This document shows positions 1-64,000 of a stretch of DNA of 64,000 nucleotides, one piece after another (within the stretch, counting starts at the first letter, position 1; each line of letters starts with the position of its first letter). The stretch covers positions 186,001 to 250,000 of the forward strand of contig JAODTK010005681.1 in assembly GCA_026419785.1 (NCBI GenBank), written 5' to 3'. A program made the position numbers and the translations under genes. This stretch comes from Sclerodactyla briareus (taxonomy: Eukaryota > Echinodermata > Holothuroidea > Dendrochirotida > Sclerodactylidae). The notes under the pieces are model-generated. The model searched no databases and had not been told where the DNA came from. It saw only the letters and a program-made list of their open reading frames with translations.

Positions 1-3000
1 CATGCTTCATTGATGACTGGGTTACTGCCGGTTTGAAAATGTGCCAAACATCCGCCAGATCAAGTTGGCAACCTGTTGATTTTCGCCTCACTTAGGTTTT
101 AAAAGGTCTTCGTGTGCCTTGGTGTTCAGAATCTCTCAAATCTTCCGGCTATACCATTTACACCTCTAAATGATATTCGATTGCAATCACAACAAACAGA
201 TATCTTTCTACACCTGGGTCAATTGACATTTATAGCATTCTAAATGTTTGAACTTCAAACGTCACACTTCAGCGTTTTTGCGCAGGTGCACGTTTGGGTG
301 GCTGTTCGGAGAATTCCTTTCTCCCCTCTTTTCCATTCAGTCAATATCCTATAAAACCATGATCTATACAGACTAAATCATGATTTACCCGTCCCACAAT
401 TCTTTGGTTGGGGTTGTAGATTTGTTTGTCCATGGTATTACCCAGTAGCCATTTAGGGTGGCTAAAGGGGATGACAGCACGTAAGCATCACATAAATTGC
501 GTGCGACACTATTATACCACACAAAAGTAATTTTCTGCCACATTGTATTGTTTCAATTCAATTATGCAATTTGAATTTATTTCGTCATGATATTTTGGGG
601 GAATAAAAATAATCTACAAAAGATCCGTTGCATGGATTTCTTTTCAATATTGGGTGGGATTCACTCACTACGGAATAGCAGAATGAGTCCAACTGGTGGT
701 ATTCTGCACTATTATACATGAATGCTATTAGGGTTATATTTGATGGCTATAATTGCATGGTTGACCGAAACACTTTGCTCCCGAATAAATGGTTGTTTAT
801 CTTCTAAACGACCGCAGTTTAGTCCTGTTGTCATGTTTCGTACAGTGTTCCAACACAAATTTAAAATAATACATGGAAACTAACCTGGTAAATAAACATA
901 GAAGTAATAATCCCCCTATTAATTGATTTTCAGCGAGCGTTGAAATGAGAGGAGTAAAGAGGGTAAAGTTCGTCTGGCGCCCAGTCAATATATATATATA
1001 TATATTTTTGACATCGGCAGTCATTAACTTTTGTCAATATTTGGTTTCAATATTATCCGGCGGAGTCACCCACAACGAAATGATGCATAGAATAATCCAA
1101 CGTATATGTGACTCGAGCGGCCCCTTCTGCTACAAAAGTTGGATTTGCCCATCAGAGAAATGGCGAGGATCACTACGCATTATTTGTCGTTCTTGTTATC
1201 TTCATGTACGCTAACAGCACATAAATCGCTGATATCACTATTATGAAAACATATTCAGTTCAGGTGGCAATTACGAGACCAAGTATCTGATATTGTCAAT
1301 TTTTGAATAATATCAGTGGCGTAGATTGGAGTGGGGGATAGTGTCCCAAAAAATATCGGGAGAGGAAAATCGGGAATCGAAGGCCTAAAATCGGGAAATG
1401 GAGATAAGAGGGCTCCCCTAGCGCATTGAGGGCTATGAGGGTATGATGAGATATTACGATCCGCTTTTTCGACGCTCTCCTAAGTAGTCCCCTCCCCCCA
1501 CCCCCCATCCTCCTGCTCATCACTCTCGCCAGCAAAGCAGGGAGGAATCCCGGGCGTGAGTTCTCATCAAGAAAATCATCGTGCCCCCTCTGACTCTGGA
1601 GGCGGACAACGCGACTGATTAATGTGACCGTCTGTAACCAGGTGAGGCAATGGGTATAGGTCTAACTTGCCCATTTGAAATGGAACAGAAACTCTGGCAG
1701 ACCTAAATTCATTTACGAGGTTAAGCGGAAGATGACCAAATGTTTCACTGAACGATGAAACGTTGTCGGAATTCTGGCAAATGATGGCGCTTATGGTTAT
1801 GACTCCATAATAGAGCCGTATATATTATGTGTAATCATTGGAAAAGACAATGTTCGAATAACTATACGAACTACATCATGTCATTTTTGGCAGGAAACTA
1901 CGTCATCGGAGCGTATAGCCGCTGGCCCAGGCGAAAACTCCTATTTCGTCAATCCAGCCTATTCATCAGCAAATAACTACATATAGGAAGGCCTGGGAGG
2001 ATAGTAGTCCTCGGGTACATAACACACTCAAAACACTGGTTGAATGAACATGACGGCAACAGGTTGTTTACATAGCAATATCGCTGAACGACGTTTTGAG
2101 AATGAAGATTCACTTAGTTAATTTTCGAATACTTGCTGATGAACAACAACTTTTTTGCAACTGTAATCTTGGTTATATATCTCTTGATAATAGGATCGTA
2201 GAATTCCTACAGAACCATAGAGCTGGACGTGTTCAAATTAAAGACGACAGTCAGCAGACTAGGAATTACAACTTTCACCATGTCGACTGGAACTTACCTA
2301 TTTCCTATTGATACATTAATAGTTACGGGAGTCGGTTGGTGTATCTACTTTGTTACATGTGTTTAGTTACCATTGCAGGTTGGTAGTACAATATCTAGTC
2401 AACTAGTTGTTGCCCTACAAGAACCCTCCCGATTTAAATAAAAACAGCCCTGAACTTCCGACCCCTGATATTTCACCAGACATGACAGTAGGTCTACGTG
2501 TTTAGTTAAGTTTCGTCTAGCGAACACGAACGCCGATTCCCGACGCTGGCCAATGATAATGGGATGCCTCGGCACCTGAATCAATGTAGACAACCAACCA
2601 TACAGCTATTTTCAGGTTTAGAGGCTCACCATCGATGTCTGTTCTGCTTAGAGTCCAACTGGAATATCAAAACCATATAGTTAGATCATTCTGCCTGCAG
2701 GTTATCGGTAACAGTTGTATTGCCAACTGCAAATTATTATCATTGACGGTAACCAAGTTGCATGTTCGCCTTTCAAAGTTTACAGACTAATACAGAACTG
2801 ATGAAAAATAGAGCCCTCCATAACTTTGGCATTATAGAAAATTATTGTAATAATGTATCTCTTCATTCTTATTTCTACATTCTCCTTAGATTTGGTAGTT
2901 TCACTATCACATAACGTTCTAGAAATAGTGTATTCATTTTGTAATGTCAATTTAATGATAATGGTTTACTCTATGGCAACAACACCGTTTGGGAATATCC

Positions 3001-4284
3001 CCAGCGTTAGGCCTCACTGTCCTCGAGAGGTATAGATTTAAATCATCAATATCACCATTTTTTCAACAAGAAGTTTTCGGGCAAAAAGGCATGCTTCATC
3101 CAAGAGCCTGTTCCTAGTTTGTGTCTTTGTTCAGACATTGAATGCTTCGATGTTTATTTTGACTCGAACATCCACAGGTTGTAGAGTAAGACGTGTCTTG
3201 GTTCTTATGGACACGAACCACCTTGAAAAACATGGATGCCGCACAGCGCTCCTATGGTTAATCTTGGTGACCTTTACATACATGACGTAAACTCCGTTTT
3301 CTATCCTCAGCACCACCGGTACTGTCCAATTACAACTCCGAACGTACAGCAACCAATGCCTCTATAATGTGCTTGCTGGTACAAACTTCACACTCACGAA
3401 GTGACATTATAGCCAATAGTTATATTATCCGTTGTAGACTAATCGGTGGTCATATTCCGGTAGCAGTTTATCGGACTGCCTGACTGCAACTATCACTCAA
3501 GTTGACTTGATTTTGGCTACTTGACTGATTACATCATGGCAGTCGAACCACAACACGTAATCTTCACATCCGATTCGAATGCGCCAATGGGGAACAATGG
3601 GCTATTGCAAAATTCCTATTTGACGTCACAAAGTCAACACAAAAAAATGTAGGACACGTTTGGAAAACATATACATGTTTCAGTTATCAGTAATTACTTG
3701 CTTGGCGTCGGTACCACGCTTCCCGACTGGCAGTGAGTAACTTGGGTGCATGGTTCAACGTGTGTCACAAAATGATTACATCAGCAGATATTTGATTAGG
3801 TCTTGAGTTTACCGATTCGAACTTTCAATTTAGGCATTTAGATAGCAAATGTGAAGAGACAGAATCCAATTGTTTCTCTGGACCAGTTAAAGTTCATATC
3901 ACTGAATGAGGAATGTCTAATTCTAGGAATTGCGAGCCAATATGCTATGGAACATTTAAACATTCAACAACTTCAATTTCAACACACGGGTTATTGCCAC
4001 AACAACTATCGATTAAGCATTAATAATACATCATGCAGGAATATAGAACGTACGATGTGAGCATTCATTAGGTTCGAGAAAGAAAGGACTTCATTGTGTG
4101 GGGACCAAATCGAAGGAATCCAAGGTCAGAGAGGGTCAAGAGAGGTCACGACAATTAAACGAAATCCGCTGATTTCAAAAATCGATGACGAGTCATATTA
4201 ATAGTATATGATCTCAAAATCGCTCCAGGTTCAAGGCAAAAAACTTGGTACTTTGAATCTCTAACAAGTAAGGGGAATATATTC
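1..4284. other. no confident gene
   Basis: Unique-looking AT-rich DNA. Short open frames on both strands have no recognisable domain or convincing splice signals. One 49-base segment at 3684-3732 (+) sits between an acceptor-like and a donor-like site and is open in one frame, but it is too short to call. I see no clear repeat or RNA gene here. Confidence 0.6.
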
Positions 4285-4404
4285 GGGTGTGTGGTGTGGT
4301 GTGTGTGTGTGGTGTGTGTGTGTGGTGTGTGTGTGTGGGCTGTGTGGTGGTGTGTGTGTTGGTGTGTTGTTGTGTGTTGGGTGTGTGTGTGTGTGTGTGT
4401 GTGT
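4285..4404 (+). repeat. GT-rich microsatellite, (GTGTGTGGT)n-like
   Basis: About 120 bases of GTGTG units interrupted by GG, ending in a pure (GT)n run. The valine/cysteine-rich and threonine/histidine-rich open frames across it are artefacts of the repeat. Confidence 0.95.
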
Positions 4405-6563
4405 CACGCCTGCGGCTCAAACGGATAGATCGACTCCAACATGGTATGTGGTCTCCATGGCGAGTACATTATCTCAGGTGTTTTATGCCAATTCAAAAGG
4501 GGGGGGGCATCCAAGGCCAACAGAGGTTCAAATCTGCGAAAAAATTATGTTACGATAACTTCGGCATGATGTACGATCAGATTATTTACTATTTATTATT
4601 TTATTGTGTATTTTTAAACCAACAAAAATCAGTTGGTGTGGTCATTTCAAAACGGACTTGTGAAACACCATAATTCGCCTAGCCAGATAAAACGAGCTGT
4701 TACTGTTCTGGAGTCGGTCTTAGGTAATCCAAAAAACAACAAGTCAGACGCCCAGCTGCAATATCAAGTTAAAAGGCTGTATACACCTATATTTCCGTTG
4801 TAAAACTAAATTTTGGCCAATTTTAACTCGGTAACTTGATAACAAGTCCGAATGCTTGGACCCGTTGGGTTATTTGGTGGTGGATAGCTTTGTTGGAAAA
4901 TCACATGTCGCCCCATCGGTTTGGGTGTGCAGGGTTTCCTTTTTAAACCAACCCTATCGATTTGGGGCGGAATTGAGTATATCGAGGTAAACTCCTAGAT
5001 AGCCGTCGTAAACTGGGAAACTCGAATCCAACCGATTACTGAGTCAAAGAAACACACAAACTCGTTTGGCTTCCTGGTTAAATATGACTAAAAAAACTAC
5101 ACTGAGCTGTTATTGTTGCTCAATCACTGAAATAAACAAGATGATGTTTTCGGCACACATGACAGCTGAAAAAGTCGGATGTTGTCCTTGCTATAACTTC
5201 CCACGTGGAACCTCTTGAACGTTGAATAGCCAAATGTCCCGGTAACAGTGACAACCGGGTTGCCATGTTCACACGCCCGGAATATTCTGGGCGAAGCATG
5301 TTGTCTGTAAATATATCATTATCCTTTCATTGGAATTAGTAAATCATTCGAGAGTTTTCAGTCTTCACTTTTTCCAATTACTGTTTAGCCTACCCACACA
5401 CCCCTCTGATGACGTCGCAACGTTGAGAAATGTCAACATGCTCTCCAAAACTACCGTACGTAGGCCCTATCGGTTGCGAAATCGTAGGGGATTCCCTAAG
5501 GCTATACAAGCAATGGCGGAATCACATTCGGCGCTAGTGAGCACTACATAGGTTGTAACACAATGCTATGCTCACTGTCGGGCAGTTCTTCTGCAGGGCG
5601 TGTTTCTGCGTTTGGTTTGGAGCTAAGAATTATTTAGGACGAACTAGGTGTAGTAGGCCTTGGTCTCCTAAATCGAAAAAGTGTCGCCGTCGTACCAGCA
5701 ATGGCCAACCACCATTGCAATGAACATAGGCCTTACATACCTACTTCAGTCGTCCCAGTCTCAGTCAGTTGCCTGTTCCCGGTCGGTTATTAACGAAATA
5801 ATAATTAAAATCATAAATATAAACATTATATAGCGTCCGTTATTCAATCATTTTTTTATTTTTGCTTGAGTGTCAGTGGCACTTTACAGGAACAAATAAA
5901 AAACACTCAAACACCAAGGCCTTCCATTGAACAACATCAGTGCTGTTTCTTCATCCTATATTTATAAGATTATGGCAATATAAAAGACCTCGCCAAGAAA
6001 GTGGGTTAATAGGAGAATCAAAGTTAGGCCTCTATACCTAAGCTCGACAACAGCTAATGTTACCCTAGTACTACCGTAGTACGATCCATACGATCGTTTA
6101 TAGAACGTAGGTAGTAGCACCGGAACAAAGTATACATGTTTATAGCTTCTACAATGAAATACGAAGATACTCAATCGAAAGTAAATTCAGATTATGAGTG
6201 AAGTCTCTCCCGAAGGGTGTTGTTTGGACTGTGGACTCCGGCTTTACGGCGTAGCTACACAACATAATGCCAAACGCAGGCTTACCCTCAATATCAGCCT
6301 CGTTTCACGTGACCTGACGACGCGTCATCCAATAATGCCCCAGGGGACAATGAATACAATAAAACGGAGCAGTTATTGGCGACGTTCCCAATCCATCACA
6401 GGCCTTCCTTGCCTTAGAATACCAAGCTCACGATTACGTGTTAACATAACTGTCAATTGGTAGGGCCAATGGGGGGAGGGTGGTGGGGGAGGGTGGAGGC
6501 CAAACAATCTAGATATCCAATATTTTTGAGCGCATCACCACTGTTTATTCTTTTTGTATTTAG
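4405..6563. other. no confident gene
   Basis: Mostly unique sequence. An open frame of 89 codons at 6194-6463 (+) begins with a cysteine-containing stretch (GCCLDCGLRLYG) and lies just upstream of the candidate exon at 6564. Its possible donor at 6462 gives an intron phase that does not match that exon, so I do not join them. Confidence 0.45.
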
Positions 6564-6721
6564 TGAGCAGCAAGCAACGTCACACACAAAAATGTTCTAA
6601 AGCTGCTTCTCGTTCGTATCCGAGAATACTGGACGATGAGATTGCAGTTAAAATTGAAATTGAGGATACGGCAGCAGGTTGCAGTGAAACTTACCTAGAT
6701 GAAATAGCATATATTCCGTAA
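6564..6721 (+). CDS. candidate terminal coding exon, unidentified
   Basis: A strong splice acceptor (pyrimidine run ending in TTTGTATTTAG) is followed by 51 open codons and a TAA. The predicted tail is polar and acidic (for example DDEIAVKIEIEDTAAG), which is protein-like rather than random. There is no ATG in this frame, as expected for an internal or last exon; the incoming intron phase would be 1. I do not recognise a family. On the opposite strand a donor-like CTAG/GTAAGT lies at about 6697, so the real exon could be antisense. It rests on composition and splice signals only. Confidence 0.3.
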
Positions 6722-7180
6722 CGCTGAAGTCTCGCAATTCACAGATTTAAACTTTAAACCCCCGTTCTTGTGATATTTACATTTAAACAGGCGATTTAGT
6801 GTCGCAACATCCGGAAGATAATTGACGCCTCTGTTTGCATGATATGTTTCAGCAAAATATTGCTCCATGATATAACATAGTGAGTTACGGTATTGATTCT
6901 GAATTGTACTGAATGTTTTTAAACTGTCGCGACGTCATGCAAAAGACGTCGTCGCCTGTTTTGCTAGTAGGTTGGTTTAAATGTGCAATATCATGAGGCC
7001 AAGACGGCAGTTTCGAACAATGGCATCTTTGTCCCCTTAACGATCATAATATTGTTCTAGTTTGGTGACCCATCCATCGAAGAATACCATTGAGAAAGAA
7101 CAAGCCATTTTTTCACAACCGGGCCTATTGTGCCCCCCCCCCTTTTTTTCACCTCTGATCTTGACCTCACATGGTCAAGA

Positions 7181-8143
7181 TGTCTCAAAGGTTTGATGAA
7201 CATTGGGTCCAAAGTTTGGTCAACAAATCATTAAAGAATAGACTCTTTCCTTTTTTTTATCATAGTGTACTGTTTTATTCCAACCGGAAAACATTCCACA
7301 AGAAAAAAACATATGGTGTTGGCAAAATCCAATATCGCAACAGAGGCTGAAGAGATCACCTCCAAAGGACATTATTACACAGTTTTAAAAACGTAAGTTA
7401 CTTTACTTTGCGGAAAATCATTTGAAATTTCATTACATCTGGGCTTAGGGGCCCCTTCAAAGACCTTTGATCTCGACTCGACCTTCACCAGAGTTCAAAA
7501 CAATCCCATCCCATGGGGTCAATGAACATTGTGTCCGAGTTTTGTCGACAACATTCAACATTCATCAACGAAGAATGACTGCTTGTGGGCAAAAAGGCAG
7601 TTCCCACACTGGGCTATTGGTCCTCTAATGACGTTGACCTCGACCTTTACAGGGTCCAAAGATGTCTCAAAGGTTTGATGAACATTGGGTCCAAAGTTTG
7701 GTCAACAAATCATTAAAGAATAGACTCTTTCCTTTTTTTTATCATAGTGTACTGTTTTATTCCAACCGGAAAACATTCCACAAGAAAAAAACATATGGTG
7801 TTGGCAAAATCCAATATCGCAACAGAGGCTGAAGAGATCACCTCCAAAGGACATTATTACACAGTTTTAAAAACGTAAGTTACTTTACTTTGCGGAAAAT
7901 CATTTGAAATTTCATTACATCTGGGCTTAGGGGCCCCTTCAAAGACCTTTGATCTCGACTCGACCTTCACCAGAGTTCAAAACAATCCCATCCCATGGGG
8001 TCAATGAACATTGTGTCCGAGTTTTGTCGACAACATTCAACATTCATCAACGAAGAATGACTGCTTGTGGGCAAAAAGCAGTTCCCACACGGTGGCCCTA
8101 TGGTGTCCCTCTAATGACTTTTGACCTCGACCTTTACAGGTCA
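7181..8143 (+). repeat. 482-bp tandem duplication (two copies)
   Basis: Copy 1 starts at 7181 and copy 2 at 7663, a period of 482 bases. By eye the first ~410 bases of each copy (7181-7591 and 7663-8073) are identical, including homopolymers, and then the copies diverge for about 70 bases. A third partial start lies at about 8145. The unit belongs to dispersed family 'A', marked by recurring blocks such as GACCTCGACCTT and TCAACGAAGAATGAC. Confidence 0.9.
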
Positions 8144-8590
8144 GATGTCTCAAGGTCAGTGAACATTGGGTCCAATAAAATTAACCGTTTTGGGTTCCGT
8201 AATGCTTCTTTCAACAGATGTAATGTTTGAAGCTCGGTAACGAACACTATTGGACGTTGCTCTCAAAATCTTTGCAACAAGTTGAATGGAGAGCCCACCC
8301 AAGGAACATAGTACGCAGTTTCAAAAAAATATAAAGTGCTTCGTAGGAGAGATATTTATGAATTTACATCATGATGGCCTATATTGTCCCTTAATGAGGC
8401 TTCCATGGCCTATATTGTCCCGCTTTAATACTGAGCTTCGACCTTGACCATCAGAAATCAAACTATCCAATGGGTCAATTAACATTGTGACCAAGTTTTG
8501 GATGGCATCCGTCACAGAATGACTTTTTTTTGGGAACAAAAAGGCAATTGTTGACACACTGGCATAGATTATATAGAATAGAAACAAACA
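8144..8590 (+). repeat. diverged family A repeat copies
   Basis: Further degenerate copies of the unit seen at 7181-8143, recognisable by the 'fact-of-order' blocks: GACCTTGACC, TCAATTAACATTGTGACCAAG, then CAGAATGACT, GGGAACAAAAAGGCAATTG and a TAGATTATATAGAATAG tail. Other copies are near 9640-9720, 9930-10100, 29900-30060, 34810-34945 and 51190-51500. Confidence 0.6.
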
Positions 8591-8949
8591 TAGCTCGGTT
8601 GGAGCTCGAAGTGGACAAGACTGAGCGTATCACTAACCCTTGGTAAAGTAAAAAACTGATCCGTAGTATAGGAGCTCATGATGCTCAACGCTGTTAGCAC
8701 TGAGTCGATGTCTCTAGCCCCCGACCTGCAACAATATAAGATAACGACACGTTAACCAGTATCCGGATTGGTGATTCCCCGATTAACCCTGTTTCCATTG
8801 CTCGTAATCATGGGGTTATTTTTTACTGTGCTATGATTGGAACCCCAGGTTGAAAATTGGGTCAGCTACTTCACACTCCGTAACATCAAATCCTCAGAAA
8901 TGCTCATTTATGACTCGCTCAGTTTTATCTCCTCGTCTTGAAATTGAAA

Positions 8950-9590
8950 TTCGATTCTCTTTGGCATTCTTGTTCACAACTTAATAAGCCTTCAGCTTGA
9001 ATAATTGCTGCCAGAGTTGTTGGAATCTACTGTCTCTAGATTTGAACATATTACCTACCCACCCCAGTCCTCCAAATTTGCATGGCTACCAGTGTGCGAG
9101 CGCATAAATTATAAAATTGTCTTGCTCACATGGAAGGCTCGAATGGTAGCGCACCCTATTAATATTACTTCTCCTCATTACACATTAACACCTTACAAAT
9201 ACAAACCCCGTCGCGTGTCTTAAGGTCACGCGCAATCCAGTCTCTGCTTGTGGCCCCTAGGAATTTCCCTAATTGGAAAAGCCGATCATCGTTACTGTAA
9301 CCCTCGTGTCTGGTATATTTGCCGCTTTGGCTGAAGACCCGCACTGACCTTCGAAGCTAGTTTAGAATTTTCCTGTTTAGGAGAGTGTTACACGTTAGGT
9401 AATCGTGTTATATGTTCCTCTGTCTCTCTTCGTACCCACATGCGCTTCGGATTAGTTCGCTTAATCGAAGTCGCATCATAATCGTGGGATATTCTTATTA
9501 TTATTATTATAATTATTATTATTATTATTACTTATTATTATTATTATTATTATTATTATATTATTATTATATTATCATATAATCGCCCTG
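8950..9590 (+). mobile_element. LINE 3' end (CR1/L2-like), reverse transcriptase C-terminus
   Basis: An open frame from 9005 contains HIT followed downstream by WLPVCERINYKIVLLTWKA, the conserved block near the C-terminus of CR1/L2-like LINE reverse transcriptases. The same frame continues past a stop at 9223 into LRS...SLLVAPR, LPLWLKTRTDL and FLFRRV, the usual closing motifs of that protein. The 3' UTR then carries a GCGCTTCGG/GAAGTCGC-like stem and a (TTA)n tail, as is typical of these LINE ends. The upstream RT palm and the endonuclease are missing, so this is a 5'-truncated, dead copy with stops. Confidence 0.8.
9493..9581 (+). repeat. (TTA)n microsatellite
   Basis: Nearly pure TTA/ATT repeat with a few interruptions, immediately 3' of the LINE remnant and probably its expanded tail. 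Confidence 0.95.
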
Positions 9591-9929
9591 ATCTGTAGTA
9601 GGAGGATTCCATAGATGTTTTTTCCTATATGATACCTCGTTATGTGCCCCTCTGATGACCTTTGAACCTGAATCCACGGGTACCACTAGTGCTCGTCCAT
9701 GATCAACACTGACCAGTATGATAGTGATCCAACCAACTGTAATAAGATGCATTCTGGAGATTTTGCAGGTTTATTACATCATAGCTCATTCGCCCCATTT
9801 GAACCATCAATCATGACAACCACCGGAAACCTCGTCAAACCATCTATAATAACACACAATGACAGTATGAATAGGAATCCAACGATGTCTTAGGAGGAAA
9901 AGCATCTTCCCTCATAATGGCCAATGAGG

Positions 9930-10100
9930 CTCCTTTATCATTTAGACTCCCTTTAATTAGCTTTTACCTCGACCTTCACAAGGTCAAACAAGCTCAAAAC
10001 TGTTCCCATGGTCACTGATCACTTGTGCCATTGTTAGGTTGCCAACCATCGAAGAATGACTTATCGTGGGCCCATAATCCTTTTTTCACCAATGTCGTTT
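9930..10100 (+). repeat. family A repeat fragment
   Basis: Carries the GACCTCGACCTTCACAAGG block, then GTTGCCAACCATCGAAGAATGAC and GTGGGCCCATAATCC, matching the order of blocks in the 482-bp unit at 7.2-8.1 kb. Confidence 0.6.
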
Positions 10101-10293
10101 CACTCCAATGGAATTAGATCGAGTTTTTTTCAGCCCATACAATAAATACAAAAACTGTCAAACCCTAATACATTGCATCAAGAATGGCAAAAAACTGACA
10201 GACTCCCCACCCAAGAACAAATTATAGCACAATTTTCAAGATACTCATTGATGAACAGGGAAAAAAAAAGAAAATATCCTCAACAGGATTATA

Positions 10294-11090
10294 CTAATTA
10301 AGGCCAATTTCGCGCCTTGGTGATTGACAAGAGGCAAAACTAGGGGGGGGCCGAGTGGTTACCATTATCTCTTTTTGTGTTGGTAAGTTGTTCCGAATGT
10401 TCACCAAATGGTGTAGTCGTGTTTTCGAGTTTCCAATTCCTAGAATTTTCTTCGCTTTGCGGGATTTAAGTGGACCAATTTGGGTCATGGTCGTTGCCAA
10501 TCCTCTCCGTTTTTCAATTGAGTGACTGACCATGTTGAAATGCTTAGCAACCGGCTGCTCACTTTTTTGGGTCTTGATTGCTGACCGGTGTTGGTCATTC
10601 GCTCCCTCAGGGTTGTTTTATTGTTTCCCCCCGGGATGTAACTGAACTCCGCAGAGGTTCCAGTAAATACGCACGTTCTTCGAGACGCAATCAATATCCT
10701 GTTGAATCGGAGATATGCGGGATGTCTGGCAACGTCTGAACAAGTTGTGCGATCGCAGTTTGCACTTTTGCAGTTTGGATTGGCAGTGGCCGGCTGCCGC
10801 CGGTGTTCTCTTGTTGCGTCTCTGCTTGCTCCAAAATTTGCGTTGACTGAATGTCCGCAGATTCCGAGTTCTGCTGTAGCAACACAGGGGGTTTCCGGTA
10901 ACACGGATTGTAGGCGTCCTGGGGACTTTGAAGGATGGGCAATGCTTGTGAATGAGAGTGGCTAATTTTGGGAGGTTCAGGATGTATTCAACAGACGAAT
11001 GGTACTCTGGAGTTGGATTGAAACGAGTTTGTAACGTCGAGTTCTTCAATTCGCGGAGTCCGTCTAGCCTTTTCAATGTCCTCTTCAATG
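10294..11090 (-). pseudogene. Penelope-like C-terminus, GIY-YIG-like endonuclease
   Basis: Three overlapping minus-strand frames must be combined to read it. From about 11090 to 10830 comes the linker after RT (PKLATLIHKHCPSFKVP then YSRTRNLR). Then comes a cysteine-containing segment and LCGVQ, followed by TTLRERMT, SAIKTQKSEQPVAKHFN and HSIE, which is the order of GIY-YIG endonuclease C-termini in Penelope-like proteins. The closing GPLKSRKAKK / LHHLVNIRNNLPTQKEI block is also typical. The GIY-YIG core itself is degraded (VQLHPGG). No single frame covers the domain, so it is broken. Confidence 0.7.
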
Positions 11091-11399
11091 GAACTCCGTA
11101 AATACTACCTCTTTCGAGATGTTTGAAAGTTCGAAAATTCGAAAGTTACGAACTCGAAATCACATCAGAGGAGCAAATGCGTTCAGACGAAGAGCTTGAC
11201 TGTAGAGAATGTTTTTCGTGCAGTGGGTTGGGTGAACAACAACTGGCTAGGGAGTAGAAATTGGGCTTGTCCGTTGTTGTGAACAAGTCGTTTTTGAGTG
11301 ACCCGTTTTCTTACGTCACAGTGGTGTCAAAGAAGTGGAATCTGTCTTTTGAAAATTCTGCAGTGAATTTGATAGAGGGGTGGAATGCTTTGATCTGTT

Positions 11400-12300
11400 C
11401 GCTTTAACGAGTAAGTTTTTCTTCCCGTGGGTCCATATATCATGAAGATGCCATCGATATAACGGAGCCCAGTGGCCTCATGCCCGTCAGAGAGGAATTT
11501 TTTTCTTCAAGTTTTCCCATGAAAGTTGGCGAACGAAGACCATTTTAGGTCCATTGCTTGCCGTGGACCTGCATTATGTTTGAGCACCGAACATCAAATT
11601 GTTGCAGTCAGGAATGAGGTGCATTAGTTCCGCAATATCGGTTTTTTGGTGTCTGGCCAGGACATTGGTTTGAAAAGCCGAAGTTCCAGGCTCTATACTT
11701 CCGTGTTTGAGGGATATTGTATAAACAGAGAAGAACATCCGGGTTCCAGCAATGTCCCGGGTGGGTGGGGGAGATCTTTGATCTTTCCTATTTTATTGAA
11801 TTAAGTCTGGCGGTTTCCTTGACGTGAGACTGGAGGGACGGGACGAGGGGTTGAATCAGTGTCCACGAATTTGGGGGGAATTTTTTCTCTGTAGCCTTGC
11901 CGTTGCCATAAATGATGGGTCGGCCAAGGTTTGTCCAATCCTTGTGAATTTTGTGGAGGAAGGAAACCCTGCCTGGCTTGGTTCCGATGGAAGGAGGTTG
12001 GGGCCGACTTTGGGAATGGAGCCGTGGATACCATTTTCCTATGGTTGTTTCAATCTGGGCACAATTTGCTGGGTGGGGGTCGTGTCAAGTGGCTGATACT
12101 GTACGGGTTGCCTAAAAAAAAGTAAAAAAAAAAAAAAAAAAAAACAAAAATTAAAAAATAAAAAAAAAAATAGAAACCTTTAGTGCTTCCGATTCGTTGA
12201 ATTCGGTGGCTCATAGCCACCACGGCAGAGCCTTTGTCACAGGCCTTGATGACGATAATCGGTTGCGATGTTTCAGAAGGTCAATGGATCCTCTCATTTT
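11400..12300 (-). pseudogene. Penelope-like reverse transcriptase core
   Basis: This part spans the RT finger and palm motifs. It begins with IIVIKACDKGSAVVAM at 12213-12260, continues with HKIHKDW and GRPII, and reaches the catalytic block, which reads RYIDG where active copies carry YIDD. The second catalytic aspartate is a glycine codon (GGC instead of GAC), a single-base change. This change together with several frameshifts argues the copy is inactive. The downstream stretch to about 11280 keeps faint RT-thumb similarity (SIKFTAEFS-like, frame-shifted). Confidence 0.75.
12113..12173 (+). repeat. A-rich tract
   Basis: About 60 bases almost entirely A with scattered T, C and G, lying inside the Penelope-like element. 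It could be an inserted poly-A tail of another retroelement. Confidence 0.85.
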
Positions 12301-12649
12301 GCTGAGTTCTCTGATTCATTGGGCGGAGTGTAGTTTGTTGACCACTTCTTCGATTGCCGAAATGTAGGTTTCCAATGTGGGTATGCCTTTTGTGGATTCC
12401 AAGTGCTTTTTGTTTTGCCTTGAATTTTTGTTGATATGTCCTCAACAGGAGCAGACCACTGTTGTCCATCTTCATCGGCAAGAATTCCGCCTAGTCGTAA
12501 GGGGTCCGGAAGATCCAGCAGGGACAGTTTGTTTTTGTGCGTCAATACTGTTTTGGGGCTTAGGGCCTGAAATCAGCAGCCCATTAGCCAGAATTCGAGA
12601 TTCTGGGCGTCTTCGCAGGAGATGGCATCACAGAAAAGAGTTGCGTATA

Positions 12650-12683
12650 TATTATATCATATATATATATTATATTTATATAT

Positions 12684-12749
<66 letters not shown>

Positions 12750-12825
12750 ATATATTATCTATATATATTATATATATTAATATCTCATAATATATCTATA
12801 TATATTATATATATATCATACACGA
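12650..12825 (+). repeat. (AT)n microsatellite
   Basis: Roughly 170 bases of TATA repeats with occasional TTAT and CTA interruptions. It bounds the 5' side of the Penelope-like element and could form a long cruciform. Confidence 0.95.
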
Positions 12826-13336
12826 AGTACCACCCCCGCTCAGGGCGCCTACTCACATCTCCACATTCCGCTCCTCCGGGGAGCCTTAATGGGTACCGCC
12901 CTACGAGCGACGCAAGTGTTCAGATTGCAAAACCTCACCACTGAACTCGTCAATTTGCGAACTAGTGACCATGTCATTAGGCCCCCACCCCTGGCTGCAA
13001 CTCTGATAATCTTGTGTATGTTTTCTATTGCACCGCATGGAATTGGGAAATTATGTGGGCGAACAAAGCAACCACTTTTCGAAAGCGTTTTAAATAATCA
13101 CAACAGGTCTATTCGTTACAATATGTCAAGCGGCCCCCGTCGGTGAACGTTTCAACTTACCCGGTCACTCACTGGCCAATCGTCTTTGCACACTTTCGTC
13201 GATCAGCTTTAAATCGGCCACTGACCGCAAAAGAACAGAACTTGAGTGGATTTTCAGGTTAGGCCCACACACACCCATGGCTTGATATGGGACTTAGCAG
13301 CATTAAGTCATTATAGCTATTTCCGTTGATTGTACG

Positions 13337-13368
13337 GCCCCCCCCCCCCCCCCAAAAAAAAACGGATG
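13337..13368 (+). repeat. poly-C followed by poly-A
   Basis: A run of about 17 C is followed by about 10 A. Length is uncertain because homopolymers are unreliable in this assembly. Confidence 0.85.
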
Positions 13369-13492
13369 CTCATTATGTCTAGTCCGTTAATCGGTGTCGA
13401 GGCAGCCCAGTTAGTTCCGGGCCCTGCCTTTCACAATGTGGTATTATAGTTATCGAGTGTAAATCTTCTCCTCCTTCCTGCCATATCCCATG

Positions 13493-13540
13493 CTGACGAA
13501 GGTCCCAGGGGGACCGTAAATTTCAATGAATAATAAATTT
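13493..13540 (+). ncRNA. hammerhead-ribozyme-like motif
   Basis: CTGACGA (13493-13499) matches the hammerhead core CUGANGA. It is followed by a perfect hairpin GGTCCC-AGG-GGGACC (13501-13515) at the place of stem II, and then by GTAAA where the core needs GAAA. The next bases (AAATTT, loop, AAATTT, then ATA) could form stem III and a NUH cleavage site. Hammerhead motifs are known in Penelope-like elements, one of which ends about 1 kb away on the other strand. The extra T in GAAA would impair catalysis unless it is an assembly error. Confidence 0.35.
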
Positions 13541-13644
13541 ATACTCCACAACCTCAAACATGAGAAACTCTACTCCTCATTTCTTGATAAAATTAGATTG
13601 GAGTACACGTGGAACATACTACTAACTGTAAATACTATTCTATT

Positions 13645-13680
13645 GATATATCTATCTATATATATATAGTATATATATAG

Positions 13681-13712
<32 letters not shown>

Positions 13713-13765
13713 TATATATATTATATATATATATATTATATATCTATATATATATTATAATAATA
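13645..13765 (+). repeat. (AT)n microsatellite
   Basis: About 120 bases of TATA repeat with CTA interruptions, similar to the tract at 12650-12825. Confidence 0.95.
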
Positions 13766-13849
13766 CCGGCGCTGTGCTGTTCTTAACTCTCTTTTAGTGG
13801 TATAGGGTGGTTGAAGCGGCCGTTTGGCCGAAAATTCAAAACTTTGTTC

Positions 13850-16410
13850 GTAAGTCCAGAAGGTAGGTGCCCTGGATAAAGTTACAAATCCTAGCAATCC
13901 ACATTTAAAGTCTTTGGAATAGGAGGAGCATACACATCACCACGATGACACATCCAAGACCCTTCCTAGGTTAAGCCTAACAGGGCCCTCTGGAACCCGG
14001 ATCAACTACCAATATCCCGAACTTTCTTTCAACAAGCTAGCTTTCTGTGTTCTCCTAATGAAAGCCTAACTTTGTATTCATATTGTTGCATTTGGCTAGA
14101 ACTTGTTATTCCCGCGCTGCCACCACCCAGAGTTTAATGGAAAACAAGTGACCTATGAGACACCGATATTCCGATTGCCCCGAACTAGCACAAGAAACCC
14201 TGGCTGTATCGATCCCCACCACACCAGCTACCGGGAACCGTTTTACGTTCTCTCCGAAAAGACGGTAACAGTGGAAATCCCGACCCGATCAGTTTTTTCT
14301 TTGAAACGGGATAGCTGACGAGACTTCTTGCAAACATCCGGTGAGGAACCCCAATAACCCCAAGGAAGTATACTGCCTTATGGCGGAACCAAACGAAGAC
14401 CAAGACCTAGGGAATTCTAACCCGGAATATTTGTTTTTAAAACGTTACCACTCTGAAGCTGTTGCTGGATAGATGTCTGGATGGATCGCAGACATAGGCC
14501 AGCAGACAGTGATAGATAAACAGCTGATCACAACGGTCACCACTGAGGTAATCCACAGGGCACTTGTTTGTGATTTAGCCTAGGCCCATACAATAAATAC
14601 TCGCTATGGATGTCCTATCATTCCGCCCTTGGGTGTTCAGGTCTTAAGAGGATATTCACAAAATATACAGCACTTCTTTTTATCTGTGTCAACTATCGGT
14701 AATTTCACGAGATTACTTCACGGGAGCGAGGCGGTGTATACCACTACCGCTAGTGCCTGTGGGTAGATCGAGCGCAAAAATCAATGACGCAACAATGTCC
14801 AATGATTTTTGTTTCATTTAGTGGAATCAACCATCATGACAATGATGACAATTAACATTCCTATCAAACATTACTCTGGAATGTCAAATTCACATTTTCA
14901 CCATTATTGTACGATCTAATTGAAGCTAACTAATGAGAATAACCTAACTCCCTTTTTCAATGGATTGATGGCAATCGCCTGTCTAAGCGTTTCGTGTATG
15001 GTGAGCTGCCAAATGCCCACGTCTCTGGAGGCGAACCGACTAACACCCTTCAAGGGCTATTAAGGCATGATCCTGCAGTCTCAACAGAAAGACTGCAGCT
15101 AACATATTCTCCTAAGGACTGTCCATCATTGAAGGGAAGGTTGTCTCCATACAATCTTACGTTTTCCTTTTGAAATGCGCGACAAGCAAAAACGTGCTGA
15201 CCTCACATCGTACTCACCCCGGTAACAGGTGTGTGATGATGTATGATACAATGTCATGCTATGCAAAAAGAGAAGTTTTCCTCCAGGCCAGATTGTCGCC
15301 TGCATTCTAAAGTTGTTGTGTTTTTTTCACATTTGCCGGGTCATGGTACATAACATTCGGACGAGAAGAGGTGGAACCCATTCACGGATTAGCTGCTGCT
15401 GCAATTGATCCAGACTGACCACACCAACCTTGCTAAAATATGACAGAATCCTGTGGAGTTTCTTACCACTGCTCTTGGTCCTTGGGCCAAATGGAGCCTA
15501 AGTACATAGTTTCAACACATTGTCTTAGCCGCCTCCAATCAACTAATTAGCACTCGAATATCTCACAACTAACCCCCAAAGTTCCTAACCGAAAATATCA
15601 CTTTCATTTTTTGTAAGTAAACCCATGGAGCATCACCACAGAACCCTCGAGTAGAATCGGGCAATGTTTCAAAGCTAAACCACACCTAACATCACATCAA
15701 ATTTCTCTCTTAGTGGTTGAAAGTTTTACCCGGTATAGATCTATGTTCAGGGATTTGTATGATCTAATAAACCTGTCACGTAAAAGAAATTAGCAGGTAC
15801 AGCTCAATAAAGCTCAAACACAAGAGGAACTTTATCAGGTTCCTCCGGATATTAGTGTGGGTGTGTTCCCAATGTAGAACCACTGAATCATTACATGATT
15901 TGTCGTACCATATTAGGGAACCCAATTTCAGAACTTGAAGAAGCATGAAGAACACGAAAATGTTGTTTTTCAAAAACACTATCAGTGATTTCTACAAGCT
16001 GTCTCACGATCTTTCGTAGTGACATAGATAAGAATGATGTTATGGAAACAAATTAACTAATTTTGCACAGTTACTACTGGAGTCATTAGCCAAGCCGCAT
16101 TGTTATGTGGTGTAATTATTCTATAACATATATTTAAACACAATTGTCTGACTTAGTAATAGATGATATGAATCTGATCTGAACTTCTATACCAGAGGCA
16201 ATAGAAACAAAAAACGCACAATTTGAGAATATATGAAATATGTATATCTATGACTCCCTAAGCTGCCCTACAAACTACCAATCCTAGTATATTCCAGATA
16301 ATCCTAACGATAGACCACAATTCATAGTACCAATTAATGGCTTAAATATGAAGGCTCTATTCGATAAATATACCCTTTGATAGCCACCATACACAGGGAG
16401 TTTGTTCAGT
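13850..16410. other. no confident gene
   Basis: Largely unique DNA without a supported gene. A 52-base segment at 13798-13849 (+) has a good acceptor and donor with open frames, and 15466-15555 (-) is open up to a donor-like GTAAGA, but both are too short to separate from chance. Confidence 0.5.
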
Positions 16411-16418
16411 ACTGTAAT

Positions 16419-16475
16419 TGCTGGAATCAAACCCGGGACTCTTGCATGTGAGACCTCACTGTTACTATTTCATCA
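16419..16475 (-). ncRNA. tRNA-derived SINE or tRNA pseudogene fragment
   Basis: Read on the minus strand, TAGTAACAGTGAGG resembles a tRNA A box and GGGTTTGATTCC resembles the B box (GGTTCGANTCC), at roughly tRNA spacing. The T-stem does not pair well, so it is not a functional tRNA. It more likely marks the head of an old tRNA-derived SINE. Confidence 0.35.
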
Positions 16476-16984
16476 CTCTTTTCAGTTACCATGCATGGAT
16501 ATTCCACCCATCTCGAAGGGTTCATACACCAACCCAGACTGAATACGTTTACAACCTACCTAACTATGGATGAGATACTGTGATCGTCAAGACACATAAA
16601 CAGTTAAAATTAACAAAAAGTATCAATTACATAGTACAAAGGGTGGTTCCATATCCAATCAAACACAGCAGTCAGGGGCTCGCTATCGAGCAACTTTGTT
16701 CAAAAAGTCGAGTTATTTTCCAACATCGTCAATTAATCTTGAACAGTACCTTGACACCCACCTTCCTCATTATTTCCAGATCTGTGAACCATGGCAAATA
16801 TATATTTGGTTGTAGTCGAATATAATAATAACCATAATAATCTCGTTTTTATATAGCTCTTTTTCAGGTCGAAGACTTGCTCAAAGCGCATTACAGATAT
16901 ACCCCTGATCACTGTGCCTCGTCACACTGTACCTACACAAGCAGCACGCACACGCTCGCTTGTTCTCTCCTGACCACATTTCAG

Positions 16985-17083
16985 TATGTCCTTCATCGTG
17001 TCCCCTCCCGTGGGACTTTCCAGAATGGTTCTACCTGGACCACATTAAGCGCTGTAAGGATGAATTGTCCTATCCGAGTATCA
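16985..17083 (+). CDS. candidate internal exon, cysteine-containing, unidentified
   Basis: A long pyrimidine-rich acceptor (ending CCACATTTCAG) precedes the segment and a consensus donor (ATCA/GTAAGC) follows it. The 99 bases are open in the frame that reads CPSSCPLPWDFPEWFYLD then HIKRCKDELSYPSI. It has three cysteines, tryptophans and a DHIKRC-like helix, a composition that is rarely random. Both introns would be in phase 1, the symmetric class often seen for extracellular modules. I do not recognise the domain. The 3' intron would start directly in the 20-bp repeat array at 17085. Neighbouring exons were not found. Confidence 0.4.
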
Positions 17084-17084
17084 G

Positions 17085-17405
17085 TAAGCAGTCCTGTTGT
17101 TATGGCACAATATGCGAATGTCGGTCATGAGCACGTAGCTCATTTAGAAGCAATCCTGTTGACCACCTGCATACTCATTAAACCCGAGCAACATAGCTCA
17201 TTAACAAGCAGCACACCTCTTCAACAAGCAGCTCAGCTCATTCATAAGTAGTCCTGTTGTCAATGTGACACCTGCTAGCTCATTAACAAGCAACACAGCT
17301 CAATAACAAGCACCATAGCTCAATAAGAAGAGCAGAGCGTTCATTTAAACAAGCATCATAGCTCATTCATAAGCAGCAAAGCTCATTCATAAGCAATCCT
17401 GCTGT
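17085..17405 (+). repeat. imperfect ~20-bp tandem array
   Basis: Repeats of AGCTCATTAACAAGCAGCAC with variants (CATTCATAAGCA, CAATAACAAGCA), interspersed with three AGTCCTGTTGTCA-type blocks. About 12 degenerate units. Confidence 0.8.
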
Positions 17406-18384
17406 CAGCAAGGCAGCATGCAATCTGCACACAAGTAAACATAACCAATGGACACTATAATATTGCCTGAGGCATGATTTGTAATACATTCAATTGAAAC
17501 AAAAATTTGATTTGCACATCACCTGGACCAGTTTTTTTCAACACGTGTACCAAAAAAGTGTTCTATTACATACAAATATAGAGACAATGGGCAATCTTCA
17601 TCATGTTGCATAGAAAACTACTGTAACTGTAGCTTAGTCCTGTAAAGTGAAGAAATGAACCATTATATATTTCATGATCTACAATGGCGTCTCCAACACT
17701 TTTTTTCCTGTCACAATGTGAAGTTTGAGACTTGAAGATATAAACCACTTTTGTTGTTGTTGTTGCCTTAATAACCTCCCAACAGAACATCACGTGAATT
17801 GATGCAGAAATATTTTTCTGGCTAGGTAGTTCACAAGGAAATTAATATGTTAGCCTACCTAATATGGAGAGCAACTTTGGGAATGATCTGAGGGAATTGG
17901 CTGATGACTTTTAAGTTTCCATTTCTGTCAAAAGCAAATATACAACTGCTTGATGTGTCGACTGGGCCATATTATCACTGCCACAAACTCGGGATTGACT
18001 ATATGTAACACGTAACAGATGGACAGCTTTTCTAACCAAACGCTCCCCCATCCCCACACCCGGTCCCAGACATGGGGTTTGTCACAGAATATTGCATTGA
18101 TCGAAGATGTATATATATCTAGGTTATCTTCTCCAGACAGGCTAGTCCTTCTATGTTACGAAGGTTGTTGCATGTTGTCATAGAGCTCGGCGAAATCAGT
18201 CCTTGAATTTTGGCTCTTCCTCCGTCCTTGACTGGTCCTGAACATCAAGACAGCAGAGAGTGAGACTAACTACTAGGGTTAGGATGATAAATTACAGGGC
18301 CTGGCAAGGGGCAGACCTGGATACTGTCACATCACTTTGACTACCAATTATCTTACCAGCACCAGTATAAAGCTATGCCTCTCT

Positions 18385-18940
18385 AGCAATGCCACAGTTG
18401 TGGAAGAGAGGGATATATATGTATTGAGGCAATGATGTTAAATCCCTTGCTTGAAGCCCAATGGTCATGTAACAGTTTCCCCCTTTTAACCATACAGTGA
18501 AAGAGGACAGTTCAACACGCATTCAATTTGGGGTTCTAACATTTTGCTTGTCTTGCTGAATTATGTAATTCCCTTTTTGGAGAATCGGGAGCCGCTCATG
18601 AACTTTAACAACAGAAAATACAGAATTGTTGTGCCTTGCTACAAAGGCTGAAACAAAGTGAAGAGAGGGACCACATATGCCGTTGGGCAATGAGGTTAAA
18701 GTCCTTCGCTGAAGCCTCAATGGTCATGTAACAGCTTCCCATTGAACTATTGAACACTAGTACATTGAAAAAAAAAGGGTAAGATCTCAAAACCCCCAAA
18801 CTTCTAACTTGGGGGCTCCTTAATGTTGGCTTGTTGAGGTTATTGCATTTCCCTATTAGGAAATAGAGACATCCAGGGGGATGATGCAAAGGCTCATGAA
18901 CTCTACACAGGAAATGCAGTGTTTGCTGTGCCTAATGTAT
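18385..18940 (-). repeat. tandem pair of SINE-like units (~277 bp)
   Basis: Two diverged copies are about 277 bases apart, for example GAGAGGGATATATAT at 18399 against GAGAGGGACCACATAT at 18663, and CATGAACTTTAAC against CATGAACTCTACAC. On the minus strand each unit contains a tRNA-SINE-like tail: AGCGAAGGACTTTAACCTC plus ATTGCCC in one, AGCAAGGGATTTAACATC plus ATTGCC in the other. This resembles the 'GGCAAGGCACTTTAACCTCA' block of tRNA-derived SINEs. A similar block in the + orientation occurs near 40391. Confidence 0.5.
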
Positions 18941-20680
18941 TTTCACTTGGAAATTAGCTTAACCTATTCTGCATTAGGGACATACATATACAAATAGCAA
19001 CTAAATCAGTGAGTTCTCGGGTCACAAAAGACCTAATGTTATCAATTATTCCATAAAGTAGGTAAGACACCCATATCAGCTAATAGGAATATAAAAATCA
19101 ATGAAACTAGAAATTTCTGTTTGTTTTAGACCACCCAACATGAATTGCCATGTTTTGTCAGAAATTTGTCATATTCATGGTGTAACCCACACATACAATT
19201 TCGTCATGTGTTTTTCCAGTTTTTTTCACAAAAAACTCATGGATACTGAAAATATAGTACCCCGATCTACAAACTCGCACCAAATTTGGGTTTGCGGGGA
19301 CCTTCTAAATTGATGCCCAGGTGCCTTTCACAGAATTGTCCATTGCGAATCTAGCTTCATTTTTAGTACTTTTCTCTTATTTTTTACAATAGGGCCACAA
19401 AACCCACAACAAATTTCAGTCTAATCCAAATATGCAATCGAGGCAAAATTTCCACTTGTGATGTCATATGGAGAGCCGTGGGGAATTCATGTAATATTGA
19501 GGTAATGTGAAACAAGTATGTAAAAGAGGTGGAACATGAAAACACCAAGCAATTGTTCACATATAACAGAAATCAGATTTCCAAAGAAGATCTTGTTATG
19601 GGCTGTATGTTTACCTCCCCTTTTCTGTATGAAGGCACTTCAAGGTAAATTACAGTATTTACAGTGTGGTGAGTGGCTATGGGCACCTTTGAATCAATCC
19701 CCCCCGCCCCCCCCTCCCCCCCCCCCCCCCCCGCCTCCGCTTATATACCTACATCATGAATCCCATCTTGTAGAACCCGGCAGCAAGCAAGCATGAAGCT
19801 CTAAATTGGTGTGACTGGCTTTTGATATGTTAAGGTCTTTCTTTGCTCACGTGCTAGTTCACAGGTCACATATGAGCTTAAAATATTCATTGAAATAACA
19901 GTGGTGCTTAGAAATGAAAGTGAGAAGTGTAAAACAATATAGTGGGGAAAATTAGGGAAGGAGTCAGCCCATTTGTTTATTGTGGAACTGGAAGTAGAAG
20001 GGGCTCAACTGTTTTACTTCCAAACAGGAACAACTACTTACGAATGCGCAGCCCTCCGTCTTCTCATATCCTGATCTTAAAGATCAGATTCATGTCAACC
20101 AAATGAACGGCCATTGAAATGAAAGTGTAAAAAGACTGTCCAGGACATCTCTTTATCTCTTTCCATGTGACAAGGGAATTAAAAAAGAAAAAAAAAGAAA
20201 ATGGAAAGCCTCTGATTAGGGCCATCATTTTTTCTTTTTAACCCTTGTCGGAGTTACAGGTGAAAGGATATGTACGGCAGATTATGCACACAATTTGGGA
20301 TTATGTTGTAATGACCTAACTGCTTTCATCAAAATCATGCCAAGTCAAGCCAAGTTAATGTCATGATAAAACCAGCCTGATGCAAATACATGTGCGATGT
20401 GGGGGCAGGTGGGTGGAATTTAATAAAAAACAAAACGCTCAGTTCAGGCCTTTTGAGAACCAGTACTACTAATACAGCATATGCAGATCATATTTGCATT
20501 CATATGAACGAGGCATGTCGTGTTTGTGCACAGCCAAGTAAATTGACATAACTCTTATGGAAATCAGGAAAAGTAAGAGTTAAGATTTTCAAATAAGCGG
20601 AACTCTGACCATAGTAATTGGGCATAATTTCAGTCCTCAACTTATCGGAACAGTGCCCGCTTCCTTCCCCACCAGTTTGT
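18941..20680. other. no confident gene
   Basis: Apart from the C tract this is unique AT-rich sequence. A donor-like site at 20036 on the minus strand follows a short open segment, which is insufficient to call an exon. Confidence 0.5.
19699..19737 (+). repeat. C-rich homopolymeric tract
   Basis: About 38 bases of C with isolated G and T. The poly-proline frame through it is not evidence of a gene. Confidence 0.9.
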
Positions 20681-20692
20681 GTTTTTTTCCCC

Positions 20693-22135
20693 TACTCAAG
20701 TGTTCATTGTACTACTCAACTCTATGTTCATGCCTACTCAACTCTATTGATTCAAACCCTACTCAACTATTGTTCATTCCTATCAACTCTATTGATCAAA
20801 TCCTACTCAACTCTAAGTTCCATTACTACTCACACTATATGATCAACCTACTCAACTCTATCGTTCATTCCTACTCAACTCTATTGATCAACCCTACTCA
20901 ACTCTATGTTCATCATACTCAACTTATTGATCAACCCTACTCAACTCTTTGTCATCCTATCAGCTCTATTTATCACCCTACTCACTCTATTGTCATTCCT
21001 ACTCAGCTCTATTGATCAACCCTAACGCAACTGATCTTTCATTCCTACTCAACTCTATTGATCAAAAACCCTACTAACTATTGTTCAAATCCTATCAAAT
21101 CTATTGATCAACCCTACTCAACTATATTGTCATTCCTACTCAAGTCTTTTGATCAACCCTACTCAACTCTATGTTCAATTCCTACTCAGCTTATTGTCAA
21201 CCCTACTCAACTCTTATTGTTCATTCCTTTTAAACCTAAACTCTATTGATCAACCCTACCAACTATAGTGTTCAGTCCTACTCAACGCTATGATCAACCC
21301 TACTCAACTCTATCATTCATTCCTACTCAACTCTATTGATCAAACCTACTCAACTCTCATTCATTCCTACTCAACTTATTGATCAACCCTACTCAACTCT
21401 AGGTTAATTCCTACTCACTCTATATTGATCAACCCTACTCAACTCTATTGTTATTCCTACTCAACTCTATTGATCACCCTACTCAACTCTATCATTCATC
21501 CTACTCAACTCTATGATCAACCCGACCAACTCTATCATTCATTCCTACTCAACTCGATTGAGAACCCTACTCAACTCTATGTTCTTCCTAATCAACCTCT
21601 ATTGATCAACCCTACTAAACTATTGTTCATTCCTAATCAACTCTATTGATAAACCCTACTACAACTTATTGGTTCATGCCTACTCAACTTTTGATCAACC
21701 CTACTCAACTATTGTTCATTCCTAACTCAAACTCTATTGATCAACCGAGGCCATCTACTCAACTCTATCATTCATCCCACTCAACTCTATGATTTCAACT
21801 ACTCAACTTATAATCATTCTACTCAACCTTAGTGATCAACCCTCTCAACGCTATTGTTCATGCTACTCAACTCTTTTGATCAACCCTACTCAACTCTATG
21901 GTTCATGTCCTACTCAACTCTATTGGATCACCATACAAAACTCTTTTGTTTATTCATACTCAACTCTATTGATCAAATCTACTCAACTCTATTGTTTCCG
22001 TATCAACTCTATTGATCAACCCTACCACACACTCGATTGTCATTCCTAATTTATTGTTCTTTCCGAAAAACCTCAATGTTCCTTCTTACTTTATTGCTCA
22101 TTCCACTCCACTCTATTTTCATCTACTCAACTCAT
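20693..22135 (+). repeat. 1.4-kb minisatellite of alternating 23-bp units
   Basis: The array alternates two related units, CTACTCAACTCTATTGATCA plus ACC and CTACTCAACTCTATTGTTCA plus TTC, giving a 46-bp higher-order repeat. I estimate about 60 half-units. Many units have single-base deletions in runs, so a 46-bp period never holds a long reading frame, and the NSIDQPYSTL-like open frames are shadows. The left edge grades in from unique sequence at about 20690 and the right edge decays by 22135. Confidence 0.95.
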
Positions 22136-22810
22136 TTGCGGCATTCCAGAGCAAAAAAAAAAAAACACCATGGTAGAAAGTCCTATATTAAAGTCATAAC
22201 ACCATACCAGGGGAAATGTTGCCATTTGTACAAGATTTTGCAAGGAAAGGAAATTAGTTATGATTCCTATTTGTTGGGAAACATTTGTCTCTTTTCTCAG
22301 AAATTGTAGTCTAGCCCTGCCCTGGAACATTCCTATTGCTCTCATCTATTGTTCCAATTGGGATTAACAGTGGTAGTTCATGGAATGGAAAACTCATCTA
22401 CAGGTCCAAAACCCCCCTTTCAATACAACGTCCCCTGCCAAGTTATTGACCTTTCTTTGGTCCATTCAGCAGAAGGAATTAGGGGGGGAAGTCCCTAGCC
22501 TAATTTGTGTCACAGCAGTTGAACAAACGGAAGTTCCCATCCTTTCATTTTACATTGTGTTGAATGACTCATCATTCTGAAGAGGGGCCAATGTTTCTAC
22601 GGAGGAGAGTTTACGAGTTCCCATCTGCGTGTCATTACCCCCAACATTTGGTTAGCCAAGGTAGAGGATTGCCTATTCCGTGTACTGGTGGAGGATTCGC
22701 AAGATGACAATAAGGTGCAGTGGATCCAGGTCTGTGCCCTTGCTGGACCTTAGGAATAGTTTAGATCCGGTGTGCTCAGCAATATTGCATGAAAAAACAA
22801 GGCGATGCAC
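22136..22810. other. no confident gene
   Basis: Unique-looking sequence between the minisatellite and the GC hairpin repeat. No domain or convincing splice pair was seen. Confidence 0.5.
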
Positions 22811-22814
22811 CCCA

Positions 22815-22855
22815 GTGTCGCGCCCGTTGGCGGGATCGGTTGGTTTCTTCTGATT
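22815..22855 (+). repeat. GC hairpin dispersed repeat, copy 1
   Basis: Contains TGTCGCGCCCGTTGGCGGGA followed by TCGGTTGGTTTCTTC. It is shared with 25620-25660 and 30060-30100 in the same orientation, and the GC core can fold on itself. Confidence 0.7.
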
Positions 22856-23029
22856 GGTCACCATGCAAACGATTAAAGGAATATTCTCAGGTGTTGCCAA
22901 AGATTTGGTGTTAGCATTTACAGAAAACAGCTACCCTACTAATCAGTGACAAATAAAATTGTAAGGACTGATTCATTGACCATTATTTGTGGGGAAATTG
23001 TTGTGAACTAAAAAAATATGCAAATTGGA

Positions 23030-24010
23030 CACAATTTCAACTTGGAATGGACCACACCACAATACATTTCATGGGAATCCCCAACAAACTGAACAGTTGA
23101 ATGAGGAGCAATTTTATGCCAAACTGCTCAACCCCAGTAACTTAGTCAATTTAAAATTTTGGGGGGATAAAGGTAGGACCATACTCATCAAGCTTAATTG
23201 GAAAATCGAGCAAATTTTGAAATTGGAAATAAATCATTGCAAAATAAACATGCTGAATGACCTCCAGTGAGTGACGTTCAGTCTATGTTGAAAATGTTTG
23301 AACTTCAAAGGCATGCATAAAATATGCAAATGAACAGTGTTGAATGCCCTCCAGTGACCCTGATCCATGATAAAAAAAAAGGGAACCAAGGTAAACCCAC
23401 CCACCAAGTTTCATGAGAAATCCATGCAACGTCAAGATTCTGGCCTCTGAATCATGCAATAGATTGACCCACCAAATCTGTGTTAAAAGTTTGGGACGGG
23501 ATGGCGTAGCCTAAAGATTCACCAAGTTCCGTGATGAAATCCAACAACTTTTGGAATTTTGCATAATTATGCAAATAGATGACTTCTGAGATTAATTTTA
23601 TGCTCTGAAAAATGTGATCAGCCCTATATATCCTGCCATAGATATGCCAAACGAAGTATATAGCACCTACGGTCCATCCATAATCTTCCTAACGAGCCTC
23701 TAAACAAGAAATAATTGGACTTTTGTGCCCAAAATTCTAAACAGATAAGTCACCCCAACCCGATATACATACAAAGTTTCATCCAAATCGGTTTTATCGT
23801 TCGGAGAAATCATGTAACAAGGAGGAAAGTGGAAAATACATCACACATGCACACACTACATGTACACAAAACAAAAGTGATCCGCGAAGTTCTCTTCCTG
23901 AAACTTGTTCAGGCGGGAGACAAGAAAGGAACCAAGCGTAGGCACACACATCCCAGACAAGCAATTCTTCTGGCGCACACTAATGTGTTGTCGGGGAAGT
24001 CATGAAATTT
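23030..24010 (+). repeat. family B dispersed repeat, long copy
   Basis: Contains recurring blocks TTTTGCATAATTATGCAAAT, CCACCAAGTTTCATGAGAAA, CTAACGAG, then a CA-rich tail (ACACATGCACACACTACATG) and TTGTTCAGGCGGGAGACAAG. The same block order occurs at 26440-27019 with 29116-29200 and at 35090-35640. It has no coding capacity I can recognise, and could be a non-autonomous retroposon or decayed LINE 3' region. Confidence 0.75.
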
Positions 24011-24206
24011 CAATAAAAAAGAGGATTTTGAGGAAGGTTGTTTAACTATGACAAACATATGATTGTTTTTTTTTTTTTTTGCATAATGGGAGGCTTTCCG
24101 AACTTGCCCATACACATGCACAAACTTTAGAGCCATCTGACTCCGTAACAGAACATCACAGGAATAAGTTGGGTTTAGACCAAAATATTTAGTTTTCCCT
24201 CAGCCA

Positions 24207-24429
24207 TTATATTGGCTTCTTTATATTTGACCCTGCGAGCTGGTATCCATCACCGTGAACTTCATTACTGCGGAGCTGGTAAATGGATAACTCCCCAGGT
24301 TCTCTCTGATGATGGCCCTGTGATCTGTTTTCGATCTGGGCGTTGGTCTCGACGGAGGCCTGGCCATGTGTAGACACGCTATATGTCTGCCCAGATCCCA
24401 ACAGTCTTGTAGAAGCAATGGACCAGTAC
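24207..24429 (-). CDS. candidate terminal coding exon, unidentified
   Basis: On the minus strand a near-ideal acceptor precedes it: CTACTAAC (a branch-point match), a pyrimidine tract, then CTCTACCTAG. From 24429 one frame is open for about 73 codons to a TAA at 24207-24209. It reads YWSIASTRLLGSGQTYSVST at the start and IYQLRSNEVHGDGYQLAGSN near the end. The composition is hydrophilic and Ser/Gln/Asn-rich with good codon structure, consistent with a cytoplasmic tail or disordered C-terminus. The incoming intron phase is 2, which matches the short upstream candidate at 25179-25201. I do not recognise the protein. Confidence 0.5.
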
Positions 24430-25040
24430 CTAGGTAGAGGACAGAAACACCAGAAAAAGGTTAGTAGTAGAATGCGCTGTGATTCCTCGACGGATTCTCA
24501 CTTGTCAAGCTGAGCATTGTCAGGTTCCCATGCTTACAATGACGATTTACAATCGCAATTAAGTATGAAACTTCATCCATCCAGTGAGGGTATTTAGGCA
24601 TATGAAATGTCAGCCTGATGCGGATAAGGCCTCTGTGACAGATTTTCAGACTTTGTGCGTTGGCTTTTCTTGATCTTTGACGTGACCCCAAAACAATATG
24701 GATCATGTACTGAACTTAAACCCGTATGAGCGTCATCCATCCAGCTGATTGGTCGAGTTAACCTGGTTACAAGCCAAAAATTGGCCCCCCCCAAACACAG
24801 AAATTTCCCAAAATTTCTCTCCAAAACTGACCCCCAGTCTATATAACATCAAAAAGGTTCTTTGTACTCATTAGAAAGCTGCATATGCAAACTCCAACCC
24901 ACTCGAGGCCGGCCATCTTGACTTTATATGACCTCTGACCTGACCTCAAACAATGGGGATCATGTATTAACTATGGGGAACCCAAACACCAATATGAGAT
25001 TCCATCCCAACCCAGGTGGGGTCAAGTATATGTTACACAC

Positions 25041-25063
25041 ACACACACACCACACACCACACC
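25041..25063 (+). repeat. CA microsatellite
   Basis: Short (CA)n tract with two CCA interruptions, within the putative intron between the two minus-strand exon candidates. Confidence 0.85.
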
Positions 25064-25178
25064 TGTCATGATGATGGCATAGAATACCTGACTCCATCAA
25101 GGAATTAAAAACCATTGAAGTGTGAATATGGTTCAGTTGCATACAGGATTTGTCTGGTTTGTTAACCTTTGCACTCAC

Positions 25179-25201
25179 CGGTCGCTAGGGGGGTAGCCAT
25201 T
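25179..25201 (-). CDS. candidate 23-nt exon upstream of 24207-24429
   Basis: On the minus strand the acceptor CTTCCTTCCTCCAACAG leads into 23 bases ending at a consensus donor CCG/GTGAGTGC. Spliced to 24429 the codon at the junction is completed (CG plus G) and the frame runs NGYPPSDR into YWSIAS without a stop. The exon could instead be longer, because the same frame is open back to a TGA about 20 bases upstream of it. It is supported by phase match and splice signals only. Confidence 0.3.
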
Positions 25202-25619
25202 CTGTTGGAGGAAGGAAGCATTCTTTGATCAGTTTAGCCACCTCTATCCAAGGGATTTTGTCTTCTGTTTCTGCTGAGACCTTTACTCAACCAACTCCTG
25301 AACCCAATCTCTGCCGAGTCCTCCTCATCTTGTAGATTATCTTCACCTGACATTATCAGGAAAAAACATGCAAAAACTGCAGTTTGGGATGATCGCATTT
25401 TTCTTCTATGATGCATACAAATAGCAACGGCATTGAGTCATCCTTTTCTGTTGTACACCCTCAAGACCTGTCAAAAATGCTGAATCCTTCTGGGTTCTAT
25501 GGACTCTATAGGAAATGCTTGGCGTTTATGGTGGAAACTGGTAGTCCATTATATAGAAAATTATAGTAATAAATCAATATAGTCGTCTAAGTTTAGAAAG
25601 AACAAGCGATCGCCAAAAA

Positions 25620-25662
25620 AGTATCGCGCCTGGTTGCGCGATCGGTGGTTTTCTTATTATCC
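25620..25662 (+). repeat. GC hairpin dispersed repeat, copy 2
   Basis: GCGATCGCC then TATCGCGCCTGGTTGCGCGA and TCGGTGGTTTTCTT. The CGCGC...GCGCG arms are a perfect 5-bp stem around CTGGTT. Confidence 0.7.
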
Positions 25663-26439
25663 ACTACACTACACATATTACCCAAACCAAACCAGTCATG
25701 CAGACCATCGTCATGTCCAACGAAACATCACATATTTAAATATAACACATAAAAAATGCCTTAAAATAACTGACCATAAGTTTGACTCTTATTACAAAAA
25801 AGTCCCTTAATTGTTCGTTTTTTTTATGCCCCCATCCCCCACTCTTCTCTCCATAAATACCCAAAATTGAATAGTTTTATCGCTTCACAGTCAACTCACT
25901 GTTTTGACCCAAAATCCAATTTGAAAGTGTTTCTAAATCACCTTAGCAGCCCGGGCCTTCTGCCTCTCAAAATCATTTCCTCATAATTCATTGCCTTGTA
26001 TTTTCCAAGCAGCCAGGACATGCACCCCCCTGCCAGGCAGGATACACCTCTTCCCCAACCTCCCCACACACCAACACTATACCCATGCAGCAGCAAAGAT
26101 GTCCCAAAATACATCTTAAGGAAACTACAACGATTTTCCCAAGTCCCCCTGGCAAGAAAAGAAAGAGAGGAAAGAAGAAAGAGAAAAATGCTACAGTATT
26201 TTTGAAGGTTCTAATCAACCTAATAAATTGGTTGGCGTAAGAGAGGGTGTGCTTGTGCGGCAGCTTCAACAGCACAATTGTCACAGGGCATGGTTAACTC
26301 GTTCCTCCGTGCTTATTCTAACAGAAGCTAATTATATGATGGAATTCTAAAGTCCTGAACATGAATATAAAACACATCAGATCCAGAAATGTTAACGGAC
26401 TACCTACTGAGTGTTGGCGAAAATCTTACCAAGTTGGAA

Positions 26440-27019
26440 ATTGGAAATTATTATGCCATAGGGAAAATTCAATGACCTCTACTGACCCCAGCTGTACCTT
26501 CAAAAATTTTATCAGGATCAAAGGTTGTATTCACATCTACCAAGTTTTGTGGAAAGCAACAAACTTTCAAGAATTGAATAATTATGCAAATTTGAACACA
26601 TTAGAGACCGCCAGTGACCCCGAAGACATCACTTTTAAATTTTCGGGAACCATGGTAGACCAAATCCACCAAGTTCATTGAGAATCCGGACAACTTGGGG
26701 AAAAATTTTGCATAAATTATGCAAATGATGACAACTTAATTAGCATATTTTAGGCGGAAACTAAAATCAGTTCATCTACCTGTCATCCAGGTTCCTAATG
26801 CCAAAACACACACTGTATTCACATTACATTTTTGCGTAATCCTGCTAACGAGCGTTGAACAATAATTTACATAAAATGAAAAGTAATTACCCAACTTAAT
26901 TAATGACTACGTGCCCCCCAAAAATCTAATCAGATCGTTGTACACTTCCAACCCCGGTTGCTACACTCAAAACTTTATCATAGTCGGCCCTTACGGGTTG
27001 TGAGGAAAGAAATTCTTGC
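26440..27019 (+). repeat. family B repeat, left part of an interrupted copy
   Basis: Matches the family B block order (GACCTCTACTGACCCC, ATTATGCAAATT, CCACCAAGTTCATTGAGAAT, TAATTAGCATATTTTAGGC, CTAACGAGC). It stops abruptly at AAATTCTTGC (27010-27019) and resumes at 29116 with CGAGAAAGTGTGACATAC, the two halves of one copy. Confidence 0.75.
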
Positions 27020-27060
27020 TATCCCTTCTGGAAATTTAGCGTGAAATAAGTATGAATTAC

Positions 27061-27158
27061 GTCAGTTTTAAGATTGAATTGAGTCAGTTCATAATGGTTT
27101 CCTATTTTCAGGCTCGATACTGAACTTCACACTGACGTATTTCAAGCTTAAAACTGAC
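27061..27158. repeat. subterminal inverted repeats in the TIR element
   Basis: GTCAGTTTTAAG (27061-27072) is the exact reverse complement of CTTAAAACTGAC (27147-27158), and ACGTCAGT/ACTGACGT nests inside. Multiple GTCAGT motifs near the end could be transposase binding sites. Confidence 0.7.
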
Positions 27159-28544
27159 TAATGCCATGCTTTACAAAAATTTCAAACTATTTCAAACTCA
27201 TTTCATACTTAAATTCCAGGCTTCTAACTGGACTAGATTTACTTTGGACTATTTATTCTCATCCACTGCCACCAATGAAAGGTATAGGCATATTTGAGTT
27301 TGACTTTTTCAGAGTGTGTTAGGACCTGCTTAGATATTTTTATTGAGAAAAACACACAGCTGTTGTATTGGAATGTCATCTGCAAAAATGACTTGTTCAG
27401 GCCATTTCTGACTATCTGTCAGTGGTTTTAAATGCCCAAGTGACCAATGATGGCCTGAGTTCAACTAGCACTGGCAGCTGGTATTGGTCAATTTCAAGGA
27501 GAATTTTTATGAGGATGTTGAGAAATGCTGTGGTGCTGGGTATACATGTAGTAAAATAGTAGCTAGAAAGCCAAAGACACAAACTGTGTTTGTTCTGTGT
27601 GCACTAGCACTGATGGATTCAGCAGCGTGTGTTAGTTGCATGCAGAATCAAAGAAGTGAAGACCAAATCCTATGTTTGAGAGAAAGTTATATCCATGAAT
27701 GAAAATTGGTTGGTACACTGTAAGTAGACTTGGATTTTCGTAGCTAGTTAGGGTTAGATTGTACACTGCATGGACTGACAAAATTTCCTGGTAAGTGTTG
27801 AACCTAATTTGGCCATTGTTTTGTAAGATATAGTTGTGCATGCATGGGTCTTTTGAAAGTGAAGAAGGAAGAAAGAAAAAACCCGTATAGCTTTACGCTG
27901 TGAATTATCATTCTCAAGGTGTAGCTAATGTAAGCAAATGTAAAAATGGTCATAGCATTAAGCAGTGAGAACAAATAGAAGAGTTGTGTTCAGTACCTGT
28001 GCAGTTAGAAATTAATTATACTGCCTGTATGCTAGGATAGATTAGGAATTGGTCAGTCCAGTAGGCCTTGAAAGTTGGTATTTTTGGAGGGTTGGTAAAT
28101 GTCATACATAATACAATTTAGTAGGTTGACCGAGCTAATTAATTGTAATAGTAGCTGAAGTATTTAAATATGACGGCCACGAGGCTGGTGATGGGGTTTT
28201 AAGAGACTTAAGCAGGAATTTGGGAAACAAAATGAAATAAATGGAAAAAAGTGAAAGAGAGCACACTGCTAGCTAAGCTGTTAGTGTAGCAAATTCAAAT
28301 GTATAGAATTTCAAACTATTCAGCACAGTAATATAGAAGTTTAGCTCTGAAACACTTCCCCCCATCAACCTAAGCCACCTTACCTGTATAAGTCTATAAT
28401 CAGACAGAAAGTCTTAGAATTTAGCAGAGTTTCGTAGTTGGTTATCTGGAAATGTATTTATCCAGGAACCATAACCACAAAGTCCTTTTTTTCAAATCTT
28501 GTCAGGAAATAGACATATGCCCATATCTTGATAAGAATCTGCAG

Positions 28545-28975
28545 GAGTTGTGAGGCTAGGCTTTCCAAGTCAGGAATATACGTCCAAATACAGACGGATT
28601 TAAGTCAAGGAATACACCCAATTCAGGGCTGATTTAAGTCAGGATCCACCCCCATTTCAGGCATTGATTTAAGTCAGGAATCCACCCCAATTTCATCCTG
28701 GATTTTAGTCAGAATTGCCACCACAATTTCAGGCTTGATTTAGTCAGGAATCCACTAACAATTTCATTACTTGTTTGGTAAGGAATCTGCCTGGCAATTC
28801 AGGATGATTTTTAAAGTAGGAATCTACCTCAATTTCAGCCTTGAGTTAAATCAGGAATCCACTGCAATTTCAGGCTATGAACAAGTCAGGAATCCCAGGT
28901 TTTCATAATTGATCAAATTGACAAGTCAGGAATTTTGTATAATTCAGGACTAAAGTTCCATATGCCCATGCAGGA
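28545..28975 (+). repeat. ~39-bp minisatellite inside the TIR element
   Basis: Roughly ten degenerate units of the form AATTTCAGGCTTGATTTAAG / TCAGGAATCCACCCC. Substitutions and small indels distinguish every unit, so it is old compared with the 17-bp array at 43.1 kb. Confidence 0.85.
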
Positions 28976-29115
28976 TTTTAAAAAATAATATGTGCCCATT
29001 TCGGCATGATGAAACAAGCCTCGAAAAAAGGCTGGCCATCGTTCCAATTCGCACTAACTGACTAAAGCAATTTCATACTCAAATTACAGACGCTTGATTT
29101 TTTCCAGAAGGGATA

Positions 29116-29205
29116 CGAGAAAGTGTGACATACACCACACACAACACAATAGTGACTACTATGTTCTCTCTGAATTTCATTCAGGCAGACAAAAACTAGC
29201 TCCTA
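29116..29205 (+). repeat. family B repeat, right part of the interrupted copy
   Basis: CGAGAAAGTGTGACATACAC, the CA-rich block, then ATTTCATTCAGGCAGAC, continuing family B exactly where the copy at 26440-27019 breaks off. Confidence 0.7.
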
Positions 29206-29899
29206 TTGGCTAAAAAAAAAGTATTTCATGGTAAGCATGTCCTATGAGTCCATTTCAGTAGCCATTTTACATAGAGTATTCCCCTCTGTCAGAATATATG
29301 GAGAGCAAAATTTTGATTCCCTATAGGTCCCACCATCACCAGTCTGAAATGCCAAGCTTGAGTACTCACGAGGTGAAGTATATTACCCCAGTAGCAGAAA
29401 AACCAGTTCAATGTAAGGACTGAAGTGTGTGTGAATGAAGGGAGCCCAAACATTACAGATGTTACATTCAAAAACTGGCCCTTGAGTGTTATGGTGAACA
29501 GATAAGATAGAAACAAGTAGGTTCATGAACGCTGGTCTTCCTTCTCGTAATCCAGTGTGGTTTCATTTGCTCTTTGCTTCGAGTAGTTCAACCAACCATT
29601 TTAAGGTCAAAAACAGAGCAGATGGCCAGTTAGCAGATATTCCAGTGACACATTGCTCCAATTTTAAAGATCTCAGGACCAACAGTAAACCACACTCAGT
29701 GGTGCAGGTGATACAACAAACTTACATATTTTACAGAAATAGGCAAAATTAGCCAAATGAATCATCTCCAAGTGACCCACCAAATAATGTGACAAGAGCC
29801 ACCAATGGGCCGTAGTCAAATGCACAAATTAACCAAGAAAAATGCAAAAATTATGTGTCATAGTTTGAGATCATGTGAAGTTCAAGAAGGCACGTTTCA

Positions 29900-30060
29900 A
29901 AGAATAGTCTATTGTGCCCCTGTAAACAACTTTTGACCTGATCTTCATATGTGCCACAGCTGTCGTAGAAGTCAATAAAAATCATGCGACTCAGTTCGGG
30001 CTAACATCTATCGAAGAATGAACAATTGAGGAGATAACAAGGCGTGGCGATCTGCCCCAA
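29900..30060 (+). repeat. family A repeat fragment
   Basis: Block order TTTTGACCTGATCTTCA, GTCAATAAAAATCATGCGAC, then ACATCTATCGAAGAATGAAC matches family A. It runs directly into the GC hairpin repeat at 30060. Confidence 0.55.
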
Positions 30061-30102
30061 ATTGTCGCGCCGGCTGGTGCAATCAGTGGTTTCTACCATA
30101 GA
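30060..30102 (+). repeat. GC hairpin dispersed repeat, copy 3
   Basis: ATTGTCGCGCCGGCTGGTGC followed by AATCAGTGGTTTCTACC, with an upstream GGCGTGGCGATC like copies 1 and 2. Confidence 0.7.
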
Positions 30103-30520
30103 ATGAAAGCAATTAATAGCTAACTATACATGTCGAGTTGAAGATGAAGTTTTACACCATACGTTCTGAGAAGAGAGAATTCCCCACCAATTGGAAATGC
30201 CAATCGTTAAAATTTGTTAAACGGGTCCACCTAATTAGCTATTTATGATGAAATCTACGTAAGGTCATGACCTGCCATTTGATTACATGCTAAAGTCAAA
30301 CCCATCCTTAGAGGTGGGCGTTGATTCTTGCAAGAGCGGTGTAAACAATATCAATCTATGGAACAGGCACATTACATATTTATGGGTGATTGGTGCCTAT
30401 GAATTCTGATGTTAGATACACTCACCTAACGTTTGGTGCCATTAATGTAATCAATAAGCTATAGCTGAAAAACCATACAAAAAACAGCCCACTATTTCAT
30501 TGTGGTGCTTTCCTGGTCTG

Positions 30521-30755
30521 CTAATTGCGCAATGGCAAATGGACATGAAGTATCTGTCTGGGAATGGTATCACAATAAGTCTTGGCAGTTCGGCTGTAAA
30601 CAGTCACATGGAGCATGAAGCGTTGCTGTCCGGGTTCTGAGAAAGTGGTCAGATCCGGGAATTTCAACTGATTGTGTTGGATGCGAAACGTAAACATGGT
30701 GGGCCTGGGGAACAGGTTACACCCGGCCTCGCGATCATTTGACCACTTCTTGAGA
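30521..30755 (-). CDS. candidate terminal coding exon, unidentified
   Basis: The minus strand is open for 86 codons (from 30781) to a TAG at 30521, and an acceptor-like CTCACCTACTACTCTCAAG would start the exon at about 30755 with KWSND. The protein contains TMFTFRIQHNQLKFPDLTTF and RFMLHVTVYSR, with alternating beta-like segments and above-average GC for the area. I do not recognise a family. On the + strand a strong donor (GTAG/GTGAGTATCC) ends at the same place, so an antisense exon is possible, but its frames carry stops. Confidence 0.35.
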
Positions 30756-31367
30756 GTAGTAGGTGAGTATCCAAGATACAATAACCAGGATTTCTAGATG
30801 AGCCTTGAGTGGCTTCCTGAATGTTGTTAAAAAGATGTAATCAGCAAGTAAGACAAAGAAGCCTACTGGGCAGAGAAATTGACTTATGGGTGAAATGTGT
30901 TACACACGACTGGCTCTTTTTCTTTTTCTGTGTAGGTACTGAGATCGTAAGTATGATATATCGAGGACAATCATCTATTTACTGAGAATTCTCATTTTAG
31001 CTTCGATTTCTTGTAGTGTTTCTGTGTTGAGTATGGTGCAGCTATTAATTCCCTCCTCATAACCATTAGACGTGGCTGTTGTGTGGCATAGCCTAGATTT
31101 GGATTAGACAGTGGGGGAGGCTGCCATCGGCAATGGGTGCAGCCAGTCATCAGAGGTGACCGGATCCCCGAAGGCCATGGCCCATAGGCTTTCGGGCATG
31201 TCTCTTAGCCCCAAAAGTTGACTTAATTTCAAGGCCAGCCTCTGAGTGGGAAAACACTAGTTAGTGTTGCAATTGTACTTATTATATGGCATTTTTCTAC
31301 AAAGCATGGGTCTGTGTCTACTGTGACACAATTGTATTATATGAAGGCTACTGCACAGTTGCCTATC

Positions 31368-31960
31368 CAGCCCTCAGATGGGGAGAGGGGGATTGTTGTC
31401 AAGGTTATTTTTTCTATTGTACTGATCCAACAATATCAGAGGGAGGGTAAATTTGTCTCATATCCTACACCTTAAACAACAATATTTCTGTGTAGGGGAG
31501 TGGGGTTTGCCGCAAGATTTTTTCGGGGGAAGGGTCCTCATCCCAGCCCTATCCCACCTCCGATGGGGAGTGGGCAATTGTTGTCAGGTTTTTTTTTTTC
31601 CTATTGTACTTGATCCAACATTTTCAGGAAGGGCGGGTAAACTTTGTCCTCATATTCATACAAGCATTAAACAAGCACCATATTTCTGGGTAGGGGGAGT
31701 GGGTTGGCAAGATTTTTCGGGGGAAGGGTCAAATCATTCCCAGCCGACCAGGGGCCTCAGATGGGGAGGGGGGGCCAATTGTTGTCAGGTTTTTTTTTTT
31801 TTTATGGTACGTGATCCAACATTTTTCAGAAAAGGGGATGTCGTAACTGGTCTCATATTCTAAAAGCATTAAAACAAACACAATACTTCTGAATAGGAAA
31901 GTGGGTTGGCAAAGACTTTTGGGGGGGGAGGGTTCAACGCTCATATCCAAATTGAGCATT
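31368..31960 (+). repeat. ~190-bp tandem repeat, three copies
   Basis: Starts at CAGCCCTCAGATGGGGAGAG (31368), then about 31542 and 31741, and each copy has GATGGGGAG, ATTGTTGTCAGG plus a T run, GATCCAACA, and TGGGTTGGCAAGATTTTTCG. Copies differ by indels, especially in G and T runs. Confidence 0.85.
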
Positions 31961-32865
31961 GTTCTATATGAATCCGGTAATGTATTTAGCGTGCCTTACA
32001 CTTGTAGGGAAGCAGTGGGGATTGTTTGCAGTTGCTGAATTGCAATTGCCCTGTATATTTTGTCAAACACACTCATTCTATTTCTTAATCTATATACTGT
32101 ATACAATTGCAACTTATTCCATTTCTGATTTCAATCTATAAGTTTTTTCAAGGAGGGGTGGATAGGCAAATGAGTTCTAATTAATACTGCTATCTCTGAT
32201 GTTCTACTAAGCCTTTTTTTAATTTCTTTATTTTTTGTATTCATACCAGAGCCAAGAGGACTACTCAAAAATAGGACTTTTACGCACAATTCGACAGGCA
32301 CCCCACACCTTGCCTGGCCTGCTCCACAAAAACATGCAGTTACTGCCGCATTCTGCCATACCCTTTGCATTCTGTATTTAGGGGTGGAGGGGGGTGGAAG
32401 GTGATTCGCAAGTTGTTTTTTTGTTCTTATATTTGCATTTTATTCGAGCATAGTTGTAATATTCAATATCAGATAATTTCAATCTAAATATCATATTAGT
32501 GTCACATATGCACATTTAGGGGGGGGGTGTTCTACTTGCTGGATCTGGCTATTCTCACTCATCCACTTCCACTTTGTACACCCATCTCCTAAAAACTACA
32601 ATTCACTCAGGCTGACCAAACTATAGCTGCAGTATGCCAAAGGGAATTGAAAATAGTCACTCAACAGATTCCTTCCAGTGGGCTACCAAAGCAAAGCCCC
32701 TAGGGCTCATTGTTTATAGCATGGGGGTGCCTTGTTGTTATAATCTGACATGTGTCTCCAAACATGGTAGTTCGAGGTCAAACAGTACTTGAAAATTGAG
32801 TGGACTTGTGAATGGAGGTTGCAAAACTGTAATTTGGGACATCATAGTAGTGTGGGGGGAGGAAA

Positions 32866-33092
32866 AATGGTGGGGGGTAGGGGGGGGTGGGGGGGGGGGG
32901 TTGCAGGCTAAGGGCAGTAACCCAGTATGGGGAAATAGGAAGTAATCAAGGAAAATTCGATTTATAAGGGGGGGTTACTAATGGAATTCAGGTTTTTTCA
33001 ACATATGTAATTTGGGGAATAATTGATGAGGGAGTGGGGGGGGGGGGTGGTAGGGTGCTATGATTGGGGTGGGGGGGGGGGGGGGGGTGATT
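32866..33092 (+). repeat. two G-rich tracts in a degenerate duplication
   Basis: G-rich blocks at 32866-32902 and 33037-33090 flank similar sequence (GTTGCAGGCTAAGGGCAGTA against GGCAGGCTGGAGTTGGGCAA; both then have GGGGA...A). Multiple G4 runs could form quadruplexes. Confidence 0.7.
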
Positions 33093-33269
33093 GATTGGGG
33101 AGTTTGGCAGGCTGGAGTTGGGCAACAACCAGTTTGGGGAGATAGAGAGAATACAGGAAAGTTGAATTTGGAATTCAAATTAGGGGATTGTGCTTCATGA
33201 CCGAACATTAGCAAGCTGACCCGTGCTTCAATATGCATGGTTTAACAATGATGGGCCCTAGACAAACAT

Positions 33270-34860
33270 GACTGCGTTCACCAGAAGTGTTTCCGGAAAC
33301 AACCCCTGATGGACCACTACTCATGAGTTAATTACATATAGAAATCATTGGACTTGAGATGCATTCACGTCTAATGTTTTTAATTCCATGGAATTTCCCT
33401 AAAAAATTGGCCATCGTGCCCACGTGGACCTTGGACCACAAGTTCCTGAACACCCCCAAGGTTCGAACTGTTAGAACATCATTCGATAAACGGAATGTCA
33501 GTCACGTGCACCGAAACCTTGACAGAGGATAACATTTCGCGTGATTCAAAAAAAAAACATTTGGGCTCCAGTGCCCACCCTGGGCCTTGGGTCCCACAAT
33601 CCCTGGGCACCATGAATATATGGCTACTAGAACCCGTCTTATGACCAAACATTGGCACTGTGATCCCAACTCTAAGTTGTAGAACAAAATACTATTTTGC
33701 AGTATTTCATATGAGGCCCTGAAGGCCCAACTGGGCCCTTGGGCCCTAATCCTGGACTAGCCCAAATGCCCTTCTACTGAATGGACCATCACATGTAACG
33801 TTGAAGAGACAATTGAAGCTTGTGGGGAGGAGTCGGCAGATGCATTTCGACCGACCATTGTGTGAACGTTTTCATAAAATGGGCCCTAGGCCCGAGTCCA
33901 GCCTTGGAACAGAAAATCCCCTCAAAACGCACCCCAAAGTATGTCCTATCAGACCTCATATGACGGAACCTAGCACTGTTCAAGTGAATTTGTAGGAGAT
34001 ACAATTTTGCAGTATTTCATTTTTGGGCTATGGGGCCCAAACTGGGCCCTGACGCAAAGTTCTGAACACCCCTGATGGCCTTTTGCCCAAGGACCATATG
34101 TCACTTGAAGAAAAATCAATTGAAGCTTGTGGGAAGAATGCATGTCACGTACCATTGTGTGAAACTTCCATGAAATTGGGCCGTTGGGCCCCGTGAGGAC
34201 CTAGAACACAAATTCCTGAGCACCCCAAAGGTCCTGTCCGACCACATTATGCCTGACTGTCATCACTGTGCACTAAAATTTTTAAAGGAAAATCATTTTG
34301 GCGATTTCCACATAAGGGCCCCCCCAGGGCCCACAACAAACAACTGGCCTTGGGACCATATTTCCCTGGGGCACTCTAAAGATATGGCTATTATACCCAC
34401 CATTACGACTGACCATCAGCACCGGTGCACCAAAATTTGAGGAGATACAGATTTTATGGTAGTTTCCTATAATTGGCCTTGGGCCCAAAGTGGGTCCTGA
34501 GCCCAACTTTCCGAATAACCCCCTATGCCCTCTACCCAAGGACCATGTACTGTAACTTAGAGAAGAACATCAAATGTGTGGGAGGAGATGCATTTCAAGT
34601 ACTAATTGTGTGAAAATTTCTAGAATGGGCCCTCAGGCCCACGTGGGGCCTTGGGCCAAAAGTCCTGAACAGACCCCCGAAGGTAACGGCTGTTAACCAT
34701 CATAAGGACGGCAAAACATCCCACTGTGCACAAAATTTGTAGGCGGAGCATACTTTTTTGAAATTTTACACATAGGGCCATATGGCCCCCTTTATGGGCT
34801 TTTACCATTGGGAACCCCACTCCACCCCAGGGTCAAACTGTGTCCCAAGAGTCAATGACC
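33270..34860 (+). repeat. higher-order satellite of two ~150-bp unit types
   Basis: Units are separated by GGGCCC-containing junctions. Type 1 has ACTGACCAT, CACTGTGCACCAAAATTTG and GAGATACAATTTTGCAG. It begins near 33470, 33625, 33945, 34235, 34390 and 34690. Type 2 has AAGGACCAT, CAATTGAAGCTTGTGGG, then ACCATTGTGTGAA. It begins near 33780, 34085 and 34540. The order is therefore 1-1-2-1-2-1-1-2-1. No gene was seen; all open frames here are repeat shadows. Confidence 0.85.
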
Positions 34861-35040
34861 ATTGTGTCCAAGTTTGGTCGACCATCCATCGCAGAATGAC
34901 TGTTTGGGAGCCAAAAGGCAATTGTTAACACCTGAATAGATATATAGATAGATAGATACAGATCGATAGATAATTATAGATAGATAGATAGATATATAGA
35001 TAGATAGTAGATGATAAGATAGATCGATTAGATCGATTAG
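34860..35040 (+). repeat. family A 3' end with (GATA)n tail
   Basis: The family A ending CCATCGCAGAATGACTG, AAAGGCAATTGTTAACAC runs directly into about 110 bases of imperfect GATA/TAGA repeats (34934-35040). Shorter GATA-like tails occur at the same point near 8565 and 51475. Confidence 0.8.
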
Positions 35041-35089
35041 CGTGACTGCAAATTCCCAATAGCTCCACCAGCATAGCTGGTTTAGGCTA

Positions 35090-35640
35090 AAAATGAGACT
35101 AAAGGTAGACCCTACCTACCCCACCAAGTTTCAATGGGATACCACCAACTTTGGGATAATTCATGCAATTGAACATGTTCCCACATGTTTTTTTTCTTAA
35201 TCTACAAACTCGATTTTTTTGCAATTATGCAAATTAATTACTTAATTAGCATTTTTCACGATGAAAATCCCAATCAGTTAATCTAAACTTATATCCTTAA
35301 CTATGATTGCCAAACAAAATCAATCACCATATTACCAACGTTTGTCTGTGATCTTTGCTAACAGCCTCAGGAATAAATTACATAAATATCTAATACTCTA
35401 TCCACCTAATTAGTACTTTCGTGTCCAGAAACCAATCAGATAGTTACACAGGCTGACCCATCCCAGTTCTACTAACAGAATACCATAAAAAATGCTATTA
35501 GCCATTCCAAGAAATCCTGCGAACGAGAATGTGTGACATATACCCATCCCCCACACATAACATACTACATATACATGCACACACGCCAAAGTGATCACAA
35601 TAATTTGAGCAGTATTTTGTATATTTTTTGACAATTTTTC
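35090..35640 (+). repeat. family B repeat, third copy
   Basis: Contains CCCACCAAGTTTCAATGGGA, ATTATGCAAATTAATTAC, AATTAGCATTTTTCACG, ATCCTGCGAACGAGAATGTG and the CA-rich tail. It is uninterrupted at the site where the copy at 27 kb holds the TIR element. Confidence 0.75.
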
Positions 35641-35886
35641 TCTTGATTTTTCACATGATTGTTCCCCCCGGTGGTGGCACTGAGGCAATTCCCCCAGGGT
35701 GGGGGACTGGGGCATTCAAACCATACCAACGCTGAAGGCAGAAGCATAGAGGAGTGAATATTTTGTTCACTTGCTAAGGGAACACGGAAAATAGTTCCTT
35801 CCTATGACATTATGTCCATGGCCCCCACCATCAACTTTGAACTGCTACAGGATTGATACTCAAATATTGTAAAGTTATTATTCACC

Positions 35887-35914
35887 TAGTGTTAACTCAC
35901 AGCACTTAACACTA
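35887..35914. repeat. 9-bp perfect hairpin
   Basis: TAGTGTTAA and TTAACACTA pair around a 10-base loop. AT-rich and of unknown meaning. Confidence 0.6.
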
Positions 35915-36200
35915 TTGTTAATATGTCCAATATTACTAGTTTTTACAACACTAGTCATTCAAACAACCTTTTTCAATTCACAACCTACAGAGACAAATAT
36001 GGACAATCAGGAAGGGTTGATGCGCTTTCCCTGATTTGGAATGCCGTCTTAAAAGGCTTTCGTCGTTGCGAAACCTGCCAACAACCTTTTGAAACTGAAG
36101 CAAAACCCGTTTTTGCTACCTACATGTTTGCTTGAAGATAGCCAGACACACGCTTGGGAGTATTGCAACTATGCAGTGCTCTCTGCAAGTTTTTTTTCTC

Positions 36201-36202
<2 letters not shown>

Positions 36203-36254
<52 letters not shown>
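36203..36254 (+). repeat. 52-base pure poly-G
   Basis: An uninterrupted run of 52 G, followed by CAAGTGGTG. Runs of this length are rare in animal genomes and hard to sequence, so the true length is uncertain. Confidence 0.9.
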
Positions 36255-36256
<2 letters not shown>

Positions 36257-36898
36257 AGTGGTGTCTCCATCCATTGACTATATTTGTATGAATTACATTT
36301 ACCACCTTTTCTGTATACAAGCACTGCATGAATATGCCTTGGCTTTTCTAGCACCCCTGTTTTCACAATTTTCAGAAAACTGGTGTCCTTTTCTTAACTT
36401 CCTTGAGTGATGGCACTCTATCACAGACTTAGACAGCAGTGATGAGACTGAAATGAGGAGGCGACCAACAAGAATTCATGAGAATGGTTTTGTAGAGTTA
36501 CTTCCTTTTTCGGGCATAGCAGGCTGAGATTGGTGCTACTCCTCGTCTTTAATAGATCTATCGTAAACACAATATTGCCAGTATGCTGCACACCGCTCTG
36601 TACATAAGAATGGTCCCACACATATACGCCAATGGGTTAGGTGTATTGGAAATGCTTTCTGGGGAGGGCGATATAACTTTTAGACCAATTATGTTCAGGT
36701 ACCTTGGAGTTTGTTTGTGCCAATCACAGACAATCTTAAATTAGGCATTGGACAGCTAATGAAGTGTCTGTCCTCAGGCACTGAGTAGCATTCAGTGTGG
36801 ACAAGCCTTTGCCATGCACAGAAACTTAAAGCAGCAAAGGCACGCATGATAAGTCCTGAGATGCACATTTCTCTGCTAAGGAAGTGATCGAGCAAGCC

Positions 36899-37133
36899 CT
36901 AGAACACTAAGTAGTCACCATTAGTCCTCAAGAGGGCACGAACTCTGGGTAGTTTTTTATCATAGAAGTCATCGGAGCCCTCATATACTTGGAATAGGCT
37001 GATCAACTCAGTTGATGGAAGGGAGTTGTGTTCCTTTGAGCAAGCTTCTTATCTTATCCCGCCCCAGAAGCCTTGACAATTCCCGGGTACAGATGTCCAG
37101 GATCTGAGAAAGTTCCCCCCTGGAGGGGATACC
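36899..37133 (-). CDS. candidate last exon of minus-strand gene (exon C)
   Basis: On the minus strand an acceptor (TTTTGTGTTAATCTACAG) precedes 235 bases that begin GIPSRGELSQILDICTREL and end RALLRTNGDYLVF with a TAG at 36899-36901. One single-base insertion relative to an open frame lies near 37010-37025 (after KGTQL, before PSTELISLFQVYEG). Both halves are helical, leucine-rich and clearly protein-like. The leucine spacing in the second half recalls the last helices of death-effector domains, but this is weak and I do not claim the family. The exon begins in phase 0, matching exon N at 37260-37314. Confidence 0.5.
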
Positions 37134-37259
37134 CTGTAGATTAACACAAAACATGATAAGAGCTGATCATGGAATACTCAGAATACCTGCACAATCCCCA
37201 GGGTAGCATATATCACGGGATGGTGAACACACTCAATGACAAAAGTCACATGGGATTAC

Positions 37260-37314
37260 ATGACTAGCATTGCCTGGCGGGTAAACCGCCAACAGGTGCC
37301 ATTCTTCTTCCACT
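37260..37314 (-). CDS. candidate exon N of minus-strand gene
   Basis: The 55 bases lie between a pyrimidine-rich acceptor (CCTCCTATTGTTGGAG) and a GTAATC donor. Read in phase, the exon encodes VEEEWHLLAVYPPGNASH and leaves phase 0 into exon C. It takes one base to complete the codon left by exon M. The acceptor and donor are only moderate; the main support is that frame, length and both phases fit. Confidence 0.35.
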
Positions 37315-37647
37315 CTCCAACAATAGGAGGGCAATGGATGGTTTTTAGGATTTCTATATCAAGGCCCACATCCCTGACCAAAATGAGGTTTTTTTTTTCC
37401 TAAATGAATTACTACTGCATCAGAATGTGCCCAAAATGCAGCAATGTTTGTAAATCCCCAAACTTCACACACTTGACCCTCCATGACCTTGTTATCCTTG
37501 CCCCATATCATCCAATCTACTCAGTTAATGTAAAAGCCACCTAACATCAAACAAACTCATGAGCACTGCTTTTTACGACGAGACTGCGCAACTTTCACAC
37601 AATCATCTAATTTTCACTGTAGAGAAGTTATTTTTGCATATCTTCAC

Positions 37648-38010
37648 AACAGACAGACCGCACTACCACAACAGCTCACCCAGGTGAGCTCATAGCTGGG
37701 TGAGCTAAAAATAATCCAATAGACTGATTGTCCCACACCTTTGTCAAATTTATTAGTAGGTGAATGTCTCGCCACATTGACTATCATGAACAAATACCTT
37801 GAAAGAAACAATTGTCCCACAGTTACAGTCAGAACAGACGGCACTACCAATCCAACAGCTCACCCAGTTGAGCTCAAGCTGAGGTTAGCTAAAAATAATC
37901 CATAGACTGATTTGCCACACCTTCGGCAAATTCATTAGTAGGTGAAATGTCTTGCAACAATAGACTATTAATGAACAACCCTTTGGAAAAGAAACAATTG
38001 TCCCACAGTA
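37648..38010 (+). repeat. ~183-bp tandem duplication (two copies)
   Basis: CAGACNGNNCGCACTACCA starts copies at about 37650 and 37833; both contain AACAGCTCACCCAG, AAAAATAATCCA and GAAACAATTGTCCCACAGT. Copy 1 holds a perfect 11-bp hairpin, AGCTCACCCAG (37673-37683) with CTGGGTGAGCT (37696-37706), degraded in copy 2. It lies in a putative intron. Confidence 0.85.
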
Positions 38011-38037
38011 ATCAGAACAATGTTGCAACTGACTTAC

Positions 38038-38113
38038 CTATAGTGCGATAACTGTACTTGGTACCACATAATATTGATTTTCTTGGTTTGGTCATCACAG
38101 GACATAATGAAGA
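38038..38113 (-). CDS. candidate exon M of minus-strand gene
   Basis: The 3' boundary is a strong donor (CTATAG/GTAAGTCAG). The open frame reads FIMSCDDQTKKINIMWYQVQ then LSHY. With the start placed after CCAAG at 38113 the exon is 76 bases and fits both the phase left by exon B and the one needed by exon N. The acceptor lacks a good pyrimidine tract, so the start is uncertain. Confidence 0.35.
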
Positions 38114-38282
38114 CTTGGATTTGGTGACACATCACTCATGTGAATCTTGTGGGACGCAAACCCCCATCTTTATGTAATTTTGCATACTTCACATCGGTCA
38201 TCATCACACAAATGTTAACGACATTTTGTTGCTATAAACCAATAAGCCGTAGCATAAACAGCGGTAATAATTCCACACTTAC

Positions 38283-38392
38283 GCTCACGAGGCTGACCTG
38301 CCCTCCTGCTTGGTTGCCCATGACTACTTGACACCGACCGCTCGCTCGTCGAATGAGGCGAGGCGCGCTCCGCGTAGCTGGTAGCGCTGATC
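38283..38392 (-). CDS. candidate exon B of minus-strand gene
   Basis: It has a clear acceptor (TTTTCTTGTTTACCACAG) and a strong donor (GAGC/GTAAGTGTGG). The 110 bases are GC-rich against AT-rich flanks and are open in the frame dictated by exon A', giving ISATSYAERASPHSTSERSV and a Ser/Arg/Gln-rich continuation, likely a disordered linker. A second frame is also open and holds an ATG (MGNQAGGQ), which could instead be a start, but the upstream exon phase favours the first reading. Confidence 0.5.
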
Positions 38393-38830
38393 CTGTGGTA
38401 AACAAGAAAATTATGTTTGAAATAGTTAGAATAACCAAAACAAAAATTCAATTAAAAATACAACCCATCTTTGTTCCATGACATTCATTAGGGTGAAGCT
38501 TCAATGTTAGATTTACAGCAAGTGAATTTGCCTTTCTCTTTTCGTTCATATACCGTGTTTTTCAATTCATCACTTTAATGACATTTTATCATATGAAAGA
38601 CTATTATTTCAGTACAGTCCATATAATCCATTACTGCTATTATTTCATTATTTATAGCATGCGTGCCACCCACATCTGATTGCTCACCCTATCCTTTTGA
38701 ACCAACTTGACACTCATTTTCCATGGGTCAATTGATCATTCAGAAGTATCTACAAACATGCACAGAAGGCCACCACCAACAACCACCACTCACCACGGTA
38801 ACCTGGACCTAATTTATTATGGGTATTTAC

Positions 38831-38882
38831 CTGCGATTAGAGAAACTCAAGTGGCTTCTGCTGTTGAAGTGCGTGCCAGTGC
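38831..38882 (-). CDS. candidate exon A' of minus-strand gene
   Basis: It lies between an acceptor (CACTTCATAGTTCAG) and a donor (CGCAG/GTAAATACC). The 52 bases encode TGTHFNSRSHLSFSNR and fit phase 1 in and phase 2 out, matching exons Z and B. The frame stays open for over 90 codons upstream, so an alternative first exon starting at the ATG at 38925 (MESVSNIYIS) is possible. Confidence 0.4.
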
Positions 38883-39885
38883 CTGAACTATGAAGTGAGA
38901 TATAAATATTGGAAACCGACTCCATGAATCTCAGCGACAGTAACACAGTCCAAACGAACAATTGACATGGGATGACAGGGTCAGGAGAGAGGCAACTTAA
39001 AAACCAGTGAAGGGCAATCATCACTTGGCCACTATCAATGAAAAGAGGGAAGTTTAAATGAAACGGAATCATGTGGCGTATCCGCCTCATTTGCGATGTA
39101 TGGTCAACCCAATCAACGGAGCCCATGCTCCCAAAACATTTCAAGAAAGTTTTGGGGGAAATCATCCACTAGTATATTTCATTTTGTTATACTCCGCCAG
39201 GCAAAGGATTGTAAAGATATACGAGGACTGTTTAAGGGTGGAGCCTGGATCCCTGTCATATCTGTCAGCTGCTGTGAGCATTCACAGTCACATGGAATGG
39301 TCAGTGCCCTCTATGGTGCCTCTTTCGGACGATATACCATTTCACACCTGATTAATTTCCTCACATTTACAGAAACATCGATTAGCAGAACTCGCACAAT
39401 GTCTCAAATGATACGCATATGTTCAGGGCATGTTGTTAATCATCATAGCACAATATCAGGGCAAACAATACATGGCTAACAAGATCATGCAAACAATACC
39501 AACTATGGAGCAAACCACTATTGAAGGGCTCGGGGCTAAGTCTACATTTTCTGGAGTTTGTATCATCAAGCGTTCCAACTTTTCACAAAACCATGTCACC
39601 TTTTTTCACTCTGTACTTATAGTTAGCCAAAAAAAGTCACAATGGTGGTCAAGACCACCAGTTCAACTATTATTTGGGCATGAGCCTATCAGAGAGAATG
39701 CGGGAGTTCACATATTCATTATAAGTAAATACCTTCTGATGCATCCATTAATGGGCATAAGTCTATTCAATGACTCCTTCAAGGCAACTGTTTTATTTTG
39801 CCTCTATTATGTTTCAACCAACTGATCCTTAGAGGTTGGAAGAGAGCATGAACCTGGTTCGTAACCACGGTACTAATAACTATCA

Positions 39886-40029
<144 letters not shown>

Positions 40030-40390
40030 TCATCGCGACATTGTACCCATGTCACGGAAATACTCAGAAAGCTAATGCCTGACAATCAATGAAAAGTGAC
40101 GGGGATTGATCACTCACTTTAGGGATCTTTTCATCTTGTAGGAACCATCCCATTGTAAGGCAGTGGATCAGTTGCACCATTTGAGCTTATACACCAATGG
40201 TACTATACTTTTCTAGTCAAAATGGCAAAATAAGTCATATGGTTTGTTCAAATCAATCTATCAATCTCCATTTGCCATATGACTAAATGTTGTATTTTCC
40301 TCATACAAAAATTCCTGTTAACACATCTTTTTATTTTTTTCCTTCCATTCAAATACATTTTAATAAGAGCTGCAGGGCAATGAGTGCTAG

Positions 40391-40575
40391 CTTTAACCCA
40401 ATGCCACAGGGAAATGGATAAAGAAGAGCCCCCAATTATGATTTTTTTCCTTCTTTCGATGATGTGATATATTTGTAAGATTTTATTATGGCCAGCATAG
40501 GGAAGACAGCTTTCATATTGCAGACAGGTCTTCGTAATTATGTGGCGATACTTTACCGCTTGGCCAACCTTGCTA
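40391..40575. repeat. possible SINE pieces
   Basis: GCTTTAACCCAATGCC (about 40391, +) resembles the conserved tail seen at 18.4-18.9 kb. On the minus strand TGGCCAAGCGGT (40555-40566) is a perfect tRNA A-box match, but no B box follows. The two are in opposite orientations and may be separate remnants. Confidence 0.25.
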
Positions 40576-41059
40576 CATGATGAAGAGCACACCATCAAAT
40601 CGCCATATTGGCAATTAAACATTGCGTCCTAAGGCTGCTCACAGCAACATGAATAACTACTGCATTGAATTTTTTTTACACCTATTACTGAAAAAGGAAG
40701 TACTACGCAAAGTCCACATGCTCATTGTACCTGTGAATCGAAACAGATGTGTCACTATACATAACATTTTTTTATAGTTACTACATAACTGATAATCTAT
40801 ATCATCCAGGGTGTGTATTAGGATTATTTTCACATCATCCAGTATTTTATTTGGATCAAAATTCAATAAGATGGGGGCCTCTCGCGTGTTTTTTATTATC
40901 ACGTCTAATAGGAGGAGCGGGATTATTTCATTTTCATTTGATATATAATGAGACAAAATTTCAACCACAGTTTACATTACTTATGCATGTACAGCGTGTG
41001 AGTGTGGTTTTGAAGTGTTTATTTCCTAACCACTGATTGTAAGTGTTCTGAAGTCCGGA

Positions 41060-42115
41060 TCCAGGCATGTTCTGTGCAGCGATGGACACCCCTATTTTTT
41101 ACTCCTGGCTAATGCTCAGCTACAGGCAGTTTGGAGGTGCATAAGTATATTAAATGGGAGCCTGGTTAATTCTCTGGCCCAACCCCACCCACCTTTGTAG
41201 CCAAGTGCCGAACCCTGCCCACCATTATACTGACTGATGCCACTTACCATTGTAGAGGGAGGCCTCCCTAGCGGCTACAGGCATGTTTGAGGTGTATAGA
41301 ATATTACATGTAGCCATGTGTCCGATTCTGCCTTCCCCCACCCACCAATATCTGACCGGATGCCGAGGTTACCTACCATTGTAGATGGAGGCCTCCCATG
41401 CAGCTATAGGCATGTTGGAGGTGTATGTATGTTACATGTAGCCATGTGTCAGATTTTGCCCATTGCCCACCCACCAATATTCCTGACCCGATGCCGAGGT
41501 TACCTACCATTGTAGATGGAGGCCTCCCTATCGCAGTACAGGCATGTTGGAGGTGCATAGAATATTACATGTAGGCCATGTGCAGATTCTGCCCGCCCCA
41601 CCCACCAATATTCTGCACGGAGGGCCGATGTTACCTCCAGTATAGATGGCGGCCTCCCTATCAGCTAACAGGCATGTTGGAGGTAAATAATAGAATATTA
41701 CATATTTAGCCATGTGTCAGATTTTTCCCTCCCCCCCCACCAATATTCTGACCGATGCCGATGTTACGCCTACCATTGTGATGATGGGCCTCTCCTAGCA
41801 GCTACAGGCATGTTGGAGGTGTTGAATATTACATGTCGTCTGTGTCAGATTCTGCCCTCGCCCACCCCCACCCACCAAGATTCTGAACCCGATGGCCGAG
41901 GTTACCTACCGTGTAGATGGAGGCCTCCCTAGCAGCTACAGGCTTTGAAGTATTTATAGAATATTACTTGTAGCCATGTGTCAGATTCTGCCCTCTCCCA
42001 CCCCCATTATCTGACTGTATGCGAGAGATCACTACCACCCAACTCACCGAATGGAAGATGTAGGCCTAACCCTAGCAGCTACAGGCATGTTGGAAATGTT
42101 GCCACGAGGGCAGTA
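41060..42115 (+). repeat. ~131-bp satellite array, about eight copies
   Basis: Each unit has GCAGCTACAGGCATGTTGGA, GGTGTATAGAATATTACATG, TAGCCATGTGTCAGATTCTG, CCCACCCACCAATATTCTGA and ACCTACCATTGTAGATGGAG. The ACAGGCATG block recurs near 41122, 41280, 41410, 41541, 41672, 41808, 41941 and 42083. The first unit is longer, at about 158 bases. All open frames within are repeat shadows. Confidence 0.9.
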
Positions 42116-42477
42116 CGCTTCATGATTGATTCTGTCTTCCCTCCAATTTCCACCGTGCGCTGTACCCGCAGAGCAAAAATTAGGAAAATCATGCATTGGA
42201 AGTGACAATGAACAACGTATATATCCGAGTTTGGAGCCCCATTGGAAGCCCGAGGACTTTACGCAGTGCTTTGGACAAGCTGTCTCCTGAACGTCCAATG
42301 CCACTCCTTGTTATGTGAACTTCTGAAGAGTATCGAGCGCCGTAGTGGCTTGCTTTGATATGAGGAAGTCTCCCGGGGACCTATAAATTGACATACGGTA
42401 ATGTTTCGTCCGGGAAGAAGGCTAGAGGTGTGTGCTGTAGGTACGGAGTGTGACAGTCACTATGATCAGGGTAATAT

Positions 42478-42545
42478 CTGTAACGCGCTTTGAGCAGGTA
42501 TTCGACCTGAAAAGCGTTATATAAGATATAGAATATCTATGTACA
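42478..42545 (+). mobile_element. LINE 3' terminal signature (CR1/L2-like)
   Basis: GTAACGCGCTTTGAGCAGG, then CTGAAAAGCGTTATATAAG, is the stem-like 3' end typical of CR1/L2-like LINEs. The upstream 150 bases contain GGGAAGAAGG-like 3' UTR sequence but no readable RT, so only a short 5'-truncated tail is present. Confidence 0.6.
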
Positions 42546-43132
42546 GTCTTGGAATGAGGACAATAGTGAAAACTGAGCTGTTTTGAGACAGTATAGTCCT
42601 ATGCCTATTTCACATCCCCTAATTAAAGAAAGGATAACACAAGGAAGAAGAAGACAAACCATATCTCTACGGGACCTCTACCATTCAAGAGGCTGCCAGG
42701 CAACTTGTCGTTTCCAACACAGTCAAAAGTTCCATATGCCAAGGAGGGCACATGAAAAAAAAAAATCTGTGCACTACTTGGAGAAGTGGCTGGTTTTGCC
42801 GTACCATGTGAACCGTGTTAGCTTATTCAAACATGCCATGACCAAACGGCTATCACTTCTTTGGTCATGTTGGTAGTCAGGGATGTCTCTGTTCACTTAT
42901 AACCAGTAATAGAGACTTTTGTTTTGTATACCCACCCCAGAACTTAACATTCACTCCCAGAGATACCAAACCGTTTTGTCACTTCACTTCAAGTCTTTCC
43001 ATAATACAGCTGCTGCATATGGTGCTCGCTAATTTTCACAAGTTGCCCAACTATTCCCACTTTAACAATGGATGGCTTAGGGACTGGACTTACAACTCCT
43101 GCTCTGTGGGGATATTTACAAGCAGGCTTACC

Positions 43133-43292
43133 CTACCTCCTGACGATCATACCTCCTGACAATCATCCTGACGATCATACCCCCTGACGATCATACCCCC
43201 TGACGATCATACCCCCTGACGATCATACCCCCTGACGATCATACCCCCTGACGATCATACCCCCTGACGATCATACCCCCTGACGATCATAC
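43133..43292 (+). repeat. 17-bp tandem array, 10 copies
   Basis: The unit CCTGACGATCATACCCC repeats about ten times. The first three units are diverged (one GACAATCAT, one shortened), and the last seven are identical, so expansion is recent at the right side. Confidence 0.95.
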
Positions 43293-44368
43293 TTACGCGC
43301 CTTTCCCCTTTTTTTTGCAACAGACCCAGAATGTCATCGCTCATTATCAATAAAATCAGAAAAAGGAAGTCTACATAAATGCCATGCATGCACTCATCTC
43401 CAATGCCCTACTATTCAGTATTAGGGCATATTGCACATTTAAAGAGCTTATCCTTGGGCCCACAGCCCAACATTCTTGTCAATTATAGAAGTAGATACAT
43501 TGCCTTTTTATTGGGAGAAAATGTTCGATCAGGTTTTTACGGATTGGCAAAACAACCTACAGGGTTTGTTTGTAATGTGATGTGACCAGTGTTGGTAGTC
43601 ACATGATCAAGGCAGGCTAAAGAATTTTGATCAACACATAGGAAGGGGGGAGGATCCATACAGAACGCCATGCACATTGGCTGCTGAAGATTTATACAGT
43701 ACATCAATTGCTGAACCAGAGGGCTTAGGATTGGGGGCTTCTGCCCCCCCCCCGGGCCCTCCCCCCAGACGACAGCTTTGCCTTCCATTATGAACTCGAT
43801 CGCCAATATTGGACATTTCATTTAACATACATCACATGCAAAAGAATATGGTGAACCAAAAACTATTTTAACAATTGACATAATCACTATGACAAAATCG
43901 GTATATTCAGTTTACGTAGTGACGTTGTGCAAATATCACTTTCAAATTTCTCTTTTCCGCAAGTTTTTGCCAGAGGACAATGCCTCTTTTAACACTCTTT
44001 TTAACCCGCGATGACAGTCTTAGCTGGTTCAGCTTAGGTTGTGAGAGGCCTGCAGTGAAAATGGCATATGATAGTCTGGAATGCTAAACAAGACAATGTT
44101 ACCATGTCACTGGAACTTATGAAATTAATTTTTGTTTTTCCCTATAAGACCAGATTGGCAAAGGCTATTATGTCATGATAACTGGGGCAATCAAGCAAAC
44201 AATTCAATGAATTAAAAAAAAAAAAAAGATATCAAACCGAAAGCAAACCAGTAGCCGCTGCCTTACTTAATTGTTCATCCCACTCTGAGTTGATGACGTT
44301 AGTGGGAGAGTGCTTGAACTTTGCGTCAATGGCAAGCTGGCAAACATCTCGAGTGTAGGACTTAAACT

Positions 44369-44590
44369 GTTAGAGGGCATTATCATGGTTGAAACATGCA
44401 GACTGTTCGAGGGCAGTTTGGTGAAACCTGCAGACTGTTAGAGAGGCATATTGTTGAAACATGCAGACTGTTAGATGGCAGTATGGTTGAAACCACTGCA
44501 GACTGTTAAGGAGTATGGTTGAAACATGGCAGAAGACTGTTGAAGGAGGCAGTATGGTTGGAACCTGCATACTGTTAGAGGTGAATACTG
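44369..44590 (+). repeat. ~33-bp minisatellite, about 6.5 copies
   Basis: The unit GACTGTTAGAGGGCAGTATG / GTTGAAACATGCA repeats with substitutions and small indels. The antisense open frame through it is a repeat shadow. Confidence 0.9.
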
Positions 44591-45046
44591 TCCGAAATGG
44601 ACTCATTTTTCAAACTCATGTTCGAGTTTTTAAGAGGAGAAGAGCTTCTTTCTAATCATCTTCAAATAATACCAAACCTGCAAGGAATAGCGTATCTAAG
44701 GGTATTGGCTAATACCATATTGTCATGGTCTGTTGTATAACAGGTGTAGAATTCTAGCAATCTGAATAATTGGGGGACCAAACCAATTATTGTATCAATG
44801 AAAGTACTTCCAACAATTGGGTCAAAATTGGTTCACTGAAACAACCCTTGGACATTATTCAAACCCTTCAACTTTTTTAACCCTTTCAATTCACCATTGA
44901 ATGTCACAATAAGATACTTACAAACCACCCCTTACTGTTTACCAGCAATTATTGCACATAAAAAGAGTAAGAAGAAACATCATGACTGATTTTGTTTTGG
45001 ATATCTGGTGCCTCTACTCACATCCCTGCTGCCTCTGTTCTCTCAC

Positions 45047-45199
45047 CTCCGGAAAGTCACGTAGTACTTCTGACATCTCGTTGTCACGCTCAACTCCGGG
45101 TCTCCCGCACCCACGTAGATGAATGACGTCACTGTTTTGAATACTTGAGATGGGACTTCTGCGATATGACCCGTCTTACGAGGGCTAAGGCAAAGGCCT
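45047..45199 (-). CDS. candidate internal exon, unidentified
   Basis: On the minus strand a strong acceptor (ACACACGCGTTTACCAG) and a donor (CCGGAG/GTGAGAG) bound 153 bases that are open in one frame. It reads GLCLSPRKTGHIAEVPSQVF, then TSFIYVGAGDPELSVTTRCQ and ends KYYVTFR. The exon is symmetric (phase 2 in, phase 2 out), and its incoming phase matches the upstream exon at 46178-46370. Composition and codon structure strongly suggest coding sequence. The frame stops just after the donor, as expected of a real exon. I do not recognise the family. Confidence 0.55.
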
Positions 45200-45272
45200 C
45201 TGGTAAACGCGTGTGTGACAGTGTTGGTGATTTTGGTATTTTCAACAACCTCGTACATTTACATGGTAATTA

Positions 45273-45345
45273 CCCGTAATTCACCGCCATCATAATTACC
45301 TGGTAAAATAGGGTAAAATATGGTAAAATGAGTAAAATATGGAAT
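45273..45345 (+). repeat. GGTAAAAT-rich repeat, first of a direct pair
   Basis: CCCGTAATTCACCGCCATCA then ATTACCTGGTAAAATAGGG. A related block lies at 47702-47745 in the same orientation (ACCGTAATTTACCGCCATTT). Confidence 0.6.
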
Positions 45346-46177
45346 ACAGCACAGTTTTTCATGCACATTTGATGCGTTATAAAGGTAATGAGTTTTATTG
45401 GGAACACGAACTAAGCTTCTTCTCAGGGAAGCAATCTCCCTCTCTCTATCGCCCTAGATATGCCCTATATGCACTAATTGACATCGCCAATTTGCAACAG
45501 AGTTTTCCATCTTGACTGGTATAGGTCTGTCAAACCTCAAACCACAAGTCTTTGTGGGCATCAAAAACCATATTCTACAGAGCTTTCTGCAACACTGAGG
45601 CTATTACTACAGGAACATAGGTAACAGTTGGTTCATTGATTCCACTCCCCTATAAATAGTTCAGGAAAAAAAAAAGGGTGGGATTTTAAAGTCATTACAT
45701 TTCGCTAAATTACTGTGCAGACAATCATACGTGCTCATGTCCCATTTTGTTAATCTGCCTCTCTCTATGCACAGGTACCCCCCCTCCCCTGTTTTCCCCC
45801 CTCTAATGGTTAATCTGTGACCATGGAGATATCACTTTCAGAGCCTCCACGCCTCCTCATGGCCAGTGAGAGGAACTTTCCGTGTGTGGAGTAACTATAC
45901 ACACAAAGCATGAGAAATTGCCTCATGACTAGACTGTGGGCTCGCCTGCTCTAACAGCTTTAGTACCTGTATTAAAGCCTGCGTTCACATTCGAGGCCTC
46001 GGCTGTTTTTAGGCTAGTGCTGAGCGACCACTTCTGTTTCACTTCAATTTCTGACAGCTTGCAATCGCAATTAATATTACCAAAAGACCAATTATTGGAA
46101 GGTTAAGAAAAGGTTTAAACTTATTCCAATTTCCCCATATTGGTCTAAGTTGGCAGGGAGAACTACCAAATACTTAC

Positions 46178-46370
46178 CCAAAATCAGTCAGTAATCTCCA
46201 TAAATGCCTTTCAACCAAGTTCAAGTTGTAGTCTGTGTTACGAGTTTTGCCACCTCTAAGATATATATTCATGCAGATTTTCCATAGGTAATTTTCTGCC
46301 TGTTTGCCCAGTAATGAATGGAAGGATCGCCAAAATGAGCGCTGAGTAGCAACCTTCTGTTTACAAAACT
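46178..46370 (-). CDS. candidate internal exon, best-supported in the window
   Basis: On the minus strand, TGTCTTGTTTTGAAAACAG precedes and TTTTGG/GTAAGTATTTGG follows 193 bases open in one frame. It includes RSFWRSFHSLLGKQAENYLW, then KICMNIYLRGG and RNTDYNLNLVERHLWRLLTD. The tryptophan-rich helical pattern looks like a conserved intracellular domain or enzyme helix bundle. It takes phase 1 in and phase 2 out, and joins the 45047-45199 exon without a stop (DFG into GLCLSP). I could not identify the family from memory. Confidence 0.6.
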
Positions 46371-46659
46371 CTGTTTTCAAAACAAGACAGGCTGAAAAAA
46401 AAGGTAGTGATTTTGTTCCCCCATTATTATGGCAAAATTAGGCTTGTAGTATCAACTTTTCTATACTAAATGCTATTTTTAACCATTGTATTGTATTGGA
46501 TTGTTCTTGAATGATATCTTGAAGGTCATAGAGGGATTGAACTCTGAGGAGAGTTTGGAGGCATGGGTGAGGGATCGTCACCTTCAATGGGAACCATGCT
46601 AAAACAGTAAAATTTCTTATGATACGTGACTAGAACCGGTGCAGGAAAAACTGTATCCT

Positions 46660-46850
46660 CTACCATATAATCTGCGACTGCTGCGTAACATTAAAGGCGA
46701 AGAGAAGTGAACTGATGATGAAAAGCTGACAGGCGGATAAACCTGATGCCCCATGACAGACTTTGCCACCATCACCATCAGGATCAGCATCACAGTACTT
46801 TGACATTGCTTGTATATACTTTTCCACTCCATTCTTCAATTCGTCACATA
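46660..46850 (-). CDS. candidate exon with Cys residues and Asp-rich loop
   Basis: The minus-strand frame reads SDVLCDELKNGVEKYIQAMS, KYCDADPDGDGGKVCHGAS and then either a hydrophobic tail (ACQLFIISSLLFAFNV) to a TAG at 46660, or a weak donor (CAG/GTTTATCC near 46746). Using that donor, phase 1 fits the next exon at 46178-46370. With the tail it would be a last exon that could encode a membrane anchor or GPI signal. The acceptor side is unclear: a frameshift near 46860 would connect to TTCTCAG at about 46895. DADPDGDGG resembles a Ca-binding loop, without further proof. Confidence 0.4.
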
Positions 46851-46929
46851 GAACATCACTTTCCACACATTAGTATCACTTGTAGCTGAGAATATTTCAT
46901 TTTTTTTTTGCGATGCACAGAGCCAAACA

Positions 46930-47560
46930 CCTGTGCAGTGGATAATAATGAAGTGGCGTGGTCCATATCATGTGTGTACGACAAGTTGTCATAGGTATGT
47001 CCTCGGTACAACAGTATTGGCAAATCCGATGTATGGTCTTCTCAAAAATGCAACATTTCATTAGCTAACTTACAGATACTGTCTGGTGATAGCGTCCACC
47101 ATGCATTCACTCTGGGTATATCTTTTTTAAGACTCAATAATAGTTGCTGATAACAATAGATACAGGCTAAGAACATTTGATTTTCTTTTTAACCTAGTAC
47201 AAGAGCCGAACACTCTTGTAATTGGATAATAAAGAAGTGACAGGGGTTCTACATCATGTGTGTATGAACAAATTGTCATGTCACTCTGGGTATAAATATG
47301 GTGAGCATATGGAAATGCAACATGGTTCCCCTTCATTTCTCACACTTCCAATTACTTTTTAAGCTAATATCCATCTAAACGGTTGCACTGGTCCACATCA
47401 TGTGTGTCAACAATTGCCCTATCACTCTGGGTATATCTTCTTGAAGAGTTAACATACAAGCGTGATCATATAACATACAACTGGTTTTTCCTTCATTCTC
47501 AGACTCCCAATGACATTTTTCGAAGCTATATGGATCTGAGAAGTTTTGCACCGGGCATAA
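46930..47560 (+). repeat. imperfect tandem repeats, three units
   Basis: CATCATGTGTGT, then ACAANTTGTCAT and CACTCTGGGTATA recur near 46957, 47250 and 47394. Each is preceded by a GTGGATAATAATGAAGTG-type block in the first two units. Spacing varies from 140 to 300 bases. Confidence 0.6.
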
Positions 47561-47701
47561 TATTCATGTGAACTAATACCACACTCGGTTATCACTTACT
47601 AAATACAAATTTCTGGCGATCGTATTGCCTTTTATATTTTAACACCTTTGATTTACCTTATTTTAACTTTTTTTAAAAACCGGTAATTTAACCATATTTT
47701 T

Positions 47702-47745
47702 ACCGTAATTTACCGCCATTTATAGTTTAACCCCGGTAAATTACA
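47702..47745 (+). repeat. GGTAAA-rich repeat, second of a direct pair
   Basis: ACCGTAATTTACCGCCATTT then CCCCGGTAAATTAC, matching 45273-45310 in the same orientation. Confidence 0.55.
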
Positions 47746-48541
47746 CACTGAGCGGTGGTAACCACCTGTCCACACCTATAGAAAACAATTACCGGATTGG
47801 ACCATTGAAAAGTTGTCAGCACAGATAAAACTATGCAGCTTTGGATGGTTCACAAAACTCCACTAGTTCGTGAATCTTTGAAGTATGAATACTGCACCTG
47901 CACCCCACCCATGTCCATTGAACACGTGTCAATAACATAAAAGTCCGGGTTGGCCCCCCATCGTCCTTCTCCTTTTGCCAGGGGAAGGCATCCTAGACAT
48001 TGGGTGCAAAAGGCCCACAAATTCACATAACCCGCAAGATACTCGTATGGAAAGGGGGAGAGATCAGCTGTTTAAAAGCTTGATCCAATGATTCAAGTCA
48101 ATGGAACCGCAAGACTAACTCTTTGACGGTAAAATTCCTAATGGATTTATAAGCCGATATGCTCCTTGTAGCCGAACGTCCTGGCAAAATGGAAGGGCAA
48201 TAGGGTGCCAATCCAGACTTTTTCGTTATTGCCAGATAAACCCAATGATGCGTGAGTGGAGTGCAGGGGTCCATATGGGTAATCGAATATAAGAACCGAT
48301 TAGCTCATCCATGTATTCTCAGACAACCTAACCTAAACACAATGGGGAAACATGTTCTCTCTATGGGCTGGATCTCTCGAGGTATGGTCAATTAATCGTA
48401 CACAGAGGCCACACACTGTCCCATGTCTGCATATATAACCTTGATTTTAGCAAGGAATCAAAAACTAAATCAGCACAAATTAATACTATTTGGATTAGTG
48501 TTTATTTTGAAGATTCCTGACAGTGTTTTATGGAGCAACTT

Positions 48542-48590
48542 GTCTGCTCTAGCAGACGACGCCACGGAGGTGGCGTCAACCTCCAGAGGT
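48542..48590 (+). other. three back-to-back perfect hairpins
   Basis: GTCTGCT-CT-AGCAGAC (48542-48557), GACGCCAC-GGAG-GTGGCGTC (48558-48577) and ACCTC-CA-GAGGT (48579-48590) are perfect and almost adjoining, followed by the palindrome AGGTCACCT (48595-48603). The function is unknown. Confidence 0.8.
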
Positions 48591-49300
48591 CAGCAGGTCA
48601 CCTTTCCGGCCCGAGATCTGATGCTTGCGCATGGGTCTCAATGTGCTTCCCGCCCACGTCACTGAATGCTGCACTTCTCATACTACGGATATCTTCTCCT
48701 GTGAGGATATATTACTCTGGGAATATACGATACTATACCAAACATACTAGGGTTACTGGAGCCATTTCGAGGCTTTCCGATCGGCTGCGGACATCGCCAT
48801 CCATCACTTGCATGTGAGTTGTGGGGGCTATCTATTGATCACTTGAAAGAACTGCGTCCTGATCTTGGGCAACGAGCGACGCCTGGCGAGAACGAAGCTA
48901 GATGCCCGTGGCGACGGAAGTGCACGTGCGTGCTACTCTGAAACAATGTTGGTTTACACCCGAATACAGTACATTAGCATTTTGCTTGGGTGAAGAATCG
49001 CTGTGGCGTTGTCAATACGATCAGCAGGGTGTTCCGGTGTGTCGCTGAGATCTCGTCAGGAAAGTTAACAACTCCCAAGTCAAGTCAAGTCGTGGCAGTG
49101 GCTGGTTGGTTGTATGGGTTCTGGCCGGATCTTTCAAGTAGTTTGGGTAATAGATTTTATGTAAACTAGTATTATTCTTGCTAGTATTCTCCTCGTTGTT
49201 TGTAATGTGTATGATTTTGCATGTGTGAAAGTTACGTTCAGCTGTATCGTTAGGCGGTGATATGTTTTTGTATGTGGGTATGGTGTAATATTACTATAGC

Positions 49301-50025
49301 CTAGCGCAAAGTGTAAGTATAGCGCGATTTTGGTGAAAGGTTGTATTGTTGGGGTTGGTTCTGGCGTTGTAGTAGTGGTGGATCGACAGAGTGAGTCGTG
49401 GAGTGATGTATTTGGAAGGAATTCTGGTGGCCATTTGTGTACGAGACAGTACGGTTACTGCTGGGAATAAGTCGACGCGAGGGCACTGTTATTTTTTCGC
49501 TTGGCGAATTTTGAGGGGAGGCTGTTACTATTTCAGTGCTTATCATTAGCCGACAAGATGGATGAATCCGGGCCCATGATAGCAGATAAATCTGTGCCCA
49601 GAGTGATCTTGTGCGGCTGCCCAATGTTGGGGAGAAGTTTGCAGCCGACATTATGCAATTAAGAGGAAAACATTGCCCAATCACAAGGGAGAACATAACA
49701 GAGATACCCGCGTATAATGTGGACCCGGGCTCCTGACACGCGATTCAACAATGAGCAGGAAATCAGAACAATAAGAGTGGTGGGGCCTTGGTTGAGGCTA
49801 ATGTCAGCGATGATTAACAGGGTGAAGGGACTATGAACGTCTGAATCGAGAGGGGAGGGGATGAATGCGAGGGGGACCCTGATGCCGAACGTTAGACGAC
49901 CTCCACAAGCTTTGACCCTACACTGGAAACTGATGTGTAGCCGGCCCCGCATGAGCAGTGTGCCCCCAGGGAAGTCGTGAGGTAAGGTAATGCAAACAAA
50001 ACCCCCACTTGCCGGGCGGCACATA
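49301..50025 (-). mobile_element. LINE 5' remnant with 2A-like motif
   Basis: On the minus strand a hydrophobic stretch FTLLII is followed by ADISLNQGPTTL (motif at 49782-49805), close to the D-x-E/S-x-N-P-G-P ribosome-skipping motif found at the N-terminus of CR1-like LINE proteins in echinoderms and other marine animals. The key proline of NPGP is glutamine (CAA where CCA would give Pro), so skipping is probably lost. Downstream sequence down to about 49301 is open but gives no clear AP-endonuclease. It is a degenerate copy, and the assignment is from the motif and position only. Confidence 0.4.
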
Positions 50026-51185
50026 GTTTAGGTTATCACCAACAGTTGCAAACTACGTTGAAGGTGAGCGGAGGCTGGACGCGGTACGGTTGGGGGCAAC
50101 GGTGTGCACGGGCGCCCGACAACGAGGACCGGTGATCTAAAGGGCAGGAAACACCAGCGGTGGCACACCAAGGAACCGAGTGGCAGCCGCAAATGAGTCT
50201 GGGAGAGAGCACGATTGAGCGACGTGGGCGTGGGAATGAAAGGGCAAGGTAGCCCACGTGGATCATGAGCCATCTGGCATATCTAGTCACGTCAGCGACA
50301 TAGCACATCCCTGGTGCACGATGACTACGTAGTAATAAGGGACCCCAGAGTGCGAGTATTCCCCAACCTGCAAACAGATGGGGGTTTGGGTGCTGTGTTG
50401 ATACCATGATAGGGACAGGGGGGGTTACCAAAGAATTAATGGGCAATACCTCGATGGGAGGCAGGAACGGTTGCACATGTCGGGTCGCCCTATGGGAGGG
50501 ACAACCCTACGCATCAGGAAATGCTCAAGCACCCCCTCCATAGAGCAGAGAATGGGGGGCACACACTGGGACCGGGATAGTAGGGGGCAACCGTTATGTA
50601 AGACGCCCACCCCCATATCCCGGGACTCAGGGACGGGCCATTGTTGGCAACGGACAGGATGGGAGGAGGCTCCATCTACTGATCGTAACTGGCCTCCCCT
50701 CCACCTTAATAGGCAGCATAAGCACACATCTATAGGACAGGGATGGACTAAGATGGACACCGCAATATGCCCTCGTCTTTCCCGGAATTCACCTCTACCC
50801 GCGACTCTGAATGAGATACTCAAAGTAGAGTTCTAGTTTCTGGCAGTATGCAAAAGTGACATTACTCAGTGCACTCCTAGTCATTCTGTGAGTATGATTC
50901 AACATGACCATGGTTTGAACGAGCACAAGAGTTGAGAATTGTGATTTGTTGCCAGGTTTGCACATTTGTAGGGGTTCGCATATTCGCCGACTTCGGACAA
51001 CTCAAATCTGGAAAGGTTTGGCTTTAGGGCCAGTGGAATGGAATTAGACTGTTTTTAAATGTTTTAGACCGACTTAGACTGTTATACTTTTAAGGGGAAC
51101 ATTGCAACTTGTTCTGTTGTAATTTTGTGGAATGCACTATAGAAAGTAATGTTATGTGGTTCGAAAGAAAGAAAATTCATTCTGG
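50026..51185. other. GC-rich stretch without identified gene
   Basis: Overlapping long open frames on both strands (50028-50836) reflect GC-rich composition. They may be upstream parts of the LINE remnant on the minus strand, but no family motif was seen. From 50840 the sequence returns to AT-rich unique DNA. Confidence 0.5.
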
Positions 51186-51189
51186 CATT

Positions 51190-51500
51190 TCTAATAAAAT
51201 ATTAGTGATCTTCAATGACCTTTGACCTAACCAAATTCCTGAACACCAAGTAGTCAGTGATAAAACACGACCAAGCATTGGTGACAATCTAAATGAAGGG
51301 GAGCATTTCGCAATTTTTACATAAGTGCCCAAATTTCCTTTATAGGTTATTAACCTTGACCTTCAAATGATCAAGAATTTCAACAAACCGGTATCTGAGT
51401 TTTTGGTCAACAACTACAAACGAATGAACAATACCTTAGGCGCAAAAAAATGGCAACTGTCAACACTGGATGGTAGAGTAGGATAGATACTAATAGAAAA
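51190..51500 (+). repeat. family A repeat fragment
   Basis: TTCAATGACCTTTGACCTAA, GACCTTCAAATGATCAAG, TTTTTGGTCAACAACTACAA, then AATGGCAACTGTCAACACTG and a GGATAGATACTAATAG tail, in the order of family A. Confidence 0.65.
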
Positions 51501-51867
51501 AAAACACTAAGGGTCTTCAACAAACATTGGTGATTATGTGACACTCATCATAAGCTAAGCTTGCATGCATGAGACAGCTGTTTGACCACACTCACATGCT
51601 TAGGAACTGATGGCAGCATGCAAGATTTTACTCCTCCATCAGTATAGAATTGAATATTGAATCGTCAGAAAATTCCTGCGCATCAGGAGAGAGAGAGGAG
51701 AGAGGGAGACAGAGAGCAAACTATCTTCCCTTCACCAGAAGTCTTTATATGATGAATACTGGATGTCCTAGAGTCTATCTGTCCTATTACGTAGTACCTG
51801 TGTGTGTAACTTCTATAGGGTTTTTCAAGTGATTGATCCATGTGCTTGGTAATGCTTGCTGCTCCAG

Positions 51868-51953
51868 GATGGAAGAGTAAACATCAGCGAGGCGACACAA
51901 ACGGTCTCAGGTCACCCAGGTTGTGTCAAACAGCTCCTCACAATGATATGCAG
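51868..51953 (+). CDS. candidate internal exon, unidentified
   Basis: An acceptor (GCTTGCTGCTCCAG) and donor (TGCAG/GTATTG) bound 86 bases that read DGRVNISEATQTVSGHPGCV then KQLLTMIC. The reading enters in phase 0 and leaves in phase 2. The frame stays open for another 41 codons past the donor, and the opposite strand is also open, so the boundaries are uncertain. The composition is protein-like, but no domain is recognised. Confidence 0.35.
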
Positions 51954-52299
51954 GTATTGCTCACATTCAAGAGATGTTGTTGTCCACCTTGTCGCCAATA
52001 AGAAAAGGGTCATCAAATTTGTGAAACTTGGTAAATGGATGTATTGCCACAACTTGTGTTTGGATACGTCCAAACATTCAGTGGGCTGAACACACCAGAA
52101 TAAAACTGGAGCCTGAAACAATTTAAGTGCTTCGCATACCGTCTGCCGACTTGTTGGTCAAATGCTGTCATAAGATGGAACAGAGAATATACTTTCCTCT
52201 TCCTACACAAATAGGTTTTCTCCTCAGTTGAGGAATTGCAGACATGAAATCAATATTTGAAGGCCGACCAAGCAGCCTAAAACACTCGAGAAGGGCTGT

Positions 52300-52600
52300 T
52301 CTTGTCATCTATGGGGTTGCAAACCCAAACATGTTGTTTGTGCCATCCTCCCACCATTGGGGCACACTCTGCTTCGCTCTACAATCCCTATGAACTGCTG
52401 TGCCCCTTGGCCCCGGCACCATGCCATGCGACTTCACACTGCTCGCCGGCCAAGAGTTACGTATTTCCCGACCGCAAATCGGGGTCAGCATCTCCCTCCG
52501 CAGTGACGCAGTCACGGTATTTGGTTTAGTACAAGTTCCAGCAATCCCCCGGGTGAAATAAAAAGAGTAGCCTAGATAGGTCCGTCTGCTGGACAACAGA
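52300..52600. other. GC-rich island, open on both strands
   Basis: Both strands carry 75-95 codon open frames over the same bases (+ 52302-52529; - 52309-52596). Neither has a recognisable domain or a convincing splice pair. It could be part of an unrecognised repeat. Confidence 0.4.
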
Positions 52601-53154
52601 TTAAAGTTAGACCTTATGAAAAAAGTGCAGGCTCACTTTAGCCTGACATGTATACTAAGGGTAAAGGTCAATGCAAGTCAAGACAATTGTTTTTATTGTA
52701 GTCCTTTTACACTACAGGCTATGTATAACACATACCCAAGTACTGCCAATTTAGGTAAATACTTCACAGTAACGTGATGTTCACCACAACAAATAACTGT
52801 AAGTTTTCAAATAATCCTTAGGGGCAAGAATACAACTTTCCCAAGTACACGGGCATGCAACCAAGGTTCTGAACTCCTTGGTCCTCCTATTTAGTATGGC
52901 ACTGTGGCACATTAGAAATAATTTTGGCAAATTTCAGCAAAGATAGGCTACTACGTGAAAATGGGACAAATTCCGAGTTTTTCGATAGTGGTCATGGAAA
53001 GGCATGCCCACATAAATCTCACGAAACACAAAGTCAACAAATAAACCATGTTTGGTTGCTTTTGAAAACCTTGTGACGTAAGTTCAGTAAGGAACTACCG
53101 GACATCCCTCCCAGACCCCCCCCACGAGTCGGCCCCAAACCCCCCCCCCACCCC

Positions 53155-56085
53155 CCCTCCCCCACTAGTCGCAGGCAAGCATGTCAGGAATTCCATTGAC
53201 TCTACTGGGGGACATGTCAGGATGATAAATTCTGCAGAACTTGCCTTGGAACAATGTTGGTAATTGTCCCAGGGGAGGGGGAGTGGTTCCGGAGGGGCAG
53301 TCACTGTAGTGAGTATAGTGGGCTTCCCTTGTGTAGATTATGGTTATTACCGAGATCTAGTATGACCAGTAACCCTGATCATCATTGAGAGAACCCCTTT
53401 GCTGGAGACAGAATGAAAAGAAATCTCTACAACCTCACCAGGTAGCCAGGGCAATAGGCCATTGTTTCTGTCAAGCATGGATTTTGCTGGACTTCCACTG
53501 GGGGCTGCTGATTGTTGGGCTATCCATCACTGCACCAACTGTTAAAAATCGTATAAACACTTTTTAAATGTAAAAAAGAGTAAATCCGCCCAACGATCAG
53601 ACGTATCCCTCTGCGGCAAACTTCTTAACGGAAACAGCCTGTGCCCTTCTCAGCTGGTTTGTTGTTCAAGTAGCTTACATAGCCTTCAATTTTGGTATCA
53701 TATAGTTTCTCTGCCTGGTATACATCACCTACTAGTTGTATATGTGCTGCAGTACTGAACAGGACCTTTGTGGTGTTCACTGGGGTGTCACTTTCTGTAG
53801 CCAACTGGCAATTGGTGGAAGGACCACTACATGTACATATAGCCCTTGTCCCCAGGGCCACTGCGGTCAGTAGTGGGAGGTAGTGTCGTCCTCACAAAAA
53901 ACGAAAGAAAAAAAAAATACCAGAGATTGAAGGACACACATACAGCCACAACAGATCAAATATAAATCATTTAAGTATTTGATTAGAATTAGAATGATAT
54001 TATCGCAGTCCAGATGTTTCTGACTGAACAACCTGTGTCTAAATCTTGGGGTGACCATACATAATTGTTGATTGCAATTTTCATTTCCCTGCATTGCTTG
54101 TTTGTTTTACACCATTTGGACTATTGAGGGGGGGTTAAAAAAATAAAAGCAGAGTCTACCATGCCCTTGGGGAACATTGAAGGAATTCAACCATGGCGGT
54201 AGTGTATTATAACTAAAATAGTGTGCTGAAGTGTTGAAACAAAACCAACATCTTCAAGCTATCAGTGAGGAAGTTCAGAAATGAGTTACAAACTCTCCAC
54301 TATTTCAGCCTTTTGTGTCATTCAAAGTAATCGTGTCGGCAGGCGGCACTGAAGTAGCTGAGATTTCAAAAAAATTATGTAGCCTATCATATGCCGAAAT
54401 AGGCAAATGAGTTACTACCTAGGAAATAAATTGGCACCTTCATTCTTCCCCGTTGATATTGGGTGTGTTTTTTGCCATCTACCACCTGTTTTTTCAGACT
54501 ACCATTTCCCCCCACCTCATGTGGCCTTGTTAGTCACCACAGTGTGTTAGGAAGGCCAGAATCTGTAAGACCAGTTACAAATGCTGAGAGCTGTCAGCCG
54601 GACAGTTGACGAGATAAGTGCAGCAGTTTGTGTAAATTTTTGGGGCAATTCAGATTTTGACCAACAAATTAGGCTGCTCGTTATATCAGGACTGTGGGTA
54701 TTTCATGGTGAAATCATCCAGAGGTTGGGGCTCACATACCTTGATGTTTTGTCCACTCAAGCTCTGGTTAGACCAATGTACAACATGTATTCTCTGAAAG
54801 TTGGTCGTCGCCAAAATATGGCCATTTTCGATTCTTGGAGGTTTGCTAAAAAATTTATTTTAATGTAACCATTCTGTTTGGTGAGATGGAAAAAAAAAAT
54901 TATGATAATTTTTGCCTTTTGATGATGCAACCACTATAATATTCTTAGGAGAAAAAGAATTACATGGTAACAGACCTTTCATTACCTACGTCTCAGCATT
55001 CTAGTGGCCACCTATCATAGTGGGAAAACACCGATGTATACCCATGATATTTGTTAACAGATGTTTCTCCCTACCGGGACTGTGACCCACCCTACTCCGT
55101 ACACAAGTGTTTAGGCCAAGTAACAAAAAAAAAAGGTTCTCGTCCAACTTTGCTGAAACTTTGGGCGTGAGGGCCTTTTTTTTTTTTTCTTCTTTTTTGC
55201 TATCAGACAGTCCAGAATACCCATATCTAGTACGTATTCGTGATACGCAGTTCTGGAATAGATGGGGCTTCTTTTTCTTTTTTCCCTGAGGTTATACCCC
55301 CTAGTGCCACAAAGCCATCCCAAAATGTTTCTTACATAGGGTTGCCATGCATCATAGTAGCTTTTTCCTTTAAATCATGTTTTGAAGGTTCTCAAGTGGA
55401 AGTCTGTCAAAAAAAAAATACATTTGACATTATCCAAAAGCGTGCGGGGGGACGAGAAACTGGCTTTTTTTTTTTTTTTGTACGTGGCTTACATGTCTCA
55501 CCAAATAGCTTGCCTTTCAAAACTTCAATAACCTACTTCTTTGCACACAACTCTGAAACTGAAAGCAGGAGGAACCAGGCTTTTGCCTAAAAGGAGGGGG
55601 GTGGGCAAGCAACGAAATTCCCGAATGCGGCAAAATTCCATGAAAGCAGTCTCGCCATAATACCAAGGACCATCACAGTGCACTTCCAAGTTCTAAGGTA
55701 AAATTTTGTAGGGGCAGTGCATTTTACATGTAATCCAAATTTGAGTGTTAAACTTCCATTTTGGCATGTTTGGAATAGCCATAGGCCATACCCAACATCA
55801 TTTTTATAATTGGAATTTTGGGTTTTCTGGGGGAGTGGGGTGTCCAATGTGGTGTGCGGGTGGGGTGGGTTGTGGTGTCTGTTAGTGTTAGGGTGTAGGC
55901 TGTGTAGCACACCCTCCCACCACCTGCCCCCCCCCCCTTCCTACTCTACCAGCCCATCTAGAAAATGAAAAGTAATGGATTGGTTCAATTAGGCCCATTT
56001 TGGCTCCATACATAGGCGACTAGTGCAAAAGCTCTGCAGCATCATCATTTTCTCTAAACCCATCATGATGGTTTAGGTATTAGCT
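53155..56085 (+). repeat. 2.9-kb direct duplication, copy 1
   Basis: It is collinear with 58718-61618 over its whole length, with shared anchors such as TTACCGAGATCTAGTATGAC (53346 and 58923), AATATGGCCATTTTCGATTC and GTTAGTGTTAGGGTGTAGGC (55881 and 61417). Copies differ by many indels and substitutions. No coding region is recognised in either copy, and open frames differ between copies, which argues against a gene. Confidence 0.95.
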
Positions 56086-57389
56086 ATAACACATCTATTC
56101 TTTTCTTTTACCAACATTCGTCCTCCGAGATCATTAGAGTAGCCACTCTCAGTCTCTTGCTTACTTTTCTCCGATATAACGGATCAGGGAGTAAGAAGGT
56201 GAGGGCTTACGTACTTAGGAAACTGCATGAATAGAATGCGGCAGAACAGTTTTGTTTCAATTCAACCAACCCAAGTTCACTGACACAGAACAGAATGTTG
56301 ATCGATTAATACTTAACCAGAAACAATTTTAGGACCACTGTAAGACGGACGTGTTTGATGACAGGGGTTTGAAAAACAGGTGCACCTCAGGGCATAAGCA
56401 GGTTCCGATTAGTATTATGTCCCCTTCAAGTAGGGGGTATAACGCGAGCCAAAATATTTCAACAATTCCTCCCTTACTACTATTTAATTACATCTAAGGG
56501 TTGAGTAGGTTCCAAAAGATGTACACTAGAAAGTATGTTGGTGGGCTTGTTGAAATAGGTTCTAATCTAACTTCTACTCTAGTGAGGAGGCCGGATTAGG
56601 GGATGGGAGAGGGGGGTAGGGGGGGAGGGGGGGGGGGGCGGGGGGGTGGGGGGGGGGGGGGGGGGGAGGGGGTGGGTAGAGGGGGGGGGGGGAGAGGGTG
56701 GGGGGGGGTTGAACTATCCGTAAGTGGGGATGAATCAGTTTTTGCCTAGGCCCTACGCGTTTTTCCTCAGTCTGGGGGGCCGGGCGATCCCATTGGAAAG
56801 GGTATTTAGTGGGGTGGGTGGGTTCCTTCGTTGACATAATTATGCAACCCTCCACCCCTCAACCCACGCCCCCACCCTAAGGAACTGGTCGTGGCATGTT
56901 CCTAATAACTTACCTAATTCACATATGTCCAACCAGGGGGCCGTAATCGCCCTGCATGCTGCATTGGGGCTGGGGGTCGTAGGCCTACTGCACTTTCCGA
57001 GGGCTTAATTTGGTCTAGGCTAGGCTAGCTGGGCATAAAATAAATGCTTTGCAAATTCCTCGTAGCGACGAACTCTATCTCATGTCACTATTACTGAACA
57101 AATGTTCAATACACTGTCCAAATGTAGACGGCAAAACTATATAGGAATCCTTTCAGCACGACCACATCGGGTTCCCCCCAGGGTGACAGTGGCGATGCAT
57201 TATTCTTAATACATACCTGGCCAGCTCTTTGTAATCGGATGAAAATGACACTGATGAGTTAATCCACCATCTCAGTGAGTTGATCATGACACACGCGCAA
57301 ATAGAATAATCTACAAAACTTTTTCAACCGTGGACAACAACTACCTGATGCTATCTCTTTGGGCATCGACTGGCGAACATATATACAAG
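56086..57389. other. spacer between duplicates, no confident gene
   Basis: Unique sequence apart from the G-rich tract at 56613-56708. The proline-rich antisense frame across that tract is a composition artefact. Confidence 0.5.
56613..56708 (+). repeat. G-rich tract
   Basis: About 95 bases, more than 85% G by eye, interrupted by A, T and single C. It has strong G-quadruplex potential. Confidence 0.85.
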
Positions 57390-57800
57390 ACATCGAAGAG
57401 CGGTGACTGAGAAACGGACAAGAAGGAATCTAAAAATAAACAACACAGCACCTGAGAAATTTTCAATCACAAGACAAGGCATGGAAGTTGGAAGAAAAGT
57501 AATAGTAGGAAGGTTGTTAGGAACCGAAGAAGAAGACATTCAACAGAAAATTGGTTTAACCAACAAACGTTTCAACAATTTTCAAGAGCAGACGAATAAG
57601 TACAAGCATTCAAAACTCCAGATTTGCGATTCTGCCCTATTAAAGAGTATTTTTCTGTTATAATTTGGTGCTGAGTCCTGTGGGGTAGGTACAACGAAGA
57701 ATCATGATCACGAAATTGACACATTCCAAAGAAGACTACTCCGCCATGTTCTCAACATCAGATGGACCAATAACAATTGGATACCAAAGGACGAATCATG
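57390..57800 (+). mobile_element. LINE reverse transcriptase C-terminal fragment
   Basis: One frame (57403-57663) reads NLKINNTAPEKFSI, then GTEEEDIQQKIGLTNKRFNN and SKLQICDSALL, matching the KTKxMxIN...YLGS...DI..RI..A...F block after the RT palm of many LINEs. After frameshifts, another frame at 57718-57765 gives DTFQRRLLRHVLNIRW, the closing 'LRRxLxIxW' motif. Sequence between them is compressed, and the region up to about 57690 retains TKNHD-like remnants. This is a 5'- and internally degraded copy, on the + strand, lying between the two 2.9-kb duplicates. Confidence 0.75.
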
Positions 57801-58717
57801 ATGTGACCAATCAAATCCCTTGGTTTCGTAGTAGCACCATAGACGCAGCGTCGAAAAAAACAGGGAGCGGAGTGCGATTCCGCACTCGAAAGAGTCCAAA
57901 TCAGCACCCGAAATCGAATAGAGGGGGGCGAAAATTCGTGACATATGAGAAAAATCGCACCCCGAAATATCGAGCCCCACAGCCTAATAATGGGAACTGC
58001 CCAAAGAGCCCAAATATTGTGGAACCAATCAATCTGCCGCTGTTTTTGTCTAGATTGCTGTATTCCATTCTTCCGTATCGATTCTTTTCAGTCGAAAACC
58101 ATATGCGACCCAATGTAAGACGGATCAAGCCTCGTGACCTGCCGGAGGGACTAAAATTCCATTGATTTTGCCGCTGTTATACGTACCACGTTTCAGCTCG
58201 TTATACCCTCACAGAGCCATTGACACCATACACCATAGCCTACTCTTCGCATGTGTGTACGGCAGGGTCGGAAAAGCGGGGCGCGGGCGATCGCCCCCAA
58301 ATTTCCCAGAATCGCCCTCTAAAAAAAAACATACGCGGGCGAATATAAAAACGAATGTTATGTAAAAATCGCCCCGCAGTGCTGAAAGGGTCTCTCAAAA
58401 AAACACTAAATTGGCCCATTCAAAAATATGTAAAATTATGAACGCCTATTGCTGATAGTTGGCTTTTGTTCACTTAAGTAGGAATCCCTCTGGAAAAGTC
58501 TAAGAATTAATGTCAAATTCCGCATATCCGATATCAATCCATGTCGCGAAAACTTACCATTCCGCGAAATTTGATATTCGTCTTCGTGGACAACAGTGTG
58601 ACTTTCTTCACAATAGCGAAAACACACACTGCAAGGCATTTACCGATCGTCTCCCGTAGCTAACAGTCCGCGTGGTAATAACATCATTTGCAAGAATAAC
58701 CGCGTTCTGCTACGCAG
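57801..58717. other. spacer, no confident gene
   Basis: Contains the palindrome GGGCGATCGCCC (58285-58296) with further GGGCGA / TCGCCC elements at 58314 and 58334, apparently a local GC repeat. Long open frames to 58165 continue from the LINE fragment by chance. Confidence 0.5.
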
Positions 58718-61096
58718 GCTCCCCCCCTCCCCACATCGGCAGGCACGCAATGTCGCGTATGTCCTTGACCTCTTGGGGGACAATGTCATGGAATGAGAAA
58801 TATCTGCAGAAACTTGCCTTGGAACAATGTTTGGTATTGCCCAGGGGAGGGGAGGGGTTCCAGGAGGGGCAGGTCACGGTAGTGAGGAAGTGGGGTCCTT
58901 CCCTTGTGTAATGATTATGGTTATTACCGAGATCTAGTATGACCAGTAACCCTGATCATCATTGAGAGAACCCCCTGAGAATGAAAAGAATCTATCCACA
59001 TCACCAGGTAGCCAGGGCAATAGGCATTGTTTCCTGTCAAGCCTGGATTGTGGCCTGGATCTTCCAAGTTGGCTGCTGATTGTGGGCTCCATCACTGCAC
59101 CAACTGTTAAATAACTATAGACACTTTTTTAAATGTAAAAAAATAAACATCCGACTCTCATGACGTCTTTGCAAATTCCCTTAACTGAAAACAGCTGTGA
59201 CCCTTTCTCATCTGGTTTGTTCAGTACTTTACATGCCTTCAAATGTAACCTCTTAGTTTCTCTGCCTGGTTACATCCCCCATACTATTGGGTAAAAATAT
59301 TGCTTTCCAGTACTGACATGATTGTGGTGTCACTGGTGTTGGTCCACCTTTCTGCTGTAGCAACTGCATTGTGGGGAGTACCCTACATGTAACCACATAG
59401 CCCTTGTCCCTCAGGGCACTGCTGGCGGTCGTATGGGATGGTATGTCTCCCCACACAAAAAAAGCAAAAAAATACCAGAGTGAGTGACACAGCACAACAG
59501 TCAGAATAATTTAAGTTTGATTAGACTTAGAATGATATCGCATGCCAGCCATTTTTCTGACTGAACCTGTGTCACCTTGGGTGACATACATATTGTTGAT
59601 TGCAATTTTTATTTCCTGCTTTGGCGTGTTTGTTTTTACAACCATTTGGACATATTTTGGGGGGTAAAAAAAAGCCAGGGTCTACCATGACCCTTGGGTT
59701 AACATGAATGATTCAACATGGGTAGTGGTATTAATCACTAACTAGTGTGCTGAAGTGGTTGAAAACAACCCACATCCTTCAAGCTATCAGTGAGAAGATT
59801 CCAGAATGAGTTCAAACCTCACTATTTCAGCCGGTGGTGTCTTCAAAGTATGGGTGGTCGGTCAGTCGGCACTGGAGTAGTGGATTCCAAAAAAAATTAT
59901 TGTAGTCCTATCCATATGGCCTGAACTAGGCACATAGTTGTACTACCTAAATAAATTGGCACATATCATTGCTCCCATTGATATTTGGTTGTTGTTTTTT
60001 GCCCCATCTACCCCCTATTTGTTTTTCATGCCTACCATTTCCCCCACCTCATGGGCCTGTAGTCACCACAGGTGTTAGGAAGGCATATCCTATAGACTAA
60101 GTTCCAAATTGCTGAGATCTGTCAGCGGACAGTGCGAGATAGTGTCATCAGTTTGTTAATTTTGGGGCATTCCAGATTTTGACCACAAATTAGGCTGCTC
60201 CGTATATCATGACTGTTGGGTGTCATTTCATTTGAAATCATGCCAGAGGTTTGGCTCACTCCTTTGATGTTTTTTACACTCAAGTCCCCCCTTTTTTGGT
60301 AGACCATGTACAAACATTATTCTCTGAAAATTGTAACTCCAAATATGGCCATTTCGATTCTCTGGAGGTTTGCTAAAAAATTTATTTTAATGTAATCCAT
60401 TCTGTTTGGTGAGATGGAAAAAAAAACTATATAATTTTTTGCTCTTTGATGATGCAACCACTAAATATTCTTAGGAGAAAGAATACTTGTACAGAGCTTT
60501 TTCATAGAGCCTTACGGCTCACATTCGAGTGCGCACCTATCATAGGTTGGAAAACACGATGTTTACCCATGATTTGTAACAGAAGGTTCTTCTCCCTACC
60601 GTGACTGTGACTCCCCCCTACTGCCCGTTCAAGTGTTTAGAGGCAAGTAACCAAAAAAAAAGTTTCTCCCTAACTTTGCTGAAAGTTTTGGCTCTCAGAC
60701 AGTCCAGAATACCCATATTTAGTACTGTATTCGTGGTACAAAGCATTCTGGAAATGACAAATGAGGCTTCTTTTTTTCTTTTTTCCCTGAGTTTATACCC
60801 CTAGTGGCCACAAATCCATCCCAAATGTCCTTACAATAGTTTGTCATGCATCAGTAGAAGCTTTTTCCTTTAATCATATTTTTGGAAGAATTTATCAATG
60901 AAGTTGGTCCAAAAAAAAAAAGAAATTTTGACAATTATCTTAAAAAGCGTGCGTGCCGGGACGAGAACTTGCTTTTTTTTTAACTTGGGCATTACTGTCT
61001 CACCAAATATCTGCCTTCAAAACTTCAATACGTAACATTCTTGGCACACAACTCTGAAACTGAAAAGCAGGGGATGAACCAGATTGGCCTAAAGAG

Positions 61097-61145
<49 letters not shown>

Positions 61146-61618
61146 AGCACGATTCCCCGCATGCGGCAAGATTCCCTGACAATCAGGTCTCGCCATATAC
61201 CAATGACTCAGTCAGCAGTGCACTTCCAAGGTTCTAAAGGTTTAAAATTTTGTAGGGGGCAGGGCATTTTACAGTTATCCAAATTTGAGATGTTAAACTT
61301 CAATTTGGCATGTTTGAATAATCCATAGGCCTACCCATCCAATTTTAAGTAATTGATTTGGGGCTGGGGGAGTGTGGGGCAATGTGGTGTGCGGGTGTGG
61401 TGGGTTGGGTGTCCCTGTTAGTGTTAGGGTGTAGGCTGTGTGCACACCCTCCCACCACCTGCCCCCCCCCCCTTCCTACTCTACCAGCTATAAACATACT
61501 AAGAAAATGAAAAGTATGGATTGTTCAATTATGCCCACTTTTGTCTCCATACATAGGCTACAATAGTGCAACACTGCAGCATCATTTTCTCTAACCCATC
61601 ATTATGGTTTAGGTATTG
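58718..61618 (+). repeat. 2.9-kb direct duplication, copy 2
   Basis: It is collinear with 53155-56085. It is missing many single bases in short runs relative to copy 1, but has a 44-base poly-G (61100-61143) where copy 1 has only GGAGGGGGGTGGG (55592). The sequence AACATACTAAGAAAATG near 61493 marks a local divergence at the right end. Confidence 0.95.
61100..61143 (+). repeat. 44-base pure poly-G
   Basis: Uninterrupted G run inside duplication copy 2, absent from copy 1 at the homologous site. As at 36203-36254, it is followed by GCAAG. Confidence 0.9.
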
Positions 61619-61714
61619 CATAATTTAGGGTAATTTTGTTCGTTGTGGGTGTTAATGTGAATAAAAGGAACATCATTCACCACTAACTTTAATTACTTCT
61701 TGTGTTCTTTTGAG

Positions 61715-61865
61715 TTTCCTTGGACTGAACGTCGGCGAACTGTCATGGTCCATGAACAAAAATACAGTACACCGTCCAATCGCGAATTCTCATGTTTATA
61801 TGAGGCCAGAACGGAAGAAAATAGTACTGAAAATTGATTCCTCAGAAGAAAACGTTGATCCTCAG
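61715..61865 (+). CDS. candidate internal exon, unidentified
   Basis: A long pyrimidine-rich acceptor (TACTTCTTGTGTTCTTTTGAG) and a donor (CTCAG/GTAATG) bound 151 bases open in one frame. It reads FLGLNVGELSWSMNKNTVHR, then PERKKIVLKIDSSEENVDPQ. Phase is 2 in and 0 out. The charged C-terminal half and codon structure look genuine. It lies just outside the 2.9-kb duplicate, and no partner exon was found. I do not recognise the protein. Confidence 0.4.
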
Positions 61866-61869
61866 GTAA

Positions 61870-62385
61870 TGATTAAGCTAACCGTACTACTCGCTTAATC
61901 CTAAGAGAATGAGTGACGTTGAAGAGACAAACGAACCTACCTAAACATATATAAACTTATATTGTACTTAGGCAGTCTCCTCTAAACTGTAGGTGTGGTG
62001 AAAATGGTTGATGAATGACCAAGAGTATAATAGTAACATTAAAGCCTTGAAATGACAATGGCTAAGTGAATGTTGAAAACAAGCCTATTAACTGAACCGA
62101 TGCTCATGTAAAGTAGGCGGAAGAGAGAGTGGAGTCTAACCGCATGTGATGCCAGATCAGTAGAATGTCAGCTTATACAAAAAGTCTTTGTTCTCAACCT
62201 TAGTAGATGATTACTCAGCGTTATATCATGGTTTTTGGAAAGTTGGTGTTGTAGTGAATCCAATGGAAGAGGTTATTAAATGACTATATGTCAAAATGCT
62301 ACAAGTAGCTCCCCTCTAGGTGTTTGTTAAACAAAACAATCGACAACGTAATATGCCACAACAATGTGCGCAACTATTGCGATGC
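61870..62385. other. no confident gene; possible Ty3/Gypsy 3' flank
   Basis: This lies 3' of the minus-strand pol remnant and could include its polypurine tract and LTR. A purine run AGAGGGGAGC occurs near 62318 on that strand. No second LTR is visible to confirm it. Confidence 0.35.
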
Positions 62386-64000
62386 TCAACACTGTCGACA
62401 TTGTAACATAACGCTGGGCAATGTACCCGTCTCCTGACTGTAGTCTTTCGAACGGGGGGGAACTGTCCTTTTCTGGATAACGATGGTGAATTGAGGAGGG
62501 TAATGGTGCAACTGATTATTGCTTTTGCGTGGTGCTTGTTCCCTTAGTGCTGGTGACCGATGATGTCTCCTGTGTTGTGTCGTAGGTTGTGGGTGTGTGG
62601 ATGGTGTATGCGTTGGTGTTGAATGAATCGGAGACAGTAGCTGTGGCTTTAGGCGTCCATGGATAGTTTTCATGCTTGTTTCGCAATCCACATGAAGAAA
62701 CTCCTTGGCGCTACGTTTAAAGCACCGGGTAGCGGTCCCATGGTAATGTGGTTGAAGTTGGTTTCGTACTACCACCCCGCGTCTACCCGTATCCAAACAT
62801 GAGTGCAGAGTTGAAGGTCCTTATGAACTTACTTTCCGTGTTGTTGGTCTCGTCAGGCTGGGCAAGGTTGATCAGTTGACGCCGAAGACGATCGACAAAG
62901 TTCCCACTGATCTTGATGCATTTCGTTCCAGTGTGGGGGGATGCAACAAGTCCGCGGGAATGCTAGGGGTTCGAACCGTAAACCATCTCACTGCCGCGCA
63001 CTGGAGATCAATCTTGAGACAGATTCGGATGCCTAGATTACTAGAGCATTGCTTCTGTCTGTCCAGTTGGGTGGGATCCGGTGGGGCCTTGAGTGAAGCC
63101 TTAGTTGGCGATGGAATCGCTCAACCAGACCATTTGTGCAGTCGGATGATATGCCTTAGCCCTGATGCGCTCGGTGCCCAGTAAGATATTCAACTGGCGA
63201 ATAGAAAAAACTCAAACTGTCCACCTCTGTCAGTTGTAATGATGTCCGGCACTCCAAATGGAGGCCTACCCATCGTTGGACGCAGTAAACTTTGCTACTG
63301 TGGCTGCTGAAATTTTTGGAATTGGTATTGCCTCGGGCCATCGAGGTGAATCTTTCCCAATCGTGAGGAGTAGGTGTGACCATCGAGGGTGGCAGCGGAC
63401 CAACTATGTCCATGTGAATGTGCTGGAGCGCTAGTGGGGGGAAGTAGTGGCAGAAGGTACCCAACGGTGTCACTGTGTGACGCTGCACCTTAACTGTTTG
63501 GCACTTCAAACATGTTCGGCAACCACTCTCTGACGTCTTTGTTTATACTGGGGTGCCGATGAATCGCCAGTGAGTAAGCGTTGGGTTGCTCGAATACCCA
63601 GGTGGGAAAGGGAGTGGAAGGGAATCGAACACAGCCCGTCGATCGTTGTCCGGGACATAGGAGATGTTTTACCCTGGAACGTCGCAGATAGGGGGCTTTC
63701 GCTGTGGCGAGAGGAACGTTCTCGAATTGCAGGGAAGAAGATGATTTGCGTAAGTTGGTTAGCTCTCATCATTGAATTGTTGAGATGCCATTTCGGCAAA
63801 GTCGATCTCCGATCGTTGTATACCACTGACCACACCAGATAGTGCGTCCGCGACACATTTTCTTTCCCTGAGATGTACGAAGTCCGTGGTGTACTGTGCA
63901 CAAATCGAGGTGGCGGATTTCTCTTGGTGAATAGCGATTCTTGTCTCGCTGAAAAGGCGTACACTAGTGGCTTGGGGTCCTGTACACTGTGAAGTCTCTC
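62386..64000 (-). mobile_element. Ty3/Gypsy retrotransposon, 3' pol (RNase H to integrase), decayed
   Basis: On the minus strand, from the window edge inward: the end of RNase H (TTDFVHLRERKCVADALS, about 63836-63890), the integrase zinc-binding region (FHSLSHLGIRATQRLL at 63566-63617, then CQTVKVQRHT), the start of the core (HMDIVGPLPPS, about 63395), a second-Asp block TTDRGGQFEF (about 63200-63240), AYHPTAQMV and ERFHRQL carrying the Glu site (about 63105-63165), and the C-terminal RSAKEFLHVDC with RLKP (62600-62720). The order fits Ty3/Gypsy integrase. Several frameshifts separate the blocks, so it is inactive. RT and protease would lie beyond 64000. Confidence 0.85.

Follow-up and report, generated by a model that had tools for sequence, protein, structure and literature searches.

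We begin by considering what kind of mobile element occupies positions 27,023 to 29,112 of this stretch of Sclerodactyla briareus DNA, where exactly it ends and how it might have moved. The window, here and below, is the whole stretch of 64,000 nucleotides that was analysed. The answer that we consider likely is a DNA transposon of the cut-and-paste kind, non-autonomous and by now decayed, that belongs to the TRC (animal CACTA/EnSpm) type and was mobilised in trans.

The host repeat and the boundaries of the element

The original prediction described a discrete element with inverted ends nested in a host repeat, and this part of it stands. The left half of the interrupted repeat lies at 27007..27021 and the right half at 29115..29136 (both on the + strand). 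When the flanks are joined in silico, they match the uninterrupted copy at 35509..35544 (+ strand) with 86% identity over 37 bp, as had been claimed for a copy at 35.5 kb, and this copy can be taken as a paralogous empty site. The upstream segment 26706-26778 matches 35217-35285 in conserved order, co-linear with the empty-site match. A pattern search for the uninterrupted junction gives five further short matches (16-17 bases) genome-wide and none in the control. From the rejoined flanks and these uninterrupted junctions, the insertion into a host repeat is a sound reading of the sequence.

With the boundaries set by the family rule derived below, the element starts with CCC (27023) and ends with GGG (29112). 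It is a complete non-autonomous copy of 2,090 bp on the + strand, with ends common to copies genome-wide, so that the predicted element holds and its predicted length of 2,092 bp does not. At each end, 12 bases form a perfect inverted repeat, CCCTTCTGGAAA at 27023..27034 (+) and TTTCCAGAAGGG at 29101..29112 (-), and the family ends in short form are CCCTTCTGG...CCAGAAGGG. The well-conserved inverted ends of about 50 bp that had been proposed are not seen, as the 48 bp inside the 12-bp repeat align globally at the level of shuffled sequence (p 0.34); a gapped local alignment of the window-copy ends does extend to 45-57 bases, possibly by chance.

Outside these ends, the left flank closes with GCTAT and the right flank opens with ATACGAG. 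By the 2-bp family rule from 18 copies, the target-site duplication is AT at 27021..27022 and 29113..29114. The perfect 15-bp arms at 27020-27034 and 29101-29115 are then the 12-bp terminal repeat, the AT and one base beyond; the inverted repeat of this copy appears longer because the AT/AT duplication is self-complementary, and the outer T...A is best read as part of the duplication, outside the element. AT reads the same on both strands, so the window copy alone cannot separate this reading from a TA duplication one base further out, which may apply at this site. The five empty copies read GCTAACGAG (three), GCTACGAG (one) and GCTCACGAG (one). The sequence predicted by the AT reading, GCTATACGAG, lies within the search pattern and occurs in 0/5, which argues against AT here, while GCTACGAG is the exact prediction of the TA reading and occurs in 1/5. 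Taken alone, the empty copies lean towards TA at the window site; AT is preferred on account of the duplications in other copies of the family.

A family of copies and its target duplication

The next question is whether the element has relatives with the same ends. The genome searched holds 319,486,128 bases in 3,171 contigs, and the whole-element query gives at least 31 matches. They include eleven long copies of full or nearly full length, the window copy among them (eight single matches and three split into two rows), and the ten others (C2786, C1626, C1973, C2527, C905, C2707, C3009, C686, C2943 and C2352) are 76-80% identical. The same query also matched shorter or more distant relatives (C719, C230, C2660) and gave end-only matches. 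Among the eleven long copies pairwise identity is 72-81%, and each differs from the per-column majority by 11.4-17.2% (window copy 14.0%). This first subfamily is judged to be old from the distance of 11-17% between its copies and their majority; the copies are near-equidistant, as expected for an old burst, and such divergence suggests a subfamily that has probably ceased to move.

A second subfamily, whose members measure about 1.93 kb, appears with the query C3133:474854-476779, which gave at least 54 matches (47 candidates, 40 scored), 20 of the 54, query included, spanning at least 1,800 of 1,926 bases. Eight of its copies are mutually 76-93% identical, which makes part of it younger. The majority sequences of the two subfamilies agree at 74% over the left ~350 bp, at 90% over the right 108 bp and at ~69-75% in the array regions, and their interiors share only one 53-bp piece. 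The third subfamily was entered via the C2964 end, whose first 180 bases give 13 matches; its copies at C329 and C1989 measure 1,150 bp between ends and 1,955 bp, respectively. The element query, the second-subfamily query and the end reads together give three subfamilies with common ends.

Searches with the ends agree with this picture of many further copies, whose absence would have told against the original prediction. The 28-base left end with up to three mismatches has 22 matches against 0 for the reversed-pattern control, and CCCTTCTGGAAAWWW occurs 54 times genome-wide against 5 in the control. Six of the 26 unassigned CCCTTCTGGAAAWWW ends were read ~180 bases inward; two (C2964, C3110) look like members and the other four do not. 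Of six short reads at five further places, those at both C329 ends and at C2902 fall in the third subfamily, and the C2778, C2490 and C2844 reads gave no clear assignment. These reads cover 11 of the 26 places; among the other 15, C2249 is placed in the third subfamily by the search with the first 180 bases. Two ends that fit the 15-base end pattern, at C3043:336634 (L089) and C3119:254293 (L092), belong to another repeat and are mutually alike, with a G-rich start and then GATCTGACAAAAGTGGGGGG. By eye, the left end keeps CCC in 17/20 copies (exceptions C1973, C2707 and C3089), and the CCC and GGG ends are common to copies in unrelated flanks.

We turn our attention to the bases directly outside these ends. 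Both ends of 20 copies are tabulated and 17 copies are scored, C2707, C686 and the second C1973 copy being left out of scoring for their eroded ends and C1626 out of the table for its disrupted left end. Where CCC or GGG is shifted or mutated, the boundary was placed by eye ahead of scoring; C437, C2486 and C3009 are scored strictly as non-matching, and a one-base shift would give a match. Identical dinucleotides flank CCC and GGG in 9/17 copies against 2.0 under shuffled pairing (p 5e-5), and over the 2-bp flanks 23/34 positions match, with 9.7-9.8 expected. Adding C329, the only third-subfamily copy with both ends read, gives 10/18 (expected 2.0), or 10/22 if the four set-aside copies count as failures. 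The matched duplications are AT, AT, TA, CG, TG, GT, TA, GG, TG and TC, seven kinds in 18 copies.

Could these matches simply be a longer inverted repeat? Eight copies have a left dinucleotide that is not its own reverse complement, and four of these show a direct match (expected 0.9, p 0.002), which argues for a duplication and not for a longer inverted repeat. Testing whether the inverted repeat extends two bases further does give 5/17 (expected 1.5, p 0.008), a result above chance because five of the nine matched dinucleotides are self-complementary and are counted in both tests.

Other lengths were compared in the same 17 copies. A 3-bp duplication occurs in 0/17 (matching positions 14/51 against 13.4 expected), and flank lengths of 1, 3, 4, 6, 8 and 10 are at chance; lengths 5 and 9 have slightly more matching positions than expected (p 0.017 each), and length 7 is borderline (p 0.07). 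Two copies, C2327:56940-57715 (TATGT) and C3089:2721-4584 (TGTAT), have a full 5-bp match and none over 2 bp. These two give p 0.004 for a 5-bp duplication, which we reject as the rule with 15/17 copies lacking it. The TA that had been proposed as the target-site rule, one base further out, is found in 1/17 copies, the window copy itself, and in 0/16 others, and is likewise rejected for the family.

Internal content and a possible source of transposase

As a family, these copies are taken to be non-coding. The longest stop-free run in the majority of the eleven copies is 105 aa, compared with a mean of 84 and a maximum of 166 in 200 shuffles, and a Pfam scan of six open frames in the window copy returned nothing above cut-off; this agrees with the earlier description of a non-autonomous element with no recognised transposase.

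What the copies do contain is a short recurrent motif, defined as TTTCAGGCTT with up to two mismatches and picked from the family's own repeats. The subterminal repeats that had been predicted are present as clusters of this motif with inverted pairs. In the window copy, a left subterminal cluster (27037..27223, unstranded) has six matches in both orientations and includes the inverted pairs I1 and I2. A right subterminal tandem array (28597..28895, + strand) has ~8.5 copies of a 35-36 bp unit and four matches, so that the predicted minisatellite is a real tandem array with a unit shorter than the 39 bp proposed. In the majority sequence of the eleven long copies, the 35-bp unit of this array is repeated 8.9 times; the array stands at the right end only and is made of units carrying the motif. 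Counts of the motif are 11 in the window copy and 16-26 in the 18 further copies tested, where 30 shuffles per copy give means of 2.8-4.1; as the motif was drawn from repeats of the family itself, this excess is partly by construction. Its concentration near both ends is not: 196/207 matches in the first subfamily and 164/181 in the second (360/388 in total) fall within the opening two or closing three tenths of the element.

Elsewhere in the window there are other tandem repeats. A 44-bp unit (CTACTCAACTATTGTTCATTC...) is repeated ~29 times at 20712-22025 and is poor in G on this strand, with a GC skew of -0.44 over 20001-22000, and further arrays lie at 31372-31926 (201-bp unit, 2.9 copies) and 41245-42015 (131-bp unit, 5.9 copies).

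The family has moved in the past, as the ends shared among copies, the insertion into a host repeat and the target duplication demonstrate. We infer that a transposase supplied by another element would recognise the CCC...GGG termini and probably also the groups of TTTCAGGCTT-type sites that adjoin them on the inner side, which may act as docking points for the protein. The element would then be cut out and pasted into staggered breaks, leaving 2-bp target duplications of no fixed sequence.

Where, then, is the source of this transposase? No match to the Transposase_21 domain (PF02992) occurs in the genome, in a search that was also silent in all 14 control genomes, and the Plavaka domain likewise has 0 genome matches, the control of that search being silent too. 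An autonomous relative with the family ends does not appear: no element of autonomous size is seen among the exact-end pairs and the one-mismatch ends listed. Convergent exact-end pairs on one contig stand 1.7-2.1 kb apart at C612, C2836 and C2924, and one further convergent pair, at C2786, is 40 kb apart and takes its ends from two different copies. The one-mismatch end pattern has 831 matches against 209 in the control, with ends paired only among the roughly 100 places listed; a variant, CCCCTCTGGAAAATT, recurs among these listed ends.

Individual candidates were also considered. The longer C2877 copy is rejected as an autonomous element, as it carries another nested element. That nested element is foldback-like, with inverted arms of ~612 bp that are 73% identical (L086 27-638 / 1406-2044; C2877:50250-52480), and its host is a second-subfamily copy. 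At C2280, C3049 and C2561, where the second-subfamily match stops early, the stretches examined contain no long open frame (longest 149 aa, C2280). At C1989, a pair of left ends facing each other across 4.6 kb suggested a long element, but the right end of the 1,955-bp copy lies between them; at least one of these left ends is therefore part of a separate ordinary copy, and in the stretches read no right end was seen for the other. The YqaJ nuclease domain has a single genome match (C3170:235727-236140, in a frame of 227 aa without stops), ~24 kb from the family copy at C3170:209924-211853, and no link to the family is seen. Exact searches of viral_contigs and genome_contigs with the 27-base left end gave no match, in sets from which records near the source genome were possibly left out. 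In the literature, CCCTTCTGG alongside 'terminal inverted repeat' brought up nothing related; that search covered papers and not Repbase, and the family may be published.

Competing readings and comparison with known systems

Membership in TRC/CACTA is only inferred, from the architecture and the target duplication, since no autonomous partner was found and the Transposase_21 search had silent controls. Several observations speak against it: the missing autonomous copy and the empty Transposase_21 search, the termini after CCC that are unlike published TRC ends, the two copies that match over 5 bp and not over 2, the surplus of matching positions at lengths 5 and 9, an inverted-repeat test above chance, and the lack of the AT-predicted sequence among the five empty copies.

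The same termini, together with the Transposase_21 and Plavaka searches without matches, would suit an undescribed superfamily that has CCC...GGG ends, makes 2-bp duplications of no fixed sequence and has a transposase either extinct or unrecognised here. We regard this as rather unlikely, as both searches had silent controls and the combination of CCC core, 2-bp duplication and one-sided array is already known in SmTRC1 (PMC1636069). It is also improbable, in our estimate, that the copies are remnants of a lineage outside TRC/CACTA that gained these features independently and left at least three non-coding subfamilies after losing its transposase.

A 2-bp duplication is also made by ISL2EU, which duplicates AT within A|AT|T (PMC4482050). 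AT on both sides of the window copy and of C2786, and the one YqaJ match in the genome, would fit ISL2EU or another PHIS element, a reading that we consider very improbable. Its AT-specific target differs from the seven kinds of matched duplication, and the YqaJ match is ~24 kb from the known copy on its contig; the range of duplications refutes ISL2EU unless most of them are erosion artefacts. Still less credible is a Tc1/mariner-type element with TA target sites, as the original prediction implied: the window copy does read TA|T...A|TA, and one empty copy fits TA exactly with none of five fitting AT, but TA stands at that offset in none of the 16 other copies and the duplications are not TA-specific. 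We give practically no weight to a foldback element or a chance inverted repeat, as the inverted subterminal repeats and tandem array that suggested a foldback-type structure are accompanied by a perfect terminal repeat of only 12 bp with chance-level sequence inside it in the global alignment, by common CCC and GGG ends in unrelated flanks and by a 2-bp duplication. Two further groups are also set aside: plant-type CACTA, as the family ends are CCCTT and 3-bp matches are at chance, and PIF/Harbinger, whose 3-bp duplication is seen in none of the 17 copies.

The value of these results is mainly for annotation: the family now has probable ends and a target rule, where a TA reading, if kept, could get it filed as mariner-like. 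The copies also provide a further case of subterminal sites in a tandem array within non-coding derivatives. If the partner transposase were found, the shared motif would make its binding site directly testable.

How does the family compare with known systems? Plant CACTA elements (En/Spm, Tgmt) resemble it in a short terminal repeat and asymmetric subterminal repeats in both orientations, and their non-autonomous derivatives are mobilised by proteins in trans, as proposed here; Tgmt is unlike the window element in its CACTA core and 3-bp duplication (PMC2613891). The plant subterminal repeats are described as bound by element-encoded proteins and required for movement (PMC2613891). In the family, subterminal repeats clustered at both ends are present in 19 copies, a CACTA-like architecture. 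In the wider clade, duplications measure 2-5 bp and termini are CA..TG in most cases, so that CCC ends are not the majority form there (PMC12730594).

The closest likeness is to TRC. In Schistosoma, the CACTA-related element SmTRC1 combines CCC termini with a 3' tandem-repeat region, and 7/14 of its copies show a 2-bp direct repeat; its Tribolium and Aedes relatives are reported to start with CCC and to have 2-bp repeats (PMC1636069). The family shares with SmTRC1 and other TRC elements the CCC termini, a 2-bp duplication in about half of the copies and insertion into repeats, and with SmTRC1 a one-sided tandem array (PMC1636069). SmTRC1 differs in being a coding element of 4.5 kb with Transposase_21 and 54-bp inverted repeats (PMC1636069), whereas the window element has no recognised gene and a 12-bp terminal repeat of other sequence after CCC. 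In Hydra, Spongebob_HMa (EnSpm-4N1_HM) was assigned to TRC by its CCC start and 2-bp duplication; like the family it has non-autonomous relatives, and its terminus, CCCAGCCAACATTGAC, differs from that of the window element (PMC4298943).

The Repbase rule, as described, asks for an alignment of the 11 outermost bases to a known family with at most one mismatch, and for duplications of equal length (PMC4455052). Compared by eye with three published ends only, the family agrees at ~7/11 bases with Tribolium and at fewer with Aedes and Hydra, short of that agreement. The CCC start and the 2-bp duplication of TRC, and the one-sided tandem array described for SmTRC1, are present. The proposal of an undescribed family is thereby narrowed: the particular family is possibly uncatalogued, and its kind is probably known, since both architecture and duplication match the TRC branch of CACTA/EnSpm.
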